From the NCBI GenBank assembly GCA_027023405.1, contig JALVVN010000020.1:1-41555 (forward strand): DNA of 41,555 nt, given 5' to 3'. Below are positions 1 through 41,555 of this stretch, one piece after another. Made by a program: the position numbers and the translations under genes. This DNA comes from Campylobacterales bacterium. GTDB lineage: Bacteria; Campylobacterota; Campylobacteria; Campylobacterales; QNZT01. Numbering within the stretch: the first letter of the stretch is position 1; each line of letters opens with the position of its first letter. Below the pieces are notes generated by a model that ran no database searches, was not told where the DNA came from, and was given only the letters and a program-made list of their open reading frames with translations.

Positions 1-126
1 CATCAACACGGAGAGAGGATAGTAGATCATCGGTTTATCATAAATAGGGAGTAGTTGCTTAATCACCTCTTGGGTGATGGGATAGAGCCGTGTTCCGCTA
101 CCGCCGGCTAAAATGATGCCTTTCAT
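1..126 (-). CDS. rmlA: Glucose-1-phosphate thymidylyltransferase, N-terminal part
   Basis: Only the first 42 codons lie in the window; the gene runs off the left edge. The protein begins [18 protein letters not shown], the nucleotide-binding signature of sugar nucleotidyltransferases, followed by [17 protein letters not shown], typical of RmlA/RfbA. The enzyme makes dTDP-glucose from dTTP and glucose-1-phosphate, the first step of dTDP-rhamnose synthesis for surface polysaccharide. An ATG four bases further upstream is out of frame, so the start is placed at 126. The rest of any rhamnose operon would lie left of the window. Confidence 0.9.
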
Positions 127-410
127 GCATATATACCTTGCGTATTCATTATTAAAAAGTTACCAGCAAATTTTATTCCAAAAATTATATCTTGCAATTT
201 GTTTGTTTTAAATATTATATCTAAGTTTTATTAAAGTATGTTGAATTTATGAACTATTTCTTGATCTATTATGATGAATACTAGATCAAGCTTATGTAAA
301 TAGATGCTAGCCCATAGAAGTTGTCTCATTCGTTGGATATATTCAATCAAATTTTGACTTGCGCATCAAAAAGCGACAGAGATATTTTCATAACACCTGA
401 GTTTACTGCA
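127..410. other. AT-rich intergenic stretch, no gene seen
   Basis: This stretch separates rmlA from the comEA-like remnant. It is rich in A and T with many short TTTTA/TAAAT words and contains no open frame with a plausible start, ribosome-binding site or recognisable protein. It presumably holds the rmlA promoter near its left end. I see no repeat or hairpin in it that stands out. Confidence 0.5.
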
Positions 411-530
411 ATTTCAACTATCATCACACTTCAGCCAAAAAATCACACTATCACTTCTGCCCCTAGCCCATCTCTGCATTTGCACTCGATATCAACATCG
501 CATCCGCTAAAGAGCTCATCAAAGGTAAAG
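411..530 (+). pseudogene. Decayed partial copy of a comEA-like gene
   Basis: This stretch aligns by eye with the leader and first third of the intact comEA-like gene at 1463-1693. Shared blocks include TCTCTGCATTTGCACT and GATATCAACA, and the upstream block around TTCAACTATC also matches bases near 1345. The start codon of the intact copy (ATGAAAAAA) has become CCAAAAAA. The signal-peptide portion reads in one frame (ITLSLLPLA) and the next portion in another ([20 protein letters not shown]), so there is a frameshift, and similarity stops near 530. It abuts the 3' end of hepT. It is a remnant of a duplication, not a working gene. Confidence 0.6.
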
Positions 531-535
531 GTTTG

Positions 536-922
536 CTATGTTGCATACTTTTTCAAGTTAAGGTTCAACATATAGTGTAGATAAACCCCCTTTATCCTAC
601 CAAAAATCTCCTCACTTGTAGCTTTGGAGTAGATGTGTGAGCTTTTGTTTCTGTCATCTAGCATGTCAAGTATAACCTCATCATCATTGATGAGATTTGC
701 TTTAAATGACTCTTTGATACAGTTTCTTGGTGAAAGACACTCTATGCCTTGATAAGCAAGTATCGATTTTAAAGCTTTCCACAGAAGCTCTACCGTAAAC
801 TCAAATCTCTGTATAACCCCATCTTTGTCAAGATCATCTTCTGCTCTTTCTACCGCTTCTTTCAGTCTGTTTAATGCTCTCTCAAAATTATCGATTTTGA
901 GTAATACTTCACTCTTTTTCAT
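536..922 (-). CDS. hepT: HepT-type HEPN ribonuclease toxin
   Basis: The 128-residue, mostly helical protein matches the HI0074 'nucleotidyltransferase substrate-binding' HEPN family. Residues 91-98 read RNKSSHIY, an exact RX4HXY motif: R91 and H96 are the expected RNase residues and Y98 the residue that MntA antitoxins modify with AMP in studied systems. It overlaps the upstream mntA gene by 14 bases on the same strand, the usual antitoxin-then-toxin order. In characterised pairs the toxin cleaves RNA and stops growth until silenced. The motif is intact, so the toxin is likely functional. The surrounding DNA is AT-rich, consistent with horizontal transfer. Confidence 0.88.
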   Translation of the reverse strand: MKKSEVLLKIDNFERALNRLKEAVERAEDDLDKDGVIQRFEFTVELLWKALKSILAYQGIECLSPRNCIKESFKANLINDDEVILDMLDDRNKSSHIYSKATSEEIFGRIKGVYLHYMLNLNLKKYAT

Positions 923-1187
923 AAAGAATTTTCCCTTCTTGTAAGATCTTTCTTTTAAAACTCTCCTCTATCTCATCAAAAAATATCAAATCCACACTAT
1001 ATAGTCCCACTACAATGTCAATCTTTTCTCTTAGTTTTCTCTTCTCTCTAAAGTTTAACCCTATATCGACTGCTATATCTATATCAGAGCTTTTCCTAAA
1101 GTCTCCTCTCGCACGGGAGCCAAATAGTACTATTTTTTTGGGATCATACTTTATTAGCTCTTTTGTAATGTTTTTGATTTTGTCCAT
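909..1187 (-). CDS. mntA: MntA-type minimal nucleotidyltransferase antitoxin
   Basis: The 92-residue protein carries GSRARGDFRKSSDID at residues 23-37, the GSX10DXD signature of minimal nucleotidyltransferases, with G23, S24, D35 and D37 in place for metal and ATP binding. In the HepT/MntA family the antitoxin transfers AMP to the toxin's tyrosine. It is the upstream gene of a two-gene operon and its end overlaps the hepT start by 14 bases, so the two are probably translationally coupled. No good Shine-Dalgarno is visible before the ATG. Confidence 0.88.
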   Translation of the reverse strand: MDKIKNITKELIKYDPKKIVLFGSRARGDFRKSSDIDIAVDIGLNFREKRKLREKIDIVVGLYSVDLIFFDEIEESFKRKILQEGKILYEKE

Positions 1188-1462
1188 ATTTTGTACTTAC
1201 TTGTTATATTTCCATTGCCATTTGACTGGTGTTTCCATCTCTTTGGTACTACTATACACCAATTTACGGCTAAACCAAAATATAGAGAGTCACGTGAATA
1301 TTGCAGAAGGTATATTGTTAGAACTTTTTGAAGATGTAGGCGAGAATTCAACTATCTTCACACTTCATCCAAAAGATGCAAATCCGCCTCTCCCCACTTC
1401 GGGCTTTGAAAATCAAACCGATTTATTTTTTGTAAAAAAAATTTATATAAGGATATCCCATC

Positions 1463-1693
1463 ATGAAAAAAATCTTACTTTCACTTCTAGCCCTAGCTGT
1501 CTCTGCATTTGCACTTGATATCAACACTGCTTCTGCTGAGGAGTTTGTCAAAGTCAAAGGCATCGGCGCTAAAAAAGCAGAACGCATCATCTCATATAGA
1601 GAAGAGCACGGTAAGTTCAACAGCGTAGAAGAGCTAAAAAATGTCAAAGGTATCGGCGAGAAGATCGTCGCTGTTATCAAGAGTGAGTCTTAG
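1463..1693 (+). CDS. Secreted helix-hairpin-helix protein, ComEA-like
   Basis: The 76-residue protein has a short Sec signal peptide ([17 protein letters not shown]) followed almost at once by a ComEA-type double helix-hairpin-helix: [20 protein letters not shown] at about 19-38 and [16 protein letters not shown] near the end. Such domains bind duplex DNA through the GIG turns; in ComEA the role is DNA capture in the periplasm during natural transformation. This is the minimal epsilonproteobacterial form with no membrane anchor. AAGGATATCCCATC precedes the ATG, giving a clear ribosome-binding site. Decayed pieces of related sequence lie at 411-530 and possibly 2680-2708. A role in competence is inferred from the family. 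Confidence 0.85.
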
Positions 1694-1701
1694 TTGAAAG
1701 T

Positions 1702-1721
1702 AGGGGAGGTTTTTCTCCTCT
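1702..1721 (+). terminator. Hairpin after the comEA-like gene
   Basis: AGGGGAG and CTCCTCT form a 7-bp stem (one G-U pair) around a T-rich loop, nine bases after the comEA stop, followed by a T-rich run. It looks like a modest Rho-independent terminator. Confidence 0.5.
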
Positions 1722-1878
1722 GCTATAGTTTTAATTTTTCCAAAGATCGCGCAACAATCAAATTTGATGTGACGAAATTGTAAAGCATCATACAAAAACA
1801 TTTCAATCTGAAATAAAATCCTCACAAAAGTAAACTTTACCTTACAATACTCCTGATACTAATGATCAGGAGCAATAG

Positions 1879-2681
1879 ATGCCAAACAAACAACATGACT
1901 CATTTGTTTATGACAGAACCCTAAGAGAACTCTTCCAAGATGTCCCAAGAGCACTGATAAAGTTGCTTGTCAATAAAGAGATCAAAGAGATACTAGAGAC
2001 TAGCTTTCCAAAGGTAGAAGAGCGAAGAGTCGATCTTTTGACAAGACTCGAAGATGATACACTCTTTCATTTAGAAATTCAATCTATCAACGATACGCTC
2101 ATGCCAAAAAGGATGCTAAAGTACGCTTCACTGATCTATGAAAACTACGGAGAGTTTCCTTTTCAAATGGTACTCTATGTCGGAGATCGAGATATCAAGA
2201 TCCAAAACCAAATAAATGAGAAAAATTTACGCTATAATTATGAAACAAGAGATATCAGAGAGTTGATTGCTCAAAACTTATTGAAAGTGAAGATATTACA
2301 GATAACATAATTGCTATACTCTGTAAAATACAAGACTTTGACAAACTCTTTGCAAAGTTGCAGAGCAAATTGCTAAATCTCGACAACAAAAGACGAGAGG
2401 ATTATCTCAGAAAACTCTTCTACTTGTTGAGACTTAGACCTGATATCCATAAAAAGTACAAAGAAAAACAAGCTGAGGAGTTAGCTATGCCGTTTATCAT
2501 AGAAAAAGAGAGGGATCCGCTTTATAAGGATGGATTGGAAGCAGGGTTGGAAAAAGGGATGGAGAAAGTAAGCGAAACAAAGATCGCTATCGCCAAAGCG
2601 CTTTTAAAACAGAAAATTGATATCGAAGTAATTGTAAAATCTACGGGGCTTTCAAGGGAAGAGATAGAGAAACTGAAGTAA
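1879..2681 (+). pseudogene. Rpn-family PD-(D/E)XK nuclease, frameshifted
   Basis: Two reading frames together make one Rpn/'putative transposase' family protein. The first (1879-2310) holds the N-terminal nuclease core, with D52 and the E66-I-Q68 pair of a PD-(D/E)XK fold and the usual YDRTLRELF start. The second frame resumes as IDCSKLIESEDITDNIIAIL and runs through YLRKLFYLLRLRPDI to the C-terminal helical part ending at 2681. The join falls at about 2261-2266, where loss of one base after the codons for DIRE explains the switch. Family members are single ORFs of roughly 270-300 residues, so this copy is probably dead. They have been linked to RecA-independent recombination. Confidence 0.8.
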
Positions 2682-2708
2682 CACTGCATCTGCTGAAGGA
2701 TTCATCAA
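2680..2708 (+). repeat. Possible short remnant of the comEA-like gene
   Basis: About 23 of 29 bases match the part of the comEA-like gene encoding [10 protein letters not shown] (here NTASAEGFIK, starting AACACTGCATCTGCTGAAGG). It begins on the stop codon of the Rpn frame. The match is short and could be chance, but it occurs within 1.2 kb of the intact gene and a longer remnant. Confidence 0.3.
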
Positions 2709-2734
2709 GCCCCCTCTCTTTTATCCGCCTCTGC

Positions 2735-2740
2735 TATAAT
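2735..2740 (+). promoter_or_regulatory. -10 box before the DUF808 gene
   Basis: TATAAT in the context CTGCTATAAT lies 40 bases before the TTG start at 2781. No convincing -35 is seen, as is usual for sigma-70 promoters in this phylum. Confidence 0.55.
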
Positions 2741-2780
2741 ACCTCCCAACTATAAACTATAACAACACAAGGATTCACTC

Positions 2781-3653
2781 TTGGCTTCAGGTTTTTTCGC
2801 TCTTTTTGATGATATTGCGACGCTCATGGACGATGTAGCGGTGACAAGCAAGGTTGCGGCCCAGAAAACGGTGGGTATTTTAGGCGACGATCTCGCGGTC
2901 AATGCCGAGCAGGCTTCCGGTTTTTTGAGTTCGCGAGAGATCCCCGTGTTGTGGGCGATCACCAAGGGTTCGTTTCGAAATAAGCTCATTATCCTCCCGA
3001 TCGCTTTTTTGTTGAGTTATTTTGCGCCGTGGTTGATTACGCCAATCTTGCTGTTGGGTGGCGCCTATTTGGCGTTTGAGGGGGCGGAGAAGATCTATGA
3101 AGTTTTATTTCATCATACCGAGAGTAAGCATATCGACGATCTAGCGCCCAAAAGCGAGGAAATGCTTCTTGCGGAGGAGAAGAAAAAGATCGACTCCGCC
3201 ATTCGTACCGACTTTATCCTCTCCATCGAGATTGTCGTTATCGCTTTGGGCACAGTCGTCAATAGTCCGCTTATGACGCAGATCTTTGTCGTTACGCTCA
3301 TCGCACTTTTGGCGACGATCGGGGTCTATGGGATAGTAGCGTTGATTGTCCGAATGGATGATTTTGGTCTTGCATTGATACGAAAAGATCATGCCAAAAA
3401 CGGTCTCCTGACCAAGATCGGCAGAGGTCTTGTCTGGCTCCTGCCTAAGGTGATCAAATCTCTCGGCGTTATCGGTACGATCGCCATGCTATTAGTCGCC
3501 GGTGGGATCTATCTTCACCATATTCACACACTTCATACTCTTAATGACTATTTGCCTGAGATCCTATCAAGCTTACTGATCGGTCTGGGGATCGGTGTGA
3601 TCATTTTGGTACCGATTTTGCTTTATCATCGCATTAGACATCAAGGAGCCTAG
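2781..3653 (+). CDS. DUF808 family inner-membrane protein (YedI-like)
   Basis: The 290-residue protein matches the DUF808/YedI family along its length: an N-terminal stretch with LFDDIATLMDDVAV, then ILGDDLAVNAEQ and VLWAITKGSFRNK, then several hydrophobic segments. About six membrane spans can be seen, with the conserved GGAYLAFEGAEKIYE between the second and third. The start is a TTG at 2781 with AAGGA seven bases before it; no ATG fits the family's N-terminus. Its stop abuts the start of the next gene, a cation/proton antiporter, so the two are one operon. The biochemical role of the family is unknown; the neighbour suggests ion or envelope homeostasis. Confidence 0.85.
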   Translation: MASGFFALFDDIATLMDDVAVTSKVAAQKTVGILGDDLAVNAEQASGFLSSREIPVLWAITKGSFRNKLIILPIAFLLSYFAPWLITPILLLGGAYLAFEGAEKIYEVLFHHTESKHIDDLAPKSEEMLLAEEKKKIDSAIRTDFILSIEIVVIALGTVVNSPLMTQIFVVTLIALLATIGVYGIVALIVRMDDFGLALIRKDHAKNGLLTKIGRGLVWLLPKVIKSLGVIGTIAMLLVAGGIYLHHIHTLHTLNDYLPEILSSLLIGLGIGVIILVPILLYHRIRHQGA

Positions 3654-5000
3654 ATGATCCTCACACTTTTACTCATCCTCGCGATTCTCTTTTTGGCGAT
3701 CGAGTTTCAAAAGCATTTCAAGATTCCCTCACCGATCACGCTCATCGCATTGAGCTATCTCTACTATTACCTTTTTCCCAACAGCCGTCTCTTTTCGGAG
3801 GAGGGATTTGCCGAACTAGAGCTATCACTCATCCCGATCCTCATCACCGCCGATGCCCTCTCGCTCAAGCTCAAAGATTTGACGAAAAACTTTTGGAGTC
3901 TGCTCTATCTCGCAGTCTTTGCCGTCATTCTTTCGATCGGGATCGGCTATCTCGTTACGGAGACGATCTTTGGTGAGTATCACCTCTCTTTGGGTGCGAT
4001 TATCGCGCTTTTTGCGATGGTATTGGCGACCGATCCGGTTTCGGTGGTGAGTGTCTTTTCGAGTTTCAAGGTTCCGCATCGGCTCAAAATTTTAGCAGAG
4101 GGAGAGTCGCTTTTCAACGACGCTACGGCACTTATCATCTTTAGCTTTATTGCCCTCCCGATGATGCAAGGTGCAACGATAACAGCGGTTGATATTTCAC
4201 TCATCAGTCTCAAAGTCTTGATACTCTCAATTTTGATCGGATTTGGAGTAGGCTTGATGGGAATCTTCTTGATGCAACAGACACAAGATCACATGAGCGA
4301 ATTGTTGTTGATCATATTTACCGCCTATCTCTCCTTTGAGATCGCCGAGCATTTTCATGTCGCGGGGCTTTTGAGTGTCATTGTTGCGGTGATCACACTT
4401 AACCACATCACCGAAAAATCACTCAAAGAGGAGGAGCGAAGCCAAAGACGATCCAAGCGAAGCATCAACAAAGGTAGCAAAAGATCCAAGCGCATCTTCT
4501 CCTCGCGCCTCATCGCCAATCTCCCCGCACGCCTCAAAGGCGATATCACGACGATGGATCGTCATGAGCAAAATATCGACTACATCAAAGTACTCGCGCT
4601 CCTTGCCAATGCTTTTTTATTTATCTCGATGGCGAGTATCGTCGATCTTGAGTTGCTATTGCGCTACAAAAAAGAGATCGTGATGATGTTCCTCGTCACG
4701 ACGCTGATCCGCGCGCTTGTCATGGCAAAGTTTGCCTTTGTCTCCAACTCTTTTCGTGCCATGACTGATCTCAACTTCCGATGGTGGAGTGTCCTGCTCT
4801 TTGCCGGGATCAAAGGTGGGCTCTCGATCGTGATGCTCACACTACTGCCTGAGCATTTTGAGCACAAGGAGATGTTTAGTGCGATCGTCGTCGGTGTGAT
4901 TTTGCTCTCGACTTTTATCTACGCGATTGTCTTGGTTCTGATCATCTCACGACACAAAATCGCTTTTGAGAAAGAGTATGAGGCTGAGCATCATCATTGA
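3654..5000 (+). CDS. CPA1-type cation/proton antiporter
   Basis: The 448-residue membrane protein has about twelve hydrophobic segments and the Na+/H+ exchanger fold. Recognisable are FAMVLATDPVSVVSVF (the conserved transport-site segment) and EGESLFNDATALIIF, the ND signature of NhaP-like CPA1 exchangers. A basic, hydrophilic cytoplasmic loop at about 260-295 (rich in RS/KR) separates the two halves. It would exchange Na+ or K+ for protons at the inner membrane. It starts at the base after the DUF808 stop. NhaP-like is the best label; ion specificity cannot be read from sequence. Confidence 0.88.
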   Translation: MILTLLLILAILFLAIEFQKHFKIPSPITLIALSYLYYYLFPNSRLFSEEGFAELELSLIPILITADALSLKLKDLTKNFWSLLYLAVFAVILSIGIGYLVTETIFGEYHLSLGAIIALFAMVLATDPVSVVSVFSSFKVPHRLKILAEGESLFNDATALIIFSFIALPMMQGATITAVDISLISLKVLILSILIGFGVGLMGIFLMQQTQDHMSELLLIIFTAYLSFEIAEHFHVAGLLSVIVAVITLNHITEKSLKEEERSQRRSKRSINKGSKRSKRIFSSRLIANLPARLKGDITTMDRHEQNIDYIKVLALLANAFLFISMASIVDLELLLRYKKEIVMMFLVTTLIRALVMAKFAFVSNSFRAMTDLNFRWWSVLLFAGIKGGLSIVMLTLLPEHFEHKEMFSAIVVGVILLSTFIYAIVLVLIISRHKIAFEKEYEAEHHH

Positions 5001-5009
5001 TGAACTCCC

Positions 5010-5048
5010 TTTTACATTAGTTTGCTATAATTGCAAATTAATGTAAAA
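5010..5048 (+). promoter_or_regulatory. Long palindrome enclosing the nrdB -10 box
   Basis: Two 16-base arms (5010-5025 and 5033-5048) are reverse complements except at one position; the arms read TTTTACATTAGTTTGC and GCAAATTAATGTAAAA. The 7-base centre is TATAATT, so a perfect -10 hexamer (5026-5031) sits in the loop. It lies between the antiporter stop and nrdB. It could be an operator covering the nrdB promoter or an AT-rich hairpin. It does not resemble the NrdR box consensus. Confidence 0.6.
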
Positions 5049-5061
5049 TAAGGATATAAAG

Positions 5062-6084
5062 ATGCACAGAAAGAAGATCTACAATCCAAACTCACATGAA
5101 AGCGTAAACGCACGAAAAGTTTTCGGTGGCGATCCTACCGGTATCTTTGAACTCAACAAGATCAAGTACCAATGGGCCTACAACCTTTGGGATATGATGC
5201 TCAATAACACTTGGTTTCCCAAAGAGGTTGATCTCACCGGCGATGTACGAGACTACAAACAGCTCACACCCTCAGAGAAAAACGCCTATGACAAAGCACT
5301 CTCACAACTCATCTTTATGGATTCATTGCAAACAAACAATCTCATCGACAATGTCAATCCCTACATCACCTCTCCGGAGATCAACCTGATCCTCGTGCGA
5401 CAGGCATTTGAGGAGGCGCTCCACTCCCAAAGCTACGCCGTCATGGTCGATAGTATCTCTCAAAACAGCGATGAGATCTACGATATGTGGCGTCAAGACA
5501 GCACCCTCAAGGGCAAAAACGACTACATCGCATCCGTCTATGAACAACTCGCCACAGGTGAACCGAGTGAGACCGACATTGTCAAAGCGATGTTTGCAAA
5601 CCAGATATTAGAGGGAATCTACTTTTACAGCGGTTTTACCTTCTTTTATACACTCGCACGAAGTGGAAAGATGCTTGGATCGGCACAGATGATCCGCTTT
5701 ATCCAGCGCGATGAAGTGACCCATCTGCTCATCTTTCAAAATATGATCAATGTTGTCAAAAAAGAGCGCCCTGATCTCTTCACTCCTGAACTACTTGATG
5801 AAGTGTATGAGATGTTTGAAAAGGCGGTCGAACTAGAGGTGAGTTGGGGTAAATACATCACCGAAGGCAATATTTTGGGATTGACCGACGGTATCATTGA
5901 AGACTACATCCAGCACCTCGCCGACAAACGCCTCAACGCCGTAGGACTCAAAAAACTCTACAACAAAGAGCATCCGATCAAGTGGGTCGATAACTTCTCC
6001 AGCTTCAACGACCAAAAGACCAACTTTTTTGAGGGCAATGTCACCAACTACTCCAAGGGAAGTCTCGATCTAGATGACTTCTAG
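5062..6084 (+). CDS. nrdB: Class Ia ribonucleotide reductase, beta subunit
   Basis: The 340-residue protein is the di-iron/tyrosyl-radical subunit of aerobic ribonucleotide reductase. All ligands align with the E. coli enzyme: D87 (FMDSLQ), E118 and H121 (EEALHSQSY), E184 (LEGI), and E218/H221 (RDEVTH). The radical tyrosine is Y125, so this is a class Ia type rather than a tyrosine-less Ic protein. AAGGA lies eight bases before the ATG at 5062. The partner NrdA is not in the window, so the subunits are encoded apart. The last codons overlap the next gene by 11 bases. Confidence 0.95.
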
Positions 6085-6802
6085 GGAGCTTGTGGCACTT
6101 CAATTTGCATCTGATCCGAATAATTTTGAGCAAAATTTAAAAACGCTGATCACACAGATTGGACAGTGTAGCCAGAATGCCGTGATCGTCGCACCCGAAC
6201 TCTGCCTGACCAATTTTTCATTTGACAATCTCGAAGAGGCAGATTGCTTCTCCCGCCAAGCGCTTCAAAAACTCTTGCCTCATCTCAAAAATCGCATCGT
6301 AGCACTAAGCGTAATCGAAAAACGAAACGATCACTTCTACAACTGCGCCAAGATCATTCACCACGGCAAAATCATCCACTCCCAAGACAAAGTCAAACTT
6401 TTCAAATTCGGCAAAGAGCATCACTACTACCATGCAGGAGAACGCGAAAAGATTAAAATAGTTCACATCGACGACCTAAAAGTTGCGATTTTAATCTGTT
6501 TTGAGATAAGATTTATTCAATTTTGGCAACGCATTCAAGGGGCGGATATCATTCTAATCCCCGCCTTGTGGGGAGCGCTTCGCAAATCGCAACTTGAGCA
6601 GATTACAGAAGCGATGGCGGTGCTCCAGCAAGCTTTTGTCATCGTTGCCAACAGCTCCCAAGCGGATATGGCGTCTAGTTCCGGGATCATCACCCCTTTT
6701 GGAGAGGTCTATCGGGATGATCAAGCGGTTTTGATTCGCCGTTTGGTCGATTTGGGAGAGATTAAGAAGATGCGAAGATATATGGATATAGGACTTAAAT
6801 GA
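6074..6802 (+). CDS. Nitrilase-superfamily carbon-nitrogen hydrolase
   Basis: The 242-residue protein has the nitrilase-fold triad: E42 in VAPELCL, K106 in SQDKVKLF and C142 in [10 protein letters not shown]. It therefore hydrolyses an amide or nitrile bond, but the substrate is not evident. The GAGEREK-like segment after the lysine and the absence of an extra N-terminal domain fit the short omega-amidase/NIT-like or uncharacterised groups. It overlaps nrdB by 11 bases and the following pcm by 4, so it is co-translated with both. Pairing with a protein-repair methyltransferase could hint at damage repair, but that is speculation. Confidence 0.82.
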
Positions 6803-7458
6803 TACGACAACATCTCAAAAACAATAGTTTAAATCTACACAAATCACAGCAACTTGCTGAAGAGATCAACAAGGTCTTTCCACTCTCCGATATCGTCAAA
6901 GAGGCGATCAGTAAAACAGAAAGAGAACTCTTCGTCCCCCAAGGCTTTACGCATCTCGCCTATAAACTAGAGGCACTTCCCCTCGCGGCAAACCAGTGGA
7001 TCAGTTCCCCGCTCACGGTCGCCAAAATGACCGAAGCGCTCAAGCCACAGGGAGCGGATAGTGTATTGGAGATTGGTTGTGGTAGCGGATATCAGGCTGC
7101 GGTTTTGAGCAATCTTTTTCGCCGAGTCTTTACGATAGAACGCATCGAAAAGCTCCTCATCGAAGCCAAAGGACGATTTGCCAAGCTCAACCTCACCAAT
7201 ATCCATACCCGTTTCGACGATGGCAATCGTGGATGGCGCAGTTACGCTCCCTACGATCGTATCCTCTTCTCCGCCTCCGCACCCAAACCGCCGATGCATC
7301 TCTTTGATCAGCTCAAAGAAGGCGGGATCTTGGTCGCACCGATCGAACAAGAAGGCAAACAGATCATCACCCGTTTTTACAAAAAAGATGGCAAAATCAT
7401 GATGGAACAGTTAGATGCATGTCTCTTTGTGCCGGTCGTCGAAGGTGTGCAAAGGTAG
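6799..7458 (+). CDS. pcm: Protein-L-isoaspartate O-methyltransferase
   Basis: The 219-residue protein shows the SAM-binding motif LEIGCGSGYQAAVL near residue 92-105, preceded by the ISSPLTVAKM segment that shapes the PCMT active site. The C-terminal half contains GGILVAPIEQEGKQ, also typical. It methylates isoaspartyl residues in damaged proteins so they can revert to aspartate. The ATG overlaps the previous stop (ATGA). It is the last gene of the nrdB-hydrolase-pcm run and converges with flhX with no gap. Confidence 0.9.
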   Translation: MIRQHLKNNSLNLHKSQQLAEEINKVFPLSDIVKEAISKTERELFVPQGFTHLAYKLEALPLAANQWISSPLTVAKMTEALKPQGADSVLEIGCGSGYQAAVLSNLFRRVFTIERIEKLLIEAKGRFAKLNLTNIHTRFDDGNRGWRSYAPYDRILFSASAPKPPMHLFDQLKEGGILVAPIEQEGKQIITRFYKKDGKIMMEQLDACLFVPVVEGVQR

Positions 7459-7734
7459 CTATCGGCTCATCCCCGCTTTCTCCTCGCTCTGCATCAACCA
7501 CACAAAGACCTCTGCAACCGCCTTGTAGAGTGAGGGCGGAATCTCCTCATCGACTTCAAGCTTCAAAAGCGACTCGGCAAGCGCCTTGTTTTGAAAAACC
7601 GGTACATCAAACTCCTGCGCTTTTTGGATGATCTTTTCGGCAATAGCACCGCTTCCCGTAGCGACCACTTTCGGCGCGGATCCACCTGCCTGATCATATT
7701 TGAGTGCAACCGCTTTTTGCTTCTCTTCACTCAT
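7459..7734 (-). CDS. FlhB C-terminal-domain homologue (FlhX-like)
   Basis: The 91-residue protein matches the cytoplasmic export-switch domain of FlhB/YscU downstream of the NPTH cleavage site: KAVALKYDQ, PKVVATGSGAIAEKI, DVPVFQNKALAESL and VDEEIPPSLYKAVAEV. It lacks membrane spans and the NPTH motif itself. In Helicobacter a comparable stand-alone protein (FlhX) can stand in for the cleaved FlhB fragment. The start is taken at 7734, where ATG overlaps the pgeF stop (ATGA), rather than at an ATG further upstream inside pgeF. It shares an operon with ribE and pgeF. Confidence 0.85.
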   Translation of the reverse strand: MSEEKQKAVALKYDQAGGSAPKVVATGSGAIAEKIIQKAQEFDVPVFQNKALAESLLKLEVDEEIPPSLYKAVAEVFVWLMQSEEKAGMSR

Positions 7735-8471
7735 CGCAGCATCATTACCGCACAAAAGCGCCCCGTCCGTCCTTCTCGACGGTAAGAGAAAAAATCTTTC
7801 TCACACACAGTGCAAAGCGGTGAGATCTCAATATGAACATCACGCACACCCGCCTCAAGGAGTTGCTGATGATTCATCTCTTTGAGATCAAGAAAATATT
7901 TATTGGATCGCTTCACAACAAACGCCTCTCCCCCACTCTTTTTGACAATATCGGCAATATCCTCACCCACTTCATAGCAACACACCCCGATCGAAGTTCC
8001 GATATGCACCCGCAGATCAGCCGGATCGACACCGTAGCGATCCTGCATACGATCGATGACCGATTGGGCGATATTGAGCAATGTGCCGTTTCTGCCCGCG
8101 TGTGCGACCCCGATAACCCGCTTTGACGGATCAAAAAAGAGTAGTGGTACACAGTCGGCGACCATCACCATCAGCGGAATATTTTTGAGATCGGTGATCA
8201 GTGCATCGCAGGCTTCAATCTTGTTGCGTAAAGGATCTTCGATCACCTCGACACAGTTACCGTGCACCTGATCCATATAGATCAGATTTTGGAGGATAAA
8301 ATCCCACTTATTGCTTAAAATTTCACGATTTTTGAGGACACGGATCGGCTGATCTCCTACATGTAGTGCGACATTGAGGGTATCATAGGGTGCTTCACTT
8401 ACACCACCGTGACGATCACTCACACCATAGAGCAGATCCTTCGTAAAGGGCTCAAAAAGTTTCGACTCCAT
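7731..8471 (-). CDS. pgeF: Peptidoglycan editing factor PgeF
   Basis: The 246-residue protein belongs to the YfiH/laccase-domain family, which removes wrongly incorporated amino acids from peptidoglycan precursors. Visible metal-site motifs are MDQVHGN, VADCVPLLF and GVAHAGRNG; the last differs slightly from the common HAGWRG. A paired CTVCEKDFFSYRREG near the C-terminus is standard. The ATG at 8471 overlaps the ribE stop by one base (TGATG); an in-frame TTG just before it is less likely. It is the middle gene of ribE-pgeF-flhX. Confidence 0.88.
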   Translation of the reverse strand: MESKLFEPFTKDLLYGVSDRHGGVSEAPYDTLNVALHVGDQPIRVLKNREILSNKWDFILQNLIYMDQVHGNCVEVIEDPLRNKIEACDALITDLKNIPLMVMVADCVPLLFFDPSKRVIGVAHAGRNGTLLNIAQSVIDRMQDRYGVDPADLRVHIGTSIGVCCYEVGEDIADIVKKSGGEAFVVKRSNKYFLDLKEMNHQQLLEAGVRDVHIEISPLCTVCEKDFFSYRREGRTGRFCAVMMLR

Positions 8472-9079
8472 CAAAACCTCGCCATAATAGCATCGACTTC
8501 ATCCCAACTATAGTTGTGCTTGTTGCCAAACATATGATAGAGATAACGGGCGAACATATCAGTTTCGATATTGACTCGTGTGCCGATCTTGTAGTGCTGA
8601 AAGAGTGTCTCTTTGACAGTGTGGGGAATGACGGTGAGGCGAAAACTCTGTGTATAGACATCATTGACTGTCAGGCTCACGCCGTCAATGGCGATACTCC
8701 CTTTGGGTGCGATAAATTTGATAAATTTCGGATCGACTCCGATATGAAAATCATAACTCTTTTGACTCGGAATGATCTTCTCAACAGTACCGATCGTATC
8801 GACATGACCCTGTACGATATGCCCCTCTAGCCGATCGCCCACACGCATCGCCGGTTCGATGTGGACTTCTTCTCTATAATTTTCAAGAGCAATTCTGTTT
8901 TTAGTCTCAGGTGAGAGCTCAACACTAAAGCTGTTTTGCTCCACAGAAACGACGGTTAAACATACACCATTCACCGCCACACTATCTCCAATTTTGGGAT
9001 GATAATCGGCTTGTAGTTTTAACAAATCCCCCACAAAGCCGATAACTTTCGCCTTTTCTCTTATTAATCCAGTAAACAT
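8471..9079 (-). CDS. ribE: Riboflavin synthase, alpha chain
   Basis: The 202-residue protein starts with the diagnostic MFTGLI and has the two lumazine-binding repeats: GDSVAVNGVCLTV in the first half and GSIAIDGVSLTVNDV in the second. It dismutates two 6,7-dimethyl-8-ribityllumazine molecules to riboflavin; the enzyme supplying the lumazine, ribH, is at 23224-23688. No ribosome-binding site precedes the ATG; instead TATAAT sits exactly six bases upstream on the minus strand, so the mRNA is probably leaderless. No FMN riboswitch is visible. Confidence 0.93.
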   Translation of the reverse strand: MFTGLIREKAKVIGFVGDLLKLQADYHPKIGDSVAVNGVCLTVVSVEQNSFSVELSPETKNRIALENYREEVHIEPAMRVGDRLEGHIVQGHVDTIGTVEKIIPSQKSYDFHIGVDPKFIKFIAPKGSIAIDGVSLTVNDVYTQSFRLTVIPHTVKETLFQHYKIGTRVNIETDMFARYLYHMFGNKHNYSWDEVDAIMARF

Positions 9080-9080
9080 G

Positions 9081-9110
9081 AATTTATTATAACTAAATTT
9101 ATTATAACTT
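9081..9110 (-). promoter_or_regulatory. Tandem 15-bp repeats carrying two -10 boxes before ribE
   Basis: Two copies of AATTTATTATAACT(A/T) follow one another at 9081-9095 and 9096-9110, with a partial third after. Read on the minus strand each holds TATAAT, at 9091-9086 and 9106-9101. The nearer box is six bases from the ribE ATG. The repeats sit between the divergent ribE and petA genes. Confidence 0.55.
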
Positions 9111-9152
9111 TAATTTATTTGCCACTTAACAAAAATAAAAGCAACACAGTTG

Positions 9153-9158
9153 TATAAT
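9153..9158 (+). promoter_or_regulatory. -10 box of the petABC operon
   Basis: TATAAT in the context TTGTATAATGG lies 29 bases before the petA ATG. A transcript starting near 9165 would include the AAAGGAG ribosome-binding site at 9174-9180. Confidence 0.55.
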
Positions 9159-9186
9159 GGGCGAACATTTTATAAAGGAGAAAAAT

Positions 9187-9702
9187 ATGGCTGTAGAAAA
9201 AGAGAGACGAAATTTTCTCGGTGCTGCATTAGGTCTATTTACGGTAGCTGGTGGCGTTGGTGCGCTAGCGGCGATGAAATATACTTGGGATCCACTTCCA
9301 AGCGTAAAAGCTGCCGGTTTTACCACAATCGATCTATCAACAATGCCGGAGAATGTTCTAGTAACAGAGAAGTGGAGAGGAAAACCGATCTTTGTACTTA
9401 AGCACAGTAAAAATATGAAATCAGATCCGAGAGATGTTAAAATCGGTGATGATGTCTATTTTGTAGCGATTGGTTTATGTACACACTTAGGTTGTATCCC
9501 CGCCTATTTTCCTGATACCAAGACATTTGACTGTGCGTGTCACGGAGGGCAGTATGATGCAAACGGGAAGGTACTCAAAACACCGCCACCAAGACCTTTG
9601 GATATTCCACCTTTCAAAATTGAAGGTAAAAAGTTGGTGCTTGGCGAAGAGGGTCCTGAATATAAAAAGATGTTGGCTGACGGGCTAACACAAAAAGTGT
9701 AG
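9187..9702 (+). CDS. petA: Rieske iron-sulfur subunit of cytochrome bc1
   Basis: The 171-residue protein has a twin-arginine-type N-terminus (KERRNFLG followed by a single hydrophobic anchor) and the Rieske cluster motifs CTHLGCIP and CACHGGQYD, which bind the [2Fe-2S] centre through two Cys and two His. It passes electrons from quinol to cytochrome c1 at the periplasmic face. The start at 9187 is preceded by AAAGGAG; an in-frame ATG ten codons earlier would put the ribosome-binding site inside the gene. First gene of petABC. Confidence 0.95.
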   Translation: MAVEKERRNFLGAALGLFTVAGGVGALAAMKYTWDPLPSVKAAGFTTIDLSTMPENVLVTEKWRGKPIFVLKHSKNMKSDPRDVKIGDDVYFVAIGLCTHLGCIPAYFPDTKTFDCACHGGQYDANGKVLKTPPPRPLDIPPFKIEGKKLVLGEEGPEYKKMLADGLTQKV

Positions 9703-9712
9703 GAGCAGATCA

Positions 9713-10957
9713 ATGGCGAAATTTAGAAAAGCATTTCCATTTAGTAAAGCTTGGCTTGATGACAGGCTAGCGATCAGCACGCTTGATCGCGTCTTGTCGA
9801 CAGAGTATTGGATCCCCAAAAACATTAACTTCCTATGGGCTATGGGTATGGTTTTGGCGATCCTGTTTGGTATCTTACTTATCTCCGGTATCTTTTTGTT
9901 AATGTACTATAAACCGGATACAAAACTTGCGTTTGATAGTGTAAACTACACGATTATGACTGAAGTTCAATATGGCTGGCTTTGGCGACATATGCATGCC
10001 GTCGCGGCATCTGTAGTCTTTTTGGTGATCTATATCCATATGTTTACCGGTATCTACTACGGCTCTTACAAAAAAGGTCGTGAGATGATCTGGATCAGCG
10101 GTATGCTACTATTTGTAACATTTTCTGCTGAAGCTTTCTCAGGGTATATGCTTCCTTGGGGTCAGATGAGTTACTGGGCAGGTATGGTTATTACCAACCT
10201 TTTTGAAGGATTTTCTCCACATGTATTAGGTGGCGCACTCAATGCTCCAGGTTTGGTTGAGTGGATTCGCGGTGATTATGTACCGGGTGACGCATTTTTG
10301 AACCGCTTCTTTGCACTACATGTACTGGTAATACCTTTGGCAATTCTTGGTATTATTGTTCTACACTTCGGTTCACTTCGTATTCCTCATGTCAATAACC
10401 AAGATGGAGAAGAGATCGACTTTGATGCTGAGAGTAAGAAATATCTTGCAGGCGATACAAAAGGCGCAAAAGTCATTAGATTTAAATGGGACTTCCTTTC
10501 TAAAGATATTTTTGTCGTAGGTGTCTTTATGATCTTCTACTTTTACTTAGTCTTTTATCACTATGAATTTGCGATGGATCCGGTCAACTTTGATCCGGCT
10601 GACGGACTCAAAACACCGCCACATATCTATCCTGAATGGTACTTCTTGTGGAGTTATGAGATCCTAAGACCATTCTCAAAAGATCTTGGATTGTTAGCGT
10701 TTATATTCGCACAAATGATCTTTTTCTTCTTACCGTTCCTAGATAGAAGTCCGAATGTTGCTCCGGCTAATCGAAGAGGTATCTTTAAATTTTGGTTTTG
10801 GATCCTTTTGATAGATATGATTGTATTGACTGTAATGGGTAAAGTACCACCTATGGGAATCTTTACAAAGATAGGTTTTGTAGCTGCTCTTACCTTTATT
10901 CTTCTATGGGTATTGCTTCCTATCATTACATCGCTAGAAAAAAAGCTAAAGGATTAA
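9713..10957 (+). CDS. petB: Cytochrome b of the bc1 complex
   Basis: The 414-residue protein is a full-length cytochrome b with about eight to nine membrane spans. The four haem ligands fall in RHMHAVAASVVF/YIHMF and in ALHVLVIPLAILG/VLHFGSL. The quinol-site PEWY motif is present (YPEWYFLW). It follows petA by ten bases with GGAG before the ATG. Together with petA and petC it forms the menaquinol-oxidising complex of the respiratory chain. Confidence 0.95.
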   Translation: MAKFRKAFPFSKAWLDDRLAISTLDRVLSTEYWIPKNINFLWAMGMVLAILFGILLISGIFLLMYYKPDTKLAFDSVNYTIMTEVQYGWLWRHMHAVAASVVFLVIYIHMFTGIYYGSYKKGREMIWISGMLLFVTFSAEAFSGYMLPWGQMSYWAGMVITNLFEGFSPHVLGGALNAPGLVEWIRGDYVPGDAFLNRFFALHVLVIPLAILGIIVLHFGSLRIPHVNNQDGEEIDFDAESKKYLAGDTKGAKVIRFKWDFLSKDIFVVGVFMIFYFYLVFYHYEFAMDPVNFDPADGLKTPPHIYPEWYFLWSYEILRPFSKDLGLLAFIFAQMIFFFLPFLDRSPNVAPANRRGIFKFWFWILLIDMIVLTVMGKVPPMGIFTKIGFVAALTFILLWVLLPIITSLEKKLKD

Positions 10958-10960
10958 GAG

Positions 10961-11959
10961 ATGAATAAAGAACTAAAAATATTAGGCATTGTTGTCTTCT
11001 TTACTTTGGTCACCTATATCGGAGTGGAGCCTTATGCTCACTCTCAGATGCACAAACATGTAGAGGGACACAATTTTGTGTATGACGGAACGGCGGATAT
11101 TGAAGAGGCAAAAGAGAAGATTGCCAAACTCAAAGAGGAGAAATCCGATACCACCAAAGCGGAAGCAAAACTCAAAGAGAAAGAGGCTTTTTGGGCAAGT
11201 GTGAAAAAAATAGCAGCACTCAAAGGTGATGCAAAAGCGGGTGAAGCAACATTTCAAACCTGCCTTGGTTGCCACAACGGGTCAGGTGTCAATATGGGTG
11301 GAGTTATACCGCCATCTCTTGATCATGCTGGAACACTGTATGATAAAAACTACCTGATAGCACTCATTAAAAACCCTGCAATGGCATCAAATGTTGATCA
11401 CAAGTATAAGAATACGGCACTTCACCCAATGGGAAGTATCAGTTCTATGATCACAAAAGACCAAGATGTTGCAAATGTCGTTGCTTATCTCAAAGAGAAA
11501 AAAGTAGGTGAAGAATCTGCACAACAAGCATTTATAGACGCATGTAGCAGATGTCATGCGAACAGATATGGTAAACTTACACAGCTAGGAGTCATTCCAA
11601 AATTCAAAACAAAAGAGGACGAACTATCTTATAAGCTCAAAGTTGCTCAAGAGCAAGATAAAGTTAAAAAATATATGGGTAAATTGCCACCCGATCTTTC
11701 AGAGATTATTCGCGCAAGAAGCGAAGAGTATCTTGAAACTTTTGTTGAAAACCCACAATCTCAACTCCCAGGTACTTCAATGCCTCGAACCGGTTTGACA
11801 AAAGATAGCTTTGAAAAAGTGACTGAATATCTAGCTAGCACAGGTGATGCGAAAAAACCAAATCGTGATGCACTGGGCTGGAAAGTGCTTCTCTATTTCG
11901 TAGGTTTCTCAATTCTTGCATATCTTTGGAAAAAGCAAGTGTGGAGCAAACTTCACTAA
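10961..11959 (+). CDS. petC: Di-haem cytochrome c1 subunit
   Basis: The 332-residue protein carries two c-type haem motifs, CLGCH at 101-105 and CSRCH at 195-199, as known for epsilonproteobacterial bc1 complexes; it is therefore a fused pair of cytochrome c domains rather than a classical single-haem c1. It has an N-terminal membrane segment, a charged helical stretch at about 47-75 rich in E and K (possible coiled coil), and a C-terminal anchor (VLLYFVGFSILAYLW). It sits three bases after petB. Electrons leave here to a soluble cytochrome c or a terminal oxidase. Confidence 0.93.
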   Translation: MNKELKILGIVVFFTLVTYIGVEPYAHSQMHKHVEGHNFVYDGTADIEEAKEKIAKLKEEKSDTTKAEAKLKEKEAFWASVKKIAALKGDAKAGEATFQTCLGCHNGSGVNMGGVIPPSLDHAGTLYDKNYLIALIKNPAMASNVDHKYKNTALHPMGSISSMITKDQDVANVVAYLKEKKVGEESAQQAFIDACSRCHANRYGKLTQLGVIPKFKTKEDELSYKLKVAQEQDKVKKYMGKLPPDLSEIIRARSEEYLETFVENPQSQLPGTSMPRTGLTKDSFEKVTEYLASTGDAKKPNRDALGWKVLLYFVGFSILAYLWKKQVWSKLH

Positions 11960-11968
11960 CAAATCTTT

Positions 11969-11992
11969 AAGTAGAGGAGAGTTCCTCTACTT
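11969..11992. terminator. Hairpin between petC and the convergent hsp20
   Basis: AAGTAGAGGA and TCCTCTACTT form a perfect 10-bp stem around GAGT. The right arm overlaps the last codon of the convergent hsp20 gene. T-runs are weak on both sides, so it may serve both transcripts as a barrier or terminator. Confidence 0.55.
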
Positions 11993-12412
11993 AATCGCTA
12001 TCGATTTTGGCTTCAATGCCTCCTCTTTCTCTAAATCAATCACCAATCTACCATTTTTGTACTCTGCGGTGATTTTATCACGATCAATTCCATCAGGGAT
12101 GACAAAACTTCTCGCAATTTTACCAAAAGCGCTTTCACTAATGTAGTAGTCTTTCTTCTTCACATCCTTTTTCATTTTTCTCTCTGCTGTCACTGTGAGA
12201 ATATTATCGACTACTTTGATATCGATATCACTCTTTCTCACACCGGGCAAATCGATCTCGATGTGAAAATCACCGCTCTTCTTTCGTGCGAGATTAGCAA
12301 AGGGAAGATGACTCGCAACATTGTGCAAAACCTCTTTCCCTTTATCAATACCCTTCTCTACCACTCTTTCGATCTCATTTCCAACTTTTTTTGTTTGTTG
12401 AACTACATCCAT
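11987..12412 (-). CDS. Hsp20-family small heat-shock protein (downstream copy)
   Basis: The 141-residue protein has an alpha-crystallin domain: GDFHIEIDLPGVRKSDIDIKV, NILTVTAER and the C-terminal GRLVIDLEKEE. The N-terminal arm is predicted helical and unlike that of its neighbour. The start is placed at 12412, where GCAGGAGGTGCACA provides an excellent ribosome-binding site; a longer frame reaching into the upstream hsp20 gene has none. It follows the other hsp20 by 13 bases. Small heat-shock proteins hold unfolded clients in large oligomers; two different subunits may co-assemble. Confidence 0.85.
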   Translation of the reverse strand: MDVVQQTKKVGNEIERVVEKGIDKGKEVLHNVASHLPFANLARKKSGDFHIEIDLPGVRKSDIDIKVVDNILTVTAERKMKKDVKKKDYYISESAFGKIARSFVIPDGIDRDKITAEYKNGRLVIDLEKEEALKPKSIAIK

Positions 12413-12425
12413 TGTGCACCTCCTG

Positions 12426-12872
12426 CTATTTAATTTTGATCTTTTTAGGTTTTTCAACCACGACTTTTTTCTTAGGTATGGTGATCTCCAACACTCCATC
12501 ACTACTCTTCGCATCTATCTTATCTACATCTGCATCTTCAGGAAGTGTAAATCTTCGTTCAAATTTTCCAAAGATTGACTCGACACGATAGTAGTCATTC
12601 TCCTTATCCTCTTGTGTCGCCTTTCGTTCACCGGAAATCACCAATGTATTATCTTGTAGATCTATATCAATATCTTTTTTATCTACCCCAGGGAGATCTA
12701 CCTCTACATAGTAAGCATTATCCCCTTCTCTTGTATTGATAGCAGGTATAAAGTCTGCCCTCTTGGGAACCATCTCTTTTTCAAAAAATGTATCAAGGAA
12801 AGAGTTAAAGCCCTCCAAACTTCTCTTGATTTGATTAATATCTGTTGCCGGGTTATATCGTGTTGCGTACAT
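12426..12872 (-). CDS. Hsp20-family small heat-shock protein (upstream copy)
   Basis: The 148-residue protein is a canonical bacterial class A small heat-shock protein with the alpha-crystallin core (YYVEVDLPGVDKKDIDIDL, LVISGERK, FGKFERRFTLPEDAD, GVLEITIPK). A lysine-rich tail ends in KKIKIK, holding the I-x-I oligomerisation motif. AAAAAAGGAGTCAAAT precedes the ATG. It is the first gene of a two-gene hsp20 operon downstream of a Crp/Fnr-type regulator on the same strand. No CIRCE or HspR-type repeat is visible in the 71-bp gap. Confidence 0.92.
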   Translation of the reverse strand: MYATRYNPATDINQIKRSLEGFNSFLDTFFEKEMVPKRADFIPAINTREGDNAYYVEVDLPGVDKKDIDIDLQDNTLVISGERKATQEDKENDYYRVESIFGKFERRFTLPEDADVDKIDAKSSDGVLEITIPKKKVVVEKPKKIKIK

Positions 12873-12943
12873 ATTTGACTCCTTTTTTAATGTTTATGTA
12901 ATTTTAAATCAAATATGTAAATTTTTCTGCTACTAAAGTAGCA

Positions 12944-13606
12944 TTAAGGTTCTATTGGAAGTTGTGCAAGCAGTTTTTGTCGATCTTTTATTTCAATATT
13001 TTTGCGTGAAACACTAAGAATACCATCTCGTTTTAGTTTTTGGATGTGACGATTGAGCACTTTTCGCACTGTACCGATGAGACTGGCAATCTCTTCATGG
13101 GTTAAATTGTGCAAAAGTTTACTATGTGGGGTAGAAGGGTCTAGCTCTTTAGATATAAGCTTTAAGAGCCGTTTACTGGTGTCCAAAAAGGATAGATCGA
13201 GTGCCAACTCTTCAATGTGTCGCATTTGCTTGGCGAGATAGGGCAGTAGCAAACGATTAAAATTTTCATCGTCATGCATCCAATTTCGTACGATTTCTAT
13301 CGGGAAAAGAATAATTTTTACATCATCAATCGCCTCTAGAATATTTTCATGGAGCTGTCCATCTAAAAGGGTCACGACATCGTACATATCACCGCTTTGC
13401 AATATCATCAGCGTCTGCTCTTTGGCATCTTCAAAGTGTATCTGATAGACCTTGATACGCCCCTCAAGTACAAAGAAAAAGTACTTCTGCATCTCATCAG
13501 GAGTATAGAGAGAGGATTTAGCCGAAAATGTCTCTATTTTGCCATAGCGCTTGACATCCTCGTGGAGTCTTTGATCGACGACTTCAATTGGAGTAAGATT
13601 AGCCAT
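12944..13606 (-). CDS. Crp/Fnr-family transcription regulator without Cys cluster
   Basis: The 220-residue protein has an N-terminal cyclic-nucleotide-type beta barrel (roughly 20-120), a dimerisation helix and a C-terminal winged helix containing THEEIASLIGTVRKVLNRHIQKLKRDGIL. It contains no cysteine at all, so it is not an oxygen-sensing FNR. The cAMP phosphate-binding pocket signature is also not obvious, so the effector is unknown. AAAAAAGGAGTCTT precedes the ATG. The neighbouring hsp20 operon and the accA-fabF cluster are the nearest possible targets, but no link is shown by the sequence. Confidence 0.85.
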   Translation of the reverse strand: MANLTPIEVVDQRLHEDVKRYGKIETFSAKSSLYTPDEMQKYFFFVLEGRIKVYQIHFEDAKEQTLMILQSGDMYDVVTLLDGQLHENILEAIDDVKIILFPIEIVRNWMHDDENFNRLLLPYLAKQMRHIEELALDLSFLDTSKRLLKLISKELDPSTPHSKLLHNLTHEEIASLIGTVRKVLNRHIQKLKRDGILSVSRKNIEIKDRQKLLAQLPIEP

Positions 13607-13626
13607 AAGACTCCTTTTTTATAAGC

Positions 13627-14724
13627 TTATTGTTTAGAATTATTCTCTTTGGGTTCCTCTTTTTTATCAAATGAAGGAAGTTTATCTAACAGTGAAGAGA
13701 GCGTGCTCTGCTCCTCCTCTCCATCTTTTTTATCCGGTGTAATCTTATCGATAAAAGAGGATAGCGCACTCTGCTCCTCTTCCTCTTCTTCTGTGGAGAA
13801 AGCACCCACACTCACAAGCTTTTCATAACGCATCTGAAGTCGCTCTTCATCGCTAAGCTGTTCAAGCTCCGCAACCGACTGCAAAAAGTAACGCTTGAGC
13901 GCTAAGATAGCCTGCGTCTTGTTACGATGAGCACCTTCGATCGGTTCATCGATAACATCATCGATCAAACCCAAAGCTTTGAGATCTTCAGAAGTGATCC
14001 TCATCGCTTTGGTTGCCTGCTCCTGTTTACTCGGGTCATTCCACAAGATCGCTGCACACCCCTCCGGTGAGATGACGGAAAATACGGAGTAACGCATCAT
14101 CGCAAGCTTATCTGCTACACCGATTGCCAAGGCACCTCCACTACCGCCTTCTCCGATGACGACAGATACGGTGATTGTATTGAGATCAGAGAGTTCATAA
14201 AGATTGTAGGCGATCGCTTCACTCTGCCCTCTCTCTTCAGCACCAATGCCAGGATAGGCACCCGGAGTATCCACCAAAAAGAGTATCGGAATGCGAAACT
14301 TCTCCGCGAGTCTCGCTACACGAAGTGCTTTACGGTACCCTTCAGGGTGTGGCATACCGAAGTTTCGTTTGATCTTGTTTTTAGTTCCTCGACCTTTTTG
14401 CTCACCGATGATGACCGCTTTTTTTCCGTTGATCGTGCCGATATAGCAGACAATCGCCGGATCATCACGAAAATTTCGATCTCCATGAAGTTCATAGGCA
14501 TCTTCCATCATCCCTCGAATATAGTCAAGCGCATAAGGACGACCGGGATGTCTTGCAAGTTGAAGTTTTTGGTATTCCGTAAGGTTCTTAAATACTTTGC
14601 TGATCTCTTTTTCAAGCTTCTCTTCAAGCGTGTTTGCAAGACGCAGATTTCCCTCTGCTTCTGCCTCTCTGATCTGACTGTCGAGTTGGGCTATTCCCTC
14701 TTCAAATTCTAAATAGTTATTCAT
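13627..14724 (-). CDS. accA: Acetyl-CoA carboxylase carboxyltransferase alpha subunit
   Basis: The first 310 or so residues of this 365-residue protein are a standard Acc[20 protein letters not shown]-type [32 protein letters not shown] and [17 protein letters not shown]. With AccD it transfers the carboxyl group from biotin to acetyl-CoA to give malonyl-CoA, the first step in fatty-acid synthesis. About 50 extra residues follow, made of two similar acidic units: [20 protein letters not shown] and [20 protein letters not shown]. Usual family length is about 310-320, so the tail is an accretion. It lies three bases downstream of fabF and is co-transcribed with it. Confidence 0.93.
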
Positions 14725-14727
14725 CGC

Positions 14728-15942
14728 TTACTGATATTTCTTTAGAATAATTGATCCGTTTGTGCCACCAAAACCAAAGGAGTTGCTCATCACAATATCA
14801 AGACTCTGTTTTTTCGCCTCATTGGGAACATAATCCAAATCACAGTTAGGATCAGGGGTCGTATAGTTGATAGTCGGAGGTACAACACTATCTCTCATCG
14901 CCATAATAGAGATGATCGCTTCTATCGATCCCGCAGCACCTAGACAATGCCCTATCTGACCTTTGGTTGAGCTCACAAGCGGTACATTGTCGCCAAAGAG
15001 CATTTTAATCGCTGCCGTCTCATTTTTATCATTGGCAGGTGTAGAAGTGCCGTGCGCATTGATATAGTCAATCTTTGGATTTCCCGCAAACTCCAAAGCC
15101 GCTTTCATCGCACGATAGGGACCATCGACAACCGGAGTCGTGATATGATTGGCATCACCACTCTCACCAAATCCAATCACTTCAGCGTAGATTCTCGCGC
15201 CTCTCGCCTCTGCACTCTCCAAGCTTTCAAGTACCAAAGCACCTGCACCTTCGCCCATGACAAAGCCGTCACGATCGGCATCAAAAGGTCTTGATGCCTC
15301 TTGGGGATTATCATTGTTTGTAGAGAGTGCTTTCATCGCGGCAAATCCGCCCACACCTGCCGCACAGATCGCCGACTCCGCACCAACGACGAGCATCTGA
15401 TCCGCACCGCCGAGTATAATTGTTTTCGTTGCTTCACTGATCGCATGCGTACCGGCTGCGCACGCCGTCACACTGGAGAGATTAGGTCCTTTGAGCTTAT
15501 GCTCTATCGAAATAAAACCACCAAGCATATTGACAAGCGCAGAAGGGATAAAAAATGGAGAGATTCGTCGTGGACCTCTCTCATGCGCTACAATAGAGTT
15601 CTTTTCAATATTTGGCAATCCACCGATCCCAGAAGCACTGGAGATACCAAATCTCTCAGGATCATACGCTTCGGCAAATCCGGCATCCTCCATCGCTTCA
15701 CTTGCTGCTTTGATACCTAGTTGAATGAAACGATCCGCTTTTTTGACCTCTTTAGGATTCATAACTGTTTTAGGATCAAAGTCACTAATTTCACCGGCTA
15801 TTTTGACAGAGTGGTTTTGGGTATCAAATAGAGTAATTCGTTTAATGCCACATTTACCCTCTACAATGGCGTTAAATGAACTCTCTTTGTCATGCCCCAA
15901 AGCATTTATCATACCAATTCCGGTTACAACCACTCTCTTCAA
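14728..15942 (-). CDS. fabF: Beta-ketoacyl-ACP synthase II
   Basis: The 404-residue thiolase-fold enzyme has the catalytic cysteine in VTACAAGTHAI and the two histidines in NAHGTST and GQIGHCLGAAGS, with the C-terminal SNSFGFGGTN. It condenses malonyl-ACP with a growing acyl-ACP. It sits between acpP (upstream, same strand) and accA (three bases downstream), the common fab cluster order in this phylum. GGAG precedes the ATG at good spacing. Confidence 0.95.
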   Translation of the reverse strand: MKRVVVTGIGMINALGHDKESSFNAIVEGKCGIKRITLFDTQNHSVKIAGEISDFDPKTVMNPKEVKKADRFIQLGIKAASEAMEDAGFAEAYDPERFGISSASGIGGLPNIEKNSIVAHERGPRRISPFFIPSALVNMLGGFISIEHKLKGPNLSSVTACAAGTHAISEATKTIILGGADQMLVVGAESAICAAGVGGFAAMKALSTNNDNPQEASRPFDADRDGFVMGEGAGALVLESLESAEARGARIYAEVIGFGESGDANHITTPVVDGPYRAMKAALEFAGNPKIDYINAHGTSTPANDKNETAAIKMLFGDNVPLVSSTKGQIGHCLGAAGSIEAIISIMAMRDSVVPPTINYTTPDPNCDLDYVPNEAKKQSLDIVMSNSFGFGGTNGSIILKKYQ

Positions 15943-16006
15943 AATTTACTCTCCTGTGTATTTAATGATTTAAGATAGAGGGAGAGAACACTCCCTCATA
16001 AAAAAT

Positions 16007-16240
16007 TTATGCGCTGTGCTCTTCGATATATTTAAGCGCATCACCGACCGTTGCGATAGACTCAGCATCTGAATCAGGAATCTCGATATCAAATTTCTCT
16101 TCTAATGCCATTACAAGCTCAACAACATCTAGTGAATCTGCTCCAAGATCTTCAACAAATTTAGAATCCTCTTTTACCTCATCAGGATTTACATTCAATT
16201 GCTCTACTACTACAGCTTTTACATCATCAATTAGTGCCAT
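16007..16240 (-). CDS. acpP: Acyl carrier protein
   Basis: The 77-residue acidic protein has the phosphopantetheine attachment site [16 protein letters not shown], the serine being modified by AcpS. It carries acyl chains between the Fab enzymes. GAGGAG precedes the ATG at 16240. It lies between fabG (upstream) and fabF (downstream), with about 90 and 64 bp gaps that may contain processing or promoter sites. Length and composition are standard. Confidence 0.96.
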
Positions 16241-16330
16241 TTTTTCTCCTCATTTAAATAAAATCCAATATTATCACAAAGAAGTTAAACTTAAGCAAAT
16301 AAGATGATCTATTTTTGACTAAAAGCACTT

Positions 16331-17077
16331 CTAAACATACATGCCACCATTGACTTTCAACACTTCACCTGTAATATAGGAAGCGTGATCACTGAGCAAA
16401 AATGCAACGGCTTGAGCCACATCCTCAGGCTCACCAAATCGTCCTAACGGAATCTTATCCGTATAGCTTTTTTTCACCTCATCACTCAACGATTTTGTCA
16501 TATCGGTCGCGATAAATCCGGGTGTAATCGCATTGTATCGAATTCCTCTCGCTGCACCTTCTAGCGCAAAACTTTTGGTCATACTGTTCATCGCCCCCTT
16601 ACTCGCAGAGTAGTTGACCTGCCCAATATTTCCAGTCTCTGAGACGATCGAAGAGATATTGACCACTGATCCAAAGCGTTTTTTGCTCATCACTTTGAGT
16701 GCTTCACGACATCCGATAAAGGCAGAATTGAGATTAGTCTTGATGACACTCTCAAAATCTTCCAGCTTCATGCGAAGGGCAAGTTTGTCATTGGTGATCC
16801 CCGCGTTGTTCACCAGATAAGCAAGCTCTCCGTCACACTCAACGATCGTTTTGACACCCGCTACAAACCCCTCTTCATCACTCGCATCAAAGGCGATCAC
16901 TGCCGCCTGCCCACCACTCTCTTCGATCTCTTTTTGAAGCGCATCTGCAAGCTCAGGTTTCGATCGGTAGTTGATCCAAACTTTCAAACCATACCCTGCC
17001 AACACTTTAGCGATCTGTGCTCCAATCCCCTTACTTGCACCGGTAATCAATACATTTTTCCCACTAAAATACATCAT
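16331..17077 (-). CDS. fabG: 3-oxoacyl-ACP reductase
   Basis: The 248-residue short-chain dehydrogenase has the NADPH-binding TGASKGIG at about 11-18, NNAG in the fold core, and the catalytic S...YSASK set (the serine in VNISSIVSETG). It reduces 3-oxoacyl-ACP in the elongation cycle. Two adjacent ATGs follow AAAGGATGAA; either 17077 or 17074 could be used, and the second gives the family-typical MYFSGKNVLITGAS. First gene of the fabG-acpP-fabF-accA run, divergent from the lipoprotein gene at 17202. Confidence 0.93.
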   Translation of the reverse strand: MMYFSGKNVLITGASKGIGAQIAKVLAGYGLKVWINYRSKPELADALQKEIEESGGQAAVIAFDASDEEGFVAGVKTIVECDGELAYLVNNAGITNDKLALRMKLEDFESVIKTNLNSAFIGCREALKVMSKKRFGSVVNISSIVSETGNIGQVNYSASKGAMNSMTKSFALEGAARGIRYNAITPGFIATDMTKSLSDEVKKSYTDKIPLGRFGEPEDVAQAVAFLLSDHASYITGEVLKVNGGMYV

Positions 17078-17201
17078 TTCATCCTTTATAATTTAAAAAT
17101 TCATTTTTCTTATCATAGTAAAAATGGGGTTAGACTCAGGTTCAATTAAAACAATTTAACTATCATTGTTATAACAGTACTTAAACAAAAGGAATTTTCA
17201 T

Positions 17202-17933
17202 ATGACAAAATATCTATCAACTCTCTTGACGCTACTGATCCTGACGGCAGGATGTACGATCAAAGAAGCTCCCTCCAACCAAGAAAAAGCACCCCACCCA
17301 ACAACACAAGTGCAACCCAAAATTCTCAAACCGCAAATTCTAGGACAACCAACCCCTCAATCCACATCAGTTTCAACACCCCAAGCACAAGTTCAACCCC
17401 AGCCTAAACCAAAAGCAACCCCACATCCTCAACCGACTCCAGCACCCTCTCCAACCCCAGTTCCTAAACCACAACCGCAACAGCAACCAAAATCAAAACC
17501 AGTAATTTCCGATAATCATGTACTCTTTTTGCCCACCACTGACGGTTCACTTATCAAAGTCAATGCTGACGGTCTCAACCTAGAGTTTCTCGATGCCCAA
17601 CACCAAGGTCAAAATGTACTGCTCTTTCTCTTCGGTCACGATTGTCCCTATTGCCAAAATGAACTCCCTATGATTAAACAACTTGCCAACAATCCCAAAC
17701 TCAAAGTCATAGGCATTCACGCCAAAAGTATGATCGGTGATGATAGATTGCGCGCATATATTAGACGAAAGGGGATCAATTTTCCTGTACTCTCATTTAA
17801 AAATGATATCGAACTGATTCGTTTTTTGAAAAAGACCGACTACTTCGACGGCTCCGTCCCCTGTAATATCCTCGTCCACCCGGATGGACGAATGGAGCGC
17901 GTGAGTGAAAATGAGGTGCTCGAGAAACTTTAG
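17202..17933 (+). CDS. Lipoprotein with Pro/Gln-rich tether and thioredoxin-like domain
   Basis: The 243-residue protein has a lipoprotein signal (LLILTAGC, lipidated Cys18), then about 75 residues dominated by P, Q, T and K with repeated PQP/PTP runs, then a TlpA-like thioredoxin fold starting near 105. The active-site motif is C148-P-Y-C151 in LFGHDCPYCQNELP. A cis-proline-type segment (GSVPCNILVHPDGR) follows. It is probably a tethered periplasmic thiol oxidoreductase whose low-complexity arm spans away from the membrane. The partner is unknown. AAAGGAATTTTCAT precedes the ATG. Confidence 0.85.
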   Translation: MTKYLSTLLTLLILTAGCTIKEAPSNQEKAPHPTTQVQPKILKPQILGQPTPQSTSVSTPQAQVQPQPKPKATPHPQPTPAPSPTPVPKPQPQQQPKSKPVISDNHVLFLPTTDGSLIKVNADGLNLEFLDAQHQGQNVLLFLFGHDCPYCQNELPMIKQLANNPKLKVIGIHAKSMIGDDRLRAYIRRKGINFPVLSFKNDIELIRFLKKTDYFDGSVPCNILVHPDGRMERVSENEVLEKL

Positions 17934-17943
17934 GGTACCTTAA

Positions 17944-17960
17944 GGCGTTTTTTGAACGCC
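17944..17960. terminator. Hairpin between convergent genes
   Basis: GGCGTT and AACGCC form a perfect 6-bp stem around TTTTG, 11 bases after the lipoprotein stop. No clear T-run follows on either strand. It sits just before the inverted-repeat element that runs into recJ. Confidence 0.4.
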
Positions 17961-17968
17961 ATTCTCTA

Positions 17969-18006
17969 ACCCAAATCTCGAAAAAGGATGCGATGATGAT
18001 GCAAAG

Positions 18007-18034
<28 letters not shown>
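17969..18034. repeat. Short inverted-repeat element, internally deleted copy
   Basis: The 66-bp unit has perfect 15-bp inverted ends, ACCCAAATCTCGAAA at 17969-17983 and its complement at 18020-18034. Its right 51 bp (17984-18034) match 29298-29348 with two differences. The left part of the longer copy (about 90 bp including an inner hairpin) is missing here. The right half overlaps recJ and encodes its last residues, PKSRNRNS, and the stop. It looks like a non-autonomous mobile or REP-like element. Confidence 0.75.
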
Positions 18035-21296
<3,262 letters not shown>

Positions 21297-21367
21297 TTAA
21301 ACTCTCTATCTAAGAACAAAGAGTACAATTATATTGATCGAAACCCAAAAAAAGTGAGGATATACCC

Positions 21368-21844
21368 ATGAAAAATTCAGTCGATATGTCGTTTGATATG
21401 TTTATAGAGACAGAAGTACCAAAAGATGAGTTGATCATTTCTCGCACTGATCTAACGGGTAATATTACCTATGTCAATGAGACATTTGCGCAGATCTCAG
21501 GCTACAAACCGGAGGAGCTGATAGGCAAACCTCACAATGTCATCCGACATCCTGATATGCCAAAGTCTGTTTTTAGCGGATTGTGGAAGAGTCTTGAAAA
21601 TGAGAAGACTTGGAGCGGTTATGTGAAAAACCTACGAAAAGATCGTGGGTACTACTGGGTGCACGCACAGATCTCCGGTGTCTATAAAGAGGGAAAACTG
21701 GTAGAGTACAAATCGATTCGAGAACCGGTCGAACCTGCCAAAAAGATTGAGATGCAAAATATGTATGACAAAATGCGAAAAGAGGAAGAGAATAGCTGTC
21801 GCATTGTACTTTATACTTCGTGTGAAAAAGATGAATTCCCCTAG
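21368..21844 (+). CDS. Stand-alone PAS domain protein (Aer-like sensor module)
   Basis: The 158-residue protein is essentially one PAS domain: NITYVNETFAQISGYKPEELIGKPHNVIRHPDMPKS followed by W...KNLRKDRGYYWVHAQISG. This subtype resembles the FAD-binding PAS of the aerotaxis receptor Aer and related cytoplasmic modules common in this phylum. There is no HAMP, kinase or methyl-accepting domain, so it must signal through a partner. The last 20 residues contain two cysteines. GTGAGGATATACCC precedes the ATG. It is monocistronic. Confidence 0.85.
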   Translation: MKNSVDMSFDMFIETEVPKDELIISRTDLTGNITYVNETFAQISGYKPEELIGKPHNVIRHPDMPKSVFSGLWKSLENEKTWSGYVKNLRKDRGYYWVHAQISGVYKEGKLVEYKSIREPVEPAKKIEMQNMYDKMRKEEENSCRIVLYTSCEKDEFP

Positions 21845-21914
21845 CAGAAGCTAGAGAAATTCAAAGGAAAGCTTAATCTTTGTAACGATTGTCCAGCGTC
21901 ACGATGAAAGTATA

Positions 21915-21930
21915 GCTAACTTGTGTTAGC
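21915..21930. terminator. Possible terminator hairpin
   Basis: GCTAAC and GTTAGC form a perfect 6-bp stem around TTGT in the gap between the PAS gene and tRNA-Ser, followed on the plus strand by a T-rich run after about 10 bases. It may end the PAS transcript; support is modest. Confidence 0.35.
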
Positions 21931-22012
21931 GAAGTGTTACTTTTATTTTTCTTTGTAAAAAGATATTTATTATTATTTTGATTAATATATTTCATTTGAT
22001 ATTTGTTAGAAG

Positions 22013-22103
22013 TGGCGGACAGGGAGGGATTCGAACCCTCGGTAGCCTTGCGACTACGCATCCTTAGCAGGGATGTGGTTTCAGCCAGCTCACCCACCTG
22101 TCC
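22013..22103 (-). tRNA. tRNA-Ser, anticodon GCU
   Basis: Read on the minus strand the gene starts GGACAGGTGGGTGAG, has the anticodon loop CTGCTAAGG (anticodon GCT), a long serine-type variable arm, the T-loop GGTTCGAATCC, and ends CCTGTCC-G-CCA with CCA encoded. Acceptor stem GGACAGG/CCTGTCC is perfect. It lies 17 bases downstream of pyrF on the same strand and is likely processed from that operon's transcript. It reads AGC and AGU codons. Confidence 0.95.
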
Positions 22104-22119
22104 GGATAAGGAAATGGGA

Positions 22120-22812
22120 TTATACTTCGATTTTACTTAAAATCCTCTGAACAACCTCTTGCGGTCTATCGGATTTATAGACGGGGCGTCCTATGACGAT
22201 AATATCGACAAGCTCCTCCTGCGCCAAAGCAAGATCAGCAACCCGCTTTTGATCGCCCGCACTCTCGCCAAATGGACGAATACCGGGTGTAAGAGTCAAA
22301 AATGTTCTATCAGTAATCTCTTTGACGGCACGACTCTCAAAAGCTGAGCAGACGACGCCGTCTAGCCCTGCTTGGTATGCTGATCGGGCAAATTGTTCCG
22401 CTTTGTTTTCGATCGTATCGCCGTAGATCGCTTGAAATTGTGTTTCATTAAAGCTTGTGAGAGCAGTTACCGCCAATACAAGTGGGCGCTTGTCGCACTG
22501 CTCAAGCCGTTGCATCACGGTTTGCATCGCTTCGATACCGCTGCTGGCGTGGATATTGAACATCTCGACACCCGTTTGGGCAATCTCTTCCGCCGCATCC
22601 GCCATGGTATTGGGAATATCGTAGAGCTTGAGATCGAGAAAGATTTTGAAATTCGGATTGATAGTTTTAAGCTCTTGAATGATCTTTTGTCCATCTCGAA
22701 TGTAACTGCGAAATCCGACTTTTACCCAGATATCATAGGCTTGGAGTGATTGGGCTAATGCCATATTTTCTTCAAATGACGGCAGATCAAGTGCGACACA
22801 TAGCTCCATCAT
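22120..22812 (-). CDS. pyrF: Orotidine 5'-phosphate decarboxylase
   Basis: The 230-residue TIM-barrel enzyme has the catalytic [10 protein letters not shown] motif (K and two D), preceded by WVKVGFRSY and followed by the C-terminal phosphate-binding RPVYKSDRP. It makes UMP, the step from which PyrG's UTP substrate derives. Two adjacent ATGs overlap the nusB stop (ATGATG); 22812 is used. It is part of ribH-nusB-pyrF, with tRNA-Ser following. Confidence 0.95.
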
Positions 22813-23213
22813 TTTGCCTTTGACTTGACAATCGCATCAAGTACGCCGTTGATAAACTTCGGTGCCGTATCACTTGCGAGAGATTTACTCAGTTCAATCG
22901 CTTCATTGATCACGACGGCATCATCAAGATCGCTTTTGAGAATTTCGTAGGCTCCGAGTCGTAAGATTGCCCGTTCAATATTACCAAGATCGTGCACCTT
23001 CCATTCACTCAAATGTTTGTCGATCTCATCATCCAACGCTTTAAGATTTGCGATGACGCCATTGTAGAGTCCTAGCGCAAACTCTTTTTGTTGGTTGCGG
23101 ATCTTTCTCTCCTCAAAGATCTCATCGACAAATTTGTCGATCTTTTCATTTCCGATATCTTTTGCATAGAGTAGCGATATGACGCTCTCTCTGACTTGGT
23201 GTCGTGTAGCCAT
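22809..23213 (-). CDS. nusB: Transcription antitermination factor NusB
   Basis: The 134-residue all-helical protein matches Nus[17 protein letters not shown] at the start, then [20 protein letters not shown] and [29 protein letters not shown]. It acts with NusE on boxA RNA in rRNA antitermination. It lies ten bases downstream of ribH, a widespread bacterial pairing. Its stop overlaps the pyrF start. Confidence 0.95.
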
Positions 23214-23223
23214 CCCTTATCGC

Positions 23224-23688
23224 CTAAAGTTCACGATAGAGATTCATCATCTCTATGAGTCCGGTCATCGCTTCAAATCCTTTGTTTCCCGCTTTGCTAC
23301 CGGCTCTCTCGATCGCCTGCTCTATCGTATCGGTCGTGAGAACACCATATGTGACGGGGATATTGCTATTCATACCGAGATTGGCGATTCCCTTGGTTGT
23401 CTCTGCCGCGACATAGTCAAAGTGGGGTGTACTTCCACGGATCACCGCACCTACACAGCAGATCCCTTCATATTTCTTACTCTCCAAAAGCCGCCCAAGC
23501 ACAAACGGAATCTCAAACGCACCCGGAACTAAAACAAGATCGATATTCTCCGCTTTTCCACCGTGTCGAAGCACCGCATCTTGTGCCCCTTCGACCAAGC
23601 GATCGGTGATGATATGGTTAAACCGACTGGCGATGATTGCGATTTTTTCACTTCCGTTTAGTGCTAATTTTCCCTCTATTGTGTTCAT
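23224..23688 (-). CDS. ribH: 6,7-dimethyl-8-ribityllumazine synthase
   Basis: The 154-residue protein has the lumazine-synthase signatures [28 protein letters not shown] and [15 protein letters not shown]. The enzyme joins 3,4-dihydroxybutanone phosphate and the ribityl-uracil to give the RibE substrate. The start is placed at 23688 ([10 protein letters not shown]), which fits family length; a longer in-frame extension runs into the citE-like gene and reads as arginine- and lysine-rich noise. First gene of ribH-nusB-pyrF. Confidence 0.93.
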
Positions 23689-23722
23689 TCTTTTTGATAC
23701 CTTTATGATGTTTTGCTCTATT

Positions 23723-24658
23723 TTAGCATAAATTGGGTTGATCTTTGAGTGTGAGCAAAGCGTCTTTGTAGATCGGCTCATCGATAAAACCAAACTCCGG
23801 ATCCAAAAATCCCCCTTCTCCCTCTGCCAAATGCGCTTCATAGCGTGCTTTGATCGCTTTGGCTCTTTCGATCTGCGCTTGAGTCGGCGTAAAGATCTCA
23901 TGAATGATCTCTACCTGTTTAGGACCGAGTGCCGATTTGGCGCGAAACCCCATTTGACTTTCCAGTTCGCACCACGATCGAAATTCCGCATCATTGTGAT
24001 AATCTTGGTACATAAACCCTACCGCATCGACACCTGCTGTGGCTGATTTGATGAGAAAACGGCTGAGAATATAGGTAATCGTCGGATTTTCCCGTCTCAA
24101 GATCGACTGCGCTAAACCAAGATCGTTCAAGAGATCCAAAATGCCTAGAAAATAGCCCTCTATCCGATCTGATAGTTTGAGATCAATAATCTTTTCAAAC
24201 GCCTCTTTGGTTTCGATCGAGAGGTGCAGGGCAATATCGGGATCGACGATCTTCAACACCTCCTCAACATCCTTGGGTGATCTGATCTTGGGGATTCGGA
24301 TCGCGTCAGGTTTGAGTGGATTGAGCATCATGATCTCCTCTTTGCCTCCTTCATCAAGCGGATTGATGCGTACGCTGATAAGCGGTTTGGGGTGTGTGAG
24401 ACGGGAGAGGCAGAACATCGTGTAGAGTAGGGCGCGCCGTTTGAGTTGGGGTGGGACGCCATCTTCGAGATTGAGCATGATGAGATCAGCGTTTAGGCTC
24501 TCTATTTTGTTGAGATGTTTGAGTTTGAGTGGATTGAGCATCATCGCACTTCGGTATGCGCTTTTTGTCGATCGGGGAGTTCGGGGTGAAGGTCGGATCA
24601 TCTGCTCCAAAGCACACAGATCAAGCGCCTCTATCGAGTCAATATCATCAAAGATCAT
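23723..24658 (-). CDS. HpcH/HpaI aldolase / citrate-lyase-beta-like protein
   Basis: The 311-residue protein belongs to the CitE-like CoA-ester lyase superfamily: [16 protein letters not shown] (metal-binding ED), [15 protein letters not shown] (catalytic Arg), [18 protein letters not shown] and, later, [15 protein letters not shown]. The C-terminal half has [20 protein letters not shown], typical of malyl-CoA or citramalyl-CoA lyases. It does not sit with citrate-lyase alpha or gamma genes, so it is not a citrate lyase operon. The substrate is unknown. It lies 34 bases upstream of ribH and may be co-transcribed with it. Confidence 0.85.
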
Positions 24659-24688
24659 TTCACAACCTTATCTTTTTGCTAGGAATGG

Positions 24689-24694
24689 TATAAT
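24689..24694 (+). promoter_or_regulatory. -10 box six bases before the 77-residue gene
   Basis: GGTATAATAGTTTTATGG: TATAAT is followed by six bases and then the ATG at 24701. Transcription would be expected to start at about the A of ATG, giving a leaderless mRNA. No Shine-Dalgarno precedes the start. Confidence 0.6.
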
Positions 24695-24700
24695 AGTTTT

Positions 24701-24934
24701 ATGGAAAAGATACTAAATTGCATCGATGATTATTTAAACGACCTCCAAAAAGAGATGATGGCGATCGTCGAGGATCAATCGATCCCCCTCACACGAAAAA
24801 ATCAGCTCATGGAGCCTATCGCGGATCAGAAAAAGATTTTAGTTTACGCCAAAGAGGCGCTTATAGGTGTACAAAACAGAGAGTATCAAGCAGGGTGTGG
24901 CATGATGCGATACAGGAGTGAAGATGGATCATAA
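24701..24934 (+). CDS. Unknown 77-residue helical protein
   Basis: I do not recognise this protein. It is acidic-to-neutral, predicted mostly helical (DDYLNDLQKEMMAIVEDQ, QKKILVYAKEALIGVQ) with one cysteine near the end and no signal or membrane segment. It overlaps the dUTPase gene by 11 bases and heads a three-gene run with dUTPase and a lysozyme-fold protein. It appears to be made from a leaderless transcript. Coding is supported by the promoter position and overlap with the next gene rather than by homology. Confidence 0.65.
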   Translation: MEKILNCIDDYLNDLQKEMMAIVEDQSIPLTRKNQLMEPIADQKKILVYAKEALIGVQNREYQAGCGMMRYRSEDGS

Positions 24935-25622
24935 ATATCACCAAATGCTTAGAGAGATGTTTGCTCTGCAACAGAAACTCAATGACGATACCAACGGTGA
25001 GGGTTGGGAAAAGGGCTACAACAAACATGGGCGCATCATCAACTGGCACCGCTGTATCTATATGGAGTGTGCGGAGCTGATTGATAGCTTCAACTGGAAG
25101 CACTGGAAAGATATCAATATTGCGCCCGATTGGGAAAATATCAAGCTTGAGCTTGTCGATATTTGGCACTTTGTGATGAGCTTGGGTTTGGAGATGTATC
25201 ACAATAGAAGGCTTGGAGATATCGATGATATCGTCACCTATCTGATCGATACCAAATACTTTGACGATTTTTGCATGGAGGCGATCTCGCCTAGCGATGA
25301 TGACGCCGTGTCGATCACCAATTCGATCGAGCATATGATGAAAGATGCCATTCTCAAAGAGAGCTTTTATAAATTGAGTGATGATTTTTTCAGTGCATCG
25401 ATCGAATGTGGCTTGGATATGCAAACACTCTACACCCTCTATCTAGGCAAAAATATCCTCAACGGTTTTCGACAGGATCACGGCTATAAAGAGGGAACTT
25501 ACCAAAAAATCTGGAACGGCAAAGAGGATAATGAGGTGATGATGCAACTCTTGGACGAGTCACCGGATATCACCGCAGATGCTCTCTATCATGCACTGGA
25601 GAACCGGTACAAAGCGCTCTGA
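24924..25622 (+). CDS. dut: Dimeric all-alpha dUTP diphosphatase
   Basis: The 232-residue protein belongs to the dimeric dUTPase family of all-alpha NTP pyrophosphatases (as in Campylobacter and trypanosomes), not the trimeric beta type. The metal-binding pairs are E48/E51 (MECAELIDS) and E76/D79 (KLELVDIWHF), with FNWKHWK between. Further signs are NGEGW near the N-terminus and the late DNEVM. It hydrolyses dUTP to dUMP, limiting uracil in DNA. The ATG at 24924 is preceded by AGGAG with a five-base spacer, preferred over the GTG at 24918. Confidence 0.93.
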   Translation: MDHKYHQMLREMFALQQKLNDDTNGEGWEKGYNKHGRIINWHRCIYMECAELIDSFNWKHWKDINIAPDWENIKLELVDIWHFVMSLGLEMYHNRRLGDIDDIVTYLIDTKYFDDFCMEAISPSDDDAVSITNSIEHMMKDAILKESFYKLSDDFFSASIECGLDMQTLYTLYLGKNILNGFRQDHGYKEGTYQKIWNGKEDNEVMMQLLDESPDITADALYHALENRYKAL

Positions 25623-26131
25623 TGAAGTGGTTGATCTGGCTCATGGTACCCCTTTGGCTAGGGGCAAAAACACTGACTCTCTCCCAACTCCTCACGCTTA
25701 AAACCGTCAAAAATGTTGCGCTCTCTTATCCCAATAGGCGGGGTGAAACATTTGAAAAGACGGCGATGGCGATCTGCATGACAGAAACGGGATGTGGCAA
25801 AAGCCACTTTGGGGATAAGCATCTATTACGCAAGGGGATCAAAAAAGCCTCCTACGGCATTATGCAGGTGCGTTTACAGACGGCGAGATTTGTAGGTAAA
25901 GCCTATCGTTTACCGGAAGTGATGCTACGAAGCGATGTCGATCTGATCGATAAGCTTATGAATGACAATGCCTTTAATGCGAAGATTGCCGTGCTCTATC
26001 TGGTGTGGTTGAGTGATCATAGTCGGAGCTATTTTGAGATGGTAAGTCGCTATAACGGAGGACGGTCAAATCACCCCTACTACAACCGCGTACAGAGAAA
26101 CATGCGCTTTCTTTCGCGATTTAGACTCTAA
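25622..26131 (+). CDS. Secreted lysozyme-fold (lytic-transglycosylase-like) protein
   Basis: The 169-residue protein begins with a signal peptide (MKWLIWLMVPLWLGAKT). The mature part resembles the soluble lytic transglycosylase core: ICMTETGCGKS holds the likely catalytic E55, ASYGIMQV matches the conserved G-x-MQ strand, and MVSRYNGG corresponds to the AYNAG element. It would cut glycan strands in the periplasm. The ATG shares one base with the dut stop (TGATG), so it is coupled to it. It converges with and overlaps the end of the next gene by 11 bases. Confidence 0.78.
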   Translation: MKWLIWLMVPLWLGAKTLTLSQLLTLKTVKNVALSYPNRRGETFEKTAMAICMTETGCGKSHFGDKHLLRKGIKKASYGIMQVRLQTARFVGKAYRLPEVMLRSDVDLIDKLMNDNAFNAKIAVLYLVWLSDHSRSYFEMVSRYNGGRSNHPYYNRVQRNMRFLSRFRL

Positions 26132-27236
26132 TTCCCTGCGCTTCTAAGAGGAGGAGTTTTTGGCACTTGAGGATATAGTCGCGAATGATTGTTTGAGTTT
26201 GTGAGTCCGGATAGATATTGAGTACGATTTGGTTGCCGGTAATTTTGAAGATCATCGCATTGAGATAGATCTCCTCTTTGCTTTTGTCATCATTTTCGAT
26301 GAAAAAATGCAGATCGAACTTTTTGTTTCTCAAATCTTTCGCCAAAAGCTCTTCGATCTTGGGTAGTTGTGTCGTGAGCAAGATAGCATTTTCGGAGATA
26401 TTTGCGACAATCGTACTCGCTAAAAAATCATCACTATGTGTCAATGTCGCTTTGATCGGGCGATGTGGTGTAACACGGATATTTTTACGATGCACCGGTG
26501 AATCATCCATGAACTTGATCTCTCCAAGATAGAGGTAGGATTTTTCCATATCGATCTTGATAATATTGGATTGCATAATATCCGGTACAAGTGCATTCTC
26601 CAGATAGACAAACGCTTCTCGCTTCAAAAATCCCAAATACTCTTTGGAAAGCTTGAGAATAAATTCGTGATCATTGTACTCGACAATTTCACCGTTTTGA
26701 ATCATTGGAGCCTCTTTGTAAAAGCCGTAAACCGAAATCCGAGGCTCTTTGACAAAGATCGATCGTAATCCGTTTGGTGCATCTTTGTCGCTATATGAGA
26801 AGTTGCTTGTGGCGTAGTGTACCTCTCTTGGTTGTGTTTTTGCGGAACTCTCACAGAGCTGTGTCACCCGAGCAAATGTCTCCTCTAGCTTCTCACTCTT
26901 CTCCACTGTCGTGACACCCACGCCTAAAATCTGTCCGTTGTAAGTAATGTTCGCGCTCACAAGCATATTTTTGAGTGCGATCACCGCTGTGTGAATCTTG
27001 GTATCTTCCATCAAAAAGAAGTATTGCCCATTGCCGATCCCTACAAAAGGAGCATAATCCAAAAAGTCATACATAAATGTAAGGAGCTGTTGAAATTTAT
27101 TCCCCTCCTTTGGATCAAACTTGAGCATAATTTTGGCAATAGAGAGTGGTGTATCATTTCGTCTTGATTTTGTCAAATGCGACTCTATGATCGCCTGAAT
27201 TTGATAGCGCATCTCTAGTGTACTGGTGTTGGTCAT
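26121..27236 (-). CDS. PilZ-domain protein with degenerate GGDEF domain
   Basis: The 371-residue protein has three parts. Residues about 30-135 look like a GGDEF fold whose signature has decayed to IGNGQYFF (67-74), with the downstream GVGVTTVEKSEKLEETFARV typical of the domain; it should not make cyclic di-GMP. A middle region of unclear fold follows. The last third holds a PilZ domain with R250-K-N-I-R254 and NISENA at 279-284, matching the RxxxR and [DN]xSxxG c-di-GMP-binding motifs, although the final Gly is Ala. It is probably a c-di-GMP effector. It diverges from ciaB. Confidence 0.75.
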   Translation of the reverse strand: MTNTSTLEMRYQIQAIIESHLTKSRRNDTPLSIAKIMLKFDPKEGNKFQQLLTFMYDFLDYAPFVGIGNGQYFFLMEDTKIHTAVIALKNMLVSANITYNGQILGVGVTTVEKSEKLEETFARVTQLCESSAKTQPREVHYATSNFSYSDKDAPNGLRSIFVKEPRISVYGFYKEAPMIQNGEIVEYNDHEFILKLSKEYLGFLKREAFVYLENALVPDIMQSNIIKIDMEKSYLYLGEIKFMDDSPVHRKNIRVTPHRPIKATLTHSDDFLASTIVANISENAILLTTQLPKIEELLAKDLRNKKFDLHFFIENDDKSKEEIYLNAMIFKITGNQIVLNIYPDSQTQTIIRDYILKCQKLLLLEAQGIRV

Positions 27237-27270
27237 CTAGTTTCCCTTACTTTTGTCGATATACTTTAGC

Positions 27271-27276
27271 TATAAT
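27271..27276 (+). promoter_or_regulatory. -10 box of ciaB
   Basis: TATAAT in AGCTATAATTTCG lies 37 bases before the ciaB ATG at 27314, in the 77-bp divergent region shared with the PilZ gene. Confidence 0.55.
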
Positions 27277-27313
27277 TTCGTCATATCAACAAAAAACTTT
27301 AGAGGAATATGGG

Positions 27314-29176
27314 ATGAAACAACAATTTTTTAAAGATTTAACAAAGATTTATCAAATAATCAAATCGTTACACGATGAGATAAGCTCCTATTATGAGGGA
27401 GTCAAAGGCAAGGATAGTGTCAAACAAGCTTTTCTTGAGCGTTTTTTAGATCAGATCGGACTAGAAAAGAGTGAACAAAACCGTATGGCAGTCGCATCGA
27501 GACTTATCACGCTCCGTGATGATTTGCTCTCACAAGCCCTCAAAAAGAGCGGTTTTAATGAGGAAGAGATCATCGCCAAAAAAGAGGAAGCCTATCTATG
27601 GGTCGCTGACTTTCACACCAAAATACACCAAAAGCTTATCGACACCATCGAAGATCAGAAGCTTCTGACCCCGTTCTATCGTGAGATCTTTCGCGGTACG
27701 CACGAAGTGGGCAAGCGATTTAGCAGTTGGCAGTCAAGCTGGACAGCACACATCATCAACGGCGTAAACCGCGACCTCTACCGCTACTTCAACGGCGACG
27801 AAGAGAAGATATTTGAGATGCTCAATACCAAAGATCTGCACGATCTTGACGAAGAGGGACAACCGGGTGATCGCTCCTACTCCGTCATCGTCAAAAATGA
27901 AGAGGGGGAATATGAGCACAAAGCTTACAGTCGTGCCTTTGCGACCGAAGTGACGGAGGTGCTCAAAGCCTTGGCAGAGTTTAAAAACAACCTTCTCAAA
28001 CTCGATGATGAGGTCTTTGATCAGCAAAAAGTCTATACCGACTATCTTCAAGCGGTTATCGAGGCACTTGCGGAAGTCGATCGTGCCAAACTCATCTCTC
28101 GATGGGCGGAGGTTGATCGTTGCTGGATGCGTGTCACTGCACCGCTTCAGATCGGGCATCCGCTAGAGTACTACGAAGATCACTACCGAAAAGCGGTCGC
28201 GCTGGAGTGGGATCTGCGCATCGTCAATCCTGAGTCCAACGCCGGAGAGATCAAAGAGAATATCTCGCAAATGTATCAAGAGATGAGCCGTTCGCTAGAA
28301 TCGCAAGCACCCAATGCAACCCACATCTACGATCGCACCCAACCCAATGTCGATCGCGTGCAACTCTACCTCGGTCGCCCCGCACTCTACTACGGCGCGG
28401 AGTTTTGCGGACTCTTCTCCGCACAAGTGGTACCAAACGATGAAAATGTCACCAAAGAGGCGGGTAAAAAGATCTTCGCCTTTGCCGACAATGTTCTCGA
28501 CTCGCAAAAAGCCAAACCCTTTATGAAGATCCAATCGACCGTCTTTGACAAAGCGTTTTTGGATGAGGGGCGTGAGCTGATCTTTAAGCGTAACGATCTC
28601 TGGCACGAGGTCTATAAGATCACGACGATCGGACACGAATATGGGCATATTCTATGGCTCGACGACGATACGGAGCGCGTCATGAACCGCACCGGCAACT
28701 TCAAAAATATCGAAGAGTTCAAGGCGACGACAGGGGGATTGATGGCGTTTTTCACCCATGAACAAGCGGATCTCAAACACCACATTCTCAACGACACCAT
28801 CAAACGCGCCGTCGGCTTGATCGCGTGGCGGGAGACAGGAGAGGTAGAGCCCTACTACTGCGAGGGACTCATACACCTGCACGGACTCTTTGAGAGCGGT
28901 ATCTTGCGCTTTGAGAAACGACTACAGATCGACAGAAGCGACGAAGCCTACGAGAGAGCCAAAGCGTGGTACACCCAATGCTACCATGATCTCGCCCTCC
29001 ACTACCTCCACAAAAAAGACGCCACACAATTTCTCGAGCGCTTCGCCCAAAAAGAGGGAAAATACTGGATGCCAAAAGACAAAACAGTCAACTACTTCGT
29101 CAAATACTACTGGAACCTCCACCAAGACATCGGACAAGTGATCGACGACGAGAGCAGTCGGGATGAGTGGGTGTAA
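27314..29176 (+). CDS. ciaB: CiaB homologue with zinc-peptidase motif
   Basis: The 620-residue protein matches Campylobacter invasion antigen B over its length (C. jejuni form about 610 residues): WARVDxxWM-like RWAEVDRCWMRV, PLQIGHPLEYYEDHYRKAVA, NRVQLY-like VDRVQLYLGRPALYY, and CGLFSAQVVPNDENV. Residues 441-445 read HEYGH and a conserved NIEEFKATTGG follows at 466-476, the pattern of a gluzincin metallopeptidase. No signal peptide is seen. In C. jejuni it is reported as a flagellar-exported invasion factor; in a probably free-living relative a housekeeping peptidase role is more likely. GAGG precedes the ATG; an in-frame extension upstream reads as non-coding. Confidence 0.88.
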   Translation: MKQQFFKDLTKIYQIIKSLHDEISSYYEGVKGKDSVKQAFLERFLDQIGLEKSEQNRMAVASRLITLRDDLLSQALKKSGFNEEEIIAKKEEAYLWVADFHTKIHQKLIDTIEDQKLLTPFYREIFRGTHEVGKRFSSWQSSWTAHIINGVNRDLYRYFNGDEEKIFEMLNTKDLHDLDEEGQPGDRSYSVIVKNEEGEYEHKAYSRAFATEVTEVLKALAEFKNNLLKLDDEVFDQQKVYTDYLQAVIEALAEVDRAKLISRWAEVDRCWMRVTAPLQIGHPLEYYEDHYRKAVALEWDLRIVNPESNAGEIKENISQMYQEMSRSLESQAPNATHIYDRTQPNVDRVQLYLGRPALYYGAEFCGLFSAQVVPNDENVTKEAGKKIFAFADNVLDSQKAKPFMKIQSTVFDKAFLDEGRELIFKRNDLWHEVYKITTIGHEYGHILWLDDDTERVMNRTGNFKNIEEFKATTGGLMAFFTHEQADLKHHILNDTIKRAVGLIAWRETGEVEPYYCEGLIHLHGLFESGILRFEKRLQIDRSDEAYERAKAWYTQCYHDLALHYLHKKDATQFLERFAQKEGKYWMPKDKTVNYFVKYYWNLHQDIGQVIDDESSRDEWV

Positions 29177-29187
29177 AAGGGAGTTGG

Positions 29188-29348
29188 CCCAAATCTCGAA
29201 ATAGAATTCTTTGAATTTGTATTATACTCGTATTCGTGGGATTTACATCAAATTTAAGTCGCACCCGTAGGTTCGGCGATAATTTTATGTAAAGCCCAAG
29301 GATACGATGATGATGCAAAGTCATGAATTTCTATTTCGAGATTTAGGT
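29188..29348. repeat. Short inverted-repeat element, longer copy
   Basis: The unit begins CCCAAATCTCGAAATAG and ends in the near-complement CTATTTCGAGATTTAGGT, so the ends pair over about 20 bases with one or two changes. Inside, TGGGATTTACATCAAATT (29237 on) pairs with AATTTTATGTAAAGCCCA (to 29298) in 16 of 18 positions, with a further small stem (TCGC/GCGA, ACC/GGT) at the tip. The right 51 bp match the copy at 17984-18034. It starts 12 bases after the ciaB stop and carries no gene. Confidence 0.75.
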
Positions 29349-29439
29349 AAAGGCACCTCTAAAAACCAAAGAGAAACTAGTTAGTCGAAAAAGTTTTTTG
29401 CTATTCAAAAGTGAAAATCGGGCTCTTGTATTAGAGAGT

Positions 29440-29994
29440 CTATTTCACATATCGCGTCACACCCAAATTTTCATGCGAAACTCTCCCCTCTCTTCGCCAT
29501 CCTCTTTTCTGAAGCGCTTTGCCGATGAGGTAGTTCATGCCACCGTGTCCGATGAGGGCGATATGATCGTAAGTTTGTGCGAGTGAGAGCAGATGATCTG
29601 TTGCTTTTTGGGCTTGTTTTTTAGATGCTTTGAGAGAATTGTCGCGTTTGCCAATCCCAAAGATCAGCAAAACCTTCAAGAGGATCAACCATGATTTTGG
29701 TCGAAGTTTGAGAAATGGGATATCGACGCTTGGCAAAGCTACTTCATCAAAAAGCGCGCTTTGTTCCGATATCTCTACACTCAAGAGATCAGCAGTGTCG
29801 TGTGTTCGTCGAAGTGAGCTTGTCAAAATGATTTGAGCGTTTTTGATTGCTTTTAATGTCTCTTGGGGAGGCAGATTAGTTTTTATGATTGGATCGGTAT
29901 CGTACGCTTTTACCCATTCACGAAGTGCAGAAGCATCGATCTTTTGAGAACTCTCTAGATCGACTTTGGCGTGTCGGATGAGGTCTATTTGCAT
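29440..29994 (-). CDS. Histidine phosphatase family protein
   Basis: The 184-residue protein opens with IDLIRHAK, whose histidine is the phospho-acceptor of the phosphoglycerate-mutase-like superfamily, and has TSSLRRTHDTADLL and the second catalytic histidine in IALIGHGGMNYL. A hydrophobic segment near the middle (SWLILLKVLLIFGIGK) is unusual and could mediate membrane association. The substrate is not predictable. The ATG at 29994 is used; a GTG one codon earlier is possible. It lies ten bases after the membrane-protein gene upstream and is co-transcribed with it. Confidence 0.8.
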   Translation of the reverse strand: MQIDLIRHAKVDLESSQKIDASALREWVKAYDTDPIIKTNLPPQETLKAIKNAQIILTSSLRRTHDTADLLSVEISEQSALFDEVALPSVDIPFLKLRPKSWLILLKVLLIFGIGKRDNSLKASKKQAQKATDHLLSLAQTYDHIALIGHGGMNYLIGKALQKRGWRREGRVSHENLGVTRYVK

Positions 29995-30004
29995 CACCCC
30001 TACC

Positions 30005-30409
30005 TCAAAACCTCCCTCCTCTCGGTTTCAACCCCCGCAAAAAAAGCCCGATCCCACCGATAAAAAGAATCAACATCGTAATAAGATCAAACGCACTCAT
30101 CCCCTGAAGCGAAAAGTTGATACTCGCGATGATCCCAAAAAAGAGCATGATTACACTCGCACCAAAGAGCACCCAACCCAAATAGTTTTTTGAGTTATAA
30201 AAGATCATTCCCACACCAAAGATAAAGGGGATCAGCACCATTCCGTTTGTGATCTGAAAATTGCCGATATGAAAAAGACCCGCTCCCATTGAGAGATAGT
30301 GATCGACATGGATCGATCGTAGTAGCAGATACCCTCCCGCTATCATCATTACCAAGCCCAAAAAGAAGCTCCCTTCACCACCACCGTTTCCGCCTGCACC
30401 TCTGTACAT
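30005..30409 (-). CDS. Unknown four-helix membrane protein
   Basis: I cannot assign a family. The 134-residue protein has a glycine-rich N-terminus (MYRGAGGNGGGEG) and about four hydrophobic segments, ending in GLFLRGLKPRGG. It resembles small DUF-type bacterial membrane proteins with repeated glycine-containing helices. AGGAG sits five bases before the second of two adjacent ATGs, which is why 30409 is preferred. It precedes the histidine phosphatase gene in a two-gene unit divergent from moaD. Confidence 0.65.
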   Translation of the reverse strand: MYRGAGGNGGGEGSFFLGLVMMIAGGYLLLRSIHVDHYLSMGAGLFHIGNFQITNGMVLIPFIFGVGMIFYNSKNYLGWVLFGASVIMLFFGIIASINFSLQGMSAFDLITMLILFIGGIGLFLRGLKPRGGRF

Positions 30410-30459
30410 CATCACTCCTGATTTTTATTCACGATTTTTTTTATATTAACATTTTTTGC

Positions 30460-30465
30460 TATAAT
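30460..30465 (+). promoter_or_regulatory. -10 box of the moaD operon
   Basis: TATAAT is followed by CTCCCCAAAGGA, so the predicted transcript starts about where the ribosome-binding site begins. The 21 bases from 30458 to 30478 are identical to 35595-35615 upstream of the lipoprotein gene at 35621. Confidence 0.6.
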
Positions 30466-30483
30466 CTCCCCAAAGGAAAAATG

Positions 30484-30705
30484 ATGGCAATCGTAGAATT
30501 TTTAGGACCGATCGACAAAGAGCCGATCGAAGTAGATATCGCAAACCTCAGCGAACTCAAACCACTTCTAGCCAACGACAAAGATCTTGCCGACTGGCTC
30601 GAAAACTCCGCCGTAGCGGTCAATGACAAGATCGTCTCTGATCTCAATATTCCTCTTCTCAAACATGACAAGATCTCACTTCTTCCTCCGGTGTGTGGCG
30701 GATGA
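30484..30705 (+). CDS. moaD: Molybdopterin synthase sulfur-carrier subunit
   Basis: The 73-residue ubiquitin-fold protein ends in the required Gly-Gly (LLPPVCGG), which becomes the thiocarboxylate that supplies sulfur to molybdopterin. The body shows VEFLGPI and AVNDKIV typical of MoaD/ThiS. The gene is followed at once by moaE, which fixes the MoaD assignment over ThiS. Two tandem ATGs (30481 and 30484) are possible; the second gives better spacing from AAGGA. Confidence 0.9.
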   Translation: MAIVEFLGPIDKEPIEVDIANLSELKPLLANDKDLADWLENSAVAVNDKIVSDLNIPLLKHDKISLLPPVCGG

Positions 30706-31142
30706 TGCCGGAGATTTATGAGGGTGCGCTGGAGGTCGAGTCGATCTTGGCGCGCTGGTACCAAATACACCGGGATCAAAACTTCGGCGCGTTTATCAAC
30801 TTTGTCGGGATCGTGAGAGATGAGGATGGGATCGAGGGGTTGAGCTTTGATATTTATGAGCCGATCTTGCAAAATTGGTTCGATGCGTGGCAGGAGCGTG
30901 CCGCCAAGCAGGGAGCCAAACTCCTGATGGCACACGCCAAAGGGGATGTGTTGCTACACCAAAGCTCCTACATCTCTGCGGTACTCTCACCCAAAAGACG
31001 CGTCGCACTTGAACTTATCGATCAGTTTGTCGAAGACTTCAAAGCCAACGCACCGATTTGGAAATATGATCTCAGAGGGGGCGAACGCCACTACGCACAC
31101 GATCGATCCACACCATTGCCACATAGTGGCATATTGCAATAA
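30702..31142 (+). CDS. moaE: Molybdopterin synthase catalytic subunit
   Basis: The 146-residue protein matches MoaE: GAFINFVGIVRDEDG near the start (usual G-A-x-x-x-F-x-G-x-V-R), the central YISAVLSPKRRVALELIDQFVEDFK and the late PIWKYD with its conserved lysine. With MoaD it converts precursor Z to molybdopterin. The ATG overlaps the moaD stop (ATGA). MoaA and MoaC are not nearby. Confidence 0.92.
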   Translation: MMPEIYEGALEVESILARWYQIHRDQNFGAFINFVGIVRDEDGIEGLSFDIYEPILQNWFDAWQERAAKQGAKLLMAHAKGDVLLHQSSYISAVLSPKRRVALELIDQFVEDFKANAPIWKYDLRGGERHYAHDRSTPLPHSGILQ

Positions 31143-31162
31143 CCATACAAGGAGAGGGAAAA

Positions 31163-32380
31163 ATGGAATTTGACACTTATGAAGCATCTATGCGCAAACT
31201 CTACGCATCAATGGAGGGGAGTTACGCGACGCAGATGTGCTTCTTGGATGAGGCGCTCGATCGGGTTTTGGCGGAGGATATCGTCAGCGATCACAACTCC
31301 CCCGCCTACCCCACTTCCGCGATGGACGGCTACGCGATCAAATATATAGATCAGCAACTCGGGCGGATTCAGATCAGTGGCACCAATCCCGCCGGTTCCT
31401 ATGACGACACGGAGATGATCGGCGGTGAAGCGATTAAAACTTTCACCGGATCATTGATGCCAAAAGGATCCGATACACTGATCCCTATCGAAAATGTCGA
31501 AGTCGAGGGCAATGAGATCGTCATCAAAGAGGAAGTTCCCAAAGGCTTTTCTGTGCGTCCTGTCGGTGAAAACTATCAGGAGGGCGATATTCTCATCCCC
31601 AAAGGCACCAAGCTCGGCTTTGCGGAGATCGGTGTTTTGGCGAGTCTCAATATTTCCCAAATTCCCGTCTTTCAAAGACCGACTGTTTCCATCCTTGCCA
31701 CCGGTTCGGAGATACTCGATGTCGGGGAAAAGGCGACAAATCCCGCACAAATAAGAAGCTCAAACCAATTTACCCTCCACGCCCTAGCCAAAAAAGCACA
31801 CGCTACTTCCTTACGACTACCGCTCCAAAAAGATGACAAAGAGAGCATCCGATCGGCGATGCTAAATGCACTGGAACGATCCGATATCGTCGTGACAACC
31901 GGTGGTGTGAGTGTGGGTGACTATGACTTTGTCAAAGATATCTTGGGCGATCTCGATGCCAAATATATCACCCAAGGGGTCATTCTCAAACCCGGGCAGC
32001 ATATCAAAATAGTCCAAGTCGGCAAAAAGTTCATCTTTGCCCTTCCGGGATTTCCTTATAGTTCGACTGTGACATTTATCCTCTATGTCATCCCGCTCAT
32101 CCGCTATATGCAGGGGCTCGATCCCAAGCTCCCGCTCAAGCGCGCACGCCTCAACCAAACCTACAAAAAACGCTCACACAAAACAGAGATAGCTACGGGT
32201 AACCTCAGCTACAACCAAGGTGCCTACCAGATCGACTTCACCGGTAAAAAAATAGGCTCATCAGCGATCTTGACCAATATGCTCGGCAATACCGCGCTCA
32301 TCATGATCCCGCAAGAGAGTGGCGATATCGAAGCAGGACAAGAGGTAGACTTCATCGATCTAGAGGTGCTATTCGCCTAG
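31163..32380 (+). CDS. moeA: Molybdopterin molybdenumtransferase
   Basis: The 405-residue protein has the MoeA features: PAYPTSAMDGYAIK, a central IRSSNQFTLHALAKKA, the MPT-binding VVTTGGVSVGDYDFVKDIL and ALPGFPYSSTVTF. It inserts molybdate into adenylylated molybdopterin. AAGGAGAGGGAAAA precedes the ATG. It completes a moaD-moaE-moeA operon that supplies cofactor for enzymes such as nitrate, formate or sulfur-compound oxidoreductases outside the window. Confidence 0.94.
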   Translation: MEFDTYEASMRKLYASMEGSYATQMCFLDEALDRVLAEDIVSDHNSPAYPTSAMDGYAIKYIDQQLGRIQISGTNPAGSYDDTEMIGGEAIKTFTGSLMPKGSDTLIPIENVEVEGNEIVIKEEVPKGFSVRPVGENYQEGDILIPKGTKLGFAEIGVLASLNISQIPVFQRPTVSILATGSEILDVGEKATNPAQIRSSNQFTLHALAKKAHATSLRLPLQKDDKESIRSAMLNALERSDIVVTTGGVSVGDYDFVKDILGDLDAKYITQGVILKPGQHIKIVQVGKKFIFALPGFPYSSTVTFILYVIPLIRYMQGLDPKLPLKRARLNQTYKKRSHKTEIATGNLSYNQGAYQIDFTGKKIGSSAILTNMLGNTALIMIPQESGDIEAGQEVDFIDLEVLFA

Positions 32381-32384
32381 CCCA

Positions 32385-32918
32385 ATGAAAAGGATCACGC
32401 ACTTTTTTCTCACAGTCATTGTTTTAGTCTACATCCTCTTTGAGGAGATTGTTTGGGAGCGATTGGCAGAGCCGATCGTGACGACGATCCGATCACTCAA
32501 AATCCTACAAAGACTTGCCCTAACTCTGCGTCGTATCGACAGTCGCATCATCCTTGTGATTTTTGTAGCGATATTTGGAGTGGTCGAGCTTTTAGGCATC
32601 TATGCGGGTATTCTTTTCGTACAGGGAAGTGTCATCACCGCGATTTTACTCTATGCGCTCAAAATACCGATCGCCGCTTTTACCTTTTGGCTCTTTGAAC
32701 AGAGCAAAGATAGACTACTTAAATTTAAATGGTTTGCCAAGGTATACCATGCAATAATACATCTCATCGATCGTATCAAAGCTTCGGAAATCTACCGTGA
32801 GATCAAAGCCAAAAGCCAACGCATCAAAAGCTATCTCAAAACACACCTCTCACAGCGAAGATCAGCGTGGATCGCCAAGATCAAGCACCTCTACCACAAA
32901 TTCAAGCGCAAATATTAA
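32385..32918 (+). CDS. Unknown membrane protein with basic C-terminus
   Basis: No family recognised. The 177-residue protein has an N-terminal span (FFLTVIVLVYILFEEIVW), two more hydrophobic segments in the middle (IILVIFVAIFGVVELLGIY and ITAILLYALKIPIAAFTFW) and a strongly basic amphipathic tail of about 65 residues ending KFKRKY. The tail has the periodicity of a long helix. It starts four bases after moeA, so it is co-transcribed, but nothing ties it to molybdenum. Confidence 0.7.
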   Translation: MKRITHFFLTVIVLVYILFEEIVWERLAEPIVTTIRSLKILQRLALTLRRIDSRIILVIFVAIFGVVELLGIYAGILFVQGSVITAILLYALKIPIAAFTFWLFEQSKDRLLKFKWFAKVYHAIIHLIDRIKASEIYREIKAKSQRIKSYLKTHLSQRRSAWIAKIKHLYHKFKRKY

Positions 32919-32930
32919 CCCCTTTTAAAG

Positions 32931-32936
32931 TATAAT
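32931..32936 (+). promoter_or_regulatory. -10 box of the TonB-receptor operon
   Basis: TATAAT in AAAGTATAATATCC lies 26 bases before the ATG at 32963, with AGAGGAGAGG just before that ATG. It shows the receptor genes have their own promoter, separate from moaDE-moeA. Confidence 0.55.
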
Positions 32937-32962
32937 ATCCGACTTTTAAGAGAGGAGAGGTC

Positions 32963-33151
32963 ATGATACACGGTATCAAATGCTACTTTTGCTTTTTCGG
33001 TATCTTAGCAAATACGATCAACACAACGCTTAACGCACACTTCGCACGCCAAAAAGCGTTCGCACTGCTACGCATCCAAAACCTCATCGATCTTAAAGTC
33101 TTACAAACACTACAAACAAAAGAAAAAACACTCTATGAAGGAAACCTATGA
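32963..33151 (+). CDS. Unknown 62-residue protein ahead of the TonB receptor
   Basis: The protein begins MIHGIKCYFCFFGILANTIN with a C-x-x-C pair in a hydrophobic segment, followed by a helical tail rich in L, Q and K. I know no family for it. It has the strongest ribosome-binding site in the region (AGAGGAGAGGTC), its own -10 box, and its stop overlaps the receptor start (ATGA), so it is very likely translated and coupled to receptor synthesis. It could be a small membrane or metal-related protein or simply a leader gene; the sequence does not decide. Confidence 0.65.
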   Translation: MIHGIKCYFCFFGILANTINTTLNAHFARQKAFALLRIQNLIDLKVLQTLQTKEKTLYEGNL

Positions 33152-35022
33152 AACATCTACACATTTCACTATTGACGGCACTATCTCTATCACATCTTGC
33201 CGCATCACAAACGACACTCGAAAAGATCATCGTCACCACCCCCAATAAAACCGCCCAATCCCTCCACAATGTCACCGCAAATATTGATGTGATCACAGCC
33301 GATGAGATCCAAGAGCGAGGTTATCGAGTGTTAAGTGACGCACTACAAACCCACCCCGGATTCTCTTTTAGCCGAAACGGTGGGCTCGGACAAACCACAT
33401 CCATCTATCTTCGAGGCTTTAGTACAAACCGCACGCTTGTACTCATCAACGGTGTTCGCTACAACGATCCTACCTCACCCAGTGGCGCCCAATACGAGCA
33501 CCTCCAGCTCCAAAATGTCGCACGCATCGAGATCGTCAAAGGACCACAGTCAGGCATCTGGGGAGCGGACGCGAGTGGCGGTGTGATCAATATCATCACA
33601 AAAGATGCACAAAAAAATGGCGCGACCGCGTCCATCCACGCTGAATACGGTAGCTACAATACCCAAACCTACGGCATCTTCACTGCCCTCAAAACAGACA
33701 AATTCGATCTCAGTCTCAATCTCGACAGACTAAGCAGTGACGGTTTTAGCGCCAAAACCGCCGACGGTAAAAAAGCAACAGATTTTGAAGATGACGAATA
33801 CAGCAATAATTCCTATGATCTCAAACTCGGCTATAACATTACCGATCACGATCAACTCAACGGTTTCTATCGATATATCGATGCCGATACTGACTTTGAC
33901 GGTTTTGATATGAATGCCACCAAAGCCGCCAACGACCCGATCGCCCACTCCACAAGCAAGGAGAAGTTTTACGGCACAAACTACCGACACAGCGGTGAAA
34001 ATTACAGTGCCAAGCTCTACTATCAACGCTCTGACTTTCAAAGAACCTCCAAAGTAGCACCAAGCGCATACAGCAACGGAATCAGTCACTTTGACGGAAG
34101 TATCGACGAGAGTGGTGCGACTCTCGACTACCGACTCTCGCCTGATCTTGCATTAGGGGCGGGTCTCGATCTCAAAAAGTTCAAACACAAAAATAAAATA
34201 AATAATGACTTCACCAACAAAGGTATCTATCTCTCTGTCAACGATACCGTTCACGAAGAGATCGGCGACTCTATCCTTAGTGCTGTCGTCAGATATGACA
34301 ATTTTGACAAATTTGACAACAAAACCACCTATCGACTCGGCTTCAAACACTACTCCAAAGATGATGCACAGCTAAGCTACTTTGCCAACTACGGCACAGG
34401 ATACAACACCCCCACACTCTACCAACTCTACGATGCGATGACCGGGAACAAAGCGCTTAAGCCGGAGACAACCAAAGGATTTGATCTTGGATTTAATTAC
34501 CATGGATTTAACGCAACATATTTTCAAAACAAAATCACAGGTATGATCGACTACCTTATGACCGATCCAATAACCTACAAAGGTGCCTACTACAACCTCG
34601 GTGGAAAATCAACCCTCAAAGGGTATGAACTCTCCTACAAAGGGAGTGCCACCGATCTCAACCTCGCCTACAACCTCAACTACACCTACCTCAAAACCAA
34701 AGATCAAAACGGCAAAGAACTCCCGCGCCGACCCAAAAACAGCGCCAACCTCTCACTCGACTACTACGGCATACCGCAAACACATCTCGGCACACTCATC
34801 AGCTACACCGGCAAACGCAAAAAAAGCCCCTACGACGCCAATCCGACCAAAGACTACAAATCCTATACTCTCGTCGATCTCATCGCCGGTTATGATGTCA
34901 GCCCTGCACTTCACCTCTACACCAAAGTCGAAAACGCACTCGATAAAAAGTATGAAAACATCACAGGTTACGGTGTGAGTGAACGCGCCTACTATGTCGG
35001 ATTTGACTACAAGATCAAGTGA
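33148..35022 (+). CDS. TonB-dependent outer-membrane receptor, BtuB-like
   Basis: The 624-residue protein has a signal peptide, a TonB-box-like stretch (TLEKIIVTTP), a plug domain (GYRVLSDALQTHPGFSFSRNG, YLRGFSTNRTLVLINGVRYND, VARIEIVKGPQSGIWGADA, GGVINIITK) and a 22-strand-type barrel ending in a C-terminal aromatic (YYVGFDYKIK). Plug and barrel best resemble BtuB/siderophore receptors of moderate size. The substrate is not clear: no cobalamin riboswitch precedes it. It is coupled at both ends, to a 62-residue protein and to a half-size permease. Confidence 0.9.
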   Translation: MKHLHISLLTALSLSHLAASQTTLEKIIVTTPNKTAQSLHNVTANIDVITADEIQERGYRVLSDALQTHPGFSFSRNGGLGQTTSIYLRGFSTNRTLVLINGVRYNDPTSPSGAQYEHLQLQNVARIEIVKGPQSGIWGADASGGVINIITKDAQKNGATASIHAEYGSYNTQTYGIFTALKTDKFDLSLNLDRLSSDGFSAKTADGKKATDFEDDEYSNNSYDLKLGYNITDHDQLNGFYRYIDADTDFDGFDMNATKAANDPIAHSTSKEKFYGTNYRHSGENYSAKLYYQRSDFQRTSKVAPSAYSNGISHFDGSIDESGATLDYRLSPDLALGAGLDLKKFKHKNKINNDFTNKGIYLSVNDTVHEEIGDSILSAVVRYDNFDKFDNKTTYRLGFKHYSKDDAQLSYFANYGTGYNTPTLYQLYDAMTGNKALKPETTKGFDLGFNYHGFNATYFQNKITGMIDYLMTDPITYKGAYYNLGGKSTLKGYELSYKGSATDLNLAYNLNYTYLKTKDQNGKELPRRPKNSANLSLDYYGIPQTHLGTLISYTGKRKKSPYDANPTKDYKSYTLVDLIAGYDVSPALHLYTKVENALDKKYENITGYGVSERAYYVGFDYKIK

Positions 35023-35591
35023 TGTTGCGACTCATCCCGCGAGAGTTTGTGCGCTACAAATTTACAAACTCCCTCTTTTTGGGGCTCTCGGTCGGGTCGA
35101 TCTTCGTCGTCTATCAGCCCCTTGATCCCTCCATCTACTCACTCGGCGGGATCGCTTTGGCGATCGCTATCCTCATCGTCGCCCGCTTCTACGACAAGAT
35201 CATGAATATCGACTACTTTTTTAAGATCTCACTCTTGGTTGAGCTGATCATGCTAGGGGTGATCCTCTTTTTCCTGATCCACCCCTACAACTACCTCAGC
35301 GCCCTCATCGTCTATATCGGCTACCAAAGCACCTTTGTCTTCGGATCCTACCTCGTACGCGCCGAGACCATCATCCTCAAAAGAGACTACCTCCTCACCC
35401 TCATCGACAGCGCCAAACAACTCGGCTACCTCACAGGACTGCTTCTTAGCTACCTCTTTTACAAAGCACTCAAATACTTTTGGCACATCAGCGACAAAAC
35501 AAAGCAGGTTTATGATCTACATATGGTGCTTTTGGTGTGTGAGATTGCGATTATTTTTCTACTGTATCGTAGTTTTCGGAAAAATAGCTAA
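35022..35591 (+). CDS. Six-span membrane protein, possible half-size permease
   Basis: The 189-residue protein has about six hydrophobic segments with short loops and a layout like the N-terminal half of a major-facilitator transporter, including a charged loop (RFYDKIMN) after the second span. I cannot place it in a named family. Its ATG shares one base with the receptor stop (TGATG; a GTG one codon earlier is less likely). Position directly after a TonB receptor suggests it carries the same ligand across the inner membrane or helps the receptor; this is inference. Confidence 0.65.
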   Translation: MLRLIPREFVRYKFTNSLFLGLSVGSIFVVYQPLDPSIYSLGGIALAIAILIVARFYDKIMNIDYFFKISLLVELIMLGVILFFLIHPYNYLSALIVYIGYQSTFVFGSYLVRAETIILKRDYLLTLIDSAKQLGYLTGLLLSYLFYKALKYFWHISDKTKQVYDLHMVLLVCEIAIIFLLYRSFRKNS

Positions 35592-35596
35592 TATGC

Positions 35597-35602
35597 TATA
35601 AT
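35597..35602 (+). promoter_or_regulatory. -10 box of the lipoprotein gene
   Basis: TATAAT followed by CTCCCCAAAGGAG; this promoter and ribosome-binding site share an identical 21-base core with the one before moaD. It overlaps the end region of the preceding permease gene. Confidence 0.6.
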
Positions 35603-35620
35603 CTCCCCAAAGGAGTCAAT

Positions 35621-36145
35621 GTGAAAATCTTAAATATTCTCTTGATCGCGTGGCTGTTTGTCGGTTGTTCGACGAAGCATCTCTCTCCCGCAAATGTGAG
35701 CGACTACTTTTGGGGTGCGCAACAAAAGCGAGACTATTCAGATGTGAAAAAGTTTGTACGCCAACGCGACAGATCAGATGTCAAACTCCAACGAAGTATC
35801 CACATCAAACGCTACCGCATCGGTAAGGCAGAAAAGAAGAGCGCTGATCTCGCCTATGTACCTACCACGCTCTATCTAAGCGGTTTTTTCAAAAATGACC
35901 CGAGTAGCGAAGTAGCGGTCGATTTCGATACCGTACTCAATAAGGATAAAGAGGGCTGGAAGGTCAATATGAAAGAGACACGAAAAATCCTCTATATCGA
36001 AACCATCAAGCACTTCGGATCAAGTATGGGGCGCGATCTAAGCGATGAGATCAGAAAAGGGTTGGGCGATCTGCATGAGTTTCAAAACATCTTCAAAGAT
36101 GTCCTCAAAAACCTCGCCGACTCCGTCAAAGGGATGAAACGATGA
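35621..36145 (+). CDS. Unknown lipoprotein
   Basis: The 174-residue protein has a lipobox (LIAWLFVGC) with the lipidated cysteine at 16 and a charged mature part rich in K, R and D. Near the centre LYLSGFFKNDPSSEVAVDFDTVLNKD looks like a beta-sheet domain, and the last 40 residues are helical. It starts at GTG 35621 with AAAGGAG upstream; the ATG two bases earlier is out of frame and stops at once. No family recognised. It overlaps the next gene by four bases. Confidence 0.75.
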   Translation: MKILNILLIAWLFVGCSTKHLSPANVSDYFWGAQQKRDYSDVKKFVRQRDRSDVKLQRSIHIKRYRIGKAEKKSADLAYVPTTLYLSGFFKNDPSSEVAVDFDTVLNKDKEGWKVNMKETRKILYIETIKHFGSSMGRDLSDEIRKGLGDLHEFQNIFKDVLKNLADSVKGMKR

Positions 36146-36420
36146 TCTTCGACCTACTCTGGCTTCTCTTCATCGCCGTCGTGATCGGCGGACTCGTCTG
36201 GGCATATATCATCTACCTCAACGAAAAAGGCGACCGCCTCAACCTCATCAATCGTGGCATCTGCCCCAAATGCAAAGAGAAAACCATCGAACTCATCGAT
36301 CAAAAAGGTGGCGGATGTAGCGGAACGGCTTTCGTCGAGTTTGAATGCACCGCCTGCGGATACCACGACAGCTTCAACATCAGCGGAGGAAGTTGTGGGA
36401 GTGGAGGGTGTAAAGTCTAG
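36142..36420 (+). CDS. Membrane-anchored zinc-ribbon protein
   Basis: The 92-residue protein has one N-terminal membrane span (LLWLLFIAVVIGGLVWAYII), a two-part zinc ribbon with ICPKCKEK and FECTACGYHD, and a tail rich in Gly, Ser and Cys (GGSCGSGGCKV). The ribbon probably binds structural zinc on the cytoplasmic side. Function unknown. Its stop codon (36418-36420) lies inside the left CTAG-containing end of the inverted-repeat element at 36417-36584, so the final residue may have been set by that insertion. Confidence 0.75.
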   Translation: MIFDLLWLLFIAVVIGGLVWAYIIYLNEKGDRLNLINRGICPKCKEKTIELIDQKGGGCSGTAFVEFECTACGYHDSFNISGGSCGSGGCKV

Positions 36421-36584
36421 GAGGCTGTCGGACTCATGCTTGATTGGCTACAAAATCCACTCTTTTGCCCTATTTTTAGTTCTTTTTCGTTAAATAGCTA
36501 CGGCTATTCGCCTCAAAAGAGCCAAAAATATGCCTAAAAGATTGAATTTTTCGCTTCAATCAGACGAGTCCGACAGCCTCCTAG
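36417..36584. mobile_element. MITE-like element with CTAG-flanked inverted ends
   Basis: Perfect 19-bp inverted ends, CTAGGAGGCTGTCGGACTC at 36417-36435 and its complement at 36566-36584, bound a 168-bp stretch. If the CTAG tetramers are target duplications the element proper is 36421-36580 (160 bp) with 15-bp ends; similarity continues inward (TTGATTG / CAATCA). It has no transposase. A small inner hairpin ATAGC/GCTAT sits near the centre. CTAG target duplication and GAGGCTGT-type ends resemble IS5 or IS1182-related elements, so it may be moved by such a transposase elsewhere in the genome. Confidence 0.75.
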
Positions 36585-36610
36585 GATCAGGATCACCCGA
36601 TCCCAAAATC

Positions 36611-37252
36611 CTAACTATACAGCACCGGTGCTCCGACCTTTTGGTGGATGAGATTTGCCTGATCTTGGCTGATCCCTAATCCTCTTGCAAGTGTATCAAG
36701 ATACTCTGCCTCTTTTTGGTCATCTAGCTCAATCGCCATCAGTGACATCAAATAAACTTGCTCCTCCATACCCTCAGGTACACTTTTGATAAATGCTTCA
36801 ACATCGAGTGGGGAGTTCATCGCCTCTTTGACGATCTCAATCTCTTCGGGTGTTGCATCTCCGATGTGATCTAGGAGTTTCTTTTGTTCATCTGCGTCGA
36901 TCTGTCCGTCAGCTTTGGCGGCGTTTAGCATCGCATAGAGCAGGACTTTGGCTTTCTCCTCTTCGCTTGGACCCGCTTGTACCTCTTTGCCCTGAAGTAG
37001 ATTTCCCAAGACATCGCCGAGTCCACCCTGATCCCCTTTTCCAAAAGAGTTGATCAAGTTACCGACATTACCAAGGTTTCCTAAATTTCCAAGAGCTCCA
37101 CCACTTGGAGTACCTTGACTCGGTGCATTTCCTTTGTCGCCACCTAAAAGACCTCCGAGCAGACTACCACTACCGCCACCCATCGCTTTACCAACAGTTC
37201 TCGCGACCATCACACCTACTGCTATTTTGCCTAATGTACCAAGCATACTCAT
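36611..37252 (-). CDS. TerB/DUF533-family protein
   Basis: The 213-residue protein has a glycine-rich N-terminal half with repeated GNLGN units and one short hydrophobic stretch, and a C-terminal TerB-like helical domain (VLLYAMLNAAKADGQIDADEQKKLLDHI, then ESLDVEAF-like SPLDVEAFIKSV and a final GLGISQDQANLIHQKVG). It matches the DUF533/YebE type annotated as 'tellurite resistance TerB family', though a tellurite role is unproven. TATTCTCC before the ATG on the minus strand gives GGAGAATA as ribosome-binding site. It diverges from dnaG. Confidence 0.82.
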   Translation of the reverse strand: MSMLGTLGKIAVGVMVARTVGKAMGGGSGSLLGGLLGGDKGNAPSQGTPSGGALGNLGNLGNVGNLINSFGKGDQGGLGDVLGNLLQGKEVQAGPSEEEKAKVLLYAMLNAAKADGQIDADEQKKLLDHIGDATPEEIEIVKEAMNSPLDVEAFIKSVPEGMEEQVYLMSLMAIELDDQKEAEYLDTLARGLGISQDQANLIHQKVGAPVLYS

Positions 37253-37303
37253 TACATATTCTCCTTTTTTTAGTTTTCAAGTTATTATAGCACTAAAGAT
37301 TGA

Positions 37304-37309
37304 TATAAT
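37304..37309 (+). promoter_or_regulatory. -10 box six bases before dnaG
   Basis: GATATAATCATATTATGG: TATAAT, six bases, ATG. No Shine-Dalgarno is present, so the dnaG mRNA is predicted to be leaderless. The same spacing occurs before ribE and the gene at 24701. Confidence 0.6.
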
Positions 37310-37315
37310 CATATT

Positions 37316-39010
37316 ATGGCAATCGAAGAGGAATCTATACAACAGCTCAAAAACCGTCTCGATATCGTAGATGTCGTCGGTCGCTATGTCGAACTCAAGA
37401 AGGATGGCGCTGGCTACAAAGCCAACTGCCCGTTTCACGACGAAAAAACCGCCTCCTTCAAAGTCTCCCCCTCAAAGCAGATCTACCACTGTTTCGGATG
37501 CGGTGCGGGCGGTGACAGTATCAAATTTATGATGGAGTATGAGAAGCTCAGCTACCCCGAAGCGATCGAGAAACTCGCCGAAGAGTACAACTTTCCCCTC
37601 AAGTACACCGACAACTACCACCAAAAGAGCAAGATCGACAACACGATCCTAGAGGAACTAAGCCACTTTTTCAGACGCGAACTCCAATCCTACCCACCCG
37701 CACTCGAATACCTCAAAAGCCGTGGCGTCTATGACTCCTCGATCGAGAAGTTTGAGCTCGGTTACGCACCACGATCGGAAAAGACGATGCAGTTTCTCAA
37801 AAACAAGGGGATGAGTGAAAAAGAGGGGCTAGAGCTTGGTATCGTCGCGAGAGATGAGAGTAGCGGTAGAACTTATGCGCGCTTTACCAACCGTGTCATA
37901 TTTCCGATCTTCAATCCATCCGGCAAGATCGTCGGCTTCGGTGGTCGGATCATCGTCGCCAGAGATGACATCGGAAAATATATCAACTCCCCCCAAAGCC
38001 GAATCTTTGACAAGTCCACCCTCCTCTACGGCTACCACAAAGCCAAAAATACCATTATGAAGAAGGGTCGGATCATCGTCGTCGAGGGAAATCTCGATGT
38101 AGTGATGCTCCACCAAGCGGGCTGGACCAACGCCGTCGCCACTCTCGGTACCGCATTCACAGAAAAGATCATCCCCCTTCTCAAGCGAGGTGATCCGGAG
38201 GTGATCCTCGCCTATGACGGCGACAAAGCGGGGAACAGTGCCGCTTTCAAAGCCGCTACAATGCTCAGTCTCAGAGGGCTTCGCGGGGGTGTCGTCATCT
38301 TTAAAGAGGGCAAAGATCCTGCCGATATGGTCAAAGCCGACGAAACTGATACACTCAAAAAACTCTTCAATCACGCGACCGATTTTATCTCCTTTTGTCT
38401 CGCGCAGATCGTCGCCAAATATAACCTCGCCCAACCACTCCAAAAGGAGCAGGCACGCAATGAAGCGGTCGCCTACCTCACCAAACTCTCCCCGCTGATC
38501 CAAGATGAGTATCGCCCCTATCTCGCCACACTGCTACACATCGATCCACGCCACATCCGACTCTCCTCCGACAATAGCCCACAAGTTCCCCAAAACACAC
38601 CCCCAAGCGCGCAAAACTTTTCCCAAAAAGAGGATATCGCCGAACTCTCCGTCATCAAAACCCTCCTCAATAACCCCAAGATGATCGACAGACTCCTCGA
38701 TATCCTCTCCTCTGAAGTTTTTACGATGCACAAAGAGGCGTTTGAGCGACTCATCGGAAATGAGATCGATCACCCAATTCTCCGAGGGATCCAGATTCGA
38801 GAGGATTTGATCAGCTATGACGACGAAACACTCTTGGCGCAAGTTCGTTTTCTTCTTAGGCGATACTATGAGAAAGAATTGGCTAAAATACGCTTTCGCA
38901 AAGATTTGACGATAGAAAAGAAGAGTTTTATAATCCGCAAAATTCGTGAAATCATTCTTAGACTAAAAAAGGGGGAGACGGTACCGTATGAGAGCTTTAG
39001 CACTTTTTAG
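37316..39010 (+). CDS. dnaG: DNA primase
   Basis: The 564-residue protein has the N-terminal zinc-binding domain (CPFHDEKTASF and CFGCGAGGDSIKF), the RNA-polymerase core with IFPIFNPSGKIVGFGGR, a TOPRIM domain (VVEGNLDVVMLHQ with the conserved E, then LAYDGDKAGNSAA with DxD) and a helical C-terminal region for helicase binding. It lays primers for DNA replication. The ATG at 37316 gives the family N-terminus (LKNRLDIVDVVGRYV). Its end overlaps the next gene by 23 bases. Confidence 0.95.
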   Translation: MAIEEESIQQLKNRLDIVDVVGRYVELKKDGAGYKANCPFHDEKTASFKVSPSKQIYHCFGCGAGGDSIKFMMEYEKLSYPEAIEKLAEEYNFPLKYTDNYHQKSKIDNTILEELSHFFRRELQSYPPALEYLKSRGVYDSSIEKFELGYAPRSEKTMQFLKNKGMSEKEGLELGIVARDESSGRTYARFTNRVIFPIFNPSGKIVGFGGRIIVARDDIGKYINSPQSRIFDKSTLLYGYHKAKNTIMKKGRIIVVEGNLDVVMLHQAGWTNAVATLGTAFTEKIIPLLKRGDPEVILAYDGDKAGNSAAFKAATMLSLRGLRGGVVIFKEGKDPADMVKADETDTLKKLFNHATDFISFCLAQIVAKYNLAQPLQKEQARNEAVAYLTKLSPLIQDEYRPYLATLLHIDPRHIRLSSDNSPQVPQNTPPSAQNFSQKEDIAELSVIKTLLNNPKMIDRLLDILSSEVFTMHKEAFERLIGNEIDHPILRGIQIREDLISYDDETLLAQVRFLLRRYYEKELAKIRFRKDLTIEKKSFIIRKIREIILRLKKGETVPYESFSTF

Positions 39011-39974
39011 CGGGGGACTTGACAGCATGATCGCCGTCAAGTTGCTCACCGCGCAGGGGATCGATGTCACCGCACTGCACATCGACATCGGATTTGGGGG
39101 TACGAAAGACAAACGAACACTGTTGGAGCAGAGGGCACAAATGGTCGGCGCGCACTTCGACATGATCGACTCCAAGGAGCAGTTTGTCCAAGAGATCCTC
39201 TTCGATCCAAAATATGGCTACGGCAAGCACTTTAACCCCTGTATCGACTGCCACGCCAATATGTTTCGCATCGCACTCGGCGCACTCGATCGCTACGACG
39301 CATCTTTTGTCATCACGGGAGAGGTGATCGGACAGCGCCCGATGAGTCAGCGCGCCGAAGCGATCCGAAATGTCACCAAACTCGCCGGCGACAGCGAACA
39401 AGGCTTGATCCTCCGCCCGATGAGCGCCAAACTCATGGCACCGACCATTCCCGAGATCAAAGGCTGGGTCGATCGCCAAAAGCTACTAGGGATCGAGGGA
39501 AGAAGCCGAGAGACACAGCTTCGACTCGCCAAAGAGTGGGGGTTTGAGGAGTATGAGAGTCCCGGAGGCGGTTGTCTGCTCACCGAAGCAGCGATGGCGA
39601 CCAAGATCAGAGATATCGTCGAACACTCACAGTTTAGAGTCGAGGACATTGATCTGCTCAAGCACGGCAGGCACCTACGACTCCCCGACGGCGCCAAGCT
39701 GATCGTCGGACGCCACAAAGAGGACAATGAAGCCCTCAAGGCGACCTCACACCCAGATTATCACTTTGTGCATTGCGACGGAATCGCCGGACCTCTATCG
39801 CTCATCTCCCGCGATGCATCTGAGTCAGATCGGGCACTCGCCGCCAAGATCATCCTCACCTACACCAAAACCCCTCCGGATCAAGAGGGAGCCGTACTCA
39901 TCGATGAGAAGAAGATCTCCGCGACACCGTTTGCAGAAAAAAAGAGTTGTCAAAAATATTTTGTGCTAAAATAA
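38988..39974 (+). CDS. PP-loop ATPase, MnmA/ThiI-like putative sulfurtransferase
   Basis: The 328-residue protein opens with the PP-loop SGGLDS (8-13) of adenylating enzymes. It resembles the archaeal/bacterial 'predicted subunit of tRNA 2-thiouridylase' group rather than true MnmA. Three cysteines stand out: C85 and C88 in NPCIDCH, and C196 in SPGGGCLLTE. A CxxC plus a distant Cys is how TtuA/TtcA-type enzymes hold a [4Fe-4S] cluster, so an iron-sulfur-dependent tRNA thiolation role is plausible but unproven. The C-terminal third may bind RNA. It overlaps dnaG by 23 bases, so the two are translationally linked. Confidence 0.75.
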   Translation: MRALALFSGGLDSMIAVKLLTAQGIDVTALHIDIGFGGTKDKRTLLEQRAQMVGAHFDMIDSKEQFVQEILFDPKYGYGKHFNPCIDCHANMFRIALGALDRYDASFVITGEVIGQRPMSQRAEAIRNVTKLAGDSEQGLILRPMSAKLMAPTIPEIKGWVDRQKLLGIEGRSRETQLRLAKEWGFEEYESPGGGCLLTEAAMATKIRDIVEHSQFRVEDIDLLKHGRHLRLPDGAKLIVGRHKEDNEALKATSHPDYHFVHCDGIAGPLSLISRDASESDRALAAKIILTYTKTPPDQEGAVLIDEKKISATPFAEKKSCQKYFVLK

Positions 39975-39993
39975 AAGAAAAAAGGATATAATC

Positions 39994-40122
39994 TTGCTTA
40001 CAGGAATTTTGTCGGTAGTAGCAGCGATGGTGATACTCATCGCACCTGTCTATATCGGACTGCACTTTAGCAAAAAATCGGCACAAAAACGCCGAGAAAA
40101 AGAGGAAGAAAATAAGTCGTAG
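39994..40122 (+). CDS. Small single-span membrane protein, 42 residues
   Basis: A TTG start at 39994 preceded by AAAGGA (seven-base spacer) opens a frame reading LTGILSVVAAMVILIAPVYI, then GLHFSKKSAQKRREKEEENK and a final S. One membrane helix is followed by a highly charged tail, a common build for small inner-membrane proteins. It begins 19 bases after the PP-loop gene and ends at a terminator hairpin, so it closes the dnaG operon. No family recognised. Confidence 0.6.
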   Translation: MLTGILSVVAAMVILIAPVYIGLHFSKKSAQKRREKEEENKS

Positions 40123-40139
40123 TTTTACGACCTTTTCTT
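40116..40139 (+). terminator. Rho-independent terminator of the dnaG operon
   Basis: GTCGTA and TACGAC form a perfect 6-bp stem around GTTT, followed by CTTTTCTT. The left arm overlaps the stop of the 42-residue gene. Confidence 0.6.
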
Positions 40140-40150
40140 ACTCATACTTC

Positions 40151-40226
40151 GGGCCCTTAGCTCAGCTGGGAGAGCGCCACGCTGGCAGCGTGGAGGTCAC
40201 CGGTTCGATCCCGGTAGGGTCCACCA
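40151..40226 (+). tRNA. tRNA-Ala, anticodon GGC
   Basis: The 76-base gene starts GGGCCCTTAGCTCAGCTGGG, has the anticodon arm CCACG-CTGGCAG-CGTGG (anticodon GGC), the T-arm with GGTTCGATCCC, and ends AGGGTCC-A-CCA with CCA encoded. The acceptor stem GGGCCCT/AGGGTCC contains one G-U pair. It reads GCC and GCU. It marks the border between core DNA and the AT-rich accessory stretch to the right, although no repeated tRNA end (attachment site) is seen inside the window. Confidence 0.95.
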
Positions 40227-40233
40227 ATCAATT

Positions 40234-40353
40234 TTACTCTTTTATCAACCACTTCCACATAGGAACAATCACTATCTTTTTCCCTTCATGCTCTATCCTT
40301 TCATCTCTGTTGGCTGTTACCAAGTAGGAGGTATCAAGTCTAAATTTATCCTT
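40234..40353 (-). pseudogene. C-terminal remnant of an ATPase-type gene
   Basis: On the minus strand about 39 codons read KDKFRLDTSYLVTANRDERI then EHEGKKIVIVPMWKWLIKE and a stop. Ending IxxxP.WKWL after YLVT...E is typical of the C-terminus of AAA-type ATPases of the COG1373/DUF4143 kind. There is an in-frame stop immediately upstream and no start, so only the tail survives. It lies eight bases from tRNA-Ala. Family assignment is from memory of the motif and is tentative. Confidence 0.4.
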
Positions 40354-40453
40354 TTATACTAGGATAATTTTAGTATTTTTTGTACTAGTATGCAAGTATA
40401 TAATTAATGGTTAAAAGTAATGCCCTGATTACACTGGGTTTTGAATTCAGGAT

Positions 40454-40846
40454 TTAAAACCAATCAACAATGATTAATTTATCTACTCTTTGAAATTCTT
40501 TAGTATTGTTGGTAACTAAAGTTAAGTTGTTAGCTTTAGCACAACCGGCTATCAAGGTATCCATAGGTCCAATTGAAGTTCCATTTTTTTCCAAAGAAGC
40601 TCTAATCAATGCGGACTCTTTTGCCTCTTTTTCACCAAAATCAACAATTTGAATTTGTTCTAATAATACATTTAGTTGTTCTCTTCTCTTTTTTGAATTA
40701 ATTGACTTTGCAATCCCAACTTCCAACTCATATAGTACGATTGAAGGGATAAAGATATCTTTTGGAGAGCATGAAAACAGATTTTCAGAGACTCTCCCCA
40801 TGCCTTTAAAAAAGTAAATAACACTATTTGTATCTAGCAAATACAT
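40454..40846 (-). CDS. vapC: VapC-type PIN-domain ribonuclease toxin
   Basis: The 130-residue protein is a VapC toxin: LLDTNSVIYF carries D5, SIVLYELEVGIAK carries E40, GPMDTLIAGCA carries D96, and LTLVTNNTKEFQRV closes the metal site. All acidic residues expected for an Mg-dependent RNase are present. The ATG follows the antitoxin stop without a gap (TAAATG), so synthesis is coupled. AT-rich composition and position next to a tRNA fit recent acquisition. Confidence 0.92.
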   Translation of the reverse strand: MYLLDTNSVIYFFKGMGRVSENLFSCSPKDIFIPSIVLYELEVGIAKSINSKKRREQLNVLLEQIQIVDFGEKEAKESALIRASLEKNGTSIGPMDTLIAGCAKANNLTLVTNNTKEFQRVDKLIIVDWF

Positions 40847-41077
40847 TTAAAATGCTTCTCTTCTTGCATCTTGTGTATCGCTACTTCTAATCTCTTCAAC
40901 CGTGGGGAAATCACTCCAACTTCCAGCCAAGTTTTTTATCTTTGGATTCCAATTATTACTAATGTTTCTTTCTAAAACGGTTGATATATATTTGCTGATA
41001 GAAGTATCTTGTGAAGCAGCTATCTCTTTTACTTTTGATTCTAAGTCATTGTTTATATAAATAGTTATTTGAGCCAT
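40847..41077 (-). CDS. vapB: VapB-type antitoxin with ribbon-helix-helix domain
   Basis: The 76-residue protein starts AQITIYINNDLESKVKEIAA, a ribbon-helix-helix DNA-binding domain, and continues with a flexible tail (DFPTVEEIRSSDTQDARREAF) that would wrap the toxin. It sits directly upstream of vapC on the same strand, with AAGGATATTCAT before its ATG. The complex is expected to repress its own promoter. Confidence 0.88.
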   Translation of the reverse strand: MAQITIYINNDLESKVKEIAASQDTSISKYISTVLERNISNNWNPKIKNLAGSWSDFPTVEEIRSSDTQDARREAF

Positions 41078-41176
41078 ATGAATATCCTTTGTAAAGTATA
41101 TGTGTAATTATAAGTGTTTATAAATTAAAGTTTTATTATTTTTGTGCTACATTTTTTAAAAGTAGCTGGTAGATCT

Positions 41177-41336
41177 ATGAAAGGTAAAATATCTGTGATA
41201 TTTGTCGGTATAATTTCTATCTTTATTCTTTTACCTGAATTAAAATGCTCATTGGGATCATTTTTTATCAAATATTTTGTTAGCTATAGGACTTGTTTTA
41301 GTACTAAAAGTTAAGAGTCAAGCCCCCGTATCATAA
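41177..41336 (+). pseudogene. Small membrane-protein frame with apparent frameshift
   Basis: An ATG at 41177 opens MKGKISVIFVGIISIFILLP, but that frame degenerates after residue 24 and stops at 41314. A shift of one base at the TTAAAATGC run (about 41248) continues as HWDHFLSNILLAIGLVLVLK and KSQAPVS to a stop at 41334-41336, which reads as a sensible second membrane helix. The pattern suggests a two-helix membrane protein broken by a one-base insertion. No Shine-Dalgarno is obvious. The family is unknown. Confidence 0.4.
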
Positions 41337-41389
41337 GAATGTAGCAAATTAGCTATCATTTTATAAGAGTTTGTTTAGTAGTAATAAAT

Positions 41390-41555
41390 CGGGTTTAAGC
41401 CCGAAGCGGTTGTTTTTCTTAAGAGAAATAACTAGCTTGAGGGTCAGTTAGATTATTGCACTAAAAACTTGTGTGGCAACAAGATCGGTAATAAACCAGA
41501 TCGTATTTTACGAGGTCAAGTTAAGTGTAGTTGATTGCTATAACTCACGCAGGAG
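41390..41555 (+). ncRNA. Candidate structured RNA, possible HEARO/omega-RNA-type leader
   Basis: Six small hairpins follow one another: CGGG/CCCG (41390-41403), GTTGTTTTTC.../...GAAATAAC (41409-41432), CTTGT/ACAAG (41468-41483), GATC-GGT/ACC-GATC (41483-41502), CGTA/TACG (41502-41512) and GTG-AGTT/AACT-CAC (41525-41548). Between and around them are conserved-looking purine linkers, and the window ends in GCAGGAG, a ribosome-binding site. No protein is encoded. The arrangement fits a structured RNA lying just ahead of a gene outside the window, as HEARO RNAs lie ahead of iscB/isrB; that label is tentative. Confidence 0.35.

What the first reader, a model, noticed from the sequence alone, without database searches (positions are those of the whole stretch)
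41390..41555. Row of six hairpins ending in AGGAG at the right edge: possible IscB/IsrB omega-RNA leader
Within 165 bases I can pair six consecutive stems (4-10 bp) with no coding frame, then GCAGGAG at the very end, implying a protein start just outside. HEARO RNAs, now known as omega-RNAs of the RNA-guided nucleases IscB and IsrB, have this placement and hairpin density and occur in AT-rich accessory DNA. The last stem plus RBS (GTG-AGTT...AACT-CAC then GCAGGAG) strengthens the idea of an RNA tied to the next gene. I recall the family only roughly, so other structured leaders or transposon ends are possible.
Basis: partly seen in the sequence, partly recalled or inferred. Interest (0 to 1): 0.65.

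Follow-up and report, generated by a model that had tools for sequence, protein, structure and literature searches.

The report
Bridge RNA of an IS110 transposon

Summary
The structured RNA is real. It is not an IscB/IsrB omega-RNA. The window ends at a contig break inside an insertion sequence: its last 127 bases are identical to the start of contig C17. C17 continues into an intact 325-aa IS110-family recombinase, homologous over its full length to the IS621 and ISCro4 bridge recombinases. "GCAGGAG" is one arm of a hairpin completed beyond the break (CGCAGGAG-TTAT-CTCCTGCG), not the ribosome-binding site; the ATG is 50 bases past the window end. Related elements across Campylobacterota share the RNA: 35 base pairs hold in 96.8% of cells and 31 of them have compensatory changes. 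They form the published layout with a target-binding and a donor-binding loop. Both loops match the DNA they should read. Left and right target guides fit the element's own flanks and change with them (0 of 20,000 permutations reach the observed fit). Donor guides match the element's own ends. Rfam, HEARO included, finds nothing here. Verdict: a new member of a known kind, the IS110 bridge RNA. Modest extras: a closing helix and 3' hairpin, a CC left core, and mini-elements that keep the RNA but lose most of the recombinase.

The parts
41312..41324 (+). left target flank (LT), outside the element: TTAAGAGTCAAGCC
   Evidence: differs between the C20 and C2 copies up to 41319; matches the left target guide
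41325..41326 (+). left core dinucleotide, CC here (CT in most relatives); start of the IS110 element
   Evidence: multi-copy relatives fix the left end
41327..41334 (+). right donor sequence (RD) CGTATCAT at the left end; TATCAT at 41329-41334 is a possible -10 box for the RNA
   Evidence: conserved CGTATAAT-like start in relatives; promoter role inferred from IS621
41336..41362 (+). 5' stem-loop
   Evidence: fold of the complete RNA; hairpin seen in relatives
41365..41380 (+). 5' arm of the closing helix; 3' arm is at about C17:141-156, beyond the window
   Evidence: duplex of at least 7 bp in 27 of 28 relatives
41387..41454 (+). target-binding loop: outer stem 41387-41390/41451-41454, inner hairpin stem 41404-41410/41431-41438
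   Evidence: covariation in both helices
41394..41403 (+). left target guide TTTAAGCCCG
   Evidence: matches the left flank; covaries across relatives, 0 of 20,000 permutations
41441..41447 (+). right target guide GGGTC plus core-pairing AG
   Evidence: complements right flank CT-GACCC at C17; covaries, 0 of 20,000 permutations
41448..41449 (+). handshake guide TT, complement of donor end AA
   Evidence: 2 of 20,000 for both bases; inner position uninformative; role as in PMC11208158
41455..41531 (+). donor-binding loop: outer stems 41455-41461/41525-41531 and 41467-41470/41518-41521, inner stem 41483-41488/41496-41502
   Evidence: covariation in all three helices
41473..41480 (+). left donor guide GTGGCAAC, same as right-end terminus GTGGCAA-CT
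   Evidence: matches and follows variants GTGGTAA, GTAGCGA, GTGGAAA
41506..41515 (+). right donor guide TTTTACGAGG, complement of CCTCGTA at the left end
41548..41555 (+). 5' arm CGCAGGAG of the 3' hairpin; other arm at C17:133-139; not an RBS
   Evidence: all 7 pairs of this helix have compensatory changes
41429..41555 (.). contig-end overlap with C17:1-127; recombinase gene lies at C17:177-1154 (= window coordinates 41605-42582)

Best explanation
The stretch is the bridge RNA of an IS110-type insertion sequence, cut by a contig end. The RNA is encoded in the long left non-coding end, upstream of the recombinase gene, and folds into a target-binding loop and a donor-binding loop. By analogy with IS621, the recombinase binds this RNA. 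The first loop pairs with both strands of the chromosomal target (about AAGCC-C[C/T]-GACCC). The second pairs with the joined right and left ends of the excised circle (GTGGCAA-CT-CGTATC). The enzyme (DEDD residues plus serine) then exchanges strands at the core dinucleotide and inserts the element. Shown here: gene identity, element ends, RNA fold with covariation, guide-DNA matches that covary. Inferred: expression from the circle junction, protein-RNA binding, circle formation and catalysis.
For: Recombinase directly downstream with both IS110 domains, full-length match to IS621 and ISCro4 and catalytic D7, E56, D99, D102 and S243 aligned to IS621 D11, E60, D102, D105, S241. Element ends fixed by multi-copy relatives in complete genomes. 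RNA fold: 35 pairs, 96.8% of cells paired, 31 pairs with double changes, no shuffle of 500 as good. Target guides fit own flanks: right 4.2 of 5 against 1.4 for others, left 6.1 of 8 against 3.7, 0 of 20,000 permutations each, one element per distinct guide. Donor guides match the element's ends. A covariance model of the RNA finds it in all 14 genomes tested.
Against: The join of C20 to C17 rests on a 127-base contig overlap, and a second left end on C2 also exists, so the left and right flanks discussed may belong to different copies. The left core is CC in both copies, not CT. L012, L069 and L011 have right flanks that do not fit their guide. No expression, binding or activity data.
Confidence: 0.95

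Rival explanations
1. Omega-RNA (HEARO) of an IscB/IsrB RNA-guided nuclease.
For: Dense hairpins directly upstream of a mobile-element gene.
Against: No RF02033 hit; the next gene is an IS110 recombinase; other C17 genes checked are a nitroreductase, an ArsC-like protein, a subtilase and one without a family; two loops with donor and target guides are not the omega-RNA layout (established knowledge).
Confidence: 0.01
2. A cis-regulatory leader (riboswitch or antiterminator type) that controls the recombinase gene rather than guiding DNA.
For: It lies in the 5' leader of the gene; weak sub-threshold bglG-cis-reg score (21 bits against a cut-off of 80).
Against: Does not explain why loop sequences change in step with flanking genomic DNA. 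A bridge RNA could also affect expression of the gene, so a side role is not excluded.
Confidence: 0.02
3. A decayed, inactive IS110 end whose RNA and guides are relics.
For: Truncated and mini copies exist in related genomes; L054 and L059 carry one stop inside the gene.
Against: The 325-aa frame here is intact with all catalytic residues, and the two left ends are identical over 41320-41446 while their flanks differ, suggesting recent movement.
Confidence: 0.05

Closest known systems
IS621 and its 177-nt bridge RNA (IS110 family; Durrant et al. 2024, PMC11208160; Hiraizumi et al. 2024, PMC11208158)
   Same: Homologous recombinase over its full length, RNA in the left end, 5' stem-loop then target-binding then donor-binding loop, guide order and strands, CT core at the right end, likely handshake guide.
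   Different: Longer RNA (about 250 nt inferred), a long closing helix and a conserved 3' hairpin, longer right target guide, different guide sequences, CC at the left core.
ISCro4 recombinase (PDB 9t56)
   Same: Full-length sequence relative.
   Different: RNA not compared here.
IS1111-type elements and seekRNA (Siddiquee et al. 2024, PMC11187229)
   Same: Same enzyme class and RNA-guided target choice.
   Different: IS1111 has its non-coding region downstream and 11-13 bp subterminal inverted repeats; here it is upstream (280 against 98 bp) and no such repeat was found.
HEARO / omega-RNA of IscB and IsrB (RF02033)
   Same: Structured guide RNA next to a mobile-element gene.
   Different: No model hit, no IscB/IsrB gene, different guide logic.

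Membership tests
IS110 family (IS110 subgroup) | Recombinase with DEDD_Tnp_IS110 and Transposase_20 domains | tested here: met
   E 3.9e-20 and 8.8e-15, both above the curated cut-off; NF033542 169.6 bits against 140
IS110 family (IS110 subgroup) | Catalytic D-E-D-D and serine of IS621 | tested here: met
   all five aligned
IS110 family (IS110 subgroup) | Longer non-coding region upstream of the gene, no long subterminal inverted repeats | tested here: met
   280 bp left, 98 bp right; longest inverted match 6 bp, as in shuffles
IS110 bridge RNA | Two stem-loops with internal loops after a 5' stem-loop | tested here: met
   six covarying helices; 5' stem-loop in the single-sequence fold only
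IS110 bridge RNA | First loop: 5' side matches left target, 3' side complements right target | tested here: met
   0 of 20,000 permutations for each
IS110 bridge RNA | Second loop matches the element's own ends | tested here: met
   left donor guide 6.9 of 7 over 31 elements; right donor guide by inspection
IS110 bridge RNA | CT core at both junctions | tested here: inconclusive
   CT at the right end; CC at both left ends of this genome
IS110 bridge RNA | Transcribed, bound by the recombinase, directs recombination of a circle | not testable with these tools
   needs experiments
HEARO / omega-RNA (RF02033) | Covariance-model match | tested here: not met
   no hit at gathering threshold, none up to E = 5 at the edge
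HEARO / omega-RNA (RF02033) | IscB/IsrB (RuvC, HNH) gene directly downstream | tested here: not met
   next gene is an IS110 recombinase
IS1111 / seekRNA | Downstream non-coding region and 11-13 bp subterminal inverted repeats | tested here: not met

The most novel reading that the evidence does not exclude
This Campylobacterota group is a distinct bridge-RNA variant: a larger RNA closed by a long helix with a conserved 3' hairpin, tolerant of a non-CT core on the target side (CC here, apparently TT or AT in some relatives). It may also spread non-autonomous mini-elements that keep the bridge RNA and both ends but have lost most of the recombinase.
Probability: 0.25. Interest if true: 0.5.

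Novelty: new member of a known kind. Interest (0 to 1): 0.34.

Why it matters
It adds a compact, well-bounded IS110 bridge system with a readable guide code from Campylobacterota. I found no held paper naming both IS110 and Campylobacterota, or IS110 and Sulfurimonas; most subscription papers are not in that library. The RNA was aligned from 33 elements with 15 distinct right target guides among those with a readable right end, so the guide rules can be tested outside the IS621 lineage. It also shows that a contig break can hide the identity of a guide RNA, and that Rfam release 15 does not detect these bridge RNAs.

Tried and rejected
Rfam searches for HEARO, introns, riboswitches: only tRNAs in the window; a weak bglG-type score below threshold was rejected. 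AGGAG as RBS: rejected, it is a hairpin arm. First thought that GGTGGCAACTGACCC was a repeated chromosomal target: rejected, since its left part is the right end of the element and only GACCC is flank. Viral contigs: no relative. Plasmids: only distant IS110 hits at about 29-33% identity. A trimmed alignment (A2) had wrong ends and was not used. A motif search for unoccupied targets in the own genome with two mismatches did not exceed the reversed-pattern control (67 against 76). No structure prediction was run, because the sequence match to solved IS621 was already full length.

Full report
What was checked. The finding covers the last 165 bases of the window. The + strand is more structured than shuffled sequence (z -3.2), the - strand much less so (z -1.6). 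No Rfam family other than two tRNAs reaches its gathering score in the window, and a permissive scan of the edge gives only sub-threshold scores, with no HEARO among them.

Extending to the right. The window is contig C20 of a 44-contig assembly. Its last 127 bases are identical to the first 127 bases of contig C17, a typical k-mer overlap. C17 continues with TTATCTCCTGCGCTAACAAGC and, at C17:177 (window coordinate 41605), an ATG opening a 325-aa frame. The protein has both IS110 domains and passes the NCBIfam cut-off for 'IS110 family RNA-guided transposase'. By sequence its only PDB relatives are the IS621 and ISCro4 bridge recombinases, matched end to end, with the DEDD residues and the serine aligned. 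IscB/IsrB is therefore excluded as the next gene.

Ends of the element. A second left end sits at C2:1-142, identical over 41320-41446 and different outside. Relatives with several copies in complete genomes (five in G245, three in G396, two each in G255, G149 and G076) fix both ends. The left end is core CT followed by CGTATAAT or a close variant. The right end is GTGG[C/T/A]AA followed by core CT. In this genome the element is about 1,356 bp, with 280 bp of left and 98 bp of right non-coding sequence and no long inverted repeats between the ends, as in the IS110 rather than the IS1111 group (PMC11187229, PMC11208160).

The RNA. 24 relatives were aligned. RNAalifold gives 37 pairs. With two doubtful pairs removed, the remaining 35 are standard in 96.8% of cells, 31 have changes on both sides, and all measures exceed every one of 500 shuffles. 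Sliding partners by one to three columns drops pairing to 31-38%. Because the structure came from the same alignment, the slid control is somewhat favourable, but the double changes (170 cells against 47 in shuffles) are not explained by that. The helices make an outer and inner stem around a first internal loop, the same around a second, and a 3' hairpin. A closing helix joins the 5' part to the 3' end in 27 of 28 relatives. A covariance model from this alignment finds the RNA in all 14 genomes tested; some of these genomes supplied the alignment, so those matches are partly by construction. One extra match, in G415, has only a stub of the recombinase beside it.

The guides. [quoted passage not shown] Here loop 1 has TTTAAGCCCG on its 5' side and the left flank reads TCAAGCC-CC. 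Its 3' side has GGGTC-AG and the right flank reads CT-GACCC. Loop 2 has GTGGCAAC and the right terminus reads GTGGCAA-CT; its other side has TTTTACGAGG and the left terminus consensus reads CCTCGTA. Across relatives these change together. Examples are guide CCAAC with flank GTTGG (L059), CTCCA with TGGAG (L073), GACAC with GTGTC (L041), and left guide TGCGGAAC with left flank TGCGGAAC (L035). With one element per distinct guide, right guides pair 4.2 of 5 with their own flank against 1.4 with others', and left guides match 6.1 of 8 against 3.7. No permutation of 20,000 reaches either. Donor guides follow the right terminus as well, but with few distinct variants (5 distinct guides, 351 of 20,000 permutations as good). 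The two bases after the right guide (TT, or TC where the donor ends in GA) fit the donor end as the published handshake guide would (PMC11208158); the test for both bases gives 2 of 20,000, and the inner position alone is uninformative because it hardly varies.

Caveats. Contig joining is inferred from overlap. The left core is CC in both copies here, which a strict CT rule would not predict. A few relatives (L012, L069, L011) have right flanks that do not fit. The permutation test treats elements as independent, although they are related; taking one per distinct guide reduces but does not remove this. Expression and activity are inferred from IS621.

Verdict. It is an IS110 bridge RNA, a new member of a kind described in 2024, with modest variant features.

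Noticed in passing
L023 (JALUBH010000007.1, 1210-1850) and L024 (JALUBH010000045.1, 1453-1850): Two copies of an in-frame internally deleted relative (recombinase residues 1-42 joined to 277-325). L023 keeps the bridge RNA and both ends; the two copies have different flanks, and no full-length recombinase was found in that assembly. Possible non-autonomous mini-element.
   Followed up: partly
L017 about 2595-2630, L054 downstream of the gene, L048 downstream, C31:696-723, C17:3438: Short extra copies of the right-end sequence (TTTAAGGTGG[C/T]AACTG...) without an element attached, some within 150 bp of a full copy. Origin unexplained: remnants, or products of one-sided events.
   Followed up: partly
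window 40454-41077 (-): PIN-domain protein with a small gene upstream (VapBC-like toxin-antitoxin pair), between a tRNA-Ala (40151-40226) and the IS110 element.
   Followed up: partly
L011 right end, C166: The right flank of this relative reads CT-CGTATC, resembling the element's own left-end sequence instead of the guide's target.
   Followed up: no
L004 (C17) 2363-3029: Two similar small proteins of 82-84 aa on the minus strand in a repeat-like stretch; similar sequence lies beside the C2 left end.
   Followed up: no
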